Below, piece by piece: positions 1 through 64,000 of a stretch of DNA of 64,000 bases; positions within the stretch are counted from its first letter, which is position 1, and each line of letters starts with the position of its first letter. Origin of the DNA: a virus; IMG/VR virus record IMGVR_UViG_3300042691_039251, positions 25,679-89,678 of that record. One strand, written 5' to 3'. The notes under the pieces were generated by a model, which was not told the DNA's origin, did no database searches, and saw nothing but the letters and a program-made list of their open reading frames with translations. Made by a program: the position numbers and the translations under genes.

Positions 1-2
1 AC

Positions 3-251
3 GTCCACGCTGATTTTTCGACTTGGACTTTCAGCGCCTGCTTCGTCAATTCTGAAGAGTATGAGGGAGGCTCGCTCTGTTTTCCTAGACAAGGAGTAAA
101 GAAGAAATTAGACAGAGGAGATGTAGTAGTCTTTCCAGGTGGTCTGACTCACCTCCACTACACTGAGAACATTCAAGAGGGAGAGAGAATAGTCTTAGTC
201 GGACAATCAATGCCTTATAAACAAGACCACAGATTGGGAAAACCTCTCTGA
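3..251 (+). CDS. 2-oxoglutarate/Fe(II)-dependent oxygenase (prolyl 4-hydroxylase-like), 3' part
   Basis: The 82 C-terminal codons of a gene that begins left of the window. Seen: an HAD triad (HxD, the first two Fe ligands) at the start, EGGSLCF, then GDVVVFPGGLTHLHY, giving the distal histidine, and an arginine in GERIVLV where the family binds 2-oxoglutarate. This order (HxD, GG-x-L, FP-x6-H, R) is that of the P4Hc/2OG-FeII oxygenase fold, which hydroxylates prolines or other substrates. It lies just upstream of a glycosyltransferase, in a phage with Gly-X-Y collagen-like fibres, so a fibre substrate is conceivable but unproven. The N-terminal half is not visible. Confidence 0.75.
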   Translation, partial: VHADFSTWTFSACFVNSEEYEGGSLCFPRQGVKKKLDRGDVVVFPGGLTHLHYTENIQEGERIVLVGQSMPYKQDHRLGKPL

Positions 252-281
252 AACATTTGATCTTTTCACGATAAGAGAAAT

Positions 282-1154
282 ATGAAAAAATTAGTAGTAG
301 CTCGAAGCTGGAGAGAATTTAAGACTCAACAGGCTGCAGCAGTATATAGCCTCTATGAGGTCTTTAAAGATTATGACGTGCACCTCCACTTGGTCATCAA
401 CGATCACAAGAACGAGGCTCTCATAGAAGCATTACGCAAGAAAATGCCGAACTGGAAGATCAACATTTACGATAACCTCTTCTTCGACGAATATGCACTT
501 CTTCGAGGAGCAACTCCTGACCAAATAGCAGAATTTCCGAAATGGATGTGGATCTACCATCTGCTCCTCTATCATTTTCTGTGGCATTCTCATCGGGAAG
601 ACTATGTGCTCACCTACGATGACGACATCTTCTTCAGAGAAAGGCCGGAAGAAGTCTGTCACAAAGTGAATAATAAGATACCTTTTTGCATGGCAGATCA
701 ACATTCTGATTCTGACAAGCCGCTGATGGGAAAACTCGTACTACACTTCGGTAACTGGATCCACGATGAGTATTATGCCTGCTGGGGATCAACTTGGTCA
801 TCTAACAGCGGTTTCATGGGATTGGCCAACAGGGCCATCTTTGAAAATTTCAGCTCACCTGAAGATTTCAGAAAAATGTTGGACATGTTTGAGTACCGGG
901 TTTACCGCCACGAAGACGACAACACTGATTGGAAAGACTACCGAATTCTCCTCCAAGAGCAGTCTTTTCTGGGGATTTTAAACAGAGCTTTCAGCAATAG
1001 AAAACACGCGGTTCTCATTCCAGAATACGGTTACTCGATCAATGATCACAGCATTTCTAAAGTCCACCACTATGTGGCGAAAGCAAAGCTCGCTCCTGAA
1101 TTTCAACAAAGGATCAAATCTAAATACGAAGAACTCTTAAAATTTTTACAATGA
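282..1154 (+). CDS. Glycosyltransferase-like protein with DDD motif
   Basis: 290 residues. A hydrophobic strand running into a DDD triad (residues 113-115, in LTYDDDIFF) is the metal and nucleotide-sugar site expected of GT-A fold glycosyltransferases. The N-terminal part (LVVARSW, then LHLVIND) fits the first Rossmann-like strands. A later SSNSGFMGLANR segment resembles the acceptor-side region of small phage and GT8/GT34-like enzymes. The last four bases (ATGA) overlap the cytidylyltransferase, so the two are probably co-translated. Sugar and acceptor are unknown. The exact GT family could not be assigned by eye. Confidence 0.6.
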   Translation: MKKLVVARSWREFKTQQAAAVYSLYEVFKDYDVHLHLVINDHKNEALIEALRKKMPNWKINIYDNLFFDEYALLRGATPDQIAEFPKWMWIYHLLLYHFLWHSHREDYVLTYDDDIFFRERPEEVCHKVNNKIPFCMADQHSDSDKPLMGKLVLHFGNWIHDEYYACWGSTWSSNSGFMGLANRAIFENFSSPEDFRKMLDMFEYRVYRHEDDNTDWKDYRILLQEQSFLGILNRAFSNRKHAVLIPEYGYSINDHSISKVHHYVAKAKLAPEFQQRIKSKYEELLKFLQ

Positions 1155-1588
1155 AAATAGGAATCACATGCAGCACTTTTGATCTGCTCCACGCCGGGCA
1201 CGTCATCATGTTAGAAGAATCTAAGAAACACTGTGACTATCTGATCTGCGCTCTCCAAGTCGACCCCTCGATGGCCAAGCGGACAGATGGCGTAAAGAAG
1301 AACCCACCCGTCCAATCTCTAGTCGAACGGTATCTGCAATTGGACGCAGTGAAATGGGTCGACAAGATCATTCCCTACACTACTGAACAGGAGCTCGAGG
1401 AGATTTTCATGTCTCTACCAATCAATGTGAGGATCATCGGAGAAGAGTACAGAGAAAAGAACTACACTGCTCGTGAGATCTGTGAGAGAAGAGGGATAGA
1501 GATCATCTATAATAAGAGAGAGCACAACTACTCTTCTTCAGACCTCCGCAGAAGAACGGCCGCAGCTGAACAGAGTAAAAATATATAG
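1151..1588 (+). CDS. Glycerol-3-phosphate cytidylyltransferase-like nucleotidyltransferase
   Basis: 145 residues, the usual length of TagD-type cytidylyltransferases. Seen: FDLLHAGH (HAGH at 14-17), the HxGH nucleotide-binding signature, and YSSSDLRRR (127-135), matching the ISTTxIxxR class motif, plus an RIIGEEY strand. Family members make CDP-glycerol or related NDP-activated precursors; HldE-type enzymes make ADP-heptose. Lying between glycosyltransferases it could supply an activated donor. Which alcohol phosphate it uses is inference. It overlaps the preceding gene by four bases. Confidence 0.8.
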   Translation: MKIGITCSTFDLLHAGHVIMLEESKKHCDYLICALQVDPSMAKRTDGVKKNPPVQSLVERYLQLDAVKWVDKIIPYTTEQELEEIFMSLPINVRIIGEEYREKNYTAREICERRGIEIIYNKREHNYSSSDLRRRTAAAEQSKNI

Positions 1589-1607
1589 ACTAGAAAATCA
1601 AGAATCT

Positions 1608-2147
1608 ATGGCAATTCAAATAAATGCAAGTCTAACCTCTAGAAATAAAGGAGAGCTCACTGCAGCAGTAGTGAAGATTGAGAGCTATCGAATCAACAAG
1701 TTTGCCGGTTTGTACGAGTGTACAATAGCAATGTTTAAGGACCTTGAAGACGCAGCTAATTCCAAGCCTCTTTACAAAGAGGACATTTTCTGCGATATGT
1801 CGCAGAGAAGAGTCATGCCGAATCCAGTATCTCCACAACTGATCTACAACGGAGAAGAAGTCGAGTACCCGACTTACATCACTTTTGAGATGTATACTCC
1901 TGTCGAAATAGTGGAAGAATATGTAGAAGACGAGGTCCAGACAGAAACTTACAATACTTTCGATGAAGAGGGTAATGTAGTCCAATCTACGAGAGAAATC
2001 ACAGTACCTGTGACAAAGACTCGAACAGTGACTAAGAACAAGATTGATATCGAGCTCATTGATGGCGATCCTTACGGCTGGGCATACAATAAATTAAAAG
2101 AGGCTCTAGGAGAAATCTTCGGAGCAGAAAATCTAACAGACTGCTAA
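1608..2147 (+). CDS. Unknown phage protein, possibly structural
   Basis: 179 residues, no recognised family. An acidic and threonine-rich central stretch (about 100-150) has alternating beta-type sequence (VEEYVEDEVQTETY, then VTKTRTVTKNK). The C-terminus (LKEALGEIFGAENL) looks helical. No signal peptide or membrane segment. It ends with TAATG shared with the next gene, suggesting coupled translation. The position among structural and sugar genes hints at a virion component, without direct proof. Confidence 0.7.
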   Translation: MAIQINASLTSRNKGELTAAVVKIESYRINKFAGLYECTIAMFKDLEDAANSKPLYKEDIFCDMSQRRVMPNPVSPQLIYNGEEVEYPTYITFEMYTPVEIVEEYVEDEVQTETYNTFDEEGNVVQSTREITVPVTKTRTVTKNKIDIELIDGDPYGWAYNKLKEALGEIFGAENLTDC

Positions 2148-2638
2148 TGACTGTAGTATCACCTCCTTCTAGTAACACTAACGTCGGAAACGCCGGAGCT
2201 GGTGGTAGCACCACGGAGATCTCAGCGATCGCCTGGGCCACCTCGAGCATCAGCATCAACAACACTCAAGTGAACAGGCTCTACCCAGCGATCTCGTCTG
2301 GGACTCAGAGACCTTTTAGCTGGTTCCACGGCAAGAGCTTCAGGGTGATCAGGCTCGTCTATAATGGCTATCCTTCTGGATACGGTTATACTAACATGAC
2401 ATATCCTTTCAGCTCCTCAGCTACGCCCTATCCTACTCTAGATTACTCTTACCGATATGATACTTACAGCTACATCACCTTCCAAGCATTCGCTACATAT
2501 CCGTACACTTTCAGTGCTTGGGCTCTAGGGTCTTCATCAGCTCCTACTTCAGAGATAACTTCTGCGAATCCGGTGAGCATTTACGTGGCTGATTGGCCTT
2601 CGACGGGATATTTTTACATCTGGGCTAAATTCGTCTAA
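2147..2638 (+). CDS. Unknown Ser/Thr/Tyr-rich protein, possible virion surface protein
   Basis: 163 residues with very high Ser, Thr, Tyr and aromatic content and few charges, for example SYRYDTYSYITFQAF. This is typical of beta-rich extracellular or virion-surface proteins. The Gly-rich start (GNAGAGGSTTE) looks flexible. No family recognised. It is joined to both neighbours by one-base stop/start overlaps (TAATG), so it belongs to the same operon as the glycosyltransferases. Confidence 0.65.
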   Translation: MTVVSPPSSNTNVGNAGAGGSTTEISAIAWATSSISINNTQVNRLYPAISSGTQRPFSWFHGKSFRVIRLVYNGYPSGYGYTNMTYPFSSSATPYPTLDYSYRYDTYSYITFQAFATYPYTFSAWALGSSSAPTSEITSANPVSIYVADWPSTGYFYIWAKFV

Positions 2639-3552
2639 TGAAATTTCATCTAAGTTCGAATTTAGATCCTTGGATAGGATATTCTCTTCTCAAACACTAC
2701 AACTGCTCAGACCACCGCTCTTGCGTCGTCTATTCTCTCTGGGGAGATCGTGGGTACATAACTTACCTCAAGTACTCTCTCATGTCTTTGATCTCATCTA
2801 CTGACGTCAGCGACAGAGCAGATATTTTAATTTTCGTGAGCAGCGATCTCTACGAAGAAACGGTAGATTGTCTAAACGGAATAATCGGCAAAGACTGTTT
2901 TGTGAGAGTAGAGAGCTCTCAAAAATATCTCATTCATACTCATCCTTCCACTCAGAAGTACGATAATTTTCTCATGCTTGACACTGATTCTTTTTTCTTG
3001 GGACGAGACACGATATTCGAGAAGATGGAAAAGTTTTATGCAAACCCTGAGAACTCAAAGACGATGTTCATGGTCAAAGACTTTATCGATTCTAAGACTG
3101 CTTTCTGGACGAGAAAGTCGAGCCACTGTGAAGCACCTTCTCTAGAGAGATATGAATCTTTTTACAAAAAGTCAATCGGTGAAGAGGAGTTCGAGAAGAT
3201 GATGAAAAAGAACTGGTGGGTTTCTTACGCAGTGGCCTACAGCAAAGAGCACTTCAAAGAAGAGGGTTACTCTTCGTACGCAGCCGAAAATTTTCAAATG
3301 GGCCAAGGATGTGATGAGACAGTCTTCCTGACTTGGGCTCACAAAAATTCATATGATCTGCGTGGCATTGAAAAGTTCTTTCCCTGCTACGATCAGTACA
3401 TATCATCTGGAGAGTCAGTATCAGATTTTTTTACAGAGCAGAACATTGCGGCTCTCTATCATCCACTAGTCGGAGAAAATGCTTTGAACATTTGTAACGT
3501 CTTTCTTTTAGCCGAGATAGAGAAGAAGCACGAAGCACTTTTAGAACATTAG
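2638..3552 (+). CDS. Glycosyltransferase-like protein with DTD motif
   Basis: 304 residues. NFLMLDTDSFFLG places a DxD motif (DTD, 115-117) after a hydrophobic strand, as in GT-A fold enzymes. The N-terminal CVVYSLWGDRGYITYLKYSL region resembles the start of glycosyltransferases that scan several acceptor or donor contacts. QMGQGCDETVF in the second half fits the conserved acidic region near the active site in these small phage GTs. Starts in a TAATG overlap with the upstream gene. Donor and acceptor are unknown. Confidence 0.6.
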   Translation: MKFHLSSNLDPWIGYSLLKHYNCSDHRSCVVYSLWGDRGYITYLKYSLMSLISSTDVSDRADILIFVSSDLYEETVDCLNGIIGKDCFVRVESSQKYLIHTHPSTQKYDNFLMLDTDSFFLGRDTIFEKMEKFYANPENSKTMFMVKDFIDSKTAFWTRKSSHCEAPSLERYESFYKKSIGEEEFEKMMKKNWWVSYAVAYSKEHFKEEGYSSYAAENFQMGQGCDETVFLTWAHKNSYDLRGIEKFFPCYDQYISSGESVSDFFTEQNIAALYHPLVGENALNICNVFLLAEIEKKHEALLEH

Positions 3553-3555
3553 AAC

Positions 3556-4368
3556 ATGAAAGCAGTATGGGTCCTAGAAAATTTCAAGGGCGAGTTCTCG
3601 ATGCCATCGATAGAGCTCAGAGTCTTCATCACCTCGGTGGTCCAGTGGAAGAGGTTCTATCCTAATTTTGAGACTGTTCTTTTTTGTACTCAAGACGTCT
3701 ACCAATACCTCAAATCTTTAGACGCGGATTCCCTTTGGGATCAAATAGACACTGACATTCTAGAAACTGAAGATTCAGTCGACAGAAAAAGGTTCTGGAC
3801 CGCAGGAAAATACAAAGTCATGAGGGGCCTCGATGCTCCTTTCGTCCTCATGGACTGCGATCTCTTTCTCACTCAGAAGATAGATGAATCCACATTCGAG
3901 AACGATCTCGTGGTCTGCCATCCAGAGAATGCTGAATTCTACCACTACTTCTGGCAGAAAGAGCACGTCTTCGAAAGCGTAGGAATCGAGAGGCTCCCAG
4001 AAGATCCAGAAGGAAAAGCCTGGAACGTGAGCTTCTTCTATGTAAAAGATCAGAGCTTCAAGGATCTCTATTTAGAGACAGCTTGGGACTGGATGGAGAG
4101 GCTTTCAAAATACGAAGGAGATGAAGAGTGGCAGAACGGCTACATGCTCTACTGCGAACAGAAGCTCCTCTACGATCTATCTCTGAGATCTGGGATCAAG
4201 ACTCATTATCTGAAAAGCGGAATCTCTGATGAAAACCCGATTCACCTCGGAGAAGAAAAGAGGAGAGAAGACCTCAAAACGACTCACCTTCCCTTCCGAG
4301 AACACCAAGCTCGAGAGGCTGTGATCGGATCAGGATTCGAGGCGAAGATAAATGAAATAGTAGGTTGA
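3556..4368 (+). CDS. Glycosyltransferase-like protein with DCD motif
   Basis: 270 residues, three bases after the previous stop. FVLMDCDLFL gives a DxD motif (DCD, 100-102) after a hydrophobic strand. The preceding KRFWTAGKYKVMRGL segment matches the W-x-G-K-x-x donor-binding helix seen in several DxD glycosyltransferases. Third GT-A-like gene in this operon. It is followed by about 200 bases without a gene and a terminator, so it is probably the last gene of the left transcription unit. Specificity cannot be read from sequence. Confidence 0.55.
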   Translation: MKAVWVLENFKGEFSMPSIELRVFITSVVQWKRFYPNFETVLFCTQDVYQYLKSLDADSLWDQIDTDILETEDSVDRKRFWTAGKYKVMRGLDAPFVLMDCDLFLTQKIDESTFENDLVVCHPENAEFYHYFWQKEHVFESVGIERLPEDPEGKAWNVSFFYVKDQSFKDLYLETAWDWMERLSKYEGDEEWQNGYMLYCEQKLLYDLSLRSGIKTHYLKSGISDENPIHLGEEKRREDLKTTHLPFREHQAREAVIGSGFEAKINEIVG

Positions 4369-4506
4369 TTGGAAAGCCTTACACCTTCATAAAAGGGGCA
4401 CTTAAGTTGGAATGTAAGCGAGGAGACTGAATGAAGTCAAAGAAATGCCAATCGTAAAAGCAGATGTCCACGCACCCATCTTCTGCTTTCCTCCTTTTGA
4501 TAAATA

Positions 4507-4538
4507 ATGCCCGATTCACAGTCGGGCATCTATTTTTT
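4507..4538 (+). terminator. Rho-independent terminator
   Basis: An 8-bp perfect stem, ATGCCCGA (4507-4514) with TCGGGCAT (4522-4529), a 7-base loop, then CTATTTTTT. It closes the left glycosyltransferase operon. A weaker hairpin with AAAGCAGA (4457-4464) and TCTGCTTT (4482-4489) lies just upstream; otherwise 4369-4506 shows nothing recognisable. Confidence 0.85.
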
Positions 4539-4574
4539 CCACTCAGTTTTCCGTTTCGAAAAAAATTACTAGAT

Positions 4575-4751
4575 ATGCATACAATAGCATTTATGAAAGC
4601 TCTGTTTGAGAAATGGAAAGCAAAAAAGAAGAATCGTCCGCTGAAAGTCGACGTCATGGATCCCGAGGAGTACTATCTCGGAGGAGAAGCCATGATCGGT
4701 CCCGAGATCCTCAAGGAAAGAAAATTGAAACAAAAAAGAAAAAAGCTATAA
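4575..4751 (+). CDS. Small basic protein, unknown
   Basis: 58 residues from the ATG at 4575 (a second ATG at 4593 would give 52). The reading frame stays open further upstream through the terminator hairpin, so a start inside the hairpin is unlikely. Lys/Arg-rich at both ends (WKAKKKNR and LKERKLKQKRKK) with an acidic DPEEYYLGGEAM centre. No family recognised. It sits between a terminator and the tRNA cluster. Confidence 0.5.
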   Translation: MHTIAFMKALFEKWKAKKKNRPLKVDVMDPEEYYLGGEAMIGPEILKERKLKQKRKKL

Positions 4752-4763
4752 AAATAAGACTTT

Positions 4764-4847
4764 GGCCTGGTGGAGAAATTGGTAGACTCGCCATCTTGAG
4801 GGGGTGGTTCCAGCAATGGAGTGAGGGTTCGAATCCCTCCCAGGTCA
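4764..4847 (+). tRNA. tRNA-Leu (anticodon GAG)
   Basis: Folded by eye: acceptor GGCCTGG/CCAGGTC with one G-U pair, short D arm, anticodon stem CCATC/GGTGG with loop TTGAGGG (anticodon GAG, 4798-4800), a long variable arm (TCCA/TGGA) as expected for class II tRNAs, T arm GAGGG-TTCGAAT-CCCTC, discriminator A. CCA is not encoded. It reads CUC/CUU codons. Confidence 0.92.
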
Positions 4848-4852
4848 CAGAT

Positions 4853-4928
4853 CGTAGGGTAGAGCAGATGGTAGCTTGCGAGGCTCATAACCTCGAGGTC
4901 GTGGGTTCGAGTCCCACCCCTGCAACCA
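4853..4928 (+). tRNA. tRNA-Met (CAT), initiator type
   Basis: Anticodon stem CGAGG/CCTCG with loop CTCATAA (CAT at 4886-4888), T arm GTGGG-TTCGAGT-CCCAC, discriminator A, encoded CCA (4926-4928). The first acceptor pair is a C-A mismatch (4853 with 4924) and the D stem has A11-T24. Both are hallmarks of bacterial initiator tRNAs rather than elongator tRNA-Met or tRNA-Ile(CAU). Of the three consecutive G-C pairs usual at the base of the initiator anticodon stem, two are present and the third is A-T. Confidence 0.88.
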
Positions 4929-4929
4929 A

Positions 4930-5003
4930 GGTCTTGTAGCTCAGTTGGTTAGAGCGCTTCCTTGACATGGAAGAGGTCACCGGTTCGAATCCAGTCGAGA
5001 TCA
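4930..5003 (+). tRNA. tRNA-Val (anticodon GAC)
   Basis: Acceptor GGTCTTG/CGAGATC pairs with two G-U wobbles. Anticodon stem CTTCC/GGAAG with loop TTGACAT gives anticodon GAC (4964-4966). The T loop TTCGAAT is normal, but the T stem ACCGG/CCAGT carries one C-A mismatch. Discriminator A; CCA not encoded. It starts two bases after the CCA of the preceding tRNA, so the cluster is surely co-transcribed. Confidence 0.88.
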
Positions 5004-5026
5004 CATTTTATTCCTTGAAAAACCGA

Positions 5027-5052
5027 GTCCCGATTTCTATCGGGGCTTTTTT
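5027..5052 (+). terminator. Rho-independent terminator after the tRNA cluster
   Basis: Stem GTCCCGAT/ATCGGGGC (5027-5034 with 5039-5046, one G-T pair), TTCT loop, then six T residues. Preceded by an A run. Confidence 0.88.
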
Positions 5053-5101
5053 CGTAGAAGTAAACTTTTCGTACCCTTTGCATATAACTTGCATGAAACA
5101 T

Positions 5102-5132
5102 TTTTCTTTTCATCTTCTTTTTTCTAAAATTG
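5102..5132 (+). promoter_or_regulatory. Candidate promoter, variant of the phage consensus
   Basis: TTTTCT at 5102-5107, 17 bases, then TAAAATTG at 5125-5132, seven bases before the start codon at 5140. It resembles the TTTTCT-N18-TATCTTTT promoters elsewhere in the window but with one base less spacing, and lies directly downstream of a terminator. Confidence 0.45.
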
Positions 5133-5139
5133 TTCAAGA

Positions 5140-5550
5140 ATGAGGAAGATCAGCCTAAAATATAGATTGAGGAAGTTCAGAGTCAGATTTAGAAGAGTCT
5201 GGGACTTCGCTACTCTGAACAGCAAGCGGTACCGCTTGGACGGTGACATTGATCTAGCAGTGAAAATTGTGATCAAGATGATGGTCAAAGAGGGATGTGA
5301 GATCAGGTACTCACAGATGCAGGGATTCTTCCACCTCAATAGGGGTCACCTCTACGCTAAAATTTCTGAATCCACTGTCACCATCATCAATGGAAAATAT
5401 GCTTATGAGCTCATGCTTCCGCCTCAAATAGGATACGACCTCTATTCTCGGATCAAAGCGACAAATGAGAGGCAGCTGCTTAGAGCTGAAAGAGAACACC
5501 GAGAGAGGATAGAAAAGTCACTGCAGGGGATTTATGAAAGCTTAGACTAA
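5140..5550 (+). CDS. Unknown basic phage protein
   Basis: 136 residues. A strongly basic N-terminus (MRKISLKYRLRKFRVRFRR) is followed by a compact alpha/beta-looking core and a charged helical C-terminus (LLRAEREHRERIEKSLQ), perhaps a coiled coil. No motif recognised. First gene of the run of small genes after the tRNA terminator. Confidence 0.7.
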   Translation: MRKISLKYRLRKFRVRFRRVWDFATLNSKRYRLDGDIDLAVKIVIKMMVKEGCEIRYSQMQGFFHLNRGHLYAKISESTVTIINGKYAYELMLPPQIGYDLYSRIKATNERQLLRAEREHRERIEKSLQGIYESLD

Positions 5551-5561
5551 CAAATTGAAAT

Positions 5562-5765
5562 ATGAAAAATTCAGAAGAAACTAAAGTCTATCACAAACAG
5601 ATGATTGAGATGGCTGAGGAATCAAAAAAATTCATCAAAATTCCAGCAGATCAGATACTCAAAGAAGAGGATAATGAGAAGCTGGGAGCGTGGATCAGAG
5701 CCCAGATGATGAAGAAGATTTCAGACTGTAACGCACACATCGATCACGTCAAAAGTTTACAATAA
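5562..5765 (+). CDS. Small charged helical protein, unknown
   Basis: 67 residues, rich in Lys and Glu and predicted almost wholly helical by composition. No cysteine pairs, signal peptide or membrane segment. Spaced 11 bases from both neighbours, as in a phage operon. Function not recognisable. Confidence 0.6.
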   Translation: MKNSEETKVYHKQMIEMAEESKKFIKIPADQILKEEDNEKLGAWIRAQMMKKISDCNAHIDHVKSLQ

Positions 5766-5776
5766 AAACCAACCAC

Positions 5777-6031
5777 ATGTCAGATTATCAAGAAAGGCCG
5801 AACCGTAGTAGAGACGAATTCAGCAGAGAATTCGATCGAAGAGACGACACAGTTTCTCTCAGAGAACAGTTGAAAAAATGGGGGACGCCGGAAGAAAAGA
5901 AAATGATCGCTGAGATCGAGAGAAAAGAAGAAATTGCAAGAGAAAAGAAGAGACAGTACCGAGGAGACGAGCCTGAAAAACTCAACATCGTACCTGACTT
6001 TTCAAAGCACGACGTTAAGAGAGATTGGTAA
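5777..6031 (+). CDS. Small charged, probably disordered protein, unknown
   Basis: 84 residues, about half of them Arg, Lys, Glu or Asp, with low hydrophobic content (RPNRSRDEFSREFDRRDD). The mid part (EEKKMIAEIERKEEIAREKKR) could form a single helix. Probably an extended nucleic-acid- or protein-binding adaptor, but no family is recognised. Confidence 0.6.
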   Translation: MSDYQERPNRSRDEFSREFDRRDDTVSLREQLKKWGTPEEKKMIAEIERKEEIAREKKRQYRGDEPEKLNIVPDFSKHDVKRDW

Positions 6032-6053
6032 CTAAATTTTAAGAACAAACAAT

Positions 6054-6296
6054 ATGGCGTACATTGACGTAGAAGTAGAAGACACCATCGACATCTCGGT
6101 GCGGAAATTTTTCAGAGAGATGAGCGATTCAGAAAAAGATGAAATGAGAAACCTCCTCGGAGTGAAAAAGCCGATGGAACCCTCTTTCATCGATGACGAT
6201 TTCGATCGAGAAGTAACAAAATTGGCTGGTAATCGTTGGAGACTCACCATCGAAGACGAGGAAACAGTATTAAAAATAGCGAAGAAAATCGTATGA
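6054..6296 (+). CDS. Small acidic protein, unknown
   Basis: 80 residues. The opening (MAYIDVEVEDTIDISVRKFF) has the look of short phage proteins of unknown role. The stop codon overlaps the ATG of the next glycosyltransferase (ATGA at 6293-6296). No motif seen. Confidence 0.65.
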   Translation: MAYIDVEVEDTIDISVRKFFREMSDSEKDEMRNLLGVKKPMEPSFIDDDFDREVTKLAGNRWRLTIEDEETVLKIAKKIV

Positions 6297-7318
6297 TAGG
6301 ACTCACCGGGATCCACTCCTTCGTCACAGATCCGAAGAAAGATGTGAACCATCCCAAAAAGTATTTGGAGCACGTGCTCCTCACTCAGCTTCTCAGCGCA
6401 TGGTGTTGGAAACAGACCAACGGTCCGATCCACCTCTACACGACTCCGGCAGATGCTGAATTTCTCGAAAGCATGAAGATGCTCGACATCTACGACCACG
6501 TAGATACAGAGGTCCTCTCTTCAGTGGACGACATTCCTTGGGACGAGTTTGGTCCGGCTTGTAAGATGAAGGTTGCATCATCGCAGAAGAAATTTCCTTT
6601 TGCGACTATCGACAATGATCTCATCTTCAGGACTCCTCTCGAACCACACCTCCTCAATTCAGATCTCACTTTTCTCCACCGAGAAGTCTTCCTCCACCGG
6701 AACTATCCTCCGCTGGAATACCTGGGGAAGAGAGAAGGTTATGAATTTCCCTCTTTTCTCTCGAAGCAGGTCGATCCGATCAATGTCGGTTTCGTCATCT
6801 GGACCAATCCCCAACTCCTCAGAGACTATTGGTCCTACGCTCACGATTACATGAGGGAGAACCGCGGCGAGAGCATCCAACCTGAATGGGCAGTTCCAGG
6901 ACTTCCTAAGTTTTGGAAGAGCCTCTTCGTCGAACAACGGATGCTGCCGGCTCTCATCGAGAGGGACAATTACCAGGTGGTCTCACTCTTCCCACTCAGA
7001 TACTCTGGAGACATTGATGTCTGGGTCGATAGGAAGGGAGAAAAGAAAGACTTTGAAAAAGAGCAGCAGGAAACCGGAATCGACTTCTACCACATGTGGG
7101 GCGAAAAGAACGTCTACTATAATTTGAATCCGCCTTTCTGCGGAGGTAACCAGATCAGGACTCTGTACAGGTTGCTTCAGACTGCTGATGAGACGAAAGA
7201 CGATCAAGTCCTAGCTGCAGTCGATGAGATCGTGCTCTTCACGATCCAAAAGACTCACGCAATGGGGCTCGAAGATTTTTATGAGCTGAGAACATCAATA
7301 AGATACTTGTTAAAATGA
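6293..7318 (+). CDS. Glycosyltransferase-like protein with DND motif
   Basis: 341 residues from the ATG at 6293, chosen because it overlaps the upstream stop as ATGA; the frame also opens earlier at 6236, inside the previous gene. FPFATIDNDLIF places a DxD-type DND at 107-109 after KMKVASSQKKFPF, the donor-binding pattern of DUF6734-like or other GT-A enzymes. NVGFVIWTNPQL and YHMWGEKN are later conserved-looking segments. Four-base overlap with the next glycosyltransferase. Sugar unknown. Confidence 0.6.
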   Translation: MIGLTGIHSFVTDPKKDVNHPKKYLEHVLLTQLLSAWCWKQTNGPIHLYTTPADAEFLESMKMLDIYDHVDTEVLSSVDDIPWDEFGPACKMKVASSQKKFPFATIDNDLIFRTPLEPHLLNSDLTFLHREVFLHRNYPPLEYLGKREGYEFPSFLSKQVDPINVGFVIWTNPQLLRDYWSYAHDYMRENRGESIQPEWAVPGLPKFWKSLFVEQRMLPALIERDNYQVVSLFPLRYSGDIDVWVDRKGEKKDFEKEQQETGIDFYHMWGEKNVYYNLNPPFCGGNQIRTLYRLLQTADETKDDQVLAAVDEIVLFTIQKTHAMGLEDFYELRTSIRYLLK

Positions 7319-8082
7319 AAATAATTACTCACACGAGCAGGACAGACAAAGAGTGGAGCTCCCTCTGCATCGAGTCCCAAAAAGAATTTGCTGAAAAGAG
7401 AGGAATCGAACACCGAGTCTATGAGAACCTCGACATCGACGGTAGATCAAGCGGATGGGCTCGCTTTAGAGCAATGCAGGGAATGCTCATCGGCACTCCT
7501 GTCGGCGAAGGCATCGTCTGGATGGATTCGGATCTCATGGTGATGAACCACGATTTTGATCTAGCAGCGATGGTAAGTGAATTTGAAGCTGACAAGCACA
7601 CTGTGGCCTGTGCCTTTGCAGTCGGAGGCTCATTGGACCTCAGCCTCATCTTTTTTAAGAACGTGATCGATGCGAGAGTGCTCTTCGATTTTGGTTGGGA
7701 TGTGGGCAAATCTGAAGCACAGGGAGAAAGAAGAGACAAGCTTTCATTTGAGCTCATGAACATCCTCTCTCCCAGAAGAATCCAATTTGTCAATCCGACA
7801 GGGCTCCTCTCTCACTGGTACCCAAAATCACCCATCGGTTTCTACAACCACCGAATCGACAGCGAAGAAGGAAAGCTCGGGCTCTTCACGATGAAAAAGC
7901 CGAAAGAGATGCTCGAGGGTTTCAACGACCTCTACGTTCCAGGGACCTTTGCAGTCCACCTCAGAGAGAAGGGACCAAGCCTCCTCCAAGTCTCAAAAGA
8001 GTTCAAACGTTACCGAGAAGGTTTCATGGAAAGCGTCATTGAATCGAGATCTCTGGCGAGAGATTTGGGACCTAAACAATAA
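7315..8082 (+). CDS. Glycosyltransferase, GT34-like (galactosyl transferase GMA12/MNN10 type), DSD motif
   Basis: 255 residues. W48ARFRAMQGML followed by GIVWMDSDLMVMN (DSD at 71-73) matches the W-x-K/R ... VWxDxDaxixN signature of GT34-like alpha-glycosyltransferases. LSLIFFKN, and HLREKG near the end, fit the later acceptor and metal-histidine regions. Overlaps the preceding gene by ATGA. Family resemblance is moderate, and the phage substrate is unknown. Confidence 0.65.
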   Translation: MKIITHTSRTDKEWSSLCIESQKEFAEKRGIEHRVYENLDIDGRSSGWARFRAMQGMLIGTPVGEGIVWMDSDLMVMNHDFDLAAMVSEFEADKHTVACAFAVGGSLDLSLIFFKNVIDARVLFDFGWDVGKSEAQGERRDKLSFELMNILSPRRIQFVNPTGLLSHWYPKSPIGFYNHRIDSEEGKLGLFTMKKPKEMLEGFNDLYVPGTFAVHLREKGPSLLQVSKEFKRYREGFMESVIESRSLARDLGPKQ

Positions 8083-8090
8083 CATTCTAC

Positions 8091-9827
8091 ATGGTAGTAA
8101 TATATGTGACCAGAAATCTGGACCAATACCAGAAGACATTAGATTACACGAGAAGCACTTTCGTTGAAGGTATTAAGTACCTAATTATCCCGCCGACAGA
8201 GGCTAGAGGCGAGGTTTTATTTCAAGATGCAAGGATCGAATCTCCCAGCACAGCTGACAAGGGTCTACAGGAGATTCTGTACGAAACTGTCTTATCTTTG
8301 GCTGAAGATGAGATTCTCTTCGTTCCAGAAGGCAGGTTCGTCTCACCTGAATTTTTTAATAGAAGCATTTCGAGGACTCTCTTCTACGAAGAAGAAGGAG
8401 ATTCTTGGGGAGCTCTGGTGGAAAAAGGAGAGCTCTTCCCTACTGGGAAAAGACACTTCGATTGGATCAATCTCCAGAGCCTTGATCTTCCCAGAGAAGA
8501 CTTTTCTCTCTTTCCTAGGATTGAGTCTCTTCAGAAAAAAGCTGCTCTGCCCAGGATCCTGGTCTTTGGTGACGAGAACGTGCAGTTGAAAAGCATACCT
8601 ACGCCAGGAAGTTACGAGTCAGATGAGCTCGAAGTCTTTTCTGCTTATACTTCAAAAAACGCAAAGAAGCTCATTTCTGAGCTCGATCCTGACGTGATCC
8701 TCACGCTGGGAGAATCCTACAAGCTCTACCCTGAGCTCGAAAAGATGCCCTCTTGGCTGAAGCACCGCTGGATCCACGAGAACAAATTGAACGAGACGAC
8801 CGGGCAGAGATGTTACGAGCACGCTCTTCACATAATGACTCAAAAGGCAGATGAGTATCCTCTGATCAGCATCATCACGCCTGTCAGAAACATCGGTGAG
8901 AAATTGAGACAGACTTATGAGTCTGTAGCGGCTCAGACTTGGTGGAACTGGGAATGGATCCTCGTCAACGACGGAGACGACGAGATCACTGATCAAATAG
9001 CAAGAGAAATCTCAGCACAAGAGCCTAGAGTGAAATACTACGACATCAAGCCTCGATCTCAAAACAGAGTCGGTGAAGCGAAGTTCAGAGCCTTTTCTCT
9101 TTCTGAAGGAGATTTCTTGGTCGAGCTCGATCACGATGATATGTTGACTCCCGAGGCAATAGAACTCGTGGCTCTCGCTTTTGAAAAATACCCCAACGCT
9201 GGCTTCTGCTACTCTAACTATGCCGAGGTTGACGTCAATTTTAACGACCTCTCTTACGGTGGAGATTCCTTTGCTTACGGATACGGTCTCTACACGAGCT
9301 TTCACAGAGAAGGGAAATACCACACCGAGCAGCACACACCTCACATCAACCCAGTCTCGATCAGGAGCAATGTGGCAATGCCTAACCACCTCAGAGCTTG
9401 GAGGAGATCGACTTATTTTGAGATCGGAGGCCACAGCCGCAGAATGTCAGTGATGGACGACTTGGACATCATCATCAGAACATTCCTCAAGACTGAGATC
9501 GTGAAGATCGATTGGATGTGTTATTGGCAGTTCTATTTTGGTCTCTTCTACAACGAGAGCTCGACTACTAACACGCAGAACCTAGTCCGAATGGACATTC
9601 AGAGAAGAGCGAGAACTCTCTGTAACATTTACAACGAGAGGATCAGGGATAGATTTGAGAAGGATTTCGACCTCATCGATTGGGCCTACGAACAGAATCC
9701 TAGTGATCCGAGAAACATTTCACCGGTCCACGGATCGGGAGAGAACAGAGTGAACTACGTTCTCGATAGAGAGACCATCGAGAAACACCTTTACTATAGA
9801 GGGCTGAAGAGCGTTTATAAAAGCTAG
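8091..9827 (+). CDS. Two-part protein with C-terminal family 2 glycosyltransferase
   Basis: 578 residues. Residues 1-255 are of unknown fold and include several alpha/beta stretches (ILVFGDENVQ, DVILTLGESY) that could be a second nucleotide-binding domain. Residues 257 onward are a clear GT2 domain: PLISIITPVRN, then WEWILVNDGDD (about 290), then LVELDHDDMLTPEA (about 344) as the DxD, and the later SVMDDLDIIIR as the catalytic-base region. It ends by a 4-base convergent overlap with the reverse-strand SpeD-like gene. Glycosyl transfer is well supported; the acceptor is not. Confidence 0.85.
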   Translation: MVVIYVTRNLDQYQKTLDYTRSTFVEGIKYLIIPPTEARGEVLFQDARIESPSTADKGLQEILYETVLSLAEDEILFVPEGRFVSPEFFNRSISRTLFYEEEGDSWGALVEKGELFPTGKRHFDWINLQSLDLPREDFSLFPRIESLQKKAALPRILVFGDENVQLKSIPTPGSYESDELEVFSAYTSKNAKKLISELDPDVILTLGESYKLYPELEKMPSWLKHRWIHENKLNETTGQRCYEHALHIMTQKADEYPLISIITPVRNIGEKLRQTYESVAAQTWWNWEWILVNDGDDEITDQIAREISAQEPRVKYYDIKPRSQNRVGEAKFRAFSLSEGDFLVELDHDDMLTPEAIELVALAFEKYPNAGFCYSNYAEVDVNFNDLSYGGDSFAYGYGLYTSFHREGKYHTEQHTPHINPVSIRSNVAMPNHLRAWRRSTYFEIGGHSRRMSVMDDLDIIIRTFLKTEIVKIDWMCYWQFYFGLFYNESSTTNTQNLVRMDIQRRARTLCNIYNERIRDRFEKDFDLIDWAYEQNPSDPRNISPVHGSGENRVNYVLDRETIEKHLYYRGLKSVYKS

Positions 9828-10213
9828 AGTCTTCCCTGAGAATTTACTGAGAGACAATCATTACGATCGATCATCATCCAATGACCGCCGATAAGACCGA
9901 AAATATCGAGGTGGTCTTTTACTGTCTCAAGATCAAAGCACTTACAAGAATAAATGTCGAATTGAAAGAGATATGGGTGAACGCTGTCCCAGATGTGGAT
10001 GCTAGCGTGAGAAGTGGCCAAAGTCACTGTCCCAGTAAGACCTTCGTTGCCAGGAGCGTCGACGTAGACGGACGTAGGACCGCCGACGACTTCCATGTTT
10101 ACTTTATGGACGAGGTCTATGAACCATTGGTTAAGTACTGAAGTCTCACGTGGAGGGTTTTGAAAGTAACCCTTGATGAGGAGATGCTGATGGAAGGGCA
10201 CAAATGTGTCCAT
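9824..10213 (-). CDS. speD: S-adenosylmethionine decarboxylase-like, pyruvoyl-dependent (SpeD family)
   Basis: 129 residues from the start at 10213; an upstream start at 10264 would give 146. The shorter form fits class 1b SpeD lengths and has promoter boxes at the right distance. Seen: HQHLLIKGYF near the N-terminus, GTVTLATSHASIHIW with the self-cleaving serine at 68 and His73, and DIYSCKC supplying the catalytic cysteine (90). Family role: self-cleavage creates a pyruvoyl group used to decarboxylate AdoMet for spermidine synthesis; some homologues act on ornithine or arginine. Odd: the Glu normally before the cleaved Ser is Thr, and HTWPE reads HIWDS. The only reverse-strand gene, convergent with the GT2 gene. 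Confidence 0.8.
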   Translation of the reverse strand: MDTFVPFHQHLLIKGYFQNPPRETSVLNQWFIDLVHKVNMEVVGGPTSVYVDAPGNEGLTGTVTLATSHASIHIWDSVHPYLFQFDIYSCKCFDLETVKDHLDIFGLIGGHWMMIDRNDCLSVNSQGRL

Positions 10214-10226
10214 TAGATGTCTTATT

Positions 10227-10258
10227 TGTTTATATTTAATGAGAAATTGCAAAGAAAA
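10227..10258 (-). promoter_or_regulatory. Candidate promoter for the SpeD-like gene
   Basis: On the minus strand TTTTCT (10258-10253), 18 bases, then TATAAACA (10234-10227), 13 bases before the ATG at 10213. The -33-like box and spacing match the phage consensus; the -7-like box matches only its TA. It favours the shorter SpeD start. Confidence 0.4.
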
Positions 10259-10276
10259 TGACATCTTGAGATTTTA

Positions 10277-10308
10277 TTTTCTCTTTTCAGCAAAGATTTC
10301 TATCTTTA
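10277..10308 (+). promoter_or_regulatory. Phage promoter TTTTCT-N18-TATCTTTA
   Basis: TTTTCT at 10277-10282 and TATCTTTA at 10301-10308 with exactly 18 bases between, 15 bases before the ATG at 10324. One of several sites with the same boxes and spacing. Divergent from the SpeD promoter. Confidence 0.65.
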
Positions 10309-10323
10309 GAAAACTTTAGAAAC

Positions 10324-10581
10324 ATGACACTAGAAGAATTAAAAGAACTACCTGCACACACGGTGTTCGCAACCGGAATCTCTAACAGCCCAAGGCTCCA
10401 CAAAGATCAGGTCCGTTGGGTTGCGAAGAGAGGCTATATTCACGACTGGGCAGTCTATTACTCAACTGCTGATAAAACGGTCGAAGAAATTACGAAGTGG
10501 GGCAGCAAAATCCACTCCTTGGATCTAGTTAAAGAACTCGTGGTTTGCGATGAGCCAATGATTAAAATGTACAGACAATGA
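10324..10581 (+). CDS. Conserved-looking small phage protein, unknown
   Basis: 85 residues. TLEELKELPAHTVFATG and VRWVAKRGYIHDWAVYY resemble a small protein found in many tailed phages, of unknown function. No catalytic motif. Directly follows a strong promoter match and overlaps the next gene by four bases, so it leads an operon running to about 11.8 kb. Confidence 0.7.
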   Translation: MTLEELKELPAHTVFATGISNSPRLHKDQVRWVAKRGYIHDWAVYYSTADKTVEEITKWGSKIHSLDLVKELVVCDEPMIKMYRQ

Positions 10582-10844
10582 AAAAAGCACTAGAGAGAGT
10601 CGGGATCTTTTTTCTTTTCGTAATCTTCCTTGTTTTTCTAGGCGGATTCTATCTAGGAACGAGATACACAGACAACAAAATCGGCGTTGATTCTCTGCAA
10701 CACAAAGTCGACAGCCTCCACGACGAGAACTTTATAATTGGAGTCGAACTAATGAGATGGGAATCCACGATCGATTGGTACCGAGAAGCAAATCCCAAAG
10801 AGGCCAAAAGGCTCGAAGATTGGAGATCACAAAACACTGAATAA
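10578..10844 (+). CDS. Single-pass membrane protein with coiled coil, unknown
   Basis: 88 residues: a basic start, one hydrophobic segment at about 8-27 (VGIFFLFVIFLVFLGGFYLG), then a charged heptad-like region (VDSLQHKVDSLHDEN). The layout is that of small phage inner-membrane proteins such as i-spanin-like or Rz-like proteins, but the lysis gene lies 38 kb away, so that is speculation. TAATG overlap with the next gene. Confidence 0.65.
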   Translation: MKKALERVGIFFLFVIFLVFLGGFYLGTRYTDNKIGVDSLQHKVDSLHDENFIIGVELMRWESTIDWYREANPKEAKRLEDWRSQNTE

Positions 10845-11338
10845 TGACTACAAAAGAGATCATAGCTAAATATCCTAAGATCTTCCAGCCGTATGAAGGC
10901 AATCCAGAAAATGTGAACTGGTACGGAGTACCAAAAGGCTGGCTCTGGGTGATCGACTCTCTCTGCGCATCGATCCAGAACTATTGCGATTCATCCATCT
11001 CAAAGATGAATCCCGATTACGTAGAAGGGTCTGTCTACGATAAAGAAGACACAAAGACTCACAGATACTTACAGATTCCTCGAGAACAGGTGGTCTGCGT
11101 TCAGATGAAAGAAAAGTTCGGAGGGTTGAGGTTCTACACTGACGGACACAACGAGACAGTCGAGGGAATGATCAGAATGGCTGAGCAGATCTGTTCAGAA
11201 ACTTGTGAGACTTGTGAGACTCGTGAAGGCGTAGGCTACACTCGAGGTTGGATCACGGTCCGTTGCAGAGCTTGTGCCGAGGAGGCCGGAAAAGAATGGG
11301 TAAGCACTGAAGATTGGAAAGCAAAAATAAAGATATGA
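10844..11338 (+). CDS. Phage protein with C-terminal zinc-binding cysteines, unknown
   Basis: 164 residues. The N-terminal part (YPKIFQPYEGNPEN, then WYGVPKGW) and VQMKEKFGGLRFY look like a protein widespread in tailed phages. The C-terminal part carries CSETCETCETREGVGY and VRCRACAEEA, two CxxC-type pairs likely to bind one zinc ion. The metal site suggests nucleic acid or protein contact; the function is unknown. Confidence 0.7.
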   Translation: MTTKEIIAKYPKIFQPYEGNPENVNWYGVPKGWLWVIDSLCASIQNYCDSSISKMNPDYVEGSVYDKEDTKTHRYLQIPREQVVCVQMKEKFGGLRFYTDGHNETVEGMIRMAEQICSETCETCETREGVGYTRGWITVRCRACAEEAGKEWVSTEDWKAKIKI

Positions 11339-11814
11339 CAAAGACGAAGAAAAAGAAAGAAGAGAAGAAAGAGCTCAGCCCGAAAGAGATCGCTTGGAGC
11401 GTCTTTCTAGAAGACTACGATGATCCTGAGATCGAGAAGCGGTACGAGGGTTTCATCAAGAATTTAGAATGGAAGAAGAAGAGACACGACGATCTCGTCG
11501 GACCCCTCGATGAGACGATCGAAGAATATGAGGCATTAGGAGAGATCCTCTCAGGTCTGGTGAAACAGGGTCACTTTAGCTATGAGAATGACACTCTCAT
11601 ACCTAAGTTGAAAGAGCTCGAGAAAAAGGCTGATGAGATGAGGGTTGAGATCATGGGATTGAAAGCAGACTTTAACAAAGAACACACGCTGATCAAGAAA
11701 TACGAGGACGCTGCAGAGAACAAGCTCTTCTACCACTGGAGGTATTTGAAAGCGTTCGATCCCGAAGTTCCAGTCTGGACAGAGTTCAGAGCAAAATGGT
11801 CTAAAATCTTTTAA
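11335..11814 (+). CDS. Coiled-coil protein, unknown
   Basis: 159 residues from the ATG at 11335, which overlaps the previous stop as ATGA (an in-frame ATG at 11314 lies inside the upstream gene). The Lys/Glu-rich N-terminus is followed by long charged helices (for example LKELEKKADEMRVEIMGLK), a probable coiled coil, and an aromatic C-terminal part (FYHWRYLKAF). No family recognised. Last gene before the promoter at 11873. Confidence 0.65.
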   Translation: MTKTKKKKEEKKELSPKEIAWSVFLEDYDDPEIEKRYEGFIKNLEWKKKRHDDLVGPLDETIEEYEALGEILSGLVKQGHFSYENDTLIPKLKELEKKADEMRVEIMGLKADFNKEHTLIKKYEDAAENKLFYHWRYLKAFDPEVPVWTEFRAKWSKIF

Positions 11815-11872
11815 AAAGTTTCAAAAAAGTTTCATTTTATTTTTTATGTCGTGTTTTTTTATTAAATTTGTA

Positions 11873-11880
11873 TATCACAA
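11873..11880 (+). promoter_or_regulatory. Bacteroidota-type -7 box (TAAATTTG)
   Basis: TAAATTTG matches the TAnnTTTG -7 consensus known for Bacteroidota housekeeping promoters, in an AT-rich gap, 14 bases before the ATG at 11895. No convincing -33 TTG or TTTTCT is seen at the usual spacing, so it may be used by a different sigma factor than the phage-type promoters. Confidence 0.5.
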
Positions 11881-11894
11881 AACAATAACACCAC

Positions 11895-12080
11895 ATGGCA
11901 ACATTCAAGCTAAGACAGGACTACTATGGCAACAAGGACTATGGTAAACGCGCATTCTACCTTCTCGATGAGAACGGTAACCAAACACACGATTTCGTCT
12001 TTATCGACGAAGTTGATGAATGGGCGGATTCGATGAGATCGGAAGGACACACAGTTGAAATCGAATACTCAGAAGAATAA
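11895..12080 (+). CDS. Small phage protein, unknown
   Basis: 61 residues, acidic, with aromatic residues spread evenly (RQDYYGNKDYGKRAFYLLDE). Flanked by its own promoter-like box and a strong terminator 7 bases after the stop, so it is probably made from a monocistronic message, perhaps abundant. No family recognised. Confidence 0.65.
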   Translation: MATFKLRQDYYGNKDYGKRAFYLLDENGNQTHDFVFIDEVDEWADSMRSEGHTVEIEYSEE

Positions 12081-12087
12081 CTAACAC

Positions 12088-12114
12088 GGGGTGGTGGACA
12101 ACCACCCCATTTTT
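12088..12114 (+). terminator. Rho-independent terminator
   Basis: Perfect 8-bp stem GGGGTGGT (12088-12095) / ACCACCCC (12101-12108), 5-base loop, then ATTTTT. Confidence 0.9.
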
Positions 12115-12135
12115 CAATCTAAAACTCACACCACC

Positions 12136-12426
12136 ATGTCAAGAGGAACAGACTTTAAAATCATCACACTCTCCAACAGAGAAACAGACGAAGAAGTAGA
12201 CGTTTACGTACGTTACAGCTGGTACTATGCACCAGGCGTCCACACGATGCCTAACGGAGATCCCGGTTATCCCGACGAAAGCGAAATCGAGATCAAGGAC
12301 TTCCACCTCAGCGAAGCACCTAACGATCCCATTCCCGATTGGGTCGACGAAGGAATGATAGAAGAAGCAATCTGGGAAGCCGGAGATGTCTTCACACAAG
12401 ACTCAGATTACGATTTTGACTACTAA
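12136..12426 (+). CDS. Acidic phage protein, unknown
   Basis: 96 residues from the ATG at 12136. The frame also opens at 12091, but that start lies inside the terminator hairpin. The protein is acidic, ending in a run rich in Asp, Tyr and Phe (QDSDYDFDY). Charge and length recall small DNA-mimic or inhibitor proteins, which is only a guess. No family recognised. Confidence 0.65.
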   Translation: MSRGTDFKIITLSNRETDEEVDVYVRYSWYYAPGVHTMPNGDPGYPDESEIEIKDFHLSEAPNDPIPDWVDEGMIEEAIWEAGDVFTQDSDYDFDY

Positions 12427-12438
12427 ACGCTCATTCAG

Positions 12439-12774
12439 ATGAATATCGAAATACTTTCAAACTCTTCAGCAGCTAACGGAACATCTTTTCACGGTCAGAT
12501 GTTCTATGCTACACCGCAGCAGCTCACCGACATCTTCGGTCCAGCTGAATACATCTACAATGACGGGGAGGGCAAAGTCAACTTTGAATGGACTTTGAAC
12601 TTGGTCGATCCAGAAACCGAAACTGAAAAGCCCTTCACCATCTACGACTGGAAAGAGTACAGAAGGCTTTCAATGGACGAAAAGATAGAATGGCACGTCG
12701 GAGCACACGACAGCTACACAGGTCTTCTCGCTCGAATTGCTATCATTGATGCACTAACTCCAAACGCTTCCTGA
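12439..12774 (+). CDS. Small phage protein, unknown
   Basis: 111 residues. The pattern FYATPQQLTDIFGPAEYI, then KVNFEWTLNL, then FTIYDWKEYR, then EWHVGAHD resembles a family of small alpha/beta phage proteins seen in many genomes without assigned function. No metal or nucleotide motif. Last small gene before the fibre cluster. Confidence 0.7.
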   Translation: MNIEILSNSSAANGTSFHGQMFYATPQQLTDIFGPAEYIYNDGEGKVNFEWTLNLVDPETETEKPFTIYDWKEYRRLSMDEKIEWHVGAHDSYTGLLARIAIIDALTPNAS

Positions 12775-12792
12775 TCTAACTCTTTTCTCCAA

Positions 12793-12829
12793 AGATAGAT
12801 ATGCCAAAGCAATAATTAGTTTTGGCCGG
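12793..12829 (+). repeat. Fibre leader element, copy 1
   Basis: AGATAGATA, then GCCAAA (12803-12808), 12 bases, then TTTGGC (12821-12826), which contains the TTG start codon of the first fibre gene. GCCAAA and TTTGGC can pair, placing the start codon in a stem. Confidence 0.6.
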
Positions 12830-15800
12830 ATATCGCATTACCAACACCTCAGGCATCGCTCTCAATACAGATAACGAGGGCATCAGCATTCCCACCACGA
12901 ACAATGTGGCCGGGCTGAGGACGACCGGAGTACCAACCGGTTCAATCATCTTCAACACTGCTGATAGCCAGTTCTACGGTTTCAACGGAACGAGCTGGGT
13001 GAGGACGAGCACCTCTGGGACCTCGGGTTCTGCAGGGACTGCAGGTTCGAGCGGAACAAGCGGAACCTCAGGTTCTAGCGGAACTGCTGGGACTTCGGGT
13101 TCTAGCGGAACTGCCGGAACTTCGGGCATTGAGGGCCCACAAGGCATCCAGGGTCCACAGGGACCTCAAGGGCCTATCGGACCACAAGGAATCCAAGGAC
13201 CTATTGGTCCACAGGGATTCCAAGGACCAGGAGGCACGAGTGGATCAAGCGGAACTGCTGGGACTTCGGGTTCGAGCGGAACTGCTGGGACGAGCGGTAC
13301 TAGTGGAATACAAGGACCTCAGGGTCAGACTGGACCGCAGGGTCAGACTGGACCTCAGGGAAATACTGGACCTCAAGGCAACCAAGGTCCCATCGGACCG
13401 CAAGGCGTACAAGGACCGGGCGGAACAAGCGGTACTAGCGGAAATAGCGGAACTTCAGGAACCAGCGGTGGACAGGGTCCACAAGGTCCACAGGGACCAA
13501 TCGGGCCTCAAGGCTTACAGGGACCACAAGGTGCCCAAGGACCTATTGGACCACAGGGAAATCAAGGACCAGGAGGAAGCAGTGGAACCAGCGGCGGACA
13601 GGGGCCTGGTGGATCTTCAGGAACAAGCGGAACAAGCGGAGCTCAAGGTCCACAAGGAGCCCAAGGGCCGATAGGACCGGGCACTGTCAGTGGAACTACT
13701 AATTACGTTTCTAAATTTACTAATAGCACTTCTTTAGGAAATTCCATCATATACGATGACGGCAGCAGTGTAGGCATCAATGTGATTCCTACAGCACCTT
13801 TACATCTCTACAAGGCTTCGAACGCCTTTATGCAGATACAGTCAGCAGGTGGTAGTTATTCCTATTTAGAACTCGCTACACCATCAAGCGGAAGCGGCTA
13901 CATCATCAAAAATCTAACCACAGGAAACAGTGCTCTGAATAAGAGTTTATATCTGTGGAATGCCGATGGAGCAGTTCAATTCGTCCCTAGCGGTGTAATA
14001 GGAAATGCAACCACGGTCGATACAAGCGGCAACTTGGGAGTAAAAGTGATTCCAAGCGCATGGAGCCAGTTCTCCGTTTTGCAGCTAGGAGGAAGCACTT
14101 ATGCTGGTGTTGCATCAAGTAACACTTACATCAACCTATCAACCAACGTATACTATGATGGCAGTAATTTCAAGTACATAACAAACGGCGTATCTACACG
14201 GTATCAACAATCGAGCGGAGAACACTATTGGTATACCGCGCCATCGGGAACTGCAGGCGCAACGGCGTCTCATGTTCAGTTTATGGTGTTAGATGATAGC
14301 GGTAATCTAGGCCTAGGCTCTGGCACAAACCCTGCAAACTGGGCAAGCGGAACAGAGAGCGTTTTACAGATAAAGAACGGTGCAGTTTACGGATATCAAA
14401 ATTATGAAGTTGGCCTAACAGCAAACACATACTATAATGCTGGGTGGAAATACATCGAAACACAAACTGCTGCAATGATTTATATTGCAGGCAGCATGGA
14501 TTTCAGAGTAGCAGCAGCGGGCACTGCGGGGACGGCGATCACCTGGACATCACCATTGGGCATAGCTATTACAGGGGAAGTTTCATTTACAGCTATTTCA
14601 AGATCTTGGTCTTATTCAGCACCTTCTACAACCTACAAAAATATAGATTGGGGAGGTGGTGGAGCACTATTCAGAGATTCTTATGATTCTTACCTAACGT
14701 CAAACACATATTATAGCACAGCAGGATGGAAAGCTAAATATACACATAGTGGTGGTATTGGTACGTGGAGAATGTTAGGAGGTGATGTTGCTTGGCATAC
14801 GTATGATGGTTCTGTAACAGCAGGAACTGTGTATAGTATGACTGATAAGTTTTTTATATCTAAATCAGGTAACGTAGGAATAGGAGAGGCTGTTGATACG
14901 TTTCCTAACGGAGATTCACTGCTCATTAAAAATAGCGGTGTTTGGAATGTCACCATCGGTTTGCAAAATACAGGAACGGGCGGCAGAAAGTGGAACATAT
15001 TCAGTACAAACGACACATTTAGCCAAGGCGGCGGAAAGCTGCTGTTCTATCACGCTACATCTAGTAGCAATCCAATGTTGATTGATGGTTCAGATAGAGT
15101 TTGCATAAATACCATTACTGCGAGCAGCACCTATGGAACATTGACGGTAGCCGGTGTAGGTATAACGATAGCTAATGACGGTAATGCCAAACTGCAAATA
15201 GGCAGATATTCATCAGGCGTGCCTAACTCTTATATTAAATTAGGAACAAGTTCCAATAGTCTTCGCATCACAAACAATAATGACACTGCTGATGTATTTA
15301 CGATAGAAAATGGAGGTAACGTTGGAATTGGTACTACTTCGCCTGCATGTAGACTGCATATAGAAAGTGCATCGGCGTCTTATGGACAATTTAGAATTAC
15401 AAGCACGAGCAACAATACAGGAGAAGCTAGCATAAATTTCGGTAGAACAGACCAGGCCATAGATAGTAGATGGACTGTTGGCCAAGGCGTAGCTAGCATA
15501 GGAGACAGTTTTGGATTTTATACAGGCGGTAGCCCCAAAGTAGTTATCAACACTAGCGGTGATGTTGGAATTGGTGCCACTCTACCTGGATCTAAACTAG
15601 ACGTTAGAGCAGGATCAAACTATCCACTAATTTTAGATTCTACTCAACAATATCTGTTAGGTTTATATAGAGACGGAACGGCAGAATGGTGGTTAGCTGT
15701 TAGTGGAGGCGATTTGAAAATTCATGAAAATGGAGTAGGAGATCAAATCATTTTTAAAGCTGGAGGCAATGTAGGGATTGGGGTATCTCCAAACACTAAA

Positions 15801-17168
15801 TTAGACGTAAATGGAACGGGATTATTCAGAGGTAGAGTAACACTGGGAGCAGGCATTACTACTGGTCAAACTTACGGTCAACTGAATGTTTGGGATACAG
15901 CATCAGGGAGCGGGTCAAGCCGTATGGCTGATTTTACCAATGGCACAGATGCTAACATGAACTTTTATGTTAGTCAAATTGGTGCCACTACTAAATACGC
16001 TGAGATTGCAAGCTATTCTACGCTTCCTTTAGTATTGAACAAAACATCAGGCGGTAATGTTGGAATTAACATTTATGACCCTGCACATAAATTAACCGTT
16101 CAGAATGGAGATATTGCAATAGGTAATGGTAACCAAACATCAGGTGACTTCTCTCAAGCTCAGGCTTTACATTTTCTGAACGAAACGACAACTCCTTTAG
16201 CTACCATCAAAGCCGTACGTGTCAATTGGGCTCAAGGACAAACAGATTTAACGTTCTCAACTTACAACTCAGGAATGAGTGAAAAGGTGAGAATTGCATA
16301 TAACGGAGCTGTCGGTATTGGAACAACAAATTTAACAGGCTTAACGGGTAGTTGTCTATACATTAGAGCAACCTCATCCAACGTAGGTCAATCAGCAATT
16401 TCCATTCAAGATTACTTAGCTAGAAATCGCTGGGTGATTAACGGCCAAGACGGCGCAGACAATTTTTCTTTAAACATTTACTCTGCACCGAGTGCAAGCA
16501 ATGACTTTACTCGAAGATTAAGAATCGGCCAAGACGGCGTATTCTCATTCGGCGGCACAGACACAACTTACAGATACAATTTTGAAGCAGGCTCGGTCTA
16601 CATTCCAGGTGGTCAGGGTGGCAACGTAAGCACAGCTTACACTTCTTGGAACCAGCTCGTATTCGGTGATCAATACTCTGACGTAGCACGTGGCCCTAAC
16701 AAAATAGTCACTTATGGTAGAGGCGGCGGTTGGGTCGCAGGTATCGGAATACATAACGACACTCAAGCTTATTACGCCGGAGGCACTCACAAATTCTACA
16801 AGTTCGATGGTACTACAGCTACTCTCAATCTGAGCCTCGACGGCAGCGGAAACTTAGTAGCCACGGGAGACGTTACAGCCTACTCAGACATCAGGCTCAA
16901 GGAGAACATCGACACTATAAGCTCGGCCTTGGAGAAGACTCTCCGTCTCAGAGGAGTCTACTACAATAAAATAGGAGAGGAAAAAAGAAGTCTCGGAGTC
17001 ATTGCTCAAGAAGTCGAGGAAGTCATTCCTGAAGTCGTCTCTGAGCTCGAAGGATATAAGGGTGTCTCTTATGGAAACATGGTCGGTCTCCTCATCGAGG
17101 CCGTAAAAGAGCTGAACAAGAAAATTGAAGCACAAGACGAATTGATCAAATCTCTCTTAGATAGATAA
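12822..17168 (+). CDS. Collagen-like tail fibre with S74 chaperone, paralogue 1
   Basis: 1448 residues from a TTG codon, the start shared in position by five paralogues. Residues 1-65 are the conserved N-terminal module ([32 protein letters not shown]), probably for attachment. Residues 66-287 are Gly-X-Y triplets, alternating GTS/GSS/GTA blocks with GPQ/GPI blocks, expected to form a collagen-like triple helix. The long middle has many repeats of the [10 protein letters not shown]...LHIE type. Residues from about 1352 form an S74 intramolecular chaperone ([11 protein letters not shown] with the Ser-Asp autocleavage dyad, [26 protein letters not shown]), which trimerises the fibre and is then cut off. 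Presumed host-receptor-binding fibre. Confidence 0.93.
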
Positions 17169-17194
17169 GCCAAAGCAAATCTAGTTTTGGCCGG
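17159..17194 (+). repeat. Fibre leader element, copy 2
   Basis: AGATAGATA overlaps the end of fibre gene 1. GCCAAA (17169-17174) can pair with TTTGGC (17186-17191), which holds the TTG start at 17187. From about 17175 onward about 70 bases are nearly identical to the copy at 31.8 kb. Confidence 0.6.
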
Positions 17195-20100
17195 ATACCG
17201 CATATCGAACACATCGGGCATTGCCCTTTCCACTGACAACGAGGGGATCTCAATTCCTACCACGAACAACGTGGCTGGACTCAGAGCCTCGGGTGTCCCT
17301 ACAGGATCGCTGATCTTCAGCACCACAGATAACCAACTCTACTCTTTCAACGGAACGAGCTGGGTCAGAGCCTCTACCTCTGGATCCAGCGGAACTGCAG
17401 GAACTTCAGGTTCTTCAGGAACCGCAGGAACATCGGGTTCTAGCGGAACTGCTGGAACATCAGGTTCTAGTGGAACCTCTGGTCTACAGGGTCCAGCCGG
17501 GCCGCAGGGAGCTCAGGGACCGCAAGGCGCGACTGGGCCTCAAGGTGCTCAAGGTCCGCAAGGGATCCAAGGTCCACAAGGAGTCCAAGGTCCGAGCGGT
17601 AGCAGTGGAACCAGTGGTACATCAGGTTCTAGCGGAACTGCAGGAACTTCAGGTTCTAGCGGAACTGCAGGAACGAGTGGAACTAGCGGCTCTTCGGGCA
17701 CAGCCGGAACTAGCGGTTCTGCTGGAACTGCGGGTACTAGTGGAACTCCGGGAACGAGCGGAACGAGCGGAGGACAGGGAGGTCTAGGACCTCAAGGTCC
17801 ACAGGGACCTATCGGACCGGGCGGACCTCAGGGAAATACTGGACCTCAGGGACCACAAGGGCCACAGGGAAATGCCGGATCGAGCGGTACGAGCGGTACC
17901 ACCGGAACTTCAGGAACTAGCGGTGGTCAGGGCCCTCAAGGCAACCAGGGTCCTCAAGGAGCTCAAGGTCCACAGGGTAACACCGGTCCACAGGGTCCAC
18001 AGGGACCACAAGGGCCGGGTGGCGGGCAAGGACCTGGCGGTTCTTCAGGAACAAGTGGAACTTCAGCAGCTTCGGCTATCACTAACAACACAAACAACTA
18101 TGTTGTTACTGCAACAGGAGATGGAACTACTCCTTTTAACGGTGAGGCTAATCTACAATTCAATGGATCAATTTTAACAGTAGAAGGTAATCTCCAGCAA
18201 AAGGGCAAGATCTACTACACTTACGATTGGTTACAAGAAAAGGATTTTGGATATGGGGGTGGCTATAAAACTTTAGCTATTGGGAGTTTATCTTCTTCTA
18301 ATGTGTTTAGTTTAGCCTTCGGGGTAGACGTGAGCGGTAACCCTAGCGGATCTTTTTCAGGTTACGGCAGCGAATACTTTTGGAGAAGCGCAGGTTCTTT
18401 CAAAACTCCGAATTCATCTAATAACGGTTACAATCAGCTATTTGAATGGAATAGCAGCGGAGGAATGACTTTTAATCAAGCCGCTGAATTTATAGGAACG
18501 GTAACAGTCGGTTCTCCTTTGTCTGTAAAAAGTACAACTCCTTACATTCAATGGATAAATGCTTCTTCGACGAGATTAGCGTACATCCAACATAACGCCA
18601 CAAACTTAGTTTACAATGCAGATACCGGAGTTCACGTATTTAATCAAAATGTAGATATTAATGGTTCAACACTAACACTTACGCCTGCTGCATATAGTGG
18701 TAATTATAAATCATTATTTGCCACTATGAGCAGTGCTCAAGGTGTGTTACAATTAGGTAACAACGGAGCAAACTACATCGTTGCGGGCAACAGCTTTGCA
18801 GGTGGGCAAATGCTTTTTTATGTTAATGCCACTTCAAGTTTTCTAAGTTCTGTAAATGGAACATTGGCTCTAACACTCTCCTCTAACGCAGCGGCTACCT
18901 TTAGTTCAGCTCTTACTGTTATTAGCACGGGTAATTTTGGTGGAGGTACTTTAAACGGAGCAGCTTTTATAATTAAAGGAGCAAATAGCACACCTGCTAC
19001 AAGCGGCACTACGACAGGTGCTGTATTAAGACTTTCAAGCGGAACAGGACTTTATAATGTTCTTGATTTTGGAACAAATGAAGCATTAGATTATTCTTGG
19101 ATTCAATCAACAAGAGCAAATAGTTTAGGTACTTACGACTACCTAGCAATACAGCCTAACGGTGGTAATTTACTTGTAGGTACAACTGCTAATTCAACAT
19201 TTAAACTTGATGTAAATGGCACGGCTAGGGTGAGTGGTGTGGCTACGTTTAGTAGCAGAGTAAATGTAAATGGGGCATCAGATGATGCGGATATTGCACT
19301 GCAAACAGTTGCGCCAAGTGGGGCAGGCAAATATATTTATGTTGGTAGAGATTCTTCAGCTCAATGGAGATTCTCTGTTGCTTCAAGTGGAGATACTCAA
19401 ATAGGAGCACCTCAATCAGGAGCAACATATAAACTACTTACATTAAGTAGTAGTGGGAATAACTTAGATACAGGAACAGTACTCAGACTTATTGGTAACT
19501 CTGCCCTTGATTTGGTTGACATTTCTGTAAATGATACAACTACAAGAATTTACCATCAGGAAAATGCAGCAGACGCAGCAAACGGGTATGGCAAAATTCA
19601 GTTCAGAACCAACGCAACTGCAAATGGAAGTTCCCCGACAAGAGGAGGCTTTCAATTTACTATCGGTTCAACAGATGCTTTATTCATTAATTCAATAGGT
19701 CAGGCCACATTTACTACAACGTCAGGGAGTGGCATAACAATTACCACGAACGATGTCACTACTTTAAAAATGACTAGTTCAGCCGGTACTACTAAGAATT
19801 GGGGATTTGCTACAACGAATTTAGCTGCTAGTGATTTTGGAATTTATCAATCTAATGCAGCAGGAGGAGATCCTATAAGCGCAGGAGCTGCTAAGTTGTA
19901 TTTTAACGGAAACGGTGCAGCTACATTTAGCTCATCAATTACCGTCGGTGTAATACCTGCATTGAACCCCTCAGGGTTTGGATATGACCCCAATGGATAT
20001 AAAACACTAATTCTTGGGCCAACAAATCCAACAGGTTATCAGACTCTCTGTATAGGCGTTGATGTAAGTGGCATCGCAAGCGGAGCTTTCAGCGGAGCCG

Positions 20101-22013
20101 GCGGAGAGATCGTCTGGAAGAATGTCTGTACCTGGATCACTCCAAACGCCGCAAATACTTCGTATAATACTCTTCTCAGTTGGAATAGCAGCGGTCAGTT
20201 TACTTTTAATCAAATATCATATTTTAGCGGAGGGTTAACTTCTCTCGGTTCGTTTGCAATAGGAGATTATACTCAAGGTACAAATACATTAACGTTCGCA
20301 GCATCTGCTAACGGTATCGCTAAGATAAACTTCTATGATTCTAATAACACTGAAGGGCTATATCTAAGAACAGATGGTGAGCAGTACGGAGGTACAATGA
20401 CTCTTGGTGCAAGATGGGATGATGATGAGGCAAAGATTGTTTTCAAGATGTACCAAGTGTCAGCAGGTGCATCTTATAATGCAAGAGTTGGTATTGGTAC
20501 AGGAGCAATTAATCCTCTTTCAATGCTTCACGTTTGTGAAACAGATGGAGGTAATTATTTAGGTTCGTTAAGAGTTGGTGGGGCGTCAGGCTTTGGTATA
20601 GTTATGGACTATACACAATCAGCTGCTACTACAGGAACGATGTATGTTTCTCCGGGTTATACATCAAATGACACTTTATTTAAGTTGGGTGCTGCAAGTG
20701 GTAATACTAATCAGTTAGTATTAAGAGGAAATGGTAGAATTGGTATAGGAACAGATGCACCAAGTAGCAAACTACAAGTAGGATTAGATGAAACCGCTTT
20801 TATTTCTATAGCTAACGGGGGTTCTGCTAACGTAACAAGTGGGATTAATTGGCTCTATGGAAGCGGACAAACTAATGGGGGTGGTATAGAAATGGGGGCT
20901 CCTTCAGCTGATAACTTTTATATGATTTTCAAAACAAGAAATTCAGGAAGTACTGCTGAGCGAATGAGATTAACGAATGATGGAAATTTAGCAATTGGAG
21001 TAACCTCAGCCCCGGGCAGATTGACTGTTGATTATACATCTTACTCGTCAGCACAAACGCCATTGTATGTTGGTAATACAGGATTTACTGCTTGGAATAG
21101 ACAATCTTACGATACGTTTGTTTTACAACAAGATGATGTTACATCATTTAGAATGGTTGAGAAGAATGGTGAAGCAACAACCAATGACCAAGTATTGACA
21201 TTAAGCATTGGTGATGGTTTAGGCGTCATTGCAACATCGGCACAACCATTAGGATTCTATGTAAACGGAAGTCCATCAGGCTTAGCTTATCAAGGTTTAT
21301 CAGGAACGCAGGTCTTGAGATTAAATACAACCGGCAATGCTCAGTTTTATGGAGCATTAGACGTTGCAAGTACTATTAGTACAAGCGGTTCTATCGTTTC
21401 AACAGTAGGCGGAACTTCTGAACTTAGATTAAGAGGAGGCGGATATGGTGGAAGTTATAACACTTCACTTAGGTCTTTGGCAGGTGCGATAGGAGTTTTG
21501 CAATTTGGTAATAACGGAGGTAACTACATTTTAGCAGGTAACACAAATACGGGCGGTCTTTTAGAATTTAGAGTAAACTGTAATTCTGAAAGTATTACAT
21601 CAGGTTCAAAGGTGTTAACTCTAAACGCCAATGCAACTGCTAATTTTGAAAGTACGCTAACAGCCGGTGGTGACATCGTAGCATACTCAGATAGAAGATT
21701 AAAGACCAACGTTCAACCAATCAAAAACGCTTTAGATAAGACCCTATCTCTTCAAGGTATCACTTACAATAGAACCGATGCAGATGCTGACAAATCGACA
21801 AAAATAGGTTTTATTGCTCAAGACGTTCTCGATGTTTTACCTGAAGTAGTCACTCATGATCTCAATTCTGATATTTACGGAGTCTCTTACGGCAATGTCA
21901 CAGCTCTTCTCGTAGAAGCGATCAAGGAGCTCTCAGCACAGAACAAAAAACTTGAAGAAAAGAACAGAGAATTTGAAACTATTCTCAATTCTTTGATAAA
22001 TAGACAAAAATAA
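17187..22013 (+). CDS. Collagen-like tail fibre with S74 chaperone, paralogue 2
   Basis: 1608 residues, TTG start. Same architecture as the first fibre: N-terminal module 1-65; Gly-X-Y region about 66-292, beginning with GTA/GSS triplets and passing to GPQ-rich blocks; a long repetitive beta-type middle (several copies of a [15 protein letters not shown]-like unit, also near residue 955); S74 domain from about 1498 ([38 protein letters not shown]). A coiled coil closes the C-terminus ([16 protein letters not shown]). Only 18 bases separate it from the upstream paralogue. Presumed trimeric adhesin. Confidence 0.93.
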
Positions 22014-22022
22014 AGCAGTAAC

Positions 22023-22367
22023 ATGCCAGCAATGACACAAGGAAACAACATGAAAGTAATCCAGCCAATTTTGGCTTGGTACAACGGAACTGAAACAGAA
22101 GGCACAGTCCTTTCTTTACAGTGCAACAGCGACAACCTCTTCAACCAGGCGAGCTTCAACTACAGCATCTTCTCTACTTCTGAGCCTACGACCGGCCAAG
22201 AGTACGGTTATCTCCAAGCGACTCTAGTCCAAGGTTACCTCACAATGACCGGCGCAGAGTACGAAGCTTGGCAGACTAACGACTACGCTTTTGAATGGGC
22301 AGCTGGAAAATTGAACCTCACTATTGTAGGTCCTTACGTTCCACCTTCTCCTAATCCAATGATCTAA
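22023..22367 (+). CDS. Small protein inserted between fibre genes, unknown
   Basis: 114 residues (an alternative ATG at 22050 gives 105). Tyr/Thr/Asn-rich and low in charge: TVLSLQCNSDNLFNQASFNY, then GYLQATLVQGYLTMTG. It ends in a Pro-rich tail (PYVPPSPNP). Beta-type composition and position between fibre genes suggest a fibre accessory or virion protein. No family recognised. It lacks the shared fibre N-terminus and S74 domain. Confidence 0.6.
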   Translation: MPAMTQGNNMKVIQPILAWYNGTETEGTVLSLQCNSDNLFNQASFNYSIFSTSEPTTGQEYGYLQATLVQGYLTMTGAEYEAWQTNDYAFEWAAGKLNLTIVGPYVPPSPNPMI

Positions 22368-22371
22368 GCTT

Positions 22372-22408
22372 AGATAGATAGCCAAAGAAAAAGATAAACT
22401 TTGGCCGG
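22372..22408 (+). repeat. Fibre leader element, copy 3
   Basis: AGATAGATA followed by GCCAAAG (22381-22387) able to pair with CTTTGGC (22399-22405), a 7-bp stem that includes the TTG start at 22401. Here the element is non-coding, yet it still reads like the end of a fibre gene (Leu-Asp-Arg-stop). Confidence 0.6.
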
Positions 22409-25400
22409 CTATAAGATTACGAACACCTCGGGAATCGGCCTCAACACCGACAACGAGGGAGTTTCAATTCCAACAACATCCAATCCTGCTAACTTGAGGA
22501 CGACTGGAGTTCCTACGGGCTCCATCGTCTTCAACACAGCAAATAACCAGTTCTACGGCTTCAACGGTACGAGTTGGGTCATAGCTTCTACTTCGGGGAC
22601 CTCCGGTTCGACCGGCACTTCAGGAACCTCGGGAACTTCCAGCACTTCAGGCACAAGCGGTTCTACAGGAACGAGCGGAACTTCGGGTTCGAGTGGTACT
22701 TCAGGGACCAGCGGAACGAGCGGCTCTTCTGGGACGAGTGGGACTTCTGGGTCTAGTGGGACTAGTGGAACCTCGGGTTCTAGCGGAACTTCAGGAACGA
22801 GCGGAACCGCGGGAACGAGCGGAACCACTGGGACGAGTGGATCTAGCGGAACTGCAGGGACGAGCGGAACTACAGGAACGAGCGGAACGAGTGGACCACA
22901 GGGCCCTCAAGGACCAATCGGACCACAAGGTGCAATCGGACCACAAGGCGCGACTGGGCCTCAAGGACCTCTGGGACCACAGGGACCGCAGGGACCGCAG
23001 GGAGTACAAGGACCTAGCGGAACGAGCGGAACTTCAGGCGCTCAAGGGCCTGGAGGATCATCGGGAACTAGTGGAACTGCGGGAACCAGCGGAACCAGCC
23101 CCGCCAGCCAGGTCACAGGTTCTGGAACAGAAGGTCAAATTGCATATTGGTCTTCATCATCAGCTATCACAGGAGAGAGCGGTTTGACATGGAACGCAGC
23201 TAGCGATACATTGTCAGTTTTTGGTTGGGTCGATTCTTACAGAAGATTCAGACTGTATTTTAACGACATTCAAACTCTCGCCGCTGAGCTCTATGAAGAT
23301 GGAGCATCAACTAACGGTGGTACTTTAACTCTTTACGGCAAAGCGAGCGGAACCGTCGACACCGTTATTTCTGCTGCTCCAACTAAGCTGAACTACATCA
23401 ACAATGCTGCCAACCTTATGGTCGGTTGGAACACTGATCAAGGCGTTAAATTTGCAGCTAATGGAAGCGGACTTTTTAGCGGAGATCTACAAGTAGGTAG
23501 CTCCAATGTTACGAGCGTTAGCCTTAGAATCACGAGGAATAATGCTACTATCCCTGCAGATGCTAACTATTTTGTGGCTTCAGCCAACACTCCTAACCAT
23601 TCTTGGATCGAAGGCGGTTATTTTACAGGAGAATTGGCGGGAGTTATTACCGCACCCAATTCAGGCTACCCATATTTTGAAAATTGGGCAGGCCAGGGCA
23701 GCGCAACATCTAAATCTTTCGGTTTTGTAAATAAGACGAGCGGTACGTTCATAAGTACAGATTTTTTATACACTCTCAGTTTATTGAGGACTGGCCAGGT
23801 CAGATTTAATCAATATGGTTCAGGAACCTTCACCGGAACTGTAGCTTATAACCTCGCGGTCGATTCAAGCGGTAATGTCATTGAAACTGCAGGCGGTGTA
23901 GTTGATGGAAGCGGCACAGCTAACAGATTAGCAAAATGGAGTGATTCTAACACTCTAACAAACGCAAACGTCACAGACGACGGAAGCACAGTCAGAATAA
24001 ACACTCTTCCTCTACTCTCTGATTCCAGGTTAGCAGTAGGAACTGCCGGTGGTGATCAGACTTACGCATCAATCTTCATCGGTGGAGCTATCACTAGCGG
24101 AACAAATCAATATGCACTATTATGTGATCCTCAGCTGGCTGGTACTGGAGACAATTATGCTCTTTTTGCAAATGCGAGAATTAAAGCAAATACGGCCGTA
24201 ACTAACGCCTTTGGTGTTTATATCCCTTCAGCTGAAAAGCTATCGGGTGCCACTATAGCTAACAACTACGCTCTTTACATAGCCAATCAGACTAGTGGTA
24301 GCAGCACTAACTATTCGATCTATTCATCAGGTGGCTTGAATTATTTCGGTGGAATTGTAGGAATAGGAGCAACACCAGTCAGCGGTATTTCTCTCTACAT
24401 AAAAGGAAATGGTGTAGACAGCCCTCTATTAAAAATGCAGGGCCTTGCGAACACCACTGCAATGCTCGGAGACACTACTACAGGAACCACTGATGTGGGT
24501 AATCTGTGGTTGTATAACGAAGGAACACTACGCATCAGATTAGACTCAGATACAGCAGGCACATCTTATATTAACGCCGGAAATTTTGTAGTAGGTTCAT
24601 CATCAGGTAGCGGTTACAAAGTAGAATTTTTCGGAGGTCACGAAGACATTCTAAGAATACACAATACGACAACTACTGGAGATTCTCTCATTGCTTTCAC
24701 TAATGCAGATGGAACTTTAGGAAGAATACAGGCTGTAGATGGTGGGGGCTTCGTCGTAGACACACCGGGAATTGATAGAACTAATTTTCTGATCGGCTTA
24801 AATTCGACAACGATACCAAATAATGCAGCAGGCCGTGGCAATCTTGTGGTAAACGGCTCTTCGAGCTCGATAATGCAGATGACTGTAGACGGTATCGAAA
24901 AAGGTTATGTGTATCATAACGGAGTCAACATGGAACTCTGGAACACTGCAGATGGAGATATTGCTGTAGGTGCTAACAATACGCAAATAGCTGCTTTCAA
25001 GGCAGCCACAAGCGGCCAAAGAAATTTTGTGGTAGGCGGTTCCACTGCTCTCTCAGCAGCTTCAAACAGAGGTAACATAACCATCAACGGAGCTTCTAAC
25101 TCTATACTCGCATTCGGCGTAAACAATGTGTTAAAAGGCTATCTGTACAATAACGGTACCAGCTTCTACATGAACATGGGAGCTGGTGACATGATATTTG
25201 AAGGAGATACAGCGACTCCTTTAACTTTGAACCAGAACGGTTTTGTTGGAGTCAGAACAACTCCTCTCTATCAATTTTCAGTCAACGGTTCTACTGGTGG
25301 AATAGACTTTGAGACGAACAATAACTCGACTTCAGCAACGAGCATACTTTATACTGTAAGAGAAACTGGAGTATCGAGAACTATTACGACAGGCGGTTAC

Positions 25401-27563
25401 ACGTACGGATCTTCCAATCCGCTGACGATGGTTCTCACTCAAAACTCTAACACTCCGATTGGAATGTATTATTCAGCAGACAACGCTGAAGGTGCAGGCT
25501 TAAAAGGTTACAAGTCTAGAGGTACTGTCGCAGCTCCGGTTTCGGTGAACAGCGGTGATACCATCTTCTCAATGGAAGGTTGGGCTTTTCATGGTGCAGG
25601 TCCTAACCAAGCAAAATTCGGTGCAGGCATAAGATTTGTGAAAGATGATACTTTCGGTACTGCAAATACTTTTGCTCCACAAAGAACTGAGTTTTACAAT
25701 GCAGTCAATACAACTACGGTGCAGACCAACGTAGTCATTTTTCCTAACGGAAATACTTCCATTGGGTCTACCTCATATTTCAGTACGTATAAATTGTATG
25801 TGGGTGGCATGATCGCTTCGAGCACCGGATTTTTACTCGACAGCGGACAGTACACCGGCGTAGCCGGAGTGCCTTATGCAGGTATGTTCATGACAGAATC
25901 TGCTTCTTCAGATGGATTCGGAGCTCTTCTTTTAGCAGCGAGAACTGATGCAGCTAGGCCGATCATCTTTGGAACGTACAACGGATCTGCCATGGGGGAA
26001 AGAGCGAGAATCACCGCGACAGGAACCCTCCTGGTTAATGCCACTAACGCAGACATTGGTGGATCGGTGACTGGGATTGCATTATCTTCAGGTAACAAGG
26101 TGCTCGTCTCAGACAACACTACCGGAATTGGATCCTTCCTTTTCTACGGGGACAGAAGAGGGACTGGTAATACTGGAGCAATTTACATGTTGGCTAGAGG
26201 CGGATTCTATAAAGCATCCATCGGAGTTCTAGGCGTAGACTCGACGACTGATGATGGAGGAATTACTTTTAACACTATAAGCGGTAACTCCACTGCTACA
26301 GAAAGGATGAGAGTCACTCCTAGCGGAGTAGGAATTAACACCGGCTACGCTCCAGATAATCCTCTCGAAGTTTTCGGTGCAGATAGCGGAATCAAGATAA
26401 GCTCGGCCGTAGCAAATAGACCTCAGTTGAGATTTGAATGTGGAACTACCGAGAACATGGTCCTCTCAGCCAACTCTTCTTATGGAGCGATCGGAGATTC
26501 TTCTTCCGCCGACAGATACATGATCTTCAGAAGTGGTAATGTGGGGATAGGCGCTAGCGCTTCAAACCCTGCAGTAAAGCTGGATATAGTTGACAGTACT
26601 TCAGCAGTGAGAGCTCGAGTAAAAAACATAGATGGTGCAGGCTCAGCGGGGTTAATTCTTAATCCTGAGGGAGGTGGCGCAGGCTCAACCGGGGATGCTA
26701 CTGTCTTCTTCGACATGAATAACACTGCATGGGTCGCAGGAGTAGATAAAACTGATAGCTCCAAATTTAAGATAGCTAATGATGTTTACGGGGATTTTAG
26801 AGATTTTAATTACTTAACTATTCAGACTAACGGCTTAATAGGGATAAGCACTACTGCACCTGGGGAATATCTCACTATCGGAAGAAATGACGCTAGTGAC
26901 GGAAACGCATACTCTTTAGCGATACTCAGATCAGGTACATCAGCCGCTCCAGGAACTTGGAAGTCTACACCGGCTATCAGAATCGAAGACATTTCAGGTG
27001 ACGGTCCGAGCTCTTTTTCTACAACATCAGGACTACTTCAGATCAATACGGGTAGAATCGCAGACGCTGACACTTATGCTAATAACGCTCTGATGATCAA
27101 CTGCGTCAACGACAACGGCCCGGCTTTTGTAGTCACTGCTAAGAGACGAGTTGGTGTGGTCCAGAACCAACCTTCTTATGCGTTGGATGTCACCGGTGAA
27201 ATCAGAGCAACTGGAGACATCATCGCTTACTCTGATATGAGAATGAAGAAAGACGTCCAGACTCTAGAATCTGCTCTGGACAAAGTCTCTAAGCTCCGAG
27301 GTGTCAGCTACCGAATGAAAAATTCCGATAAAGACGATCTCAAAATCGGAGTCATCGCACAGGAAGTCCAGCAGGTCATTCCAGAAGTCGTCAGCGAAGA
27401 CGATAACGGAAATCTTTCAGTGGCTTACGGTAACATGGTCGGACTTCTCATCGAAGCAGTAAAAGAGCTCTCCACGCAGAATAAGGAACAACAAGGAGAG
27501 ATAGATAGTCTAAAGAGACAGTTAGCATCTGTCCTCCAAAGAACTATCGATGGCCGGATATAG
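22401..27563 (+). CDS. Collagen-like tail fibre with S74 chaperone, paralogue 3 (largest)
   Basis: 1720 residues, TTG start. N-terminal module 1-65 ([14 protein letters not shown]). Gly-X-Y region about 66-233, with a long uninterrupted GTS/GSS part, then GPQ/GPI, ending [18 protein letters not shown], a sequence shared with paralogue 6. The middle contains repeated GNTSIGSTS or [12 protein letters not shown]-type units. S74 domain from about 1607 ([38 protein letters not shown]). The last 14 bases overlap the ATG of paralogue 4, the only direct fibre-fibre overlap. Confidence 0.93.
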
Positions 27564-30500
27564 AATATCAAATACTTCAGGAATTGCTCTCTCCACAGAT
27601 AATGAGGGCATATCCTTTCCCACAGTCAGCAACGTGAACCAGCTGAGGACTTCAGGAGTCCCGACCGGTTCTGTCGTCTATAACACTGGGGACAATCAGC
27701 TCTACGCATTTAACGGAACAAGTTGGATCCGGGCCTCAACTTCAGGAACTTCGGGCTCGGCTGGCACTGCTGGGAGCTCAGGCACCAATGGGACTTCAGG
27801 AACCTCGGGTTCTAGCGGAACTAGCGGTACCTCGGGTTCTAGCGGAACCAGCGGGACTTCTGGAACGAGCGGTTCCAGCGGAACGAGCGGAACTTCAGGC
27901 AGCAGCGGAACCGGTGGAACTAGCGGTACTTCGGGATCTTCTGGAACCAGTGGGACTAGTGGATCCTCAGGGACGAGCGGGACCAGTGGAACGAGCGGGA
28001 CCAGTGGAACGAGCGGCTCATCCGGGACTGCAGGGACATCAGGTTCTAGTGGAACAGCAGGAACTAGCGGTACAAGCGGCATAGCAGGGCCACAAGGTCC
28101 ACAGGGGCCGATCGGACCTCAAGGAGTCCAAGGTCCACAAGGTCCACAGGGGCCGCAAGGTCCACAGGGTGGTGGAGGATCTGCAGGAACGAGCGGAACT
28201 AGCGGAGGGCAAGGGCCTCAAGGGCCTCAAGGTCCTATTGGACCGCAAGGTAATACTGGGCCGCAGGGTCCACAGGGACCTAATGGAACTTCGGGAACTA
28301 GTGGAGGGCAAGGGCCCGGTGGAACGAGTGGAACGAGTGGAAACAGCGGGACTTCAGGTACGAGTGGATCAGGTACGAGCGGTACGAGCGGTACTTCCGC
28401 AGCCTCAGCAATTACTAATAACGTCAATAATTACGTCGTCACTGCGACTGGAAACGGTAGTACGCCTTTTAATGGTGAAGCCAATCTCCAGTTCGACGGG
28501 AGTGTTTTAGGAGTCAACGGAGGGATCGGTGACACGGGAAACGGCAGAATAGTTAAGCCCGGAGGAGCCTATTATCAGACTAGCTCTTCTTCGGTAACAG
28601 GAGCTATCAAGATCAAGCTCCCAATTGCGAAGAACAATTCTTCGACGATGCTAATGTTTACTGTCAGAGTCTATCAATATACTACTGGCTATTCTCATGA
28701 GTTCATCATCGGAGGCTACAATTACGTCTTGGGAGATTGGTATAACATCTTTGCGATCAACACTACCGACATTGGAAGCAATTATACTGTCAGATTCGGC
28801 CGAGACGGTACGAGTGATTGCGTCTGGATCGGAGAAACTAACAGCAGTTGGACTTATCCTCAGGTCTTCGTTACTGATATGCAAGGCGGTTATAGCAACT
28901 ACGATGATGTCTGGGCTACCGGATGGAGCGTCTCTTTCGCGACTTCCTTCGACACAGTAGAACAGAGTCGGACTGCAGCCTACGTCCTCAACAGTTCGAA
29001 CTCTCCTTACGCTTACAATATGAACCAGAACGTGAGGACTACAGACAGTCCTACGTTCAACACAGTTAATTTAAGCTCTTCTCTGACGATCAACTATCCT
29101 ATCTACTCTTACTGGGCTATCGGTCCTTCCGATAACGTGAGAACCGGCATCGGACAATATGACACGACCGCGATGGAGGCTGGAGTCGGAGGTCAATTTG
29201 TTCTAGGTTACAAATACACTTCAGCCGGAGATTATACAGAGGGCGCGATCATCAAGATGTACAAGCTGAATGGGACCTCTGGAGATTACAGCTCAGGCTT
29301 AAAATTCCAAGTCAGGGTCTCAGGAGACAGCTTGAGCACTAAAATGACCCTCGATCCCTATGGAAGGCTAGGAATCGGGACTACGACACCCGATAAGCAG
29401 CTCACAGTCTACAATTCAACTGCCGGTAATGATAACAGCGGCATCAGAATCGATAGAAGTGCAACCGATAGAGAAGCCAATCTTCAGTTCAGCACAGCTG
29501 GCAGCAATAAATGGTGGTTCCAGCTGGACAATAATAGCACCAATAATTTTTATCTCTATCAAGATACAGCTGGATTTGTTCAAACTTGGTTACCTGACGG
29601 CAAGGTAGGAATCGGAATCACGCCTAGCTATAAATTTCACGTCAAAGGTGGAAATGAAGTAGGCTCTAGATTCATAGTCACAGGGACTTATGCACCGATA
29701 CAGTTCAGCGGAGACGATTCGACGACTATTGGAGCTCTAAACGCATATTCAAGCATAATTGCTTTCGGCCGGGGTACTTCTACAGGAATAGAAGCTGACA
29801 TCGCAGTCCAATCTACGACTGGGCGCGTTGCGGTAGGAACTACTACATTCGACGCAGGTAAGAGAATAAACATTAGCGGAGCGTGGGCTGCCACTGTCAC
29901 AGCTGACGGAGCCAATTCAGCAGACAGGTGTTGGATCAGAGATACCGCCAGCGGAGCTTATTTGGATTTTGTAGTATACTCAGCTGGAGGTTCGCCCTAT
30001 AGCGATTCGATGGGAATGTTTGTCAGAGGTGGTAAGGATGCTTTGATCATGGCAAACGATGCTAACATTAGATTCGTCACCGCTGGCTACTCTGAGAGGA
30101 TGAGAGTTCTCAATAACGGTAACGTATTGATAGGCACCACGGGTGACGGAGGTTACAAGTTAGATGTAATGGGATCGATAAGATCTTTAGCTGAAAACTC
30201 CCTTCTTGTTTCAATGTCATCTAATGCAGCTAACGACGCAGTTGTTGCTTCTAGGTGGACTTCCGGCGTAGGAATGGAGATGAGATACCATCCCAATTCG
30301 GCTGTGGCATTCTTACAAAACACATATCAAGTCACATCAGGACAAGAATTCGGAGACATTCGTTTCAGGCAGAACGTCGGAGGCACTATGGTCACCAGAA
30401 TGATGATCAAAGCAGATGGCGGTAATGTCGGCATAGGAACGACACCTAGCTATAGATTGCACGTCGACGGCGGAGCTTCAGGAAATCCTCTCTTCGTAAA

Positions 30501-31803
30501 AGGCGGAACTTCTGGTTGGGTTATTTTTGAAAGAAATGGAAAACAGCTTTATCTGAATGCAAACTATTCGGATCTCAATTTATATGCTCAAGTTTCTCCC
30601 CTATCATCTCATAATATGGGATTGTCACTTTCTGCCAGAGAAGTCGTTGAAGATCTCTATCTAAACACTTCAGGCAATGTAGGAGTAGGTACAGGTTCAC
30701 CTGATAGAAAGCTACATGTTTATACTGGAGCTCCAACCGGTGCTACAGGCTCATCAGCCAATAGTGCAATACTAATAGACAGTAACGGTAACCAATACTT
30801 AGAATTCAGGACGAGATCAGACAGTACCGGTATTATGCAAGGTCTGCTCTTCACCGACAACGGTAGAAACGGGTTCATGGGCTTCAAAGAATATACGGCC
30901 GCTGCTGCCAACACTTACGGAGAATCTATTCAGTTCGCAATCCAAGATTTTTCAGGTTCTGATGCAGGTAGTGGATTTTGGTGGGGTACTACGACAGATG
31001 CAGCCAACGGTATCACGACCCCGAGAATGTTCCTCAGAAGCAACGGTAACCTCAATCTGGGATATAGCACCGATCAGGGTTATAGACTCGCCGTGAGCGG
31101 TACAACTTATATCTCTAGCAGTTTCTCGGTCAACACCGCTTCTTATTCCACTACCTTTGGCGACGCTGGAAGTTCTTTAATTAAAGGTTACTCTTCGGAC
31201 GGTTACACTGCAGCTTTCTACGGGCCGATTGGTACTAATCTCACGAATCCTTTTAGAGGAGGGCTTGTCATGGCAGACACGACTGCCCTCGCTGCTAACG
31301 TCGGAGGCCAGATCGCTTTAGGTTACAAGTACGATGGCAACGAGATCACTACAGGTGCCATCATTAAGCAGTACAAAGAGAACGGTAGCAGTGGGCACTA
31401 CGGATCAGGTCTTTATATTATGGTCAGAAACACTGGGGAAGAAATAAATGTCAAATTCAACCTCAATCCTTCAGGTTCTCTCACAGTCAAAGGTGATCTC
31501 ATCGCTTATGGATCCCCTTCAGATGCTCGTCTTAAGAACATCAAAGAGAAGATCCAAGATCCGATCGGCATCTTGAAGAAGATCAACGGCTACCGATTTG
31601 ATTGGAAGAAAGAAGATCTCGTACTCAAGCTCAAAGAAGACATAGGAGTCATCGCTCAAGAAGTCCAAGAAGTTCTCCCGGAGCTCGTGAGGCTGAATAA
31701 TGACGGCTACTATTCAGTGAGAGAAAAGGGACTCATCCCGATTCTCATCGAAGCGATCAAAGAACTCAATCAGAGAATTGAAGATCTCGAAAGAGATAGA
31801 TAA
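27550..31803 (+). CDS. Collagen-like tail fibre with S74 chaperone, paralogue 4
   Basis: 1417 residues and the only copy starting with ATG; the start lies inside the 3' end of paralogue 3. Gly-X-Y region about 66-282, with the longest GTS/GSS run. After [10 protein letters not shown], shared with paralogue 2, comes a beta-rich part with [19 protein letters not shown], unlike the other copies. Middle repeats of [17 protein letters not shown] type. The S74 domain from about 1318 is the most divergent: [12 protein letters not shown] keeps the Ser-Asp dyad, and [16 protein letters not shown] is conserved. Confidence 0.93.
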
Positions 31804-31828
31804 GCAAAGCAAATCTAGTTTTGGCCGG
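31794..31828 (+). repeat. Fibre leader element, copy 4
   Basis: AGATAGATA at the end of paralogue 4, then GCAAAGCAAATCTAG and the TTG start at 31821. The CC of GCCAAA is reduced to a single C, so the start-codon stem seen in the other copies is weaker here. Confidence 0.55.
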
Positions 31829-34634
31829 ATACCGCATATCGAACACATCGGGCATTGCCCTTTCCACTGACAACGAAGGAATCAGCATTCCTACCGCGAA
31901 CGGGACTTCTGGTCTCAAGACCGCGGGCGTTCCTACGGGATCTCTCATATTTAGCACGAGTGACAACCAGCTCTACTCTTTCAACGGAACGAGCTGGGTC
32001 CGAGCTTCCACCTCAGGCAGCGCAGGAACTAGCGGTTCCTCAGGCAGCGCAGGAACTAGCGGTTCTTCGGGAACTGCTGGAACTTCAGGCTCTAGCGGAA
32101 CAGCTGGGACCAGTGGATCTAGCGGAACCTCGGGAACTGCAGGAACTAGTGGAACCACCGGTCCGATCGGTCCTCAAGGGCCACAGGGACCTAACGGCCC
32201 ACAGGGTTTTACGGGTCCACAAGGTGCAATCGGGCCGCAGGGAAACTCTGGACCGCAAGGAACTGGAGGCTCTAGCGGAACAGCTGGGACCAGTGGATCA
32301 AGCGGAACAGCCGGAACTAGTGGATCTAGCGGAACAGCTGGAACTAGCGGTACGAGTGGTACGAGCGGAGCTCAAGGGCCGCAGGGCAACCAGGGGCCGA
32401 TCGGGCCACAGGGTTCGACTGGGCCTCAAGGAGCTCAAGGGCCACAGGGATTCCAAGGACCGAGCGGATCTAGTGGAACTAGTGGGGTTTCAGGTGCGTC
32501 AGGTACTAGTGGAACGTCTGGAACTTCTGGTTCTTCAGGAAATAGCGGGACTTCTGGGTCATCAGGGACAAGCGGAACATCAGGCTCTAGTGGAACAGCA
32601 GGAACTAGCGGTATTCAGGGACCTCAAGGTCCTATCGGACCACAGGGCAACACAGGTCCTCAGGGTCCTCAAGGCCCTCAGGGTCCTCAAGGCCCTCAGG
32701 GGCCAGGTGGTGGACAAGGACCTAGCGGCTCATCAGGGACAAGTGGTGTTTCAGGCGCATCAGGAACCAGCGGTACTAGTGGAACGAGTGGTGGACAGGG
32801 CCCAGGTGGTTCAAGCGGAACCTCGGGAACTAGCGGAAACAGCGGAACTTCCGGGTCATCAGGAACATCTCCAGATGCTGCTTTATACGTAGCAAAGGCC
32901 GGTGATACGATGACTGGCCAATTGATTATAGGTGCAGGCGGTATTGGGATGCAGAGAACGCAGAACAATAACGGAATTTGGTTCAATTCAGGCTCTGATA
33001 CAAATCATATTTTATGGAATGACTACTATGGAGGGCCAACAACAAGAACGGGTTCACCTGGCGGTTTTGATGGAATAAAATGGAATACGTATAGAGGCAT
33101 TCACATTAGAGGTGGAGCAGCAGGAGCTTATAATTGTATCGTAGTAACGAATAGTTCAGGAGCTGAAAACGATCACACTGTTTCTTTGTATGCTGCAAAT
33201 GTGCTTAGGCTTCAGACAACAACGAGTGGAGTTAACATTTCGGGTAATCTTGTAAATACAGGGACAGTTACAGCAACATCTACGGGAGTAGATGGCACTT
33301 TTGCAAACGCTTTTATTGCACAGTATTCGGGTAATAATGCCGAAACGAATGCTATCCAAACGGCTGTTTCTTCTGCAGCTACACAGAGTGGATTTAGGTT
33401 TCAAGTAAGCGATGGCGGAGGCTCTTCGGCAAGAACGAGTGTAGTTGATTTTTTACGAGATAGGGCTAATTTCTATACTCGGCTTCAGGCAATCGGTGCT
33501 GCCGTACAAACTGAAGGTTTATTAAATATAAGCAACACCTACGCTAGCGGAGGTGTTTATTATCCCGCAGCAAAATTCAGAAACACTCGAGGAGACCACA
33601 GTTACGGAATCGTATCTGAATTTTCAACTGGTTCCACAGGTGGTGACAGGGCTACAGTTTTATTTTACAGCGATTCAGCTGCTCACAGCTGGCAAGTAGG
33701 CCAAGTAACAGCAGCCTGGGGAAATGGAGACTCGTTTGGAATCGGTTATAGAGCTAATAATGCACCGAGCACATTTTCTAATTGGCCAACTAATTACTTT
33801 ACTATTGCTACTGGAGGCAACGTAGGTATCGGAGTTACTAATCCCCTGGCTAAACTAGATGTATCGGGCAGCATATATGTAAGAACAGGAAACGCATTAT
33901 ATACAGATTCAATAGCAGGATATAGCGTGGGTGTTGTCTCTCTAGCTTCAGCTACTAATTTCTTGGTGCCTTCAGGACGTATTACAATAGGCACAGAAAA
34001 CACTACAGACGGTAGACTTCAAGTTAGGGGTGCAGGAGTTGCTGATGCGACAACTACTTATGGTATTATTCTTGATAGAGGGACAAAAATCGCATGGACA
34101 AATACTGGAAATGCTAGTACAGGAGAGTACATATATTCTCAAGCCGACAGCCCCTATGCTGTAACTATACACTCAGGCGGCTATAATGCTCTCGCATGTC
34201 CAAACACGAGTCATGTGTATATTAACTATGAAGCAGGAACTTGCTCGATAGGCAGCACATCATTCAGCACTTCATATAAACTTTATGTGACAGGCCAAAT
34301 TTATGCTACTTCTGACATAACGGCATATTCTGATAGGAGAAAGAAAGAAAACATCACCACCATAGACAATGCTCTCGATAAAGTTTCAGGCTTAAGAGGT
34401 GTGTTCTATAACAGAATAGATGATGAATCTAAGAAAAGAAATCTCGGTGTCATTGCACAGGAAGTATTAGAAATAGTGCCAGAAGCAGTTTCTTACGCTG
34501 AGGATACAGACGAATACGGAGTGAAATACGGTAACCTGGTCGGACTTCTCATTGAAGCTATCAAGGAACAACAGGCGACGATCGCTTCTCAAGGTGAACG
34601 AATAAACAGCTTGGAAAAACTTTTGAAATCTTAA
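31821..34634 (+). CDS. Collagen-like tail fibre with S74 chaperone, paralogue 5 (shortest)
   Basis: 937 residues, TTG start. It has the longest Gly-X-Y region (about 66-348), in which GSS/GTA and GPQ blocks alternate several times, with GVSGAS interruptions; it ends SPDAALYVAKAGDTMTGQL, a phage-fibre transition. The middle is shorter than in its paralogues. S74 domain from about 832 ([39 protein letters not shown]). The first 25 codons are almost identical at DNA level to paralogue 2, showing recent duplication or recombination. Confidence 0.93.
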   Translation: MAGYRISNTSGIALSTDNEGISIPTANGTSGLKTAGVPTGSLIFSTSDNQLYSFNGTSWVRASTSGSAGTSGSSGSAGTSGSSGTAGTSGSSGTAGTSGSSGTSGTAGTSGTTGPIGPQGPQGPNGPQGFTGPQGAIGPQGNSGPQGTGGSSGTAGTSGSSGTAGTSGSSGTAGTSGTSGTSGAQGPQGNQGPIGPQGSTGPQGAQGPQGFQGPSGSSGTSGVSGASGTSGTSGTSGSSGNSGTSGSSGTSGTSGSSGTAGTSGIQGPQGPIGPQGNTGPQGPQGPQGPQGPQGPGGGQGPSGSSGTSGVSGASGTSGTSGTSGGQGPGGSSGTSGTSGNSGTSGSSGTSPDAALYVAKAGDTMTGQLIIGAGGIGMQRTQNNNGIWFNSGSDTNHILWNDYYGGPTTRTGSPGGFDGIKWNTYRGIHIRGGAAGAYNCIVVTNSSGAENDHTVSLYAANVLRLQTTTSGVNISGNLVNTGTVTATSTGVDGTFANAFIAQYSGNNAETNAIQTAVSSAATQSGFRFQVSDGGGSSARTSVVDFLRDRANFYTRLQAIGAAVQTEGLLNISNTYASGGVYYPAAKFRNTRGDHSYGIVSEFSTGSTGGDRATVLFYSDSAAHSWQVGQVTAAWGNGDSFGIGYRANNAPSTFSNWPTNYFTIATGGNVGIGVTNPLAKLDVSGSIYVRTGNALYTDSIAGYSVGVVSLASATNFLVPSGRITIGTENTTDGRLQVRGAGVADATTTYGIILDRGTKIAWTNTGNASTGEYIYSQADSPYAVTIHSGGYNALACPNTSHVYINYEAGTCSIGSTSFSTSYKLYVTGQIYATSDITAYSDRRKKENITTIDNALDKVSGLRGVFYNRIDDESKKRNLGVIAQEVLEIVPEAVSYAEDTDEYGVKYGNLVGLLIEAIKEQQATIASQGERINSLEKLLKS

Positions 34635-34635
34635 G

Positions 34636-35598
34636 ATGCCTAACAAGATCAAATATAGCACTACAGCTGACAGCAGCCGAGCCTTAAAGAAGGGAAACGT
34701 TCTCATCGGTACGAGAGACCTTGAATACGGACCGACCTCAAGCACTGGTTATTGGAATGGGATCACTCCACCTTCAGCGTACACAGTCTACACCGTGCCT
34801 TCCAATGCAAATACGCCCAGCATGGTCACGCCTGCAAATGACACTCAGATGATCGCTTATGCAAGAACTCTAGGCGGAAATCCATCCACGATAGGAGACG
34901 CTCTAAGCTATGTTGCGGGACTAACGAATTCTATAGCAGTCAATCGAGACTATGAGGACATTGTTCTCGACAGTCTCGTTTTTGGTTGGGACGCAGGTTT
35001 CACAGCTTCTTACCCAAGAGCTGGAAGCACTGTCTATGATCTAGTAGGATCTTCTAACGGAACAGCAGTCTCTACTTCTTACAACAGTTCTAACGGAGGA
35101 TCTCTGGCTTCTAGCTCAGGCTACATTAACATGGGCTCGCAGAATCTCCAGAGAAACTGGTCTTTAGAAGGCTGGTTCTATATGGTTGATAGTACATCTT
35201 TTGGCGTCTTTGGTCAAGGGACACAAGCTCAGAGCGCAGGACTTCACATAATTTACTCTAGCGGATCTCGCGGAATGATCTTTGGTTTATACAGCAACGA
35301 TAACGATTACATGAATAATTATCGTCCGTCAGATAATGTTTGGTACCACTGGGTCTTTACTTACAACAATTCAACATACGACAAACAGTTCTATGCCAAC
35401 GGAGTCTTACAGACGCCGGGATCGAGCGTAGAAACAGTTTATAGCGGTTCAGGCCAATTGAACGTCGGAGCAGCTTACGGCTCACCTTTATCTCTTTATA
35501 ACGGTAGGATAGCAATCTCTCGAATGTACAGCAAGGTTCTTTCAGGATCTGAAATTTCTCAAAATTTTAACACTCAGAAATCTCGCTTTGGATATTGA
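34636..35598 (+). CDS. LamG/concanavalin-like lectin domain protein
   Basis: 320 residues, one base after the fibre stop. Residues 1-125 are of unknown fold (MPNKIKYSTTADSSRALKKG). The C-terminal 180 residues have the laminin-G-like pattern WSLEGWFYM, WYHWVFTYN, KQFYANGVLQ, then GRIAISRMYSKVLSGSEISQNF, the usual closing strand of LamG-like concanavalin domains. Such domains bind carbohydrate or add surface contacts in phage fibres and Bacteroidota surface proteins. No signal peptide, so a virion protein is more likely than a secreted one. Confidence 0.8.
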   Translation: MPNKIKYSTTADSSRALKKGNVLIGTRDLEYGPTSSTGYWNGITPPSAYTVYTVPSNANTPSMVTPANDTQMIAYARTLGGNPSTIGDALSYVAGLTNSIAVNRDYEDIVLDSLVFGWDAGFTASYPRAGSTVYDLVGSSNGTAVSTSYNSSNGGSLASSSGYINMGSQNLQRNWSLEGWFYMVDSTSFGVFGQGTQAQSAGLHIIYSSGSRGMIFGLYSNDNDYMNNYRPSDNVWYHWVFTYNNSTYDKQFYANGVLQTPGSSVETVYSGSGQLNVGAAYGSPLSLYNGRIAISRMYSKVLSGSEISQNFNTQKSRFGY

Positions 35599-35624
35599 TC
35601 TTTTTCTCGATGAAGATTTCGCTT

Positions 35625-35659
35625 AGATAGATAAGCAAAGCAAATCTAGTTTTGGCCGG
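35625..35659 (+). repeat. Fibre leader element, copy 5
   Basis: AGATAGATA, GCAAAGCAAATCTAG and the TTG start at 35652, nearly identical to the copy at 31.8 kb. It lies in a non-coding gap after the LamG gene and resembles the last codons of a fibre gene. Confidence 0.55.
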
Positions 35660-38600
35660 ATACCGCATATCAAATACATCTGGGATCGCCCTCTCCACTG
35701 ATAACGAGGGCATCAGCATTCCAACCACCGCGAACGTCGCAGGTCTCAGGACCGCAGGAGTCCCAACTGGGTCTCTAGTCTACGCTGTCGCAGATTCTCA
35801 GCTCTACGCCTTCAATGGAACGAGCTGGATCAAAGCCGACACGAGCGGCACGAGTGGAACTTCAGGCTCCAGCGGAACCGCTGGAACTTCGGGAACGAGC
35901 GGCTCGTCTGGAACGAGCGGAGCTACCGGAACGAGCGGTACTTCAGGAATCACCGGACCGCAGGGTCCACAGGGACCGATCGGGCCACAAGGAGTCCAAG
36001 GTCCACAAGGTCCACAGGGGCCGATCGGACCACAGGGATCTCAGGGGCCTAACGGCACTTCAGGGACGACAGGTACGAGCGGATCTAGTGGAACTGCCGG
36101 AACTTCAGGCAGCAGCGGAACTGGTGGAACTAGCGGAACTTCGGGCAGCAGCGGTACTTCAGGGACTAGTGGTTCAAGCGGAACTGCTGGAACATCAGGC
36201 GGCATCGGTCCTCAGGGGCCGACCGGACCACAGGGAAACCAGGGACCTATCGGAACTGGTGGAACGAGCGGAACTTCAGGCGGAATTGGACCACAGGGAC
36301 CACAAGGTCCTCTCGGACCTCAGGGCTCGACTGGGCCGCAAGGTTTACAGGGACCGCAAGGTCTTCAAGGTCCGAACGGCACGAGTGGAACTAGCGGTTC
36401 TTCGGGAACAAGCGGGACATCGGGTTCTAGTGGAACTTCGGGAACTAGTGGATCGAGCGGAACTGCAGGGACGAGCGGAGGGCAGGGACCGAGTGGAACT
36501 AGTGGAACGAGCGGAAACAGCGGTTCTTCAGGCACTAGTGGAACTTCAGGAGGGCAGGGCCCAGGTGGAACTAGCGGAACCTCAGGTACGAGCCCAGCTA
36601 GCCAGGTAACAGGTAGCGGAACTAGCGGTCAAGTTTCTTTTTGGACTGGAACTAATTCTCAAGCCGGCGATAATAATCTGTTCTGGAATAATACTGATAA
36701 GAGATTAGGTATCGGAAAAGCTGGAGCTGACGCTAGGTTAGAAGTTTACGCTGGTACTAAGCCTCAGATAAGGGCAAATGGTGGTACTGCGATGGGAGGC
36801 GGCATCGAATGGTATACTGAGTTGTCAGGCACAGACAGAAGAAACTGGTCTTTTTTGACTGAAGACGTCATATCTGGTGATTTCAATCTTTTACGGTCAT
36901 CTTCAGCAGGTGCTGCTCCTTCTATAGTGACTCTAGCTTTTCAAAGGACAGGATCTGCTGAATTCAAAAGTGATCTACAAACTCTCGGTAAATTAGGAGC
37001 CTCAGACAACAACGGACTTTTTCTGAGAGGCAATTCAGACGTCACACATAAACTATATTACACTTCTACTGGAACAGTTGGCATCATTCTAGAAATCAAT
37101 AATAATTTTAGGATCAACTATTACAACGGAGGATCTCCAAGCACACCTTTTACTTTCAGTACCGGCGGTAATTTAACTGCAACCGGCATTACTACTTCCA
37201 ATCGTTTTATTTCTAGTGCAACAGATAACGGTTCTGGCGAATACTACTTTTTTACTGGGAATGCCGCAGTGAGCAATAACTTGACAATATACGCGTATGC
37301 GAATAGTGTGTACACAAACGCATACAGCAGCTATCATATCAGAGCTAACAACACAGGAGGATCCGGAGGTTACATATTTCTCCACGGTGGCAGCGTGATG
37401 CTGGGGACTGCAGATGCGCCAGTCCTTCACAGCGGAACTCGGGGTGTCGTTATCAAAGGTTCTGCTCGTGGCATTCTGGAGCTCTGGGATGCTACTTCGG
37501 GTAAGTCTGTATTTCAAAATGTCGGCGGCGATACCTATATTGGACAGCTCGATAAAGGCACCGGAGCAGGCAGCACTTTCTTGCTGGTTAACGGAAACGG
37601 TTCAACCGCAGATGTAGCTTTAACTCTCACATCAACAGCAGCGGCCACCTTTGCGAGCACTCTTAGAACCAACGGTAACGTTGGAGTAAGAGTGACACCA
37701 TCATCAGCGAGCGATCAGTATCTGACGACGGGAGATGCAGGCATAGCTTACTCTAATACGTATTTTGGAACAGGTATGGTTCGTATCGGAGGAGGCTCGG
37801 ATCACGTAGATAATACAGTTCTTTCTGTGGCGCCAGGTGTCGTAGTTTTTGATAGACCTGGCATCTCGGGCGGTGCATTGAAGATCACCGGCACCGGACA
37901 GATACTGATGGGCACTACCGCAGCTCTACAGTCTAATGAAAAATTAGCCGTAACTTCAAGCACAAACACTCCAATCATTGCTCAATTCACAGGCGGCAGC
38001 ACCAGCGGGTGGGCAGCCAAGTTTTGGAACAACGGCACAACAGGTGACAATCTCATAGCTGAATTTTTAACTGAATCCTCTCTTACGGCCAGAGGATCTA
38101 TTAGATATGACAGAAGCGGTGATAGACTCAATATAGCTGGCGCTGGAAGCGGCTTATATTTCACAGGGACAGCTGCAGCCTTCTACACGACTACGGCCAA
38201 TGACAACGAAGGCACTCTAAAATACGAAAACGGTAATACTGGCACAGGCGGAGCAACGAATGCTCAGTTGCTCGGCAAGTCTAAATTCGGCACTGCTCAG
38301 TTCATGGTTTGGGAGAACTACGGTATTCGTTTTGGTATGAGATCTACTGCTAACAGCGGTGCAGGCAGCATTTATTTCACTACAGGTACTGATGCAGTGA
38401 AAATGCTGATAGACAACGCTGGAAGCGTAAAATTCGGCAGTAACAATAGCACAATAATCGGAGCAGACGGTGGTTCTGGCTACATTTACTCGTATTCTTC
38501 GGGCGATCCTAAAATCTACATTGAGGCTAATGGTACTGTAGCTTTTTTGAATCCAACTGGTGTATTCATTGGTACTACTACTAGATGGAATAATGAGAGA

Positions 38601-39533
38601 TTCGGTATACAAATAACGAACACAAACAACTGGACAAACATACCGTCCATGATAAGGCTTACGAATTTTACTAGTGGAGGTATAACTAAGATCACATTCA
38701 CTGACAGCTCTATCATTGACGGTTGGCTGGGTATGGTTCCTAGCGCTGCAGCTAAAAGCTATTTTGCAATGGGCTTTGCCGGATATACTGAGCAAGGCTT
38801 TAAAGTTTATCAAAACGGTTACGCTTATGTTCAAAACAGACTAGGCGTGAACGTAGATTATGATTCATTAGGATGGAAATTACAGGTTGCAGACGTAGGC
38901 GCTAATATATCAGGAGGTGAAGCCATTTCAACCAGCACGATGAAAGGAGTCATGATAGAAAACACTAACAACGGTAATGAATCTATTGGAGTTTGGTTTA
39001 GAACAGGAAGCAATCACCTCTCTGGAATATCAGCTCAAAGAAATGACTCTGCTTCTACGTGGGGAACTGATCTTAGATTCTATACTCACCAAAACGCTAC
39101 TTCTAGCCTGACTTCTGCCTTCCAAAGAATGATCATCACTTCTGAAGGGGCGATGGGACTTGGCGTCACTCCAACCAACACTGGTGGGAGATTCGAAGCT
39201 TCTAATGACATCGTTGCATATTCGTCTTCTGATATTAGATTCAAAAAGAACGTGACTGAAATAAAAGAGCCTCTTCAGAAAATCTCCAAAATTAGAGGTA
39301 TCTCTTTTGATTGGATAGAGATGGAAGAATTCCATGGTAACAGCGGTCACGATGTCGGTGTCATTGCACAAGAAATCGAAGAAGTCCTTCCAGAAATTGT
39401 GACTACTCGAGAAAGTGGATACAAAGCAGTCAAATACGAGAAGATCGTACCTCTCCTCATCGAAGCGATCAAGGAGCAACAAGCTACGATAGCCTCTCTC
39501 GAGGCCCGGATAAATATGTTGGAATCAAAATAA
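35652..39533 (+). CDS. Collagen-like tail fibre with S74 chaperone, paralogue 6
   Basis: 1293 residues, TTG start. N-terminal module 1-65 ([14 protein letters not shown]). Gly-X-Y region about 66-313, with GTS/GSS and GPQ/GPI/GPL blocks, ending [18 protein letters not shown] as in paralogue 3. Long beta-type middle. S74 domain from about 1187 ([41 protein letters not shown]) and a short coiled-coil end. Last member of the array; followed by an unrelated unknown gene. Confidence 0.93.
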
Positions 39534-39585
39534 TTTTTGAAACCTTTTCAACAAACTCAAATATAAAGACTGAACAAAAAATTCT

Positions 39586-40068
39586 ATGGAAAAGTTAACT
39601 CTGAAACTGTTTGAAATTAGAGATCTCAATGCAGAGATCAACGGACTGGTGAACGTGCAGACCGGAGAAAAAGTAAGAAAAGGTCTTCTCGATGAGAAGC
39701 TCTCTATGACTCAAAAATACTGGCTCTCTGATCTCGGTAAAAAAGCAAAAGCTCTTACTGACGAGGTTGAGCCTCTTCGCAACGAGCTGATCACCAAGTA
39801 TGGAGAGAAGACGTCTGACGAGACGGTGGAGGTCCTCCCATGGATCGAGGAGAAGAACGAAGAAGGAGAGGTTACTGCAAGAAAGCCGAATCCTAAGTTC
39901 CTCGATTTCGAGAGAGAATACTCTGAGCTCTTCAACCAGGAGAGAGAATTCGAACACCGCGTCTTCTTCATCGAAGACTTTGAGGATGTGAAGTCTGAAA
40001 ATGATTATACCATCTTCCGGAAGTTCTGTACTTCTCGCGAGGAATCACCCTTACAGGTGGTAAAGTAA
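39586..40068 (+). CDS. Charged helical phage protein, unknown
   Basis: 160 residues, mostly helical and highly charged. LTLKLFEIRDLNAEINGLVN and EFEREYSELFNQEREFEH-like stretches suggest a coiled-coil protein; similar proteins occur in phages of Bacteroidota without known function. Two hairpins follow the stop, and the gene is the last before the large non-coding region, so it probably ends the late fibre transcription unit. Confidence 0.65.
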   Translation: MEKLTLKLFEIRDLNAEINGLVNVQTGEKVRKGLLDEKLSMTQKYWLSDLGKKAKALTDEVEPLRNELITKYGEKTSDETVEVLPWIEEKNEEGEVTARKPNPKFLDFEREYSELFNQEREFEHRVFFIEDFEDVKSENDYTIFRKFCTSREESPLQVVK

Positions 40069-40084
40069 TTCAAGATCAAGGTAG

Positions 40085-40118
40085 AAAGAGGGAAGCACTT
40101 AAGGTTCTTCCCTCTTTT
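40085..40118 (+). terminator. Strong Rho-independent terminator after the fibre region
   Basis: 11-bp perfect stem AAAGAGGGAAG (40085-40095) with CTTCCCTCTTT (40107-40117), 11-base loop and a T tract overlapping the stem. A second AT-rich hairpin, AAAAAGGT (40131-40138) / ACCTTTTT (40153-40160), follows. Confidence 0.85.
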
Positions 40119-40156
40119 AGCCTCCCTTGAAAAAAGGTCGAAAAAAAATGAAACCT

Positions 40157-40188
40157 TTTTCGGCCACCCAATAAAATACTTAGTTCTT
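40157..40188 (+). promoter_or_regulatory. Phage-type promoter for a non-coding transcript
   Basis: TTTTCG (40157-40162), exactly 18 bases, TAGTTCTT (40181-40188). Each box differs by one key base from TTTTCT and TATCTTTT. No coding frame of useful size follows before 40581, so the expected product is an RNA beginning near 40192. Confidence 0.5.
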
Positions 40189-40189
40189 T

Positions 40190-40567
40190 GGAATAATTAA
40201 CAAAAACCTTGATCTTGAAGCGGCTGAGAGAGCTACATCAACTACTATGAGCAAGGAAGGAGCTTAGGCTTCCTCCAAAAAATCTTCATAGCGGCGACAG
40301 CGAAGAAGAACCACTGGTCTAAAGTCGTGGCCATCGGGAGCCCTAACCGAAACCCTCTCTTAGGAAATTCTCAGGATTAACTCATATTCAAACCGAAGCG
40401 GCGAAAAGAGATACTTCTAATTGGACTGAAAAACACTCTTCTCGAAAATCCTCGGCTTGACTTCTTTGAAAAGGGCTGCTGAACAGTGTAGAGACACTTC
40501 TGCTTTCCGTTCTCTTGGGTCTTGACGATACTTTCGGCGAGGCCCTTTTCTTTTTCCGCCGCTTTTT
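40190..40567 (+). ncRNA. Candidate structured non-coding RNA upstream of the RNA ligase-Ro60 operon
   Basis: About 375 bases with no convincing coding frame, starting after a promoter match and ending in a GC-rich stem plus TTTTT. Helices seen: CTATGA (40245-40250) / TCATAG (40286-40291), enclosing GGAAG (40255-40259) / CTTCC (40269-40273); AGTGT (40485-40489) / ACACT (40494-40498); and AAGCGGCG (40396-40403) with CGCCGCTT (40557-40564), which would bring both ends of the 3' half together before the T run. The closing stem, 3' T tract and position two genes before a Ro60 homologue recall bacterial Y RNAs. No tRNA-like module was identified by eye, so Y RNA identity is inference. Confidence 0.45.
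40535..40567 (+). terminator. Possible terminator of the non-coding RNA
   Basis: CGGCG (40535-40539) pairs with CGCCG (40557-40561), 17-base loop, followed by CTTTTT. It competes with the long-range AAGCGGCG/CGCCGCTT pairing and overlaps the next promoter. Confidence 0.45.
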
Positions 40568-40577
40568 ACTATCTTTT
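40546..40577 (+). promoter_or_regulatory. Phage promoter TTTTCT-N18-TATCTTTT
   Basis: TTTTCT (40546-40551), 18 bases, TATCTTTT (40570-40577), then only ACT before the ATG at 40581. The predicted transcript would start at or next to the start codon. Drives the small gene, RNA ligase and Ro60 homologue. Confidence 0.7.
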
Positions 40578-40580
40578 ACT

Positions 40581-40775
40581 ATGATACACGTAAAATTCAG
40601 AGACACCGATCCGGACACCGGAATCATCACCCAGGACGAGGTGATAGTAATGAGCGAAAACCCCGACCGAGCCACCTGGGCCAAGATGACAATTGAAAAA
40701 GACTGGTTCGATCACAACCCTGACCACAACCGAGAATTCTACTTATTTGACACAGAAACAGAACAGGAATTCTAA
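40581..40775 (+). CDS. Small acidic protein, first gene of the RNA ligase operon
   Basis: 64 residues from the ATG at 40581, chosen because it follows the promoter by three bases; earlier in-frame ATGs lie inside the non-coding RNA. Sequence MIHVKFRDTDPDTG then DRATWAKMTIEKDW, acidic and compact. No family recognised. One base separates its stop from the RNA ligase start, so it may act with or regulate that enzyme. Confidence 0.65.
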   Translation: MIHVKFRDTDPDTGIITQDEVIVMSENPDRATWAKMTIEKDWFDHNPDHNREFYLFDTETEQEF

Positions 40776-40776
40776 T

Positions 40777-41832
40777 ATGGAAAGAAAATTAGCAAGCATC
40801 CAAGTGATCAAGGAGATCCTTCCCATCGAAGGAGCTGACGCGATCGAACTCGCAGTGGTCAACGGCTGGAAAGTCGTGGTAGCCAAAAATGTCGGACATC
40901 AAGCAGGCGACTACGTAGTCTATTGTGAGATTGATTCATTCTTGCCCATCAGGGAAGAATTTGAATTTCTCAGAAAGTCTTCTTATAGGAAGATGGGGGA
41001 GCAGGAGGGTTTCAGGTTGAGGACGATCAAGCTCAGAGGGCAAGTCTCCCAGGGACTCATTCTTCCAATGTCAGTCTTCGGAGATTTTAGTTGGACTGCT
41101 TACGAGGGTCTGGACGTCACAGAGAAATTAGGCATAGTAAAATATGAACCTCCGGTGCCGGCAGCTCTCGCAGGTGTGGCCAAAGGTCTCTTTCCGAGCT
41201 TCCTCCGAAAGACAGATGAGGAACGCATTCAAAACCTCGCTTCAGACTATGAAGAAATGCAAAAGCACTCTTACTACATCACTGAAAAGCTCGATGGTAG
41301 CTCAGCGACCTTTTACTATAAGGACGGTGAATTTGGAGTCTGTAGCAGAAACTTAGAGCTCCTCGAGACAGAGGAAAACACTTTTTGGAAAGTGGCTCGA
41401 GAGCTGAACCTCGAGGAGAAAATGAAGTCCCTCGAAAAGAATGTTTGTCTCCAAGGAGAGCTGATAGGAGAGGGGATCCAAGGAAATCCTTACAAGCTGA
41501 AGGGTCAGATAGTAAAGTTCTTCAATGCTTACAAGATCGACGATGGTGAGTACTACGATTTTCTCTCAATGGCAACTCTGCTCGACTACCTCGGTTTGGA
41601 AACAGTCCCGGTGTTGAACACGAACTACGAACTTCCACCCACCATCGAAATACTTCTCAACGATGCTGATGGAAAATCAAGACTGAACGATAATGCAGAC
41701 CGAGAAGGACTCGTGATCAGAAGCCATGATAGAAAAATATCATTCAAAGCAATCAGCAACAAGTTCTTGCTCAAGGAAGACGACAGGCCTTCCAAGGGGG
41801 AACGCTTAAACTGGGAAAACACTAAAAACTAA
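40777..41832 (+). CDS. RNA ligase, DRB0094/Rnl5-like
   Basis: 351 residues from the ATG at 40777, just after the preceding stop. N-terminal half (1-130) is an OB-like domain (SIQVIKEILPIEGADAIELA, GDYVVYCEIDSFLP, LRTIKLRGQVSQGLILP), as in Deinococcus Rnl5. The nucleotidyltransferase domain follows: motif I EKLDGSS with adenylated Lys171, motif IV EGLVIRS (about 310), motif V FKAISNKFLLK (about 325-335). Family members use ATP to seal RNA nicks or 3'-OH/5'-P ends. It precedes a Ro60 homologue by nine bases, implying a joint role in RNA repair or quality control. Confidence 0.88.
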   Translation: MERKLASIQVIKEILPIEGADAIELAVVNGWKVVVAKNVGHQAGDYVVYCEIDSFLPIREEFEFLRKSSYRKMGEQEGFRLRTIKLRGQVSQGLILPMSVFGDFSWTAYEGLDVTEKLGIVKYEPPVPAALAGVAKGLFPSFLRKTDEERIQNLASDYEEMQKHSYYITEKLDGSSATFYYKDGEFGVCSRNLELLETEENTFWKVARELNLEEKMKSLEKNVCLQGELIGEGIQGNPYKLKGQIVKFFNAYKIDDGEYYDFLSMATLLDYLGLETVPVLNTNYELPPTIEILLNDADGKSRLNDNADREGLVIRSHDRKISFKAISNKFLLKEDDRPSKGERLNWENTKN

Positions 41833-41841
41833 ACCAACTAT

Positions 41842-43464
41842 ATGTCAAGACTAACTCCTTTTTCAGACAAGAAACTCGCGGATCACGAACAATACCGTGA
41901 AGAGAGAGTAGAGAATTACATGGGCGGAATGAGCTACCGATTAGGTCCTCTGGAGACTCTAAGAATCGTGGCCGCAAGTTCCATCTTCGGCGAGCCACAG
42001 TACTACCGAGACGGCATCGGAGCTGAGAAGGCTCTAAAAAAGGATGCCAACGTTTTAGAAGTCTCGATCTTCGAAGATCTCGTAAAAGACAAGAGAACAG
42101 TCGCCGAAGTCTTTACCGAAGCGATCGACAGAGCATTAGATGCTGATTTTAAAGCAACGTTGGATCTTGCTCTCACTCTAAGGACTGAGTACATGATGAG
42201 GTTGAACCCATCAGTGATCTGGATCAGAGCCTCTCTCCATCCAAAGAGAGCAGAGTTCAACGAGAAGAATCCGGGTTACATGAAGGAGATTGGAAAAAAG
42301 ATCGTATTGAGGCCGGACGACGTCACTAACCAATTCGATTATTATGCATACGTGAAAGGATCGAAGAAAGGCCTTTCCTCCCTCGTGAAGAGAACTTGGG
42401 CAGAGACTCTGGAGAGCTTCTCTCGCTACCAATTGAACAAATACAAGGGCAAGAAGCTGATAGATCTCGTGAGGATCTCACACGCTCATTCTGATGACAT
42501 TACTGAGCTCGTAAAAACAGGCACTATCAAGGTCGAGGAGTCCGAGAAGACTTGGGAGATCTTGAGATCTGAGGGAAAATCTTGGAAGGAGATCTTGGAA
42601 ACGATCAAGATCCCTCACATGGCCCTCCTCCGCAACCTCCGCGGAATCTTCAAAGAAATAGATAACAGGGAGATCTTGGAAAAAGTTCTAACTGATCTAA
42701 AAGCTGGAGTTCCTTACGGAAAACAGTTCTCCTTCAGATATTGGTCGGCACACAAAGCAGTCTCTTCTGAAGACGGAGTGAATTTCAAAATACCGATCCT
42801 CGATGCTCTCGAAGAATGCATTGATCTAGCGGTAGAGAACTCACCCAGATTAAGAGGCCGAGTAATGTCTCTCTGCGATAATAGCGGATCTGCATGGGGA
42901 AGCTGCAATTCAGAATATGGATCGGTCACCGTAGCAGAGATCGCGAACCTCTCGGCTTTGATCACCGGAGCCAATGCCGAAGAAGGCCACGTCGGAGTCT
43001 TTGGAGATAAATTAGAAACTCGTGGAGTTTCCAAAAGGAACGGCATCATGGCCCAACTGGAAGAATCGAATGCAATTGGCAACACGGTCGGACAGAGCAC
43101 TGAAAACGGGATCTGGCTCTTCTGGGACAAAGCAATCAAGAACAAGGAGCACTGGGACACCGTCTTCATCTACTCTGATATGCAGGCCGGCACCGGAGGC
43201 CTCTACGGAGTCAATGCTGAAGACTATAAAGAGTTCAGACATAAAGACGGCAGACACATCGACGTCCTTGCTCTGGTCCAAAAATACCGAAGAGAAGTAA
43301 ACTCAAGAGTGAACGTCTTTTCGGTCCAAGTTGCAGGTTACGACAATTCAGTCCTTCCGGGTAACATTTACCGAGGAGCAATTCTCACAGGTTGGACAGG
43401 CAAAGAATCACTCTACGCCCAGGAGATCATCAAAATCTGGGACGAAATAGAAAATATAAAATGA
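41842..43464 (+). CDS. rsr: Ro60/Rsr homologue (TROVE domain plus vWA domain)
   Basis: 540 residues, the full length of Ro60 (about 530-540). Residues about 20-330 have the TROVE pattern of helical HEAT-like repeats: LETLRIVAASSIFG, LTLRTEYMMRLNPSVIW, LVKRTWAETLESFSRYQLNKYKGK, LVRISHAHS, IPHMALLRNLRGIF. Residues from about 335 form a von Willebrand A domain with a MIDAS motif DNSGSAWGS (346-354) and later FIYSDMQAG. In other organisms Ro60 is an RNA-binding ring that sorts misfolded or damaged RNAs, usually with a Y RNA. Here it follows an RNA ligase and a candidate structured RNA. Stop overlaps the next small frame (ATGA). Confidence 0.88.
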   Translation: MSRLTPFSDKKLADHEQYREERVENYMGGMSYRLGPLETLRIVAASSIFGEPQYYRDGIGAEKALKKDANVLEVSIFEDLVKDKRTVAEVFTEAIDRALDADFKATLDLALTLRTEYMMRLNPSVIWIRASLHPKRAEFNEKNPGYMKEIGKKIVLRPDDVTNQFDYYAYVKGSKKGLSSLVKRTWAETLESFSRYQLNKYKGKKLIDLVRISHAHSDDITELVKTGTIKVEESEKTWEILRSEGKSWKEILETIKIPHMALLRNLRGIFKEIDNREILEKVLTDLKAGVPYGKQFSFRYWSAHKAVSSEDGVNFKIPILDALEECIDLAVENSPRLRGRVMSLCDNSGSAWGSCNSEYGSVTVAEIANLSALITGANAEEGHVGVFGDKLETRGVSKRNGIMAQLEESNAIGNTVGQSTENGIWLFWDKAIKNKEHWDTVFIYSDMQAGTGGLYGVNAEDYKEFRHKDGRHIDVLALVQKYRREVNSRVNVFSVQVAGYDNSVLPGNIYRGAILTGWTGKESLYAQEIIKIWDEIENIK

Positions 43465-43562
43465 AAAAGTTTTTCGCTTTGATGAAGAAGTTCTATAATT
43501 TCCTCAAGCTGGTCGAGGAATTGAGAATGAAGTGTATGATAAAATCAGGCAGAGGCTATTAA
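43461..43562 (+). CDS. Very small basic peptide, possible gene
   Basis: 33 residues starting in the ATGA overlap with the Ro60 stop: MKKFFALMKKFYNFLKLVEE then a basic end. An amphipathic helix is likely. The overlap with the upstream stop is typical of real genes here, but the length makes coding status uncertain. Confidence 0.4.
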   Translation: MKKFFALMKKFYNFLKLVEELRMKCMIKSGRGY

Positions 43563-43580
43563 CTTACAAAATGCTAAAGC

Positions 43581-44297
43581 ATGAGAGAAATAAAAAGGAA
43601 GAGCTCGAAGCTCGTTGATTGGGAACTCTATGAAGCAATCCCACAAGTCTACGTAGTCCGAGTCGAAGACTCTTACCAGAGAGCAATGCTCTTCCTCAGA
43701 TACCAAGAACACTACGAATCTCCCTACAACAAGTTCCAAGGAAAGAGCTTCAACATTTTTGAGTTCATGGACCACTACCGAAAAGACCGAGGAGCCTGTG
43801 CTTTTCTTTATCCGAGCGAGTGGTCAGGGTACAACATACCGAGCAGCTCTCTTCTCAAATGTTACGTCGAGGTAAAAGACAACAACCCATACGATGAAGC
43901 AATGGGCGAAATCATCATCAAGATCTCAGAGGAGCTCCTCGCTGGAAAAGCTCCTGGGCAGAAAGCTCCTAAATTCTATCTCATCGGTGTCGACAAGATT
44001 GAAGGAGGAGTCATGGACCACGAAATTGCACACGCTCTCTTCTTCATCGATCCTCAATATAGAAAGAAGGCCACAGATCTCGTCTCAAAGCTCGCTCCTC
44101 GAAAAAGAGAGAAGATGGAGAAGATACTCCTCGGCCTCGGCTACCGCCCTCAAGTTCTAGTAGATGAGATTCAAGCTTTCATGAGCACTGGTCTTTGGCC
44201 TGGCATGGCAAAGGTCGTCACTGAAAAGGATTGTAAGCCCTTCATTGAAAATTGGCTTGACACCTCGTTAGCGTGTTCTCCCGATTTCAAGAGATAA
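43581..44297 (+). CDS. Putative zinc metallopeptidase (HEIAH motif)
   Basis: 238 residues. GVMDHEIAHALFF provides HExxH (His147, Glu148, His151), and the later VDEIQAFMSTG could supply the third, acidic ligand, as in gluzincin-like proteases. The N-terminal part (about 1-130) is a separate alpha/beta region. Large phages encode proteins of this type with no known target. It sits in the Ro60 operon and its stop abuts the next promoter. Could be inactive or act on host proteins. Confidence 0.6.
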   Translation: MREIKRKSSKLVDWELYEAIPQVYVVRVEDSYQRAMLFLRYQEHYESPYNKFQGKSFNIFEFMDHYRKDRGACAFLYPSEWSGYNIPSSSLLKCYVEVKDNNPYDEAMGEIIIKISEELLAGKAPGQKAPKFYLIGVDKIEGGVMDHEIAHALFFIDPQYRKKATDLVSKLAPRKREKMEKILLGLGYRPQVLVDEIQAFMSTGLWPGMAKVVTEKDCKPFIENWLDTSLACSPDFKR

Positions 44298-44329
44298 TTT
44301 TCTCTTCTCGTTTCATTTTTCTATATTTT
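44298..44329 (+). promoter_or_regulatory. Phage promoter TTTTCT-N18-TATATTTT
   Basis: TTTTCT (44298-44303) begins on the base after the preceding stop codon; 18 bases; TATATTTT (44322-44329); ACT; ATG at 44333. Same geometry as the promoter at 40.55 kb. Confidence 0.68.
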
Positions 44330-44332
44330 ACT

Positions 44333-44635
44333 ATGAAAAGAATAATCATATTTTGTCTATTCCTCGTAGGATGCGTCGACAGGAAGGACTTCGTCGAAGA
44401 ACGCATATCATATAAGATCGACTCAGTGGCTTATCACCCTGTCGGTTTTCCTAGCGTGGCCAACCTCGATCCCCGTTGGATCGCCTACACTGAATTCGGA
44501 CAATTTACCTATCACCATCCGGTCGAAGTCGGAGACAGCGTTGAGGTGATCATCATGACTCCAAAAAGAGACACTATGGTCTTTGATCCGATATTAGAAC
44601 ACAGCAAAATAAAAGAAGATGACACCCTTAGATAG
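44333..44635 (+). CDS. Small lipoprotein
   Basis: 100 residues from the ATG at 44333, three bases after a promoter box; an in-frame ATG at 44273 lies within the previous gene. MKRIIIFCLFLVGC is a short signal peptide ending in a lipobox with Cys14, so the mature protein should be lipid-anchored. The rest has no recognised domain (VAYHPVGFPSVANLD, YHHPVEVGDSVEV). Phage lipoproteins often block superinfection or take part in lysis; which applies here is unknown. Confidence 0.65.
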   Translation: MKRIIIFCLFLVGCVDRKDFVEERISYKIDSVAYHPVGFPSVANLDPRWIAYTEFGQFTYHHPVEVGDSVEVIIMTPKRDTMVFDPILEHSKIKEDDTLR

Positions 44636-44849
44636 AATGATCGAGTACGTGAGAACCCGTTTCGAAATGGGAGAGGCTTTTGAGAACATGGCTTCTAACT
44701 TGAAAACCGAGGAAAAGAAGATCATTAGCAGAGCTTGGCACGACGGTAACATCATCGGCAGAAATGGCTGGATCAGAGAAGAGTACGAAACAGGAGAACA
44801 ATACTACGAAAAAACTTATGGGCATGAACGAAATGTTGGAGGAAAATAG
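44619..44849 (+). CDS. Small acidic protein, unknown
   Basis: 76 residues, overlapping the lipoprotein gene by 17 bases. Helical and charged (MIEYVRTRFEMGEAFENMAS, then REEYETGEQYYEKTYGHE). No motif recognised. Confidence 0.55.
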   Translation: MTPLDRMIEYVRTRFEMGEAFENMASNLKTEEKKIISRAWHDGNIIGRNGWIREEYETGEQYYEKTYGHERNVGGK

Positions 44850-44997
44850 CTACTGGGACATCGACATCCTGATAGAATACCGAAAGAGAAAAAAGAAAGA
44901 GATCGATCGGTTGGAAAAAACCCTCTGGTCTCGGATCTGGAACTGGAAGAAGATCAAGAAATTGAAAGAAGATCTCGCAAAAATAAGATACGTATGA
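44818..44997 (+). CDS. Small basic helical protein, unknown
   Basis: 59 residues from ATG 44818 (alternatives 44824 and 44833). The frame extends further upstream but would overlap the previous gene heavily. Trp/Lys-rich helix in the second half (LWSRIWNWKKIKKLKEDL). It ends in an ATGA-type overlap with the phosphoesterase gene. Function unknown. Confidence 0.5.
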   Translation: MGMNEMLEENSYWDIDILIEYRKRKKKEIDRLEKTLWSRIWNWKKIKKLKEDLAKIRYV

Positions 44998-45656
44998 GAA
45001 TCAAGATTAAAAATAAAGAGAAGGTCTGGATCTTCAGCGATCCACACTACAACCACAAGAACATCTGCAGAGGAGTCACCAACTGGAGGATGGCTGATGG
45101 TTCAGTTCCTGAAGCACAGACCCGAAATTTCAAAGATCTAGATCAGATGAACGCGGCCATCGTCAATAACATCAACGATACGGTAGGCCAGCAAGACATC
45201 CTCATCTGTTTAGGAGATTGGTCCTTCGGAGGCTTTGAGAGCATCACAGAGTTCTGGGATCGTCTGATATGTAAGAACATATATCTCATACTTGGGAACC
45301 ACGATCACCATATCGAGAATAACCGAGATGACATCGAAAAGCTCTTCTTGGAGGTCGGACACTACGCCACGCTGGAAATTGAAGACGGTTACAAGTTCAG
45401 GTTGATGCACTACCCGATCTCATCCTGGGACGGGTTGAGAAAAGGCGTGATCCACCTCCACGGCCACTGTCACCTTCCGACTGATAAGAGGTTTGGAGAA
45501 GGAAAGAGGATGGACGTTGGCATGGACGGGCACCCAGAGTTCAGGCCCTATGATCTCAGAAGGGAAATCATTCCTCTGATGAACAAGAGGCCTATCGGAT
45601 CAGAGCTCGGTTCAGAGGACCACCACATGGACGACATTAAAGGAATTGTAGGATAA
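44994..45656 (+). CDS. Calcineurin-like metallophosphoesterase
   Basis: 220 residues. Motifs in order: FSDPHYNH (D16, H18; the D-x-H site), LGDWSFGG (GDxxxxG), LILGNHDHH (GNHD), LMHYPI and HLHGHCH (metal-binding HGH). This is the compact phage and bacterial MPE family whose members hydrolyse phosphoesters such as 2',3'-cyclic nucleotides or nucleic-acid ends. Given the RNA ligases nearby, an RNA end-healing phosphatase or cyclic phosphodiesterase role is plausible but inferred. The C-terminal 40 residues lie outside the core. Confidence 0.85.
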   Translation: MRIKIKNKEKVWIFSDPHYNHKNICRGVTNWRMADGSVPEAQTRNFKDLDQMNAAIVNNINDTVGQQDILICLGDWSFGGFESITEFWDRLICKNIYLILGNHDHHIENNRDDIEKLFLEVGHYATLEIEDGYKFRLMHYPISSWDGLRKGVIHLHGHCHLPTDKRFGEGKRMDVGMDGHPEFRPYDLRREIIPLMNKRPIGSELGSEDHHMDDIKGIVG

Positions 45657-45666
45657 AACTAATAAC

Positions 45667-45981
45667 ATGGCAGAAAAGAAAGAAACGATTGCAGAAGGAA
45701 TGGGACTCAACGAAGAGTGGGCTCTCATCAACAGGCACCGAGCAGAGAAAATTCTCGAAGAGAATAACACGGTGTCAGATGCTCTACTGAGCATGGCTGC
45801 AGACCTCAGAGAAGAAGAGTTCGGAGGAGGAATAGAAATCTCAATCTATGAAAAGAAGCTCATAATGATGGGCTTCCACCTCGCTCAACTCATCATGCAA
45901 AAACAACAAGAGTCGGTGATTGGAGCTTCTCTACAAGCTCTGCAGACTCTGCAAGAATTGAGAAAAAACTTAGATGAATAG
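45667..45981 (+). CDS. Helical protein, unknown
   Basis: 104 residues, rich in Glu, Leu and Gln, nearly all helical. SVIGASLQALQTLQELRKNL at the end could form a coiled coil. No family recognised. Overlaps the next start by eight bases. Confidence 0.6.
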   Translation: MAEKKETIAEGMGLNEEWALINRHRAEKILEENNTVSDALLSMAADLREEEFGGGIEISIYEKKLIMMGFHLAQLIMQKQQESVIGASLQALQTLQELRKNLDE

Positions 45982-46453
45982 CATGGAGCACTTAAGAATC
46001 AACATACCGATCACGAAGCCTCTGGTCCTCATCGACATGGACGGAGTTCTCTGTGATTTTGAAAAGAGAAAGAAAGAGATAGAAGCAAAAGGCTTCAAAG
46101 GCGGAAGCGTCTTCAAGCACCCAGATGCTTACAAAAACTTGGAGCCGATAGAAGGTGCGATCGAGGCGTGGCACAAGCTCCAAGAAAAATACGAGACTTA
46201 CATTCTGAGCACTCCAGCGTGGAGCAATCCAGACAGCTGGTCAGAAAAGCGGATCTGGGTCGAGGAGAACTTGGGCCGATCAGCTCACAAAAAACTGATC
46301 CTCTCGCATCACAAAGGATTGATCAAGGGAGACTATCTCATCGATGACAGAGAAGCAAACGGTGTCGGAGATTTCGAGGGCACTCACATTCATTTTGGTA
46401 CTGAACTCTATCCTGATTGGGAACACGTTCTTCAAAGACTAGGCATTGTATGA
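45974..46453 (+). CDS. 5'(3')-deoxyribonucleotidase-like HAD phosphatase
   Basis: 159 residues (a start at 45983 would drop three). HAD motif I LVLIDMDGVLCDF with nucleophile Asp and second Asp, motif II region ILSTPAW, motif III LILSHHKGLIKGDYLIDDR. This matches NT5C-type 5' nucleotidases found in many phages, which dephosphorylate dNMPs or trim nucleotide pools. A role in removing RNA or DNA 3'-phosphates, as in the HAD domain of T4 Pnkp, is an alternative. Overlaps the next gene by ATGA. Confidence 0.8.
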   Translation: MNSMEHLRINIPITKPLVLIDMDGVLCDFEKRKKEIEAKGFKGGSVFKHPDAYKNLEPIEGAIEAWHKLQEKYETYILSTPAWSNPDSWSEKRIWVEENLGRSAHKKLILSHHKGLIKGDYLIDDREANGVGDFEGTHIHFGTELYPDWEHVLQRLGIV

Positions 46454-47046
46454 TCGATAACATTGAACTCATCAAACCTCTCCTGAACTTTGACAGAGAA
46501 GGAGACTTCTACATGCTCTACGTTTTTAAGAGAAAGAAAGACCAACCTGAAGGAGAGAGGGACAACCACCAATCAGTGAGGACGATCAAAACATATTGCA
46601 TTGAATCAATAGAACATCTTGATCGGCGATACGAGGAGATCAAACAGCTCTGCGAAATGTTCAGAGCTCGAGCATACATTCACGTCCAAAAGCAAAACCA
46701 CATGGACGTCTCTTTGGAGATGATGGTCTCTCTAGCTACAAGGATCAAGAACGGACAGACTAATCAGAAGGGCCTTTTTGATTCTGTTGTCGGCCAGATC
46801 AAGACTCAAGAAAAGCGTTGGATCGTAGACATAGACACTAAAGACATCGATTTGACAACTATTGTGTTGTGGATCGATACTCAGTGTAGGCCCGAAGGTT
46901 CTAAAGTCGAAGCTTTAATTCCAACCAAAAGCGGTTTTCACTTAATCACGAGAAGATTTGATGTGATGGAGTTTAAGAAGAGATACCCTGAGATAGATCT
47001 CCAGAAAAAGAATCCTACGTGTTTGTACGTACCTGATTCTCTCTAA
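46450..47046 (+). CDS. Unknown protein, weakly primase-like
   Basis: 198 residues from the ATG at 46450, which overlaps the previous stop (ATGA). RWIVDIDTKDID followed by EALIPTKSGFHLITRRFD resembles the catalytic strands of archaeo-eukaryotic primase-like folds (DxD pair, then a basic GxH strand). The N-terminal half (LLNFDREGDFYMLYVFKRKKDQ) is alpha/beta. The resemblance is faint and rests on two short segments, so function is left open. The next promoter begins on the base after the stop. Confidence 0.55.
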   Translation: MIDNIELIKPLLNFDREGDFYMLYVFKRKKDQPEGERDNHQSVRTIKTYCIESIEHLDRRYEEIKQLCEMFRARAYIHVQKQNHMDVSLEMMVSLATRIKNGQTNQKGLFDSVVGQIKTQEKRWIVDIDTKDIDLTTIVLWIDTQCRPEGSKVEALIPTKSGFHLITRRFDVMEFKKRYPEIDLQKKNPTCLYVPDSL

Positions 47047-47078
47047 TTTTCTGGTGTCATCGCCTTTAACTATCTTTT
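47047..47078 (+). promoter_or_regulatory. Phage promoter TTTTCT-N18-TATCTTTT
   Basis: TTTTCT (47047-47052), 18 bases, TATCTTTT (47071-47078), AAT, ATG at 47082. Third case in which the start codon lies three bases after the -7-like box. Confidence 0.7.
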
Positions 47079-47081
47079 AAT

Positions 47082-47246
47082 ATGAAAAAGAAGAAGACGA
47101 TAAGGTGGAGACAGAAGCTGAACCGAGAAGCCGCGAAAGAACAGGGCTTCTACGACGGCAGGTTCAAACCGAGGATCGTCAAAGACAAGAAGAAGTGGAA
47201 TTCTAAACGAGGCTCCCGTGGGTGGAGGCCTGAAAACGAAAACTAA
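47082..47246 (+). CDS. Small, very basic protein, unknown
   Basis: 54 residues, about 45 per cent Lys and Arg (MKKKKTIRWRQKLNREAAKE start, RGSRGWRPENEN end). Likely nucleic-acid-binding by charge alone. It directly follows a promoter, and its TAATG end is shared with the next gene. Confidence 0.6.
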   Translation: MKKKKTIRWRQKLNREAAKEQGFYDGRFKPRIVKDKKKWNSKRGSRGWRPENEN

Positions 47247-47443
47247 TGTTTAACGAACAAGAGCTTTATGAAAGATACATGCAGGTCTATGAAATCGAGA
47301 TCAGAGAAACTTCTTCGCCTCTAGGAAGAAAGTTATTGGCCGAGATCAATATGCTCGAAGATCTTACTCTCGAAGAATTCGAGGAGAGGCTCAAAGAAGA
47401 CGAAAAATTTAGAAAAAAATGGGGAAACGAACAGATTTTTTAA
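47246..47443 (+). CDS. Small acidic helical protein, unknown
   Basis: 65 residues: MFNEQELYERYMQVYEIEIR followed by LTLEEFEERLKEDEKFRKKW. Acidic and helical. Coupled to the preceding gene by TAATG and overlapping the next by 25 bases. No family recognised. Confidence 0.6.
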   Translation: MFNEQELYERYMQVYEIEIRETSSPLGRKLLAEINMLEDLTLEEFEERLKEDEKFRKKWGNEQIF

Positions 47444-47595
47444 GAAGAGTAGAATGGATTTGGGAATTTTATTTTGTCTACTTTATCTTCAACCCAATGA
47501 AAATTCACAGATATCACGACTACATGTGGCAGAAATGGGGCTCTAGATATTGTAGCCGAGAAGAATACGAAAATTACAAAAAAACCATATCATGA
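47419..47595 (+). CDS. Small aromatic-rich protein, possibly membrane-associated
   Basis: 58 residues from ATG 47419. WIWEFYFVYFIFNPMKIH is a hydrophobic aromatic stretch at 13-30 that could dip into the membrane; the rest is polar (YMWQKWGSRYCSREEYEN). Its stop overlaps the next gene's ATG (ATGA). No family recognised. Confidence 0.5.
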   Translation: MGKRTDFLRRVEWIWEFYFVYFIFNPMKIHRYHDYMWQKWGSRYCSREEYENYKKTIS

Positions 47596-47774
47596 CACAA
47601 GTAGGTAAAGGCAGAAAACCCCTGTACAAGAAAAACCACAATGCTTTCGAAGAAAAGAAAGACGAGCTCATTAAAGTCCAATTGAACCACAAGACCTGGG
47701 TCTATGTGAAAAAGGACATTACAGAGAGCATGATTGAACAGCTCAGAAAAAAGTACACTCCACAATTAGCATAG
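47592..47774 (+). CDS. Small basic protein, unknown
   Basis: 60 residues, Lys-rich (MTQVGKGRKPLYKKNHN), with a compact second half (KVQLNHKTWVYVKKDITESM). No motif recognised. ATGA overlap with the upstream gene. Confidence 0.55.
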   Translation: MTQVGKGRKPLYKKNHNAFEEKKDELIKVQLNHKTWVYVKKDITESMIEQLRKKYTPQLA

Positions 47775-47805
47775 AGCAAAATATATAGTAAAAATAGAAA
47801 AGAGA

Positions 47806-48687
47806 GTGAGATTTATTCAGACTTACGACGGCTTTCTAAACGAATCAGCCTTCATAAACGAATCAGCATTCAGGTTCCTCGGCGAGGCCAAAGAAATGGA
47901 GGTTCTAGTTGATCTAGAAGAAGTCGGCAAAAACCCATCAGATTTCTTCGGAGCATTCGACGGCATCTATGTAATCAACTTAAAGCAAAGAGACGATAGA
48001 TTAAAATCGTTCAAAGACCAGATGAAAGCAGCAGGCGTCAACGCCGGTGACATAAAGAGAGTAGAGGGCTACAATGGAAAAGAGATGGCTGATAAGGTCT
48101 TCAAAGATCCCATGTATCTCCTCGATAAGTATTCTGATCTCGTTGACGTAAAAAAGCTCACTGAAGGAAACCTTGACAGAGTAAAGCAAGAACCTGGCTG
48201 TTATGCATGTTCTGAAAGCCACCGATTGGCGGTAATGCAGGCACAAAAAGACGGTTGTAAAAGACCCCTCATTTTCGAAGACGACGCAGTACTTACCAAA
48301 GCTCTCTTCACTCAGGGATCTAAGATGAGAGAAAGAATCGATTCTCTCAAGTACGACTTCCTTAACATGGGTCTCGGAGAGACCAAATTCAACGGAAGAA
48401 ACTTTAACGGCAGAGGCCTCGTTCAGAAGCTCGTCAAAGGATCCCCTACAAAATTCCACGCATATTCAGTAGAAGAAAAATCGATGGACGATTTCATCAA
48501 AGCTTCTCTCAAGAACTGGACCTACCACGTGGACATTGTAGTAACTAACGAATTCAGAGACGGCGGAAAGAAATTCTACGCAATGAACCCAAGACCTTTT
48601 ACTCAGCTCGGAGATCATTCAGACATCCAGGGCAAAGAAATCGGTAAAGGCGGTAAGGGTGAAATGGCTTTCAAATTCGAAGGCTAA
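47806..48687 (+). CDS. Family 25 glycosyltransferase with probable capsid-targeting leader
   Basis: 293 residues from a GTG start. The GT25 core begins near 53: GIYVINLKQRDDRLKSFK, then GCYACSESHRLAVMQAQKDG and PLIFEDDAVL (EDD as the DxD-like motif), the hallmark pattern of LPS and collagen glycosyltransferases. The leader MRFIQTYDGFLNESAF, with a repeated NESAF unit and FLGEA, mimics the N-terminal capsid-targeting sequence of T4 internal proteins, giving three possible L/I-x-E cleavage sites. The GTG start is preferred because the leader would be lost with the next ATG at 47896. Followed by a terminator. Confidence 0.82.
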   Translation: MRFIQTYDGFLNESAFINESAFRFLGEAKEMEVLVDLEEVGKNPSDFFGAFDGIYVINLKQRDDRLKSFKDQMKAAGVNAGDIKRVEGYNGKEMADKVFKDPMYLLDKYSDLVDVKKLTEGNLDRVKQEPGCYACSESHRLAVMQAQKDGCKRPLIFEDDAVLTKALFTQGSKMRERIDSLKYDFLNMGLGETKFNGRNFNGRGLVQKLVKGSPTKFHAYSVEEKSMDDFIKASLKNWTYHVDIVVTNEFRDGGKKFYAMNPRPFTQLGDHSDIQGKEIGKGGKGEMAFKFEG

Positions 48688-48707
48688 CATAAAATAGATC
48701 AATCTTG

Positions 48708-48735
48708 AAAGGACTTCCTCGGAAGTCCTTTTTTT
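48708..48735 (+). terminator. Rho-independent terminator after the GT25 gene
   Basis: AAAGGACTTCC (48708-48718) pairs with GGAAGTCCTTT (48721-48731), forming a long stem with a very tight loop, then a T run to 48735. Confidence 0.88.
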
Positions 48736-48794
48736 GTGAGAGTTTCAAAATACATATACCAAGAGGGCAACCTCTGCAAAATAAAAACATAACA

Positions 48795-49619
48795 ATGTTA
48801 CTTAAGAACGGATCGAAGGGCACCGATGTGGCTGCTCTTCAGAAATTTCTAGGTCTGGCCGCTGATGGCAATTTCGGCCCAGGCACGGAAAAAGCAGTAA
48901 AAGATTGGCAGGCGAAAAACGGCCTCACTGCCGATGGAATAGTAGGACCTGGTACTTGGGCTAAGATGGGTCTCGGTGCTGCAGCTCCCGTAGCTGAGTC
49001 TGCGCCAGTTCCACCATCAAACTTCAAATTGGAGAAGTTAAAAGGTCACATTCCTGATGCAGTGATCGCACAGATCCCTGATACTGCAGCCAAGTTTGGC
49101 ATCACCAACACTTTGAGACTTGCTCACTTCCTCGCTCAGTGTGGTCACGAATCTGGAGGCTTCAAAGCAGTTTCCGAGAATTTGAACTACTCTGCAGACG
49201 GTTTGAAGAAGATCTTCCCTAAGTATTTTCCAGGAAACTTGAACGAGTCTTACGCTAGAAACCCTGAGAAGATCGCTAACAAAGTCTATTCTTCTAGAAT
49301 GGGTAACGGCGATGAGAAATCTGGTGACGGCTTCAAATTCAGAGGTCGTGGTTACATCCAATTGACGGGCAAGGACAACTACACAAGGTTTGACAAGACT
49401 GTGGATGACGACATCCTCGCAAATCCTGATCTCGTGGCTACTAAGTATCCTCTTTCTTCAGCTGCATTCTTCTTCAACTCAAACGGGCTCTGGTCCATTT
49501 GTGATAAAGGAGCAGACGAAGCGACAGTGACGGCAGTGACCAAGAGAGTCAACGGCGGCACGATCGGTCTCGCTGACCGCATCAAGCACTTCAAAGAGTA
49601 CTATCACCTACTCGCATGA
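48795..49619 (+). CDS. Endolysin: peptidoglycan-binding domain plus GH19 lysozyme/chitinase-like domain
   Basis: 274 residues from the ATG at 48795; an upstream in-frame ATG at 48705 is rejected because it precedes the terminator hairpin. Residues 5-58 are a PG_binding_1 domain (LKNGSKGTDVAALQKFLG, FGPGTEKAVKDWQ, ADGIVGPGTW). After an Ala/Pro linker the GH19 domain has HFLAQCGHESGGF with the catalytic Glu119, ENLNYSADGLKKIFPKYF, and GFKFRGRGYIQLTGKDNY. Such enzymes cleave the glycan chain of peptidoglycan at lysis. No signal peptide, so a holin is needed; candidates lie near 59 kb. Flanked by terminators, hence its own transcript. Confidence 0.93.
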   Translation: MLLKNGSKGTDVAALQKFLGLAADGNFGPGTEKAVKDWQAKNGLTADGIVGPGTWAKMGLGAAAPVAESAPVPPSNFKLEKLKGHIPDAVIAQIPDTAAKFGITNTLRLAHFLAQCGHESGGFKAVSENLNYSADGLKKIFPKYFPGNLNESYARNPEKIANKVYSSRMGNGDEKSGDGFKFRGRGYIQLTGKDNYTRFDKTVDDDILANPDLVATKYPLSSAAFFFNSNGLWSICDKGADEATVTAVTKRVNGGTIGLADRIKHFKEYYHLLA

Positions 49620-49628
49620 TAAATAAGA

Positions 49629-49656
49629 AAGAGCGGTAATAAACTTACCGCTCTTT
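49629..49656 (+). terminator. Rho-independent terminator after the endolysin
   Basis: 11-bp perfect stem AAGAGCGGTAA (49629-49639) / TTACCGCTCTT (49645-49655), 5-base loop, TTT end. Confidence 0.9.
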
Positions 49657-49671
49657 TACAATAAAAGAACT

Positions 49672-49896
49672 ATGAAAAATCTTTTAATCTTCGAGGACTT
49701 CTCGAAAACATACGGAGAAAAGATCACTCTCGATCAATTCAGATCTATCAAACCTGGAAGCACTGTCACTTATTTAGGTTCAAAATACGAAGTTGTCAAA
49801 AATGACGGCTTTGTTCTCTCTTTAAAGAACGAGAGAAGCAGCTTTACCGTCAACTACAGCATGTTCAACCACGGTGGCTTCATCAAAAACAGCTAA
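49672..49896 (+). CDS. Small protein with capsid-targeting-like start, unknown
   Basis: 74 residues. The start MKNLLIFEDFSKTYGEK has the Lys, aromatic and acidic pattern of T4 capsid-targeting leaders, though without a clear L-x-E site. The rest is beta-type (GSTVTYLGSKYEVVKNDGF, SFTVNYSMFNHGGF), like a small SH3-like barrel. Next gene begins three bases after the stop. Role unknown; a packaged internal protein is a possibility. Confidence 0.55.
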   Translation: MKNLLIFEDFSKTYGEKITLDQFRSIKPGSTVTYLGSKYEVVKNDGFVLSLKNERSSFTVNYSMFNHGGFIKNS

Positions 49897-49899
49897 GCA

Positions 49900-51228
49900 A
49901 TGAAAAGCAAAGACTTCAAAGAGCTCGAAAAAATAGTTCTCAAGCATTTCCCAAACGCAAGATGGGACGAAAAAACTCTTAAGTGGAGCGCAGAGACGAA
50001 ACCTAATCCAAAAGATTCTTGGGACGAACCTGAGGCTCTACGGAAATTTGACGCAGAAGCATCGAAGAAATTTTATTCTAAGATGTCAGGAAGCTCATGG
50101 GACAACGAGGGTAACATCACCATCGGCGTCAGATCTCTCTTTGAGGATCACGTCCTCACCTTTGCTGGCTTCTTGAACGAGAAGAAACCGGCCGGAGCTC
50201 CCGATTGGCACGATTCAGACGCCCCTGACGCAGAAGGTCGTTTCAGAGATCTAGGCATCAAGGACCTAGCAGCTTGGTTGATCAAGACTCGAAAGAAAGA
50301 CGTGAAGAAGATCAGCGGCAGCATCACTCAACAGATAGTCTTCAACCGCAAGAGAGATCCTGAATATGCAGATAAGATGGAGAAGGTGAGAAAAGAAGTC
50401 TATAAACAATTGGGAAGAGAAGATCTTCTCGACGAGGAATTCATAACGGAGGCTGCTTCTAACCCTCTCGTTGACAAAGTTTTGGAAGCTCTAGAGTCTA
50501 CCATCGTTGACATGGTTAACAAGACTGAAAAGTTCTACACTGAGAAAGGTTTGAATTTTACAGCTTTTGATAGAGAGCTCACAAGGCTCACCGTCATCTA
50601 CGATCTGCTTAGATCAATCGAGGCTTACACCCTGCCTACTGACACTCTCATCTCAATCAACCCTAGAACCTCTGGTAAAGGTAACATCGAGATCTATGGA
50701 AAGTTGCAGAGGGGAGAAGACACCTACACATTTGAGACTGAGGCGATCATCGCAGGAGGCTACAACATTCAAAGAGCACACTACAGATACATTACTAAGA
50801 CGAACTTACCGAAGACCGGTAGAAGCGAAAAAGCCACTGAATACTCTGACAGGATCAAGAAGATGAGCAAGCTCGAAAAGCTGAACCAAGAGATCAGAAC
50901 CTGGGAAGAGCGGATGAAGAAGAACGAAGAACACATCGCTTGGGCACAGTCTCTTACTTACGATGAGGTCCTCAAGAGATACCGAGACGGAGAAAACTCG
51001 AGTCGGACAAAGATAAAAGACGATCCAACTTGGGAAGAGATCGTAAAAAACGGAGCTGACAAGAACTACGATTACGACAGGAACAAGTACGAACAATCAA
51101 AGGCAGAATTCCGCCAGAGCAACATAGACTTTTGGAAGTTGCAAAACATCAAATGGAAGCAGCAGGACAACGTCACCGGAGCAAAGAGAATTGCAGACCT
51201 TAACAAGAAAATCGAAGCCGCAATCTGA
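49900..51228 (+). CDS. Unknown multi-part phage protein with internal FLNE motif
   Basis: 442 residues. Part 1 (1-80) contains SWDEPEALRKFDAEASKKFY. At about 84-95 VLTFAGFLNEKK looks like the capsid-targeting/prohead-protease motif normally found at protein starts. Part 2 has ARGS-type residues PDWHDSDAPDAEGRFRDLGI then KDLAAWLIKTRKK. The C-terminal third is a long charged helix (LEKLNQEIRTWEERMKKNE). No enzyme motif. It may be a virion-internal structural or DNA-associated protein; the internal motif suggests a fusion. TGATG overlap with the next gene. Confidence 0.6.
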   Translation: MKSKDFKELEKIVLKHFPNARWDEKTLKWSAETKPNPKDSWDEPEALRKFDAEASKKFYSKMSGSSWDNEGNITIGVRSLFEDHVLTFAGFLNEKKPAGAPDWHDSDAPDAEGRFRDLGIKDLAAWLIKTRKKDVKKISGSITQQIVFNRKRDPEYADKMEKVRKEVYKQLGREDLLDEEFITEAASNPLVDKVLEALESTIVDMVNKTEKFYTEKGLNFTAFDRELTRLTVIYDLLRSIEAYTLPTDTLISINPRTSGKGNIEIYGKLQRGEDTYTFETEAIIAGGYNIQRAHYRYITKTNLPKTGRSEKATEYSDRIKKMSKLEKLNQEIRTWEERMKKNEEHIAWAQSLTYDEVLKRYRDGENSSRTKIKDDPTWEEIVKNGADKNYDYDRNKYEQSKAEFRQSNIDFWKLQNIKWKQQDNVTGAKRIADLNKKIEAAI

Positions 51229-51728
51229 TGTTAGAAGATTTAGAAGAGACCGACTGGGACGAGGCGAGAAAGTATTTCAATTTGGCAATAGAGGCTCTAA
51301 ACTGGAGCCTCGTATTGCAATGCTTCCAACAGACAAGCATGGTCTGGAGAGATCCGGACAGCGAGACCATTAGAATACCTAACCGAGAAGACCTTGAGAA
51401 GGAACTCGAAGACGTCTTCGCAGAGATGATGGAGGACGAGCTCACAGAATGCCAGATCGGTCCCTGGATAGTCAGGATCGAAAACGTGTTAGATCTCGGA
51501 ACAGAAGTCGAGATCATTTTTACTCCGACTTCTTCTTACGTGATGGACTACGAAGGTTCTGAGAAGGAGATGAGAAAGTGGATCAACAACCACGCAATCA
51601 AGGACGTGCTCGCTGAAGACCTCAAAGTTGCACTAAGACACTGTGAAGAGTCTGAAAATTACGAGTGGGCTCGTAAGATACAGAAAGAGATCAAAAGAAG
51701 AGAGAAGATCGATTCTAAGAAGAGTTAG
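51228..51728 (+). CDS. Unknown protein with UVR-like C-terminal helix pair
   Basis: 166 residues, acidic. The C-terminal part, LKVALRHCEESENYEWARKI then QKEIKRRE, resembles the UVR motif (helical hairpin of UvrB, ClpC and McsA adaptors) that mediates protein-protein contacts. The N-terminal part is not recognised. The resemblance is short and would need profile confirmation. Confidence 0.55.
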   Translation: MLEDLEETDWDEARKYFNLAIEALNWSLVLQCFQQTSMVWRDPDSETIRIPNREDLEKELEDVFAEMMEDELTECQIGPWIVRIENVLDLGTEVEIIFTPTSSYVMDYEGSEKEMRKWINNHAIKDVLAEDLKVALRHCEESENYEWARKIQKEIKRREKIDSKKS

Positions 51729-51759
51729 AAACTTTACCCACAGACAGAATATAAGAACA

Positions 51760-52404
51760 ATGATATACTACAAAATCCCTGGATGGTTCGACTTTCAAGA
51801 TATTTACGATTTTGCAATCGATAGATCTTCTGACGGAGCAAAATTCTTAGAAATCGGAAGTTGGTTTGGAAGAAGCTCATGTTACATGGGTGAGAGAATC
51901 CTCCAATCTGGCAAAAAGATCACTCACTATTCTGTAGATCTCTGGAACCACCCAGGCCACGAAGCCATGGGGCACCACGAGACGATCCAAAAAAGAGGCG
52001 GGACAATGCTCTCTGCTTTTAGGTCTTACATGGAAGAAGCAGGCGTCTCACACATCGTCAATCCTATTCAAGGAAACTCACACCAAGTCCACGAGAACTT
52101 TGAGAATGAGAGCCTAGACTTCATTTACGTCGACGGCGACCACAGCTGGGACGGTGTAAAGAATGATATTGTTTTTTGGTGGCCAAAGTTGAAACCGGGA
52201 GGTGTCATGGCAGGCCATGATTATTTTGAGTACGGATCTTACACAGATGCCGGCAGAGCAGTCGATTTCTGCTTCAACCTGGATAACCGCGGTTTCTCTC
52301 AGAAAGCCCACATCAGGAACGGATCGTGGATGATGGAAAAGACTCTGACCGGTGACTTCGGCAGATTTGGACCAGCCGCGATGGACCGCGAGGAAAAAAT
52401 CTAA
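51760..52404 (+). CDS. Class I SAM-dependent methyltransferase (Methyltransf_24/TylF-like)
   Basis: 214 residues from the ATG at 51760; an earlier in-frame ATG lies inside the previous gene. KFLEIGSWFGRSS (28-40) is motif I, LDFIYVDGDHSWDGVKNDI is the post-motif strand with metal-binding acidic residues, and LKPGGVMAGHDYF is the closing strand and His-Asp. These are signatures of family 24 methyltransferases, many of which methylate sugars or small hydroxylated compounds. In a phage with many glycosyltransferases, sugar O-methylation is a reasonable guess. Confidence 0.82.
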   Translation: MIYYKIPGWFDFQDIYDFAIDRSSDGAKFLEIGSWFGRSSCYMGERILQSGKKITHYSVDLWNHPGHEAMGHHETIQKRGGTMLSAFRSYMEEAGVSHIVNPIQGNSHQVHENFENESLDFIYVDGDHSWDGVKNDIVFWWPKLKPGGVMAGHDYFEYGSYTDAGRAVDFCFNLDNRGFSQKAHIRNGSWMMEKTLTGDFGRFGPAAMDREEKI

Positions 52405-52421
52405 AAATAGTTCTCACTTTA

Positions 52422-52453
52422 TTTTCTCTTTTCGTCTTTTTTGATTAGATTAG
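52422..52453 (+). promoter_or_regulatory. Phage-type promoter TTTTCT-N18-TAGATTAG
   Basis: TTTTCT (52422-52427), 18 bases, TAGATTAG (52446-52453), 46 bases before the ATG at 52499. The leader contains a hairpin ATGGGT (52456-52461) / ACCCAT (52474-52479) of unknown role. Confidence 0.5.
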
Positions 52454-52498
52454 TAATGGGTCGGTACAGACTAACCCATAAAATAATCATACCCAGCA

Positions 52499-52897
52499 TT
52501 GATGAAATTGAACACCACCGAGACTTGTCTTCCCAAAAATGTGCGGAAGACAATAGAAGAGATGTACGATTTTTTGGACAGAAGGGACGAGGAAGGATTG
52601 AGCTTTTTCGATGAAGCCGAGATGCACGACAGAAAAGTCTGCTCTTGGGTCCTCGAAGATTTAATGGCTCCAATGTGCATTAAGAATTGGATTCAGCACG
52701 GAGATCCCAGCCTCACTAGATCACAGGCCGGAAAATTGTTAGAGAGAATTCCTCTCCTCTACACATTTCACACACTAAAAATGAAAGGGCTGATGGACAG
52801 CATGGAGAACGAGAAGGGAGAAGAGATCTACTTCCTCTCAGAAAAAGGCAAAGAGTTCGGACGCCTCATGGAATGGAACAAAAAAACAAAGACATGA
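52499..52897 (+). CDS. Unknown protein, possibly winged-helix
   Basis: 132 residues (ATG at 52499; 52502 also possible). IPLLYTFHTLKMKGLMDSM then EEIYFLSEKGKEFGRLM has the helix, wing and strand rhythm of winged-helix DNA-binding domains, where a helix is followed by a beta-hairpin. The N-terminal half is helical and acidic. It has its own promoter and overlaps the next small gene by ATGA. Regulatory role is a guess. Confidence 0.6.
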   Translation: MMKLNTTETCLPKNVRKTIEEMYDFLDRRDEEGLSFFDEAEMHDRKVCSWVLEDLMAPMCIKNWIQHGDPSLTRSQAGKLLERIPLLYTFHTLKMKGLMDSMENEKGEEIYFLSEKGKEFGRLMEWNKKTKT

Positions 52898-53046
52898 TAA
52901 AGAACCTAGCCATTTTCTTAGCGACCGGCACCCTGGCACTGGCAGCATTCATCCTCCTCGAGAGAAAAGCCGAAAAGAAACCCGGCACCAAGTTCTCGAG
53001 GTGGTGGAGAAAGCACATTGTTTCAGACACACACAAAGAAGAATGA
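52894..53046 (+). CDS. Small single-pass membrane protein, unknown
   Basis: 50 residues: a hydrophobic segment LAIFLATGTLALAAFILL at about 5-22, then a strongly basic tail (KAEKKPGTKFSRWWRKH). Bounded by ATGA overlaps at both ends, which supports that it is real. Function not recognisable. Confidence 0.6.
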   Translation: MIKNLAIFLATGTLALAAFILLERKAEKKPGTKFSRWWRKHIVSDTHKEE

Positions 53047-53711
53047 AATACCTTAGCATAGACATCGAGACTTCTGGATTAGATCCAGCTCTCAATCAAA
53101 TCCTCTCAATCGCAGCGATCTTCGAAGACACCGAGAAGAAGCTCCCATGGGACGAAGTACCTAAATTTCACGTAGGCATTGTTCGACACCAGATCACCGG
53201 ATCTCCCAGAGCAATCAACATGAACTCAAAACTCATCGATTGGATGGGGAGGTGGTTAGAACCGAAAGATGCCACTGAGAGAGCTTTTGTCTCTCTCGAA
53301 TCCGGAATGGAATGGGTACAAGAAGAAGAGGCTGCAAAAAAGTTCTATCGTTTTTTATGCGATTGCGGTCTAGGTGAATCTGTACAGCTCAAACCTGAAG
53401 GATCGGAAAATTGGGAAGCAAAAGAGATTGTTTTCAACGGAGCCACTAAACCGATCACGATCAACGTCGCTGGAAAGAACTTTGGCACCTTCGATAAGAA
53501 ATTTTTAGAGCTCCTCCCTTGGTGGCAGAAACTGATCAGAGTCCGCCAAAGAATCATTGATCCAGCAGTGCTCTTCGTCGACTGGAAAGAAGATGAGTCT
53601 CTTCCTGGATTAGACAAATGTAAAAACCGAGCAGGCATCCACGGCCTGGTGACACACAACGCCCTCGAGGATTCTTGGGATGTAATTGAACTTTTGAGAA
53701 AACACTATTGA
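53043..53711 (+). CDS. DnaQ-fold 3'-5' exonuclease (DEDD superfamily)
   Basis: 222 residues from the ATG at 53043 in an ATGA overlap. Exo I is YLSIDIETSGLD (D7, E9), Exo II NVAGKNFGTFDKKFL, Exo III HNALEDSWDV with the catalytic His and Asp. DEDDh-type arrangement, as in RNase T, oligoribonuclease and epsilon subunits. It is longer than oligoribonuclease because of an insert at about 75-135. It could degrade short RNA or trim DNA ends; substrate not inferable. Confidence 0.85.
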   Translation: MKYLSIDIETSGLDPALNQILSIAAIFEDTEKKLPWDEVPKFHVGIVRHQITGSPRAINMNSKLIDWMGRWLEPKDATERAFVSLESGMEWVQEEEAAKKFYRFLCDCGLGESVQLKPEGSENWEAKEIVFNGATKPITINVAGKNFGTFDKKFLELLPWWQKLIRVRQRIIDPAVLFVDWKEDESLPGLDKCKNRAGIHGLVTHNALEDSWDVIELLRKHY

Positions 53712-53712
53712 G

Positions 53713-53859
53713 ATGAAAGAACTGACTTTTAACGAATGGCAAAAACACATTGCTAAAGAACTAGAAAAGAACTACAGAAAGTTGAAACTCGTGAGAGTCC
53801 ACCCTTCAAAATCGATACATTCTATCGATCGAAAGCAGGGATCCTCTTTATGTAAATAG
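53713..53859 (+). CDS. Small basic protein, unknown
   Basis: 48 residues (MKELTFNEWQKHIAKELEKN start). Helical N-terminal half, basic, Ser-rich C-terminus (VHPSKSIHSIDRKQ). Its 3' end overlaps the terminator hairpin. No family recognised. Confidence 0.5.
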   Translation: MKELTFNEWQKHIAKELEKNYRKLKLVRVHPSKSIHSIDRKQGSSLCK

Positions 53860-53880
53860 TTTCTGCTTTCGTCCATTTTT
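53830..53880 (+). terminator. Rho-independent terminator overlapping a gene end
   Basis: CGAAAGCAG (53830-53838) pairs with CTGCTTTCG (53863-53871), 24-base loop, followed by TCCA and a T run. The 3' arm and the next promoter's -33-like box overlap. Confidence 0.65.
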
Positions 53881-53890
53881 TCTATCTTTT
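53859..53890 (+). promoter_or_regulatory. Phage promoter GTTTCT-N18-TATCTTTT
   Basis: GTTTCT (53859-53864, one mismatch to TTTTCT), 18 bases, TATCTTTT (53883-53890), 22 bases before the ATG at 53913. Confidence 0.62.
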
Positions 53891-53912
53891 ATTCATTCTT
53901 AACTAAAGAAAT

Positions 53913-54170
53913 ATGGAGAAGACAAAGATATTTGAGAACAACAAATTCTCTTGGTACGTGACTGAAGAGACCAAGTTGGCCGGAGCTTACGCTAAGTCAA
54001 AGGGCATGTTTCAACTCCTGGTGGCGCAAGTAGAAGACAGAGCTGATGGGAGATTGGAATACGTGATACTCAAAGCAGATGAGGAGGGTAAGACAGAACC
54101 CGTTTTTGCATCCACAGCAATAAATGAAGTACTGTCACATTTAGAAGCATTAACTGAAACGAAAGAATGA
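53913..54170 (+). CDS. Small protein, unknown
   Basis: 85 residues, alpha/beta composition: FSWYVTEETKLAGAYAKSKG, then FQLLVAQVEDRADGRLEYVIL. No motif recognised. First gene of the operon carrying the kinase, RNA ligase and thymidylate synthase. Four-base overlap with the next gene. Confidence 0.6.
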   Translation: MEKTKIFENNKFSWYVTEETKLAGAYAKSKGMFQLLVAQVEDRADGRLEYVILKADEEGKTEPVFASTAINEVLSHLEALTETKE

Positions 54171-54898
54171 CGAACACAAAATCTCTCAAATGCCCTTGTT
54201 GCTTCAGCGATTTAGCGGTGACGCACCAAGGCAAATACGAGACTCTGATAGAACACGTAGAATGTAGAGAGCCTGATATGAAAGACGGGTACCAGTGTCC
54301 TAACAGCAGATGTGCAGCCTATGAGTTCAACGGAGTATGGATAGAAGACGGAGATTTCTGGATCAAGGAACCACCGGCTGGCATGAACCACGAAGAAGCT
54401 GAACAACAGATAGAGAACCATAGCCTCACCGGAAGAACATACGCAGTAAACAGTTTCTCTGACGGGTACGAAAGATACCGAGATGAACAGGCAAAGAGCA
54501 CAGTGACTTTAAACCTCCACTGGTTCATCCTTGAATTTACTCCTCGATTTGAAAGAATTGAAGGTTCCAACGAATGGGTAAAAACAGGCAAGTGGAAGCG
54601 GACAATAATGAGATCAGTAGGCGATGGACGGTATGTTCATTTCATGACCTTCTGGGACATCTATTACTATGAATTGGATAACTATAAGAGGAACTTCATC
54701 GGCCTTCTGGAAGGTGACGAGGAGGCTACTGCGGACATTCTCAAAATGATAGAGAACGAAGATATGTGGGGAAAGAAAGAAAAGAGGTTCTGGTGGAAGA
54801 TAGCTCGTTACTTCATCTGTTGGGTTTGGAACAGAGGAACGTCCAAAAAGATAAAACAATACCATGAGAAAAATGATAGAAAATTACGGGTACTTTGA
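54167..54898 (+). CDS. Zinc-ribbon protein with hydrophobic C-terminus, unknown
   Basis: 243 residues. Two pairs of cysteines, CPCC (about 10-13) and CPNSRC (about 43-48), form a probable zinc ribbon. The middle (HWFILEFTPRFERIEGSNEW) is beta-type. The C-terminal FWWKIARYFICWVWNRGTSK is an amphipathic or membrane-touching helix, followed by a basic tail. No family recognised. The end overlaps the next start by 35 bases. Confidence 0.6.
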   Translation: MTNTKSLKCPCCFSDLAVTHQGKYETLIEHVECREPDMKDGYQCPNSRCAAYEFNGVWIEDGDFWIKEPPAGMNHEEAEQQIENHSLTGRTYAVNSFSDGYERYRDEQAKSTVTLNLHWFILEFTPRFERIEGSNEWVKTGKWKRTIMRSVGDGRYVHFMTFWDIYYYELDNYKRNFIGLLEGDEEATADILKMIENEDMWGKKEKRFWWKIARYFICWVWNRGTSKKIKQYHEKNDRKLRVL

Positions 54899-55184
54899 TG
54901 CCGAGGGTCTCAGAGTCGGTAGAATGATCTCAGGATCTAAATCTTCCTACAGAGAAAGATATCCAGATCACGAAATCTGCTTCAACGCCAACATCTTCTC
55001 TTTACAACAGGGAAAGATCTGGTACGGAGATTTAGATCTCACTTTAGATAGCGAAAAGCTAGACAGAATCGCAGAGAGCCTCGGAGAGAAACTCTATGTG
55101 GTGAGAGAAATGGACGGAAGATTCGAGAACGAGAGCCTTACAGAGATCAAAGTAATGCAAAAAGCAATTTATACTACGAAGTAA
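54864..55184 (+). CDS. Small protein, unknown
   Basis: 106 residues (ATG 54864; 54873 would also leave an overlap with the previous gene). ENYGYFDAEGLRVGRMISGS, then CFNANIFSLQQGKIWYGDLD, has the pattern of small phage proteins related to LPD-type accessory domains, but the match is not secure. TAATG overlap with the next gene. Confidence 0.6.
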   Translation: MRKMIENYGYFDAEGLRVGRMISGSKSSYRERYPDHEICFNANIFSLQQGKIWYGDLDLTLDSEKLDRIAESLGEKLYVVREMDGRFENESLTEIKVMQKAIYTTK

Positions 55185-55384
55185 TGTTAGAAAGAACGAA
55201 AGGTACTATTTTCATCGGAGAGAGCTACGGAGTTCGAGTTACTGTTGAGTTAGACAGAGCTGATATTGAGCTTGAAGATGCTTTCAACGCGTTCAGAACT
55301 GTCCTCACAGGTCTCAGTTGGAACAACGAGCAGATAGAAAATTGGATAAAAACAAAAGCAGAAGAATTAAAAGAAAATGAATAA
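55184..55384 (+). CDS. Small acidic protein, unknown
   Basis: 66 residues: a beta-type start (TIFIGESYGVRVTVELDR) and a helical end (WNNEQIENWIKTKAEELKE). No motif recognised. Overlaps the kinase gene by eight bases, so translation may be coupled. Confidence 0.6.
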   Translation: MLERTKGTIFIGESYGVRVTVELDRADIELEDAFNAFRTVLTGLSWNNEQIENWIKTKAEELKENE

Positions 55385-55793
55385 AAAGCTCTACATAGTA
55401 CGAGGTCTTCCAGGATCTGGAAAATCTACATTTGCTGAAGCCTTAGTCGGTTCAGATTTTTTAGTTTGTGAAGCTGACAAATTCTTTTATGACAGAGAAG
55501 GCAACTACAATTTCGATGGTTCAAAATTAAAAGAGGCTCACGAATCATGTAGAAGCCGAGTAGAGACCTACATGAAAGATTCTCTGGTGAACGACCAGTT
55601 CTATAGAAAGATAGCAGTCTCTAACACTTTTACTCGTGAATGGGAAATGCAGCCTTACGTAGATCTTGCGGAGAAGTACGGTTACCAAGTCTTCTCGGTG
55701 ATAGTTGAAAACAGACACGGCGGAAAAAATGTTCATGGAGTTCCAGACGAAGTGATTGAAAAGATGAAAGAGAGATTTGAAATAAAATTATGA
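55377..55793 (+). CDS. P-loop kinase, polynucleotide 5'-kinase-like
   Basis: 138 residues. Walker A RGLPGSGKST (9-18) followed by the Asp-containing VCEADKFF lid/substrate segment and a later VSNTFTREWEMQPYVDLAEKYG, the pattern of T4 Pnkp kinase and NEDD4-BP2-like kinases. It lacks the T4 Pnkp phosphatase domain. The four-base overlap with the T4 Rnl1-like ligase suggests that they form a kinase-ligase RNA repair pair. The separate HAD and metallophosphoesterase genes at 45-46 kb could supply the missing 3'-end healing step. Confidence 0.8.
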   Translation: MNKKLYIVRGLPGSGKSTFAEALVGSDFLVCEADKFFYDREGNYNFDGSKLKEAHESCRSRVETYMKDSLVNDQFYRKIAVSNTFTREWEMQPYVDLAEKYGYQVFSVIVENRHGGKNVHGVPDEVIEKMKERFEIKL

Positions 55794-56860
55794 AGTTTGA
55801 TCTAGATATCCTGAACTCTTACTTAGAAAAAGGTCTCTTGGAAAAGAACGATCATCCGAACCTCCCTCTTTCTATTTGGAACTATTCTCGGACTTGTCAG
55901 TACTCTGGATCTTGGGATGAGATCACTCTCAAGTGTCGAGGACTGATCTTGGACAATGAGGGGAATGTCGTTGCTCGAGCATTCGACAAGTTCTTCAACT
56001 ACGAGGAGGTCGTCGATCAGGTTCCTGTCAGAGGAGACTACGTTTATGTCCAAGAAAAACTGGACGGTTCTCTAGGAATCTTGTTCCACTATGCAGACGA
56101 TTGGCACATGGCCACGAAGGGATCATTCACATCAGACCAAGCGAAAAGGGGAATGGAGATCATCAAGTCAAAATATCAGATGAGAACTTTTCTTCCTCAG
56201 ATGACTTATCTCTGTGAGATCATCTACCCTGAGAACAGGATCGTGGTCGATTACAGAGGAAAGGAAAAAGTAGTTTTCATCGGAGTGACCTCAGAAGGAG
56301 AAGAGCTCCACTGGACCATGGCTCAATCGATCTTCATCGCAACAGGGATTGAGAAAAAAGACAGAGTAGAGACTGAACAGCATTTCTCTTTCGGTCCTGA
56401 ACTCTATCGTTCTCTAAAGGAAAAACAAGAGGGTAACCGAGAAGGCTACGTCCTCAGGTTCCAGCCGGGTAATTTTAGAATGAAGATCAAGTTCGAAGAG
56501 TACGTAAGGCTTCACAGAATTTTGACAGGCTTTTCTAACAAAGACATCTGGGAGTACCTCAAAGACAAGAGAGACTTTAATAAGTTGTTGGACAGAGTTC
56601 CTGACGAATTTGACTCTTGGGTGAGAGAGACAGCTGAAGACTTGAATACGAAATATGAAAGCATCCAACGAGATTATGTTTCGCACTTCTTAAAAATTAG
56701 AGAAAAGACTCCTGACAGAAAATCTTTCGCTGAAGAGGCAAAGAAGTTCCCGCATTCTGGCATACTTTTCGCGATGTTAGATGGGAGAGAATATGACGAG
56801 CACATTTGGAAAATCATCAAACCTGATTATCAGAAACCCTTTTGGAAGAGAGAAGATTAG
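55790..56860 (+). CDS. RNA ligase, T4 Rnl1-like
   Basis: 356 residues, close to T4 Rnl1 (374). Upstream signature CRGLILDNEGNVVARAFDKF, motif I YVQEKLDGSLGI with adenylated Lys90, motif III/IIIa region VFIGVTSEGEE, motif IV EGYVLRF (about 215), motif V FRMKIKFEEYVRL. T4 Rnl1 reseals tRNAs cut by host anticodon nucleases such as PrrC after Pnkp heals the ends. The adjacent kinase gene supports the same role here. The C-terminal tRNA-specificity domain appears present but diverged. Confidence 0.88.
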   Translation: MKFDLDILNSYLEKGLLEKNDHPNLPLSIWNYSRTCQYSGSWDEITLKCRGLILDNEGNVVARAFDKFFNYEEVVDQVPVRGDYVYVQEKLDGSLGILFHYADDWHMATKGSFTSDQAKRGMEIIKSKYQMRTFLPQMTYLCEIIYPENRIVVDYRGKEKVVFIGVTSEGEELHWTMAQSIFIATGIEKKDRVETEQHFSFGPELYRSLKEKQEGNREGYVLRFQPGNFRMKIKFEEYVRLHRILTGFSNKDIWEYLKDKRDFNKLLDRVPDEFDSWVRETAEDLNTKYESIQRDYVSHFLKIREKTPDRKSFAEEAKKFPHSGILFAMLDGREYDEHIWKIIKPDYQKPFWKRED

Positions 56861-56889
56861 AAACATTTCTTCCTCGAAATCTATAAAAC

Positions 56890-58029
56890 ATGATGAACAT
56901 TGACGAACAATATAAGAATCTCCTCAGAGACATTCTAGAAAACGGAAGGGCCAAAGAAGACCGAACTGGAACTGGAACACTAAGCGTTTTCGGAAGACAG
57001 ATCAGGCATCGAATGAGAGACGGCTTTCCTCTTCTCACCACGAAGAAGATGGCCTGGAAGTCAATAGTAATAGAGCTCCTCTGGTTCTTGCAAGGCAGAA
57101 CCGATCTCAGATATCTCCTCGCAAATGGTTGCCACATTTGGACCGGCGACGCTTACAAAAAATGGGACAAGAACTACGATTACGAACATCCACCCTTCAG
57201 CGGCCCCTATCCACCGAGGCTGACGCACAAAGAATTTGAGGAAAAGATCCTCACCGATCCCGACTTCGAGAAGATGTACGGAGAACTCGGACCGATCTAC
57301 GGTAAGCAATGGAGAAAATGGGAAAGAAAAGCAACAAGAGAAGAAAAGATCGTTGATCCTGGAGTCTATAGCGTTTTCATTGACCAGGTTCAAATCCTGC
57401 TCGATGAACTCGTATCTAACCCTGATAGCAGACGTTTGATGGTCAACGCTTGGAATGTTGGAGAACTGGATCAGATGACTCTACCGCCTTGCCACTACGG
57501 TTTCCAAGTCTACACTCGAGAGCTCACGCCTCAGGAAAGATACAGATACTGGTTCGATCACAATTACGAGACAGGAATGGAATACAATGATGAACAGGTA
57601 CCAGACTATGAAGACTCTTACTACTCACCTACTCCGAAGAGAGCAATCTCTCTCATGTGGAACCAGAGATCGGTGGATACTTTTCTAGGACTGCCTTTCA
57701 ACATTGCTTCTTACGCTCTTCTCTTGAAAATCATCGCTGAGATCACCGGTTACATGGCTGACGAGCTCATCGGAAACTTGGGAGACACTCACCTCTACAT
57801 GGATCACATAGATCAGGCAAAAGAACAGCTCGCTCGAGAGCCTTTTGGATCTCCTAGGTTGGAACTGAACACTGAGTTCTGGTGCCCAGGCACTGAGGAA
57901 GGCTGTATCGGAACACCGGGAAGCTACACCAAAAACTTCGATGCTCTGGTCAAAAGCTTCGACGTAGAAGACTTTCAGATATTTCATTACCGATACCATC
58001 CGGCGATCAAGGCGCCACTTTCAAATTGA
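56890..58029 (+). CDS. thyA: Thymidylate synthase
   Basis: 379 residues. EDRTGTGTLSVFGRQIRH, FPLLTTKK, ELLWFLQGRTDLRYL, LGPIYGKQWR, LPPCHYGFQ with catalytic Cys201, and FNIASYALL and GDTHLYMDHIDQ make a complete ThyA. It converts dUMP to dTMP with methylene-tetrahydrofolate. It is about 100 residues longer than E. coli ThyA (264), with inserts after WTGDAYKKWD (about 100-125) and around 215-250 (TPQERYRYWFDHNYETGMEY). Unlike T4 td, the gene has no intron. Supplies dTTP for phage DNA. Confidence 0.95.
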   Translation: MMNIDEQYKNLLRDILENGRAKEDRTGTGTLSVFGRQIRHRMRDGFPLLTTKKMAWKSIVIELLWFLQGRTDLRYLLANGCHIWTGDAYKKWDKNYDYEHPPFSGPYPPRLTHKEFEEKILTDPDFEKMYGELGPIYGKQWRKWERKATREEKIVDPGVYSVFIDQVQILLDELVSNPDSRRLMVNAWNVGELDQMTLPPCHYGFQVYTRELTPQERYRYWFDHNYETGMEYNDEQVPDYEDSYYSPTPKRAISLMWNQRSVDTFLGLPFNIASYALLLKIIAEITGYMADELIGNLGDTHLYMDHIDQAKEQLAREPFGSPRLELNTEFWCPGTEEGCIGTPGSYTKNFDALVKSFDVEDFQIFHYRYHPAIKAPLSN

Positions 58030-58030
58030 T

Positions 58031-58540
58031 ATGAAGAAATGGATATACTTAGACGATGTTAGAACTCCGGCACAGGACATCCAGGTGTCCTGGGGAGGCT
58101 CTAGTCCCGTCAAAATAGAATGGATCGTGGTCAGAAGCTATCACGAGTTCGTGGATAAGATACTAGAGATCGGATTAGACTCAATCGACGGAATCTCATT
58201 CGATCACGATCTAGGACCCCAAGCGATGGCTGAGTACTACAGAAACGTGATGCCTAACTATACACTAGACTACAGTAACATTGACGAGCTCACAGGCTAT
58301 CATGCATGCAGATGGTTAGTCGATCACTACTACGAGAAGAATCCTCAGAGGTTAGAGATGGAGAGGAAAGAAAAGAAGGAAACCTCATTCAGTTTTCCAG
58401 TTCTCACCGTACACTCAGCGAACCCAGTCGGATCAGCCAACATCATGGGATATCTGAACAACTTTCTCAAAAATGAGGCTCAACCTCAATCTTGCATCCG
58501 TCACTTTTGGGAGCTCAGTCCCACATCAGAAACAATTTAA
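58031..58540 (+). CDS. Cyclic-phosphate processing receiver (cREC) domain protein
   Basis: 169 residues. WIYLDDVRTP (LDDVR, 7-11), VVRSYHEF, GISFDHDLGP (SFDHDLG, 56-62) and VHSANPVGSANI (127-138) are the signature blocks of the cREC family, a receiver-like domain predicted to act on cyclic phosphates at RNA ends. The gene follows the kinase, Rnl1-like ligase and thymidylate synthase by one base, supporting a role in RNA repair. Biochemical function is inferred from family annotation only. Confidence 0.75.
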   Translation: MKKWIYLDDVRTPAQDIQVSWGGSSPVKIEWIVVRSYHEFVDKILEIGLDSIDGISFDHDLGPQAMAEYYRNVMPNYTLDYSNIDELTGYHACRWLVDHYYEKNPQRLEMERKEKKETSFSFPVLTVHSANPVGSANIMGYLNNFLKNEAQPQSCIRHFWELSPTSETI

Positions 58541-58541
58541 C

Positions 58542-58739
58542 ATGGATTTGAAGCCTCAATATGAATGGATCATTAAAGGGTCTCTCGAAGAAATCTTAGC
58601 TTACAAAAAACCTGATGAGGATCCTGTCTTCATCGATTCTGAAAAAGCTGTTCTCCAATGCATCGAAGTGATGAACGCGATGAAGAACTCTCACAAAAAT
58701 ACTCAAAATCTCCTTGCCGACCTTTCACGGCACCTCTAA
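58542..58739 (+). CDS. Small protein, unknown
   Basis: 65 residues from the ATG at 58542, one base after the previous stop (an earlier in-frame ATG lies inside the cREC gene). EWIIKGSLEEILAYKKPDED, then helical. No family recognised. Followed by a T-rich stretch that may hold a weak terminator and a promoter-like TTTTCT (58752-58757). Confidence 0.55.
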   Translation: MDLKPQYEWIIKGSLEEILAYKKPDEDPVFIDSEKAVLQCIEVMNAMKNSHKNTQNLLADLSRHL

Positions 58740-58786
58740 TCTGTTCTGTTTTTTTCTCATCTCTGAATAAATAAACTAGAATTCAG

Positions 58787-58833
58787 AAAAATGAGATGCA
58801 AGAGAACGGAAAGCTCTTCTCATTTCTGGTTAT
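58787..58833 (+). repeat. 47-bp direct repeat, copy 1
   Basis: Identical to 59313-59359. It spans the start codon and first 12 codons of the gene at 58796 and can fold: AAATGAGA pairs with TCTCATTT and AGAG with CTCT inside. Confidence 0.9.
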
Positions 58834-59008
58834 CACTCCTCTTTTAATGGCTTTATCTAAGCCTGAAAGAGCTGCGATATATCGGACCACAGAGAAGTAT
58901 ATCGATACTATTAACACTAGTGTCAAAATTAGAGACAGTGTCCTCGACGCTGATATCTCTCGCCTTTCCCCTTCTATATCATCTTTCACAAGGACAGAAA
59001 TGTTCTGA
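58796..59008 (+). CDS. Small exported or membrane protein, unknown
   Basis: 70 residues. MQENGKLFSFLVITPLLMAL has a hydrophobic segment at about 8-20, then a polar tail (YIDTINTSVKIRDSVLDADI). The first 13 residues are identical to those of the protein at 59322 because of the 47-bp repeat. No lipobox cysteine, unlike the other copy. Possibly a truncated or rearranged relative. Confidence 0.55.
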   Translation: MQENGKLFSFLVITPLLMALSKPERAAIYRTTEKYIDTINTSVKIRDSVLDADISRLSPSISSFTRTEMF

Positions 59009-59049
59009 AAGAGTGCGTCTTGTTGATCGAAAAAATAAAAAGTAAAACT

Positions 59050-59304
59050 ATGAAATGGTTCAAGTCGCTCTTCGATGACAACAACTCAATCAACGAAAAA
59101 TCTGTAGTGGGATTTTCGGCTTTCGTGATGATGGTGATCACTCTAATTACTGACATCACTACCGGTGTAATGGGTAGAGAAATGCCAATTCACGAATTTG
59201 TGTTCGATGGCTTCATGGTCATCGTCCTCGGATCTTTCGGTATCGCTTCTGTCGATAAGTTCATCAACAAAAGAAAAGGTAAGGACTCAGACACAGAAGA
59301 ATAA
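59050..59304 (+). CDS. Holin-like membrane protein
   Basis: 84 residues from the ATG at 59050. Two hydrophobic segments, VGFSAFVMMVITLITDI (about 20-36) and FDGFMVIVLGSFGIASV (about 53-69), short polar start and a charged C-terminus (NKRKGKDSDTEE): the layout of small class II-like phage holins. Such proteins permeabilise the inner membrane so the endolysin reaches the wall. It is 10 kb from the endolysin gene, so the assignment rests on topology alone. Confidence 0.55.
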   Translation: MKWFKSLFDDNNSINEKSVVGFSAFVMMVITLITDITTGVMGREMPIHEFVFDGFMVIVLGSFGIASVDKFINKRKGKDSDTEE

Positions 59305-59312
59305 GAAAAAAC

Positions 59313-59359
59313 AAAAATGAGATGCAAGAGAACGGAAAGCTCTTCTCATTTCTGGTTAT
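59313..59359 (+). repeat. 47-bp direct repeat, copy 2
   Basis: Identical to 58787-58833, spanning the start region of the gene at 59322, with the same potential hairpin. Confidence 0.9.
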
Positions 59360-59864
59360 ATCTTGTTTGTTCTTAATGTCTTTGACGCTAAAGACAGACA
59401 ACGTTCGTAAACAACAGGACACCTATACAGTGGACAGAGTGAAAAACTCTGTCCAAATAGGTCCACTAGCCGGAAATAGAAATTTGGCCTTCGGGGTCAA
59501 GAACATCGCAGAAGAAGTCCTGCAAGAAAAAGGCTTCGAATTGGTAGAAGAATCTGACGCCACTCATCACCTGTTCATCGAGATCGTTTATTTCGATATC
59601 GAACAGGTGAAATCTAACGTTGGCGTATTCCACAAAGACAAGAACAATACCCTCATCAGAATGAAGGGAACTCTCATCGTCAGCGGCAAGACTTTAAGAA
59701 CTGCCGTTGCTGAAGAAGTCTCTTCTGAAATTTCTACGTCTACTTTTATCGTCGATGAAGGCGGCGGCTTCAACCAACAAGCTGCTAGTAATGCTCTGAA
59801 AAAGACGTGCATCTCACTCGTAGAAAAACTCACAAATCCAGCCCCAACAAAAAACAAAAAATAA
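59322..59864 (+). CDS. Exported protein, possible lipoprotein, unknown
   Basis: 180 residues. MQENGKLFSFLVISCLFLM is a signal-peptide-like start; VISC could serve as a lipobox with Cys15. The body (FELVEESDATHHLFIEIVYF, then GTLIVSGKTLRTAVAEE and FNQQAASNALKKTCISLVEK) resembles lipoproteins of the CsgG/LpoB-like fold, in which a strand-helix core carries regular hydrophobic repeats. Start shared with the gene at 58796. Possibly related to the protein at 60466. Confidence 0.6.
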   Translation: MQENGKLFSFLVISCLFLMSLTLKTDNVRKQQDTYTVDRVKNSVQIGPLAGNRNLAFGVKNIAEEVLQEKGFELVEESDATHHLFIEIVYFDIEQVKSNVGVFHKDKNNTLIRMKGTLIVSGKTLRTAVAEEVSSEISTSTFIVDEGGGFNQQAASNALKKTCISLVEKLTNPAPTKNKK

Positions 59865-59866
59865 CA

Positions 59867-60214
59867 ATGAAAAAACTCACAAATTTCTTCGGAGGAAAAA
59901 GTGAATATGTTCCAGTAGAAGACAAGAACAGATTCTATTTCATGCTCCAACAAATGCAGTCTAACAGATGGAAGATCACCGCCATCGTGTTAGGTCTTTT
60001 CACCCTGATCATCGTAGGCATCAACGCAGGCGTTTTCTTAGGCGCATCTATCGGTGAAGATTGGAAAGAAATGCTCCTCATCCTCCTCGGTGCTTTCGTC
60101 GGTAACTTGAACAAGGTGGTCGACTATTGGTTCAATTCAGAGGACAGAGACAAGATGTTGATCCAAAAAGTTGACGAAGAAGACGGTGTCTCTCTTTCTA
60201 ACACAAACGAATAA
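59867..60214 (+). CDS. Two-pass membrane protein, holin-like
   Basis: 115 residues from the ATG at 59867. Two hydrophobic segments: ITAIVLGLFTLIIVGINAGVF (about 37-57) and MLLILLGAFVGNLNKVVDYW (about 69-88), with charged ends (FNSEDRDKMLIQKVDEED). Similar two-pass proteins near phage lysis genes act as holins or antiholins. Function inferred from topology. Confidence 0.55.
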   Translation: MKKLTNFFGGKSEYVPVEDKNRFYFMLQQMQSNRWKITAIVLGLFTLIIVGINAGVFLGASIGEDWKEMLLILLGAFVGNLNKVVDYWFNSEDRDKMLIQKVDEEDGVSLSNTNE

Positions 60215-60233
60215 AGAAAAATAAAATCACGTT

Positions 60234-60461
60234 ATGAAAAAATTTACAGAATTCTTTGATGAGAAGATATTCCCATCAATGCTTTACCTCAGCGGTTCTT
60301 TCATCATCTTCGCTTTCATCACTCAAGTCACTATGGCTGTCATGACTGCGGTAGTCCCAGAAGATAGAATGCTCAACATCTCAAATAAGATGTCTTGGAA
60401 GTTTGACGGTACTTTTAAGAATCATCCAGACAACATCTTTTACGAGGGAGAAATAAAGTAA
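60234..60461 (+). CDS. Single-pass membrane protein, unknown
   Basis: 75 residues: MKKFTEFFDEKIFPSM, a hydrophobic segment at about 17-41, then a soluble tail (ISNKMSWKFDGTFKNHPDN). The start resembles that of the 59867 protein, suggesting a related membrane module. Function unknown. Confidence 0.55.
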   Translation: MKKFTEFFDEKIFPSMLYLSGSFIIFAFITQVTMAVMTAVVPEDRMLNISNKMSWKFDGTFKNHPDNIFYEGEIK

Positions 60462-60465
60462 AGCA

Positions 60466-61185
60466 ATGAAAAGAATCGTAGGCATAGTAGCGCTGAGCTT
60501 GCTGAGTTTTGCAGCAAGCTCTCAAACCATCGGAACTACCAAAACCGAAGACTTCAAAGCTGACTTTGAAAAGAAGAAAGACATTTCGGCTTACCTCGAT
60601 TATGAAGGTCCACAGATCCCTATTCAAATCTTGAAAGCTGGGATATCTGAAGAAGTGTACGAAATGTACCCTGAGTTGAAAGAGAAGAGAGTAGGTCTCG
60701 GAGTTGCGAACATCTCTATGGAATACTTAGAGAACTTGAACCGTTTCAAGTTTACTGAAGACAAGACAGAGATCAAAAACAGAATGGTGAAGCAGTTTCA
60801 AGCGAGCCAGGCCGGCATCTCTGAGAATAAGTTGGACGGCCGCGGAAAGATCAACCTCGCAGAATACTTTGTGACCATTGAAGTCTACGACTATTCAATC
60901 TCTGAGGACGAGACTATCAACCTCAAAGACGGCGTCAAAGACAACTTGGTCACACGTCTCGGTCTTCAAGTACGTTTCACTAACGCTGAAACCGGAGTAG
61001 TTTTCGGAGCTTCAGGGTTAGGTGAAGCAAAGACTACCAGAGAACTCACTCTCTTGAGCGATGCAACTATAGATCCGATTAAGTTCAACCAATCTACTAT
61101 CAGCATCGCGACAAAAAAGGCTCTCGACATTGCTTGTGCCAACATTCTGGATAGAATGATCAAGAAAGGCATCTTTCAAAAATAA
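60466..61185 (+). CDS. Secreted CsgG-like protein
   Basis: 239 residues. Signal peptide MKRIVGIVALSLLSFAASSQ with a probable cut after Ala16-Ser17 or so. RVGLGVANISMEYL, then INLAEYFVTIEVYDYSI, LGLQVRFTNAETGVVFGASG, and a C-terminal helix ATKKALDIACANILDRMI follow the order of CsgG/FlgT-like outer-membrane assembly proteins (strand, strand, amphipathic hairpin, helix). No lipobox. Similarity is structural by pattern, not proven. Clustered with other exported proteins. Confidence 0.55.
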   Translation: MKRIVGIVALSLLSFAASSQTIGTTKTEDFKADFEKKKDISAYLDYEGPQIPIQILKAGISEEVYEMYPELKEKRVGLGVANISMEYLENLNRFKFTEDKTEIKNRMVKQFQASQAGISENKLDGRGKINLAEYFVTIEVYDYSISEDETINLKDGVKDNLVTRLGLQVRFTNAETGVVFGASGLGEAKTTRELTLLSDATIDPIKFNQSTISIATKKALDIACANILDRMIKKGIFQK

Positions 61186-61193
61186 AGAGAAAA

Positions 61194-61799
61194 ATGAATC
61201 TCAGAAGATGGGGATTGTTTGCTGTTTCTCTGCTTCTTCTTTTTGCTAGCTGCAAAGAGAAGAAAAAAGACGTCCCGATCTCGGTTCCGCAAGAAATGGT
61301 GCACGACACACTTGCAGTTCACGATACTATTCTCGTTGCTGAACCCTATCCCGTCCCTTACGAAACAGTAAGGGACAGCATAGTTTATAGAGACGTGGCA
61401 ATCAACGTGGATACGTTGGCAATACTCAAAATGTTCGATCAAAAGAATGTCTATAGAGACACTCTCAAATTTGAGTTCGGTTACTTGCTGGTCACTGACA
61501 CTATCAAAGGCGGCTCCATCGTATCGAGAAATTATCTAGCCAAAGTGAAGCCGCCGGCAGCAAAAGTCAGAATTGAGGAAGCTGAGCCGACTAACAAATA
61601 CTACATAGGAACTAATTTCGGCTTTGACAGACCGAACTATGTGTATTCGTTGGGGACTTCTTTCTTATATGAAACAAAAAATGACAAGATCTACCAAATT
61701 GGATTGGGTGTGAGAAACCGAGTGCTTGACGGAAACACCGGAGTCTTTGAACCTTTCATTCAAGGCGGAGTATATTGGAAACTAAAAAACAAAAAATGA
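61194..61799 (+). CDS. Lipoprotein with C-terminal beta domain, unknown
   Basis: 201 residues. MNLRRWGLFAVSLLLLFASC is a signal peptide with lipobox FASC (Cys20). A Pro/Val-rich, Thr/Asp-containing stalk follows (about 25-120). The C-terminal part, YYIGTNFGFDRPNYVYSLGT then FEPFIQGGVYWKLK, has alternating strands as in small outer-membrane-type beta barrels. Probably anchored in the host envelope. Overlaps the next gene by ATGA. Role unknown; spanin-like or surface-modifying function possible. Confidence 0.6.
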   Translation: MNLRRWGLFAVSLLLLFASCKEKKKDVPISVPQEMVHDTLAVHDTILVAEPYPVPYETVRDSIVYRDVAINVDTLAILKMFDQKNVYRDTLKFEFGYLLVTDTIKGGSIVSRNYLAKVKPPAAKVRIEEAEPTNKYYIGTNFGFDRPNYVYSLGTSFLYETKNDKIYQIGLGVRNRVLDGNTGVFEPFIQGGVYWKLKNKK

Positions 61800-63439
61800 A
61801 AAAACACATCGCGGCCACGTTAGGACTCGCATTGACAGCTTTTTCGAGCTTTGCTCAGCTCTCGATCAATCGATCGATAGTTCAGCAACCGCCTTACAAA
61901 GTAGGCGATACTCTCACCGTAAACTATACTGTGACGAGAGGAACTACCACACCTCGTTATTTCTGGCTTAGATACCAGCACAATAACCAAGCTCTGTCTC
62001 TGGTGAACAACAGCACCACTTTTACGCAAGGCAATCAGACTCAGACGTTTTTCACGAAATGGGACAACTATTCTTTCACGCCTTCTAACGCCGGATCTAA
62101 TCTCTATGCTCAATATACCAGCACTCCTTGGAACTATGTTGCAAATTCAAGCTGGAACGTAGGACAGTTGACTGTACAGAGAGTGGATGCTTCTATCGAT
62201 GGCACATTAGCCACTCAGAAATTTGTGCTAGGCGACGTTTCAGACTACTCAAACATCCACAAATTAGATCTTGCTTATTCAGTAGACGCTGCAGGTGCTT
62301 ACATCTCTCCTATCAATACCACCAGCGCTTCTTTGTCGATCGCCAACAATAATGTCAGTGGTAACACTGCCGGTCTTTCCATCAGAATCACATATCCATC
62401 TAACGATACTTCTATCACAAACCTGAAAGCTGTCGCTTACCCTGTAGTGAACGGAGCGCCTGTGACTTCTGGACAACCTCTAGAAACAAAAACATTTAAC
62501 GCTCAAGGTCTAGCAGTTTTCACAACTTTGAAAGTAGGAGACACTGTAGCAGTGTACGTAGTACCTACGATCAGTCAGACTTATTTGAATAATATAGTCA
62601 CCGTGACAGATGCCTACAAAGCATTCTTAGCAGTTTCTAACGTAGGTCTTAACGGAGGCTCTACATTTTTCACGTATCCAGTTCTGGAAAATAAGATTGG
62701 TAACGTTACCATCGGAGATACTACTTTCACGGTGGACGATTCTTACTATTCTTTCGCTTATGTGATGGGACAGAACGTCTCAGCCAACGCATCGATCCCG
62801 ACTTCGACTTCATCTTCCATTAAGATGCTTTCTTCGAAGAGATCAACATGGGCCAGTGGAATACAGAACAATATCGTAACGATTTCTTCAGTAACACAAA
62901 CTGAGAATTTTGCCTATGCTTACATAGGAGATCTCGATTGGTCTAACTCATCAGATCCTACGGTGACTTCAACTGCTACAAACAGTGCTAACGGTTCTGC
63001 GAACATGATCTCTAATTCAGCTTACACGATAAGAACTTTCTCGAACTCAACTGCATATTCATCAACGCCTAACAAGAATGCAACTCTGAGCGTATCCTCA
63101 TCAATTTCTAACGGTAAAGTGATATTGACGACATCTCTGACTCAAGCTGATTTAGCCGGTCTGCAGGTGATCATGCAATATGACGAAAATATGTTGACTC
63201 TCGATAACGTGGTATTTGATGCAGGAAACACGGTTACCAACTTCTCAACCCACAAAGACGGAAGATTAACTTTTGGTTCTATCGATCAGATTAAAACAGG
63301 TCGTATCAAAGTAGGAACTCCTTACAGATTAATCTTTACTCCAAAGACAGCGATCAACAATACTTCAGGTTTGTTTTATTTCATTCTATCTGATGCTGTA
63401 GACGCTAACGGCAACAAAGTCAATTTGATAATCGAATAA
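61796..63439 (+). CDS. Secreted protein with C-terminal cohesin-like domain
   Basis: 547 residues from the ATG at 61796. Signal peptide MKKHIAATLGLALTAFSSFAQ. The body is beta-rich and Asn/Ser/Thr-rich. The last 125 residues (ATLSVSSSISNGKVILTTSL, LQVIMQYDENMLTLDNVVFD, GTPYRLIFTPKT, GLFYFILSDAVDANGNKV) have the strand order and AxGNxV ending of cohesin-type domains, as in gliding-motility adhesins and scaffoldins. An ordinary secreted signal in a phage gene is unusual. TAATG overlap with the next gene. Confidence 0.65.
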   Translation: MKKHIAATLGLALTAFSSFAQLSINRSIVQQPPYKVGDTLTVNYTVTRGTTTPRYFWLRYQHNNQALSLVNNSTTFTQGNQTQTFFTKWDNYSFTPSNAGSNLYAQYTSTPWNYVANSSWNVGQLTVQRVDASIDGTLATQKFVLGDVSDYSNIHKLDLAYSVDAAGAYISPINTTSASLSIANNNVSGNTAGLSIRITYPSNDTSITNLKAVAYPVVNGAPVTSGQPLETKTFNAQGLAVFTTLKVGDTVAVYVVPTISQTYLNNIVTVTDAYKAFLAVSNVGLNGGSTFFTYPVLENKIGNVTIGDTTFTVDDSYYSFAYVMGQNVSANASIPTSTSSSIKMLSSKRSTWASGIQNNIVTISSVTQTENFAYAYIGDLDWSNSSDPTVTSTATNSANGSANMISNSAYTIRTFSNSTAYSSTPNKNATLSVSSSISNGKVILTTSLTQADLAGLQVIMQYDENMLTLDNVVFDAGNTVTNFSTHKDGRLTFGSIDQIKTGRIKVGTPYRLIFTPKTAINNTSGLFYFILSDAVDANGNKVNLIIE

Positions 63440-64000
63440 TGAGAATCTTTCTTGCGATATTATTTTCACTCATATCGTTCTTAGGATCTGGACAGACAAT
63501 AACTGCTCCAGATTCTAAGAGCTTTACCCTCAATACCTCTGGGCAGGACGCGAGCGGATTTAGTCTGAGCGGATTTAATTCAACTGCTGTTCTGCTATGT
63601 GCGATCGGTCTACCCGTTGCGCCTGCAGGAACTACTTTTTATATGACTCGTTTCGATGGATTAACACCAGCGAGCGGATTTAACTTTAGTGGCAATAAAA
63701 ATCGCCTGGTGTTTACGGGTACGATGGCAAATATCAACGCCGCTCTAGCAACACTAAAAATAAACACGACTGCTACATCAGGCAACATTCAAATATCAGT
63801 ATCAGCAACTGTAAACCCAGCAGGCTTTTTTTACAACCCGTCAAACGGTCACTTTTACAGACCAATATCGACGGGAGCGACTTATACAAATGCGAGAGCA
63901 GCTGCACTGAACACTACGTTTAAAGGACAGCCGGGATACTTAGTTACGATTACTTCTGCCGATGAAGATGCTTTCGTTTTCAGCAACGTTCCACAGGCCA
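63439..64000 (+). CDS. Secreted protein with C-type-lectin-like domain, 5' part
   Basis: Runs off the right edge; 187 codons visible. Signal peptide MRIFLAILFSLISFLGSGQ. Residues about 30-130 form a beta-type domain with the repeated ASGFSLSG and ASGFNFSG motif. From about 135, NGHFYRPISTGATYTNARAA then GYLVTITSADEDAFVF is the opening of a C-type-lectin fold (WxxA-type helix, then LVTItSxxE). Probably sugar-binding on the outside of the cell or virion. Third exported protein in a row. Confidence 0.7.
   Translation, partial: MRIFLAILFSLISFLGSGQTITAPDSKSFTLNTSGQDASGFSLSGFNSTAVLLCAIGLPVAPAGTTFYMTRFDGLTPASGFNFSGNKNRLVFTGTMANINAALATLKINTTATSGNIQISVSATVNPAGFFYNPSNGHFYRPISTGATYTNARAAALNTTFKGQPGYLVTITSADEDAFVFSNVPQA

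What the first reader, a model, noticed from the sequence alone, without database searches (positions are those of the whole stretch)
40119..40580. Non-coding region of about 460 bases with its own promoter and hairpins
In a genome with almost no gaps this stretch has no believable coding frame, yet it has a promoter match (TTTTCG-N18-TAGTTCTT), nested helices near 40245-40291, a hairpin at 40485-40498, a long-range 8-bp GC pairing between 40396 and 40564, and a T run. The two halves could be two RNAs or one.
Basis: seen in the sequence. Interest (0 to 1): 0.7.

Follow-up and report, generated by a model that had tools for sequence, protein, structure and literature searches.

The report
Two phage Y RNAs beside Ro60
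The gene-free stretch in this bacteriophage very probably makes two small structured RNAs of the "Y RNA" kind that serve the phage's own copy of Ro60, the ring-shaped RNA-handling protein also known as a lupus autoantigen, and close relatives of these RNAs lie next to Ro60 genes in dozens of other phages.

Summary
The non-coding stretch is real and is two RNA modules, not one. Both modules share a basal stem (YYGA-AGCGG-stem-UAC ... UUC-UCRG) found just upstream of, and on the same strand as, a Ro60/TROVE gene; in the window that gene starts 1.26 kb downstream, after a 64-aa ORF and an RNA ligase. A covariance model built without the window still finds the second module (59.8 bits, E 6e-14). 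All 30 viral Ro60 loci with upstream sequence, and 18 of 29 cellular-genome loci, carry matches; all 87 matches lie on the Ro60 strand. Compensatory changes are abundant (163 double-change cells against 59 in shuffles). In Bacillus phage G and other relatives the same stem encloses a permuted tRNA that Rfam's YrlA model recognises. The window's Y1 carries a different, non-tRNA-like head; Y2 is a headless hairpin of about 75 nt. Relatives also show a boxA-like leader and a terminator. Phage Y RNAs as such are not new; this covarying, modular, partly headless set is a new variant. Ro60 binding and function are inferred, not shown.

The parts
40148..40177 (+). weak sigma-70-like promoter candidate ATGAAA-N18-TAAAAT in front of the RNA unit
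   Evidence: 9 of 12 matches, but 0.8 such sites expected by chance. Some relatives have a clearer upstream element (TTGAAAC...TATATTTGC; sequences). Inference only.
   Evidence: G[TC]TCTT within 70 nt upstream of the first module in 24 of 29 loci, 1.11 expected from shuffles; boxA consensus GYTCTTTAANA from PMC5725501 (passage). The window copy departs at 2 of 11 positions; 13 of 29 loci match fully (read by eye from the strings).
40209..40380 (+). Y RNA 1 (long form): basal stem 40209-40218/40371-40380, internal loop AGCGG (40219-40223)/GAAATTC (40364-40370), upper stem 40224-40232/40355-40363, conserved UACAUC 40234-40239, variable head between
   Evidence: MFE fold; consensus of 22 long forms found de novo by RNAalifold and counted; R1 match 24.0 bits E 0.0015 and R2 match 21.4 bits E 0.0022, both models built without this copy.
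40387..40459 (+). Y RNA 2 (short, headless form): basal stem 40389-40396/40452-40459, internal loop AGCGG (40397-40401)/AAAATCC (40445-40451), upper stem about 40402-40410/40436-40444, UACUUC 40412-40417
   Evidence: R2, built without the window: 59.8 bits, E 6.1e-14. R1, which includes it: 63.9 bits. Covariation; own fold z -1.72.
40517..40555 (+). intrinsic terminator: hairpin 40517-40545 followed by TTTTCTTTTT
   Evidence: -16.4 kcal/mol, z -3.93, 0 of 200 shuffles fold as well; hairpin of -13 kcal/mol or lower plus T run after the last module in 26 of 30 loci.
40581..40775 (+). 64-aa ORF of unknown function
   Evidence: No Pfam or PHROG match.
40777..41832 (+). RNA ligase, like Naegleria gruberi RNA ligase, between the RNAs and Ro60
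   Evidence: PF21189 + PF09414; PDB 5cot E 1e-77; phrog_968 E 1.1e-83; not found in any of 72 other Ro60 loci.
41842..43464 (+). Ro60/TROVE protein (540 aa), proposed partner of both RNAs
   Evidence: PF05731 24.6 bits, cut-off 23; predicted fold's 13 PDB matches at E <= 1e-3 are all Ro60/TROVE proteins; phrog_850 E 5e-37.

Best explanation
The stretch encodes two Y RNAs of a phage Ro60 ribonucleoprotein. One transcript (promoter, boxA-like leader, Y1, Y2, intrinsic terminator) is made ahead of the p64-RNA ligase-Ro60 genes. Each module folds so that its two ends form a stem interrupted by a conserved asymmetric internal loop (AGCGG opposite about 7 nt ending UUC), capped by an upper stem and a conserved UAC[A/U]UC. 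By homology with bacterial YrlA this basal stem is the Ro60 docking site (inferred). Y1 carries a large head that would be the effector arm, a tether for another protein or RNA. Y2 has only a short loop and would chiefly occupy and gate Ro60. Shown by computation: structure, covariation, linkage to Ro60, homology of the stem to YrlA-type RNAs in relatives. Inferred: transcription start, processing into two RNAs, Ro60 binding, and a role in RNA quality control or repair together with the adjacent ligase.
For: R2 (window left out) finds Y2 at E 6.1e-14. 36 short forms: 82.2% of cells paired (59.8% shuffled), 163 double-change cells (58.9 +/- 6.7 shuffled; at most 70 in slid controls); nearly the same fold (16 of the 18 pairs) arises de novo. 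22 long forms: 99 double-change cells against 35.2. All 87 model matches over 63 Ro60 loci lie on the Ro60 strand, 86 upstream of Ro60, median gap 201 nt. In a scan that started from the DNA pattern alone, 24 of 29 model-positive loci contain Ro60 against 1 of 91 model-negative loci (p 2.6e-19); in two further scans 16 of 30 against 0 of 203. Phage G and the relative G003 carry copies with this stem around a permuted tRNA recognised by Rfam YrlA (36.2 bits E 1.2e-6; 34.3 bits over the full model 1-114). In a 4.2-Mb bacterial genome (150 best candidates scored) the only match lies beside Ro60. boxA-like leader in 24 of 29 and terminator in 26 of 30 loci.
Against: No Rfam Y RNA model reaches E <= 10 in the window. 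Even the phage G and G003 copies stay below YrlA's gathering score of 69 bits. The window's Y1 lacks a tRNA-like domain. Single-sequence folding of the window copies is only moderately better than shuffles (z -1.73 and -1.72). The ligase and p64 separate the RNAs from Ro60 here but not in the relatives searched. Seven more distant TROVE/Ro60 phage loci have no clear match (best E 0.3, partial). Eleven of 29 cellular-genome Ro60 loci lack a match. Three virus records with modules have no TROVE gene; they are fragments of 19-39 kb. No expression or binding data for this phage.
Confidence: 0.87

Rival explanations
1. One long RNA or a cis-acting leader: the stretch is a structured 5' UTR controlling p64, ligase and Ro60 (attenuator or Ro60 autoregulation) rather than trans-acting RNAs.
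For: It lies directly upstream on the same strand. A terminator between RNA and genes would fit attenuation. A 14-nt inverted repeat (40069-40082/40206-40219) and the CCGCCGCTT complement at 40556-40564 offer alternative pairings in the window.
Against: The alternative pairings are not conserved: CCGCTT in 1 of 20 loci; upstream complements elsewhere at most 8 nt. In relatives extra copies lie kilobases from Ro60 or inside tRNA arrays (phage G 412772-412840; G003 33455-33594; L102). The tRNA-like heads point to trans function.
Confidence: 0.07
2. Decoy or repair function: the Y RNAs are sponges that protect tRNAs from host anticodon nucleases or present cleaved RNAs to the ligase, rather than tethers and gates for Ro60.
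For: RNA ligase next door. Relatives carry several Y RNAs whose heads mimic different tRNAs, within tRNA arrays. The authors of PMC7790460 propose competitive inhibition of an anticodon nuclease for YrlA (passage).
Against: The window's Y1 head is not tRNA-like and Y2 has no head (for Y1; length of Y2). The ligase is absent from the other Ro60 loci, and PF09414 was found in only 8 of 30 Ro60-bearing virus records. Compatible with, not exclusive of, a Ro60 RNP.
Confidence: 0.25
3. Decayed coding sequence or chance structure.
For: Weak folding z-scores; several short ORFs, for example 98 aa on the minus strand.
Against: Strong covariation and locus linkage; no ORF of 45 aa or more in the homologous stretch of L003, L004 and L006.
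Confidence: 0.02

Closest known systems
Bacterial YrlA Y RNA (Rfam RF02553; Salmonella, Mycobacterium)
   Same: 5' and 3' ends form a basal stem with an internal loop; Rfam consensus gaAUGCu ... CUAc ... UuG ... uc aligns with GA-AGCGG ... UAC ... UUC-UC in G003; linked to Ro60; some phage relatives carry the permuted tRNA head.
   Different: Loop AGCGG rather than AUGCu; window Y1 has a non-tRNA-like head, Y2 none; scores below the family cut-off; phage-encoded tandem copies; boxA-like leader.
Salmonella rsr-yrlBA-rtcBA RNA repair operon
   Same: Y RNAs, Ro60 and an RNA-joining enzyme in one neighbourhood (operon as described in PMC7790460, passages).
   Different: Ligase is of the Naegleria gruberi RNA ligase type, not RtcB; phage genome; order is Y RNAs, p64, ligase, Ro60.
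Deinococcus radiodurans Rsr-Y RNA-PNPase (RYPER)
   Same: Ro60 fold match 2nvo; Y RNA as tether and gate is the model borrowed here (PMC4726728 and PMC6181284, passages).
   Different: No nuclease partner identified; no shared tether sequence tested.
Putative Y RNAs of Listeria phage CKA15 (PMC12282133)
   Same: Highly transcribed non-coding RNAs near an Rsr-like gene on the same strand; the authors suggest Y RNAs (passages).
   Different: Model R1 finds nothing in the corresponding part of the related phage P100 at E <= 5; P100 gp165 matches DUF2828/DUF7788, not TROVE.

Membership tests
Bacterial Y RNA (broad sense) | encoded beside a Ro60 orthologue | tested here: met
   Ro60 starts at 41842, same strand; 30 of 32 viral Ro60 loci searched have matches, and the two without (L005, L136) start inside the Ro60 gene.
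Bacterial Y RNA (broad sense) | ends paired into a stem with a conserved interruption | tested here: met
Bacterial Y RNA (broad sense) | bound and stabilised by Ro60 | not testable with these tools
   Needs RNP purification or binding assays.
YrlA class (RF02553) | tRNA-like head (T arm, acceptor, D arm in permuted order) | tested here: not met
   Absent in window Y1 and in 8 other long forms of its type (0 of 9); present in relatives such as L164, L102, L171, L224. The window RNAs are therefore not filed as YrlA.
YrlA class (RF02553) | Rfam gathering score (69 bits) | tested here: not met
   No RF02553 match in the region at E <= 10; phage G copy 36.2 bits, G003 copy 34.3 bits.
YrlA class (RF02553) | basal-stem sequence | tested here: inconclusive
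   Same layout and GA/UC closure, loop AGCGG versus AUGCu (alignment). A published Ro60-binding motif is recalled only; the 2014 paper is not held.
Ro60/TROVE protein | TROVE domain and ring-plus-vWA fold | tested here: met
   Pfam above cut-off; 13 of 13 PDB matches at E <= 1e-3 are Ro60/TROVE (model pLDDT 76.7); invariant D346, S348, S350 (DxSxS) in 20 sequences.
boxA antitermination signal | GYTCTTTAANA near the transcript start | tested here: inconclusive
   13 of 29 loci match fully; the window has 9 of 11 positions. The consensus is for gamma-proteobacteria; NusB/E binding untested.

The most novel reading that the evidence does not exclude
Phages use one Ro60-docking stem as a plug onto which interchangeable RNA heads are fixed: permuted tRNA bodies differing from copy to copy in T arm, acceptor and D arm (three clear and one partial in one tRNA array), a separate non-tRNA head family (window Y1), or no head at all (window Y2). 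In many of these phages they are transcribed from boxA-led, terminator-ended units like small rRNA operons. The phage thus equips a single Ro60 ring with a set of adaptors or decoys that protect, sort or repair tRNA and other structured RNA during infection.
Probability: 0.35. Interest if true: 0.82.

Novelty: new variant of a known kind. Interest (0 to 1): 0.64.

Why it matters
What Ro60 and Y RNAs do outside Deinococcus is largely open (PMC7790460 says bacterial Ro60/Y RNA function had been studied only there; passage). A phage family with tandem, covarying Y RNAs, including minimal headless ones, gives a natural dissection of the RNA into docking stem and head, and supplies a model that finds members Rfam misses. 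It also offers a cultured test system: Bacillus phage G, where seven copies are predicted around gp540. If the heads are adaptors or decoys, it links Ro60 to the phage-host conflict over tRNA and RNA repair.

Tried and rejected
Rfam on the window at gathering and permissive thresholds gave only the three tRNAs and chance-level hits, best of them eukaryotic. blastn of the stretch against annotated phage genomes gave only short chance matches, best E 2. Thermodynamic folding alone was not decisive. A tRNA-like head in window Y1 was tested and not found. The RNA ligase as a conserved partner was rejected: none in 72 other Ro60 loci; PF09414 in 8 of 30 virus records, 6 over the cut-off. R1 in part of Listeria phage P100: no match. 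Literature: the primary bacterial Y RNA papers are not held; a search for Thermus phage plus Ro60 found none, although PDB 9l5y is a Thermus phage phiLo Ro60. Statements on what is or is not in print rest on searches of an open-access subset only; papers were seen as search listings or passages, none in full. Not used: metagenome contigs, structure search against viral models, a third RNA model.

Rows dropped: one search left out 12 loci held (L127 = the window contig, and L129, L132, L133, L137, L147, L148, L155, L158, L160, L163, L165, same contigs as, or near-duplicates of, loci used). One search kept 78 instances after removing identical copies. A2 (36) and A3 (22) were picked by hand from those 78 by length. 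The 3' partners were found by maximising pairing, so one search gives the control: the own stem beats all 20 shuffles in 65 of 78 instances, hence 13 of 78 do not. The terminator scan has no shuffle control for loci other than the window.

Full report
What is there. Between the stop of a 160-aa ORF (40068) and an ATG at 40581 lies a stretch without a convincing gene. Downstream on the same strand come a 64-aa ORF, an RNA ligase and, at 41842-43464, a protein with a TROVE match just above Pfam's cut-off. A model of that protein (pLDDT 76.7) matches only Ro60/TROVE proteins among its 13 PDB hits at E <= 1e-3, including Deinococcus Rsr (2nvo), the Ro autoantigen complexed with RNA (1yvp) and a Thermus phage Ro60 (9l5y). 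The record is a virus of 89,678 bases. 28 of the 29 start sites I looked at lack a Shine-Dalgarno-like sequence, which from general knowledge suggests a Bacteroidota-type host.

Two modules. The stretch contains a repeated element, GAAGCGG-N10-TAC[A/T]TC, at 40217 and 40395 (23 nt, 78% identical), and nowhere else in the window on either strand. Ro60 loci from viral contigs and from some bacterial genomes show the same element upstream of Ro60. Each element starts a stem whose 3' strand follows either about 65-80 nt later (short form) or about 150-240 nt later (long form). In the phages closest to the window, the long form comes first and one or two short forms follow, as in the window.

Structure. 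For 36 short forms, two helices (8 and 10 pairs) are supported by 163 cells with both sides changed, against 58.9 +/- 6.7 in shuffles and at most 70 with slid partners. RNAalifold, unaided, finds 16 of these 18 pairs. For 22 long forms, the two stem helices plus two head helices give 99 double-change cells against 35.2. The internal loop is AGCGG on the 5' side and about 7 nt ending UUC on the 3' side; GA/UC closes the lower helix almost without exception, while the pairs below it change freely (CC/GG, UU/AA, CU/AG).

Specificity. Model R1 matched 87 places at E <= 0.5 over 63 Ro60 loci, all on the Ro60 strand and 86 upstream of it, median gap 201 nt. It hit 30 of 32 viral loci; the two misses (L005, L136) begin inside the Ro60 gene. 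It hit 18 of 29 cellular-genome loci. Many of these copies trained the model (36 sequences, one of them the window's). A model made without the window (R2) finds Y2 at 59.8 bits, E 6.1e-14, and Y1 at 21.4 bits, E 0.0022. Starting instead from a DNA pattern, 29 of 120 loci have an R1 match and 24 of those 29 contain Ro60, against 1 of the other 91; two further scans gave 16 of 30 against 0 of 203, though some contigs recur between scans. Seven distant TROVE/Ro60 phage loci gave no clear match (best E 0.3, partial).

Link to known Y RNAs. In Bacillus phage G one copy (L195 1720-1879) encloses a T arm, a closed acceptor stem and a D arm in permuted order. Rfam's YrlA model scores it 36.2 bits, E 1.2e-6, model positions 23-86, and ARAGORN sees no tRNA there. 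In G003, the genome of the closest Ro60 relative, a copy between tRNA-Met and tRNA-Lys aligns to the whole YrlA model, 34.3 bits, with stem against stem. Both are below the family's gathering score of 69. L102 holds several such copies among tRNA genes, each with a different T arm and acceptor. The basal stem in the window is therefore best read as a Y RNA docking stem. The window's own Y1 has no such tRNA-like head, nor do 8 other long forms of its type (0 of 9), so it is not filed as YrlA.

Transcription unit. A box G[TC]TCTT lies within 70 nt upstream of the first module in 24 of 29 loci (1.11 expected). By eye, 13 of 29 match the boxA consensus GYTCTTTAANA given in PMC5725501 (passage); the window has GTTCTTTGGAA. 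A hairpin of -13 kcal/mol or lower with a T run follows the last module in 26 of 30 loci; in the window it is 40517-40545 plus TTTTCTTTTT, better than 200 of 200 shuffles. The promoter itself is not settled.

How it may work. By analogy with Rsr-Y RNA-PNPase (passages), the stem docks on the Ro60 ring, Y1's head would recruit a partner, and Y2 would gate or stabilise the ring. The neighbouring ligase, of the Naegleria gruberi RNA ligase type, makes RNA repair attractive, but no other Ro60 locus examined has it, so it is not a general partner. All of this paragraph is inference.

Against the reading. No Rfam Y RNA hit in the window, modest folding scores, no expression or binding data, 11 of 29 cellular-genome loci without a match, and three module-bearing virus fragments in which no TROVE gene was found.

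Prior knowledge. Phage Ro60 and phage Y RNAs are mentioned in print: jumbo phages with TROVE proteins (PMC7824862, passage), phages reported to have YrlA (PMC7765460), Y RNAs in mycobacteriophages and a suggestion for Listeria phage CKA15 (PMC12282133), one YrlA in a prophage (PMC8190616). I found no description of this AGCGG-stem family, the headless forms or the boxA-like leader in the searches listed under Tried and rejected, which cover only open-access papers.

Noticed in passing
window 40069-40082 and 40206-40219: Perfect 14-nt inverted repeat; one arm overlaps the 5' strand of Y1's basal stem, the other lies just after the preceding stop codon. Longest comparable complement in 19 relatives is 8 nt.
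   Followed up: partly
window 40407-40418 and 40490-40501: 11-of-12 repeat AGAGAYACTTCT downstream of Y2; perhaps the remnant of a third module.
   Followed up: no
L102 5900-10300, minus strand: At least six modules among tRNA genes; four have tRNA-like heads (three clear, one partial) with differing T arms and acceptors, and no TROVE gene was found in the 39-kb record.
   Followed up: partly
L195 (Bacillus phage G) 1728-9370: Seven predicted modules around gp540, one inside the tRNA/tmRNA cluster; no RNA feature annotated at these places.
   Followed up: partly
L459 (Listeria phage P100), minus strand just upstream of gp165 (31571-33091): By eye, three tandem short hairpin-like repeats sharing ACAGCAAWTACTA precede an Rsr-like gene; not matched by R1. 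Could be another Y RNA class.
   Followed up: partly
L006 12373-13506: A second, divergent TROVE relative (24% identity) in the same contig.
   Followed up: no
A3 long forms, for example L140 3526-3747: Conserved head with a CGUAA-loop hairpin and, in several, a GGTTTAATTCAC stretch resembling conserved 16S rRNA (recalled); no Rfam match at E <= 1.
   Followed up: partly
window 35652-39533: 1293-aa collagen-repeat protein ending in a Peptidase_S74 chaperone domain, probably a tail fibre.
   Followed up: no
window 4764-5004: Three tRNA genes, Leu, Met and Val.
   Followed up: no

Follow-up and report, generated by a model that had tools for sequence, protein, structure and literature searches.

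Cellular Ro60 forms a particle with Y RNA, and the locus described here raises the question of whether a viral Ro60 homologue has a partner RNA of its own, and whether the RNA ligase gene beside it belongs to the same device. The locus lies in a window of 64,000 nucleotides of viral DNA (IMG/VR record IMGVR_UViG_3300042691_039251, positions 25,679 to 89,678), in which a Ro60 gene follows a non-coding stretch and a ligase gene. Based on sequence comparison, we suggest that a structured RNA encoded in this stretch is the partner of the phage Ro60 and that the pair is a viral version of the cellular Ro60-Y RNA particle, since in many phages and bacteria the RNA module is found together with Ro60 of this kind; we put the probability of this reading at roughly 0.88.

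A preliminary description of this DNA had proposed a full-length TROVE-vWA protein, and this proposal holds. The open reading frame matches Pfam TROVE (PF05731) at 24.6 bits against a cut-off of 23, a model matched by 31 of the 32 members of its family, and it matches PHROG 850, 'RNA-binding protein' (5e-37). The profile of the family matches, over positions 11-519, the solved TROVE proteins 9kop (1e-53), Ro60 (1yvp) and Deinococcus radiodurans Rsr (2nvo). The AF2 model (pLDDT 79, pTM 0.78), for which the input was the window sequence and the retrieved locus sequences only, has the Ro60 ring fold (E 3.5e-15 to 9kop, 4.5e-11 to 2nvo and 4e-10 to 1yvp), and the match spans the whole of Ro60 and Rsr, vWA domain included. 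Of the two domains for which a profile search had been proposed, TROVE was thus found above its cut-off, whereas no Pfam vWA model reached E 0.01 with the window protein by itself; the MIDAS residues of the vWA domain, D346-x-S348-x-S350 and D446, are invariant across 32 homologues.

The non-coding stretch before the ligase and Ro60 genes (40069-40580) is somewhat longer than the 375 bases first described, and contains, in order, two copies of a module and a terminator-like hairpin (Table 1). Each module consists of an outer helix ending G-A/U-C, an internal loop with AGCGG opposite AAnAUUC, an inner helix, and UAC(U/A)UC. The apical loop of module A is structured, about 115 nt long and without a recognisable tRNA-like domain, and because of this long loop the core of module A scores only 21 bits with our covariance model, R1; homologues of module A are present in five related loci (L003, L004, L005, L007 and L028). 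In the 64-kb window the 24-nt module motif is found twice, and in 100 shuffles not once. As the folding energy of the whole stretch is ordinary (z -1.15), energy was not used and the evidence for the RNA is comparative. On that evidence the helices of the preliminary description are confirmed, and its terminal T run is present behind the hairpin, but its promoter is not supported, with three sigma-70-like sites found against 3.4 expected from shuffles. The hairpin is absent from the list of a terminator scan under that scan's stricter rule; terminator-like hairpins also lie between the module array and Ro60 in L003, L004, L005 and L007 (z -3.5 to -5.7). A GAAG/CUUC pairing inside GAWGCGG-N10-UACWUC was rejected, since the two W positions do not covary.

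Table 1. Features of the Ro60 locus (window coordinates; RNA elements are predicted)
Feature	Position	Strand	Evidence
Y-RNA module A	40209..40380	+	Motif scan; single-sequence MFE forms its helices; homologous copies in relatives
Module A outer helix (10 bp)	40209-40218/40371-40380	+	MFE
Module A 5' loop AGCGG	40219-40223	+	
Module A inner helix (9 bp)	40224-40232/40355-40363	+	MFE
Module A UACAUC	40234-40239	+	
Module A 3' loop GAAAUUC	40364-40370	+	
Y-RNA module B, short apical loop	40388..40460	+	R1 62.9 bits (module B is itself in the R1 training set); MFE; family covariation
Module B outer helix	40388-40396/40452-40460	+	
Module B 5' loop AGCGG		+	
Module B inner helix	40402-40410/40436-40444	+	
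Module B UACUUC	40412-40417	+	
Module B 3' loop AAAAUCC	40445-40451	+	
Terminator-like hairpin and T-rich tail, closing the non-coding transcript	40517..40555	+	Window z -2.9
64-aa ORF between RNA and ligase, no family match	40581..40775	+	ORF list; profile searches
ATP-dependent RNA ligase, DRB0094/Rnl5 type, with N-terminal OB-fold and KLDG nucleotidyl-transfer motif	40777..41832	+	TIGR02306; Pfam
Ro60/Rsr homologue (TROVE ring and vWA domain), 540 aa	41842..43464	+	Profile, structure-model and residue matches

Across the module family, 16 of the 17 pairs change on both sides, with 84.5% paired, and the covariation score is 0.737, against 0.10-0.19 when slid. Non-coding DNA ahead of Ro60 likewise holds modules in L003 (two), L004 (two), L005 (three), L007 (two) and Bacillus phage G, where five precede gp540, a position at which the database record of the phage annotates no RNA; two others nearby bring phage G to seven, one of which encloses a permuted tRNA. 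A motif scan of viral contigs that used DNA only recovers many Ro60 loci. Among 33 viral records, 11 carry module and Ro60, seven (fragments) the module only, none Ro60 only and 15 neither (Fisher p 1.7e-4). R1, built from viral loci only, was also applied to 47 bacterial loci that had been selected by their protein alone; in 21 of them it matches on the same strand, no more than 700 bp upstream of Ro60. Some bacterial loci are metagenome bins that possibly contain phage contigs. Near the more distant phage Ro60 genes of L009, L010 and L195 it found nothing convincing, so the module appears to be tied to part of the Ro60 family. Conserved position, covariation and the co-occurrence of motif and Ro60 together bear out the earlier proposal of a phage Ro60 with a Y-like partner RNA.

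As a non-coding RNA encoded with a Ro60 gene and carrying a predicted docking stem of helix, internal loop and helix, the RNA is a candidate member of the Y RNA class. Its closest likeness is YrlA (RF02553), the tRNA-mimic Y RNA of Salmonella and Mycobacterium, whose consensus runs in the same order: an outer helix ending GA/UC, a 5' loop AUGCu, an inner helix, CUA and a 3' loop AAaAcUuG. Both have an asymmetric internal loop with AA..UU on its 3' side and CUA or UAC after the inner helix, both adjoin Ro60/Rsr genes, and some relatives of the window modules carry a permuted tRNA domain. The window modules differ in their loop sequence (AGCGG versus AUGCu), in standing in tandem and in lacking the tRNA-like domain of YrlA (T arm, acceptor-like hairpin and D arm); neither apical loop holds a T arm plus D arm. 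The search with known Y RNA models, by which the preliminary description was to be checked, gave no match: all 4227 Rfam families, at gathering and relaxed thresholds, yielded no Y RNA family in the window stretch, and YrlA (gathering threshold 69 bits) has no match in 40060-40590. Relaxed-threshold matches there belong to families at chance level and were dismissed, and the sole YrlA match in the record (28 bits, 4897-4955) lies across two tRNA genes. The YrlA topology, yet with no Rfam Y RNA match and no tRNA-like domain, points to a Y RNA of a kind that is not in Rfam. Ro60 in phages and Y RNAs in phages are each already known, the latter according to a passage in PMC12282133 that cites Chen et al. 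2014 for Y RNAs in some phages. In Xanthomonas, Streptomyces, Caulobacter and Rhizobium phages, Ro60 is preceded by YrlA-like matches that stay under the gathering threshold; the model gives below-cut-off matches in 7 of 14 control genomes. Matches inside tRNA arrays are partly artefacts, since the model also matches two adjacent ordinary tRNAs across their junction, as it does at 4897-4955 of the window, and were left out of the counts.

In relatives, modules are arranged in tandem, abut tRNA genes on both sides or surround a circularly permuted tRNA. The module at 608-699 of L012 lies flush between tRNAs at 537-609 and 701-773, and the same placement is found in L058, L075 and L110. Inside six modules there is a circularly permuted tRNA with an acceptor stem of 6-7 bp, a T arm and a D arm, detected by direct search for these parts; ARAGORN, run on duplicated loops, made no call of a permuted tRNA. 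Such a tRNA-like domain is present in modules of phage G (3728), L110 and L095. No module accompanies the three tRNA genes of the window (4764-5004).

We propose that an RNA of about 350 nt, transcribed separately (roughly 40200-40555), would carry two tandem Ro60-binding modules, with the Ro60 gene downstream. In each module the two helices and the asymmetric internal loop between them would dock one Ro60 ring, as suggested by the match to the YrlA layout and by the association of the module with this subfamily of Ro60. Apical loops differ from one module to the next and may form the effector end, which in some relatives is a permuted tRNA and in the window is a structured domain in module A and a short loop in module B. 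By analogy with the Deinococcus and Salmonella Ro60 particles, such an RNA could act as a gate on the ring and as its tether to a partner, the most likely task during infection being the handling of structured or tRNA-like RNAs; we consider such a tether or gate conceivable, at somewhat less than even odds. Tandem predicted sites suggest that several Ro60 rings could sit on one RNA, of which we found no description in the literature searched on Ro60 and Y RNAs.

The ligase matches the equivalog TIGR02306 (199.2 bits, cut-off 151), which with its KLDG motif places it in the Rnl5/DRB0094 group, as well as Pfam PHA02142 OB and RNA_ligase and Naegleria NgrRnl (9e-78). It ends nine bases before the Ro60 ATG, as the preliminary description had stated, and the spacing suggests co-transcription. 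The further claim, that ligase, Ro60 and Y RNA form an operon for RNA repair, stands for Ro60 with a Y-like RNA and not for a conserved unit. None of the 79 other ligase loci (flanks up to 5 kb) contains Ro60 or the module, no other Ro60 locus has the ligase, and the order of ligase, Ro60 and Y RNA is confined to this phage (two near-identical contigs). Since the RNA of relatives directly precedes Ro60, the ligase and the small ORF appear to have been inserted in this phage alone. PADLOC identified no defence family.

These data also weigh against a repair unit, in which Ro60 would recognise a broken structured RNA or tRNA and present the nick, and the ligase would seal its 3'-OH and 5'-phosphate ends. 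In favour of such a unit, the phage has a second ligase, of the T4 Rnl1-like kind (55790-56857), and a calcineurin-like phosphoesterase (44994-45653), whose relatives account for 30 matches at the other ligase loci; jumbo-phage TROVE proteins with RNA ligases have been discussed as repair systems (PMC7824862), and Salmonella Rsr and Y RNAs belong to an rtcBA repair operon (PMC7790460). However, with related Ro60 loci lacking the ligase, and with cellular operons using a different one, RtcB, we regard the repair unit as unlikely. The placement of modules between tRNA genes and around permuted tRNAs fits RNAs that tether Ro60 to tRNAs or their mimics and so protect phage tRNAs, or absorb host anticodon nucleases or modification enzymes, during infection; Wolin and colleagues suggested that YrlA may act as a nuclease competitor (PMC7790460). 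The absence of a tRNA-like domain from both window modules, and of a module from the window tRNAs, leaves this role doubtful here.

It could also be argued that the modules are part of the Ro60 mRNA leader and that Ro60 represses its own expression by binding them there, as in nearly all loci they precede Ro60 and share its direction. Terminator-like hairpins intervene in the window and four relatives, however, the window has two further genes between the modules and Ro60, and modules are also found kilobases away and within tRNA arrays, which makes such a leader very improbable. Chance folding of an AT-rich spacer, compatible with the unremarkable folding energy, is already contradicted by the covariation, and the recurrence of the motif and its linkage to Ro60 likewise speak against it, so that we give it practically no weight. 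A partner RNA of the phage Ro60 is the reading we prefer.

Our findings supply a likely partner RNA for a viral Ro60 and a predicted docking motif supported by covariance; R1 predicts the module in uncultured phages and several bacterial phyla, and the role of viral Ro60 becomes testable in phage G. We speculate, with considerable reservation, that viral Ro60 works with a large and so far unrecorded class of Y RNAs, built as tandem docking arrays, some between tRNA genes and some around permuted tRNAs, which load it onto tRNA mimics or precursors and thereby protect or repair phage translation RNAs during infection, here with a dedicated RNA ligase.

Among known proteins, phage G gp540 (52% identity), Thermus phage phiLo 9l5y, and the crAss001 and actinophage 'Ro-like' proteins belong to the same family as the window Ro60; the 9l5y structure is that of the protein dimer. 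In Deinococcus, the nearest homologue found is about 40% identical (D. taeanensis plasmid). The Salmonella rsr-yrlBA-rtcBA operon (PMC7790460) resembles the phage locus in the adjacency of Ro60, Y RNA and RNA ligase, but the phage ligase is ATP-dependent and of the DRB0094 type, RtcA and RtcR were not seen among the phage neighbour genes examined, and the phage neighbourhood is not conserved. In the D. radiodurans RYPER particle (Rsr, Y RNA and PNPase), the Y RNA stem docks and its loop tethers the effector (reviewed in PMC4726728 and PMC8394870). The phage pair would be alike in that the partner RNA would dock on the Ro60 ring through its stem and bear an effector end in its loop; the effector of RYPER is PNPase, whereas in the phage pair the effector end is a proposed one.

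The predicted non-coding RNA before the window's Ro60 gene contains two tandem copies, modules A and B, of a structured module. A non-coding stretch of 413-522 nt lies immediately before Ro60, with no intervening ligase, in the comparison loci L004, L005 and L007, and L003 resembles them with less clean boundaries. Short sequence blocks common to these four and the window yielded the motif GAWGCGG-N10-UACWUC, present twice in the window (expected 0.00) and two or three times in each relative, while Bacillus phage G has five copies before gp540, its Ro60, and two more nearby. The flanks pair around each copy. An outer helix ending G-A/U-C leads through a 5' loop, AGCGG(n), to an inner helix (5-10 bp); next come the element UAC(U/A)UC and a loop of roughly 20-220 nt. 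The 3' loop ends in the consensus AAnAUUC. Helix sequences vary between copies with complementarity kept; over 75 model matches, both sides changed in 16 of 17 pairs, paired cells reached 84.5% (38-44% in a slid alignment) and the covariation score was 0.737 (0.10-0.19 slid), values biased in favour of pairing by fitting the alignment to the model. The helices were first recognised, ahead of that alignment, by visual inspection and with a simple pairing script, and minimum-energy folds of both modules reproduce them; the helices proposed in the preliminary description stand. There is also a perfect 14-nt inverted repeat here, its first arm directly following the upstream gene's stop codon and complementing the 5' arm of module A, with a hairpin located between the two; it reflects either chance or a regulatory alternative pairing.

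The gene downstream encodes a full-length Ro60, as had been proposed. TROVE is the sole Pfam family at cut-off (24.6 bits vs 23), PHROG 850 spans residues 18-518, and in a family profile search solved TROVE proteins align over almost the full length, Ro60 and Deinococcus Rsr among the matches. The AF2 model (pLDDT 79, pTM 0.78) has 9kop, the Thermus phage phiLo Ro60 dimer 9l5y, 2nvo and 1yvp among its best structural matches, and the MIDAS residues are invariant in 32 homologues. The closest relatives, at 63-69% identity, are viral. A 32-protein tree, whose deeper joins are unreliable owing to long branches elsewhere, places five viral-contig proteins, the window's among them, in a supported group neighboured by Flavobacterium, Chitinophagales and a planctomycete, and phage G Ro60 with Bacillota and other bacteria. 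Two phages (L007 and L075) carry a second, distant TROVE protein (~24% identity) besides the first.

Is the module linked to Ro60? Scanning viral contigs by DNA motif only gave 120 stretches, many expected by chance, and many of the fully structured ones have Ro60 nearby. Among 33 viral records, 11 hold both, seven the module only (fragments of 24-70 kb), none Ro60 only and 15 neither, a count that is a consistency test and no survey, since the records were selected via the motif. Protein similarity, a criterion independent of the motif, brought together 49 bacterial loci, 47 with enough sequence; in 21 of these 47, a covariance model built from viral loci only (R1) matched within 700 bp upstream of Ro60 and in the gene's orientation. 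Two further matches, in L143 and L153, are antisense to Ro60 and sit at its 3' end or slightly past it.

Some modules are associated with tRNAs (see table). Those abutting tRNA genes in phage arrays lie within a few bases of a tRNA gene, in most cases on each side and otherwise on one, spaced as though freed by tRNA processing. In three loci a circularly permuted tRNA forms the apical loop, running from the T arm through the 3' acceptor strand, a 0-25-nt linker and the 5' acceptor strand to the D arm, with 6-7 acceptor pairs. L095, which has Y modules and Ro60, also encodes a permuted two-piece tmRNA (RF04321).

Features of the Ro60 locus in the window (25679-89678 of the 89.7-kb virus record; coding strand plus) and of comparison loci (L-numbers)
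Feature	Sequence	Positions	Strand
Collagen-like tail protein, long	window	ends 39533	+
160-aa ORF	window	39586-40068	+
Stretch without convincing gene, 512 bases	window	between 160-aa and 64-aa ORFs	
14-nt inverted repeat	window	40069-40082 / 40206-40219	
64-aa ORF	window	40581-40775	+
RNA ligase (DRB0094/Rnl5 type)	window	40777-41832	+
Ro60	window	41842-43464	+
Phosphoesterase	window	44994-45653	
Second RNA ligase, T4 Rnl1 type (PHROG 562)	window	55790-56857 (or to 56860)	
Thymidylate synthase	window	56890-58029	
Permuted-tRNA Y module, encoded ACCA	L008 (Bacillus phage G)	3718-3883	
Permuted-tRNA Y module	L110	9479-9851	
Permuted-tRNA Y module, also abutting tRNA gene(s)	L110	6376-6523	minus
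Permuted-tRNA Y module	L095	2093-2241	minus
Y module abutting tRNA gene(s) in phage tRNA array	L012	608-699	
Y module abutting tRNA gene(s) in phage tRNA array	L058	14307-14385	
Y module abutting tRNA gene(s) in phage tRNA array	L075	5131-5218	
Y module abutting tRNA gene(s) in phage tRNA array	L110	5904-5990	
Permuted two-piece tmRNA	L095	4941-5170	minus
Second TROVE protein	L007	11953-13581	
Second TROVE protein	L075	G007:C1:34778-35791	
GUUGCGA-type Y modules	L203	714-1901	
Tandem YrlA-like matches	L147	~2898-3706	

The ligase is indeed of the DRB0094/Rnl5 type, with an OB domain (TIGR02306, 199 bits; matches to Naegleria RNA ligase structures). A general operon of ligase, Ro60 and Y RNA did not hold up: within flanks of up to 5 kb at 80 loci kept from 188 viral-contig relatives of the ligase, neither Ro60 nor the module was found except on the same phage's second contig, and the ligase is absent from every other Ro60 locus examined. 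Relatives of the window's phosphoesterase gave 30 matches at other ligase loci, so the ligase's usual company resembles a repair set, which Ro60 looks to have joined in this phage. The T4 Rnl1-like ligase elsewhere in the window is followed by thymidylate synthase.

Terminator-like hairpins follow the array in the window, as anticipated, and in four relatives, favouring a free RNA over a leader as the predicted product. In cells, the ring of Ro60 is gated by its Y RNA, which also links the ring to PNPase (PMC4726728, PMC8394870). One Ro60 probably docks on each phage module, whose variable loop would carry an effector or substrate; the window's loops are ~115 nt and structured in module A and short in module B.

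Published work covers the TROVE proteins of phages and a possible RNA-repair role for them (PMC7824862), the PDB contains the structure of a phage Ro60, and PMC12282133 reports Y RNAs in mycobacteriophages and suggests them for a Listeria phage. The module and its tandem arrays, its placement flush between tRNA genes, and phage modules built around permuted tRNAs whose acceptor stems have 6-7 bp were not found in the open-access literature searched, a subset that gives weak evidence of novelty.

The proposed search with known Y RNA models, YrlA (RF02553) included, gave no match in the window's non-coding stretch. YrlA has permuted tRNA topology, and tRNA arrays produce false matches to it, such as one at window 4897-4955 (28 bits) spanning the junction of tRNA-Met and tRNA-Val genes. 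Sub-gathering YrlA matches (E 1e-3 to 3e-8) precede Ro60 in Xanthomonas phage Olaya, Streptomyces phage Quantum, Caulobacter phage CcrColossus, Rhizobium phage Y65, Deinococcus taeanensis and D. gobiensis, whose sequences hold more tandem copies whose loops are variant, with GUUGCGA or GGUGCGA before and UACUUC after. In phage Y65 (L203), ~1.2 kb before Ro60 holds at least seven GUUGCGA-type modules, several with tRNA-like loops; a Spirochaetes bin (L147, contig WRKI01000323.1) has, directly before Ro60, four tandem YrlA-like matches ~190 nt apart along with R1 modules. The YrlA consensus runs outer helix, AUGCu, inner helix, CUA, T arm, a closed hairpin replacing the acceptor stem, D arm, inner helix, AAaAcUuG and outer helix. 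In the module the parts follow one another in this order too and the GA/UC closing pairs recur, but its loop letters differ; given this layout, the different loops and the lack of a YrlA match, we file the window RNA as a putative new variant of Y RNA distinct from YrlA.
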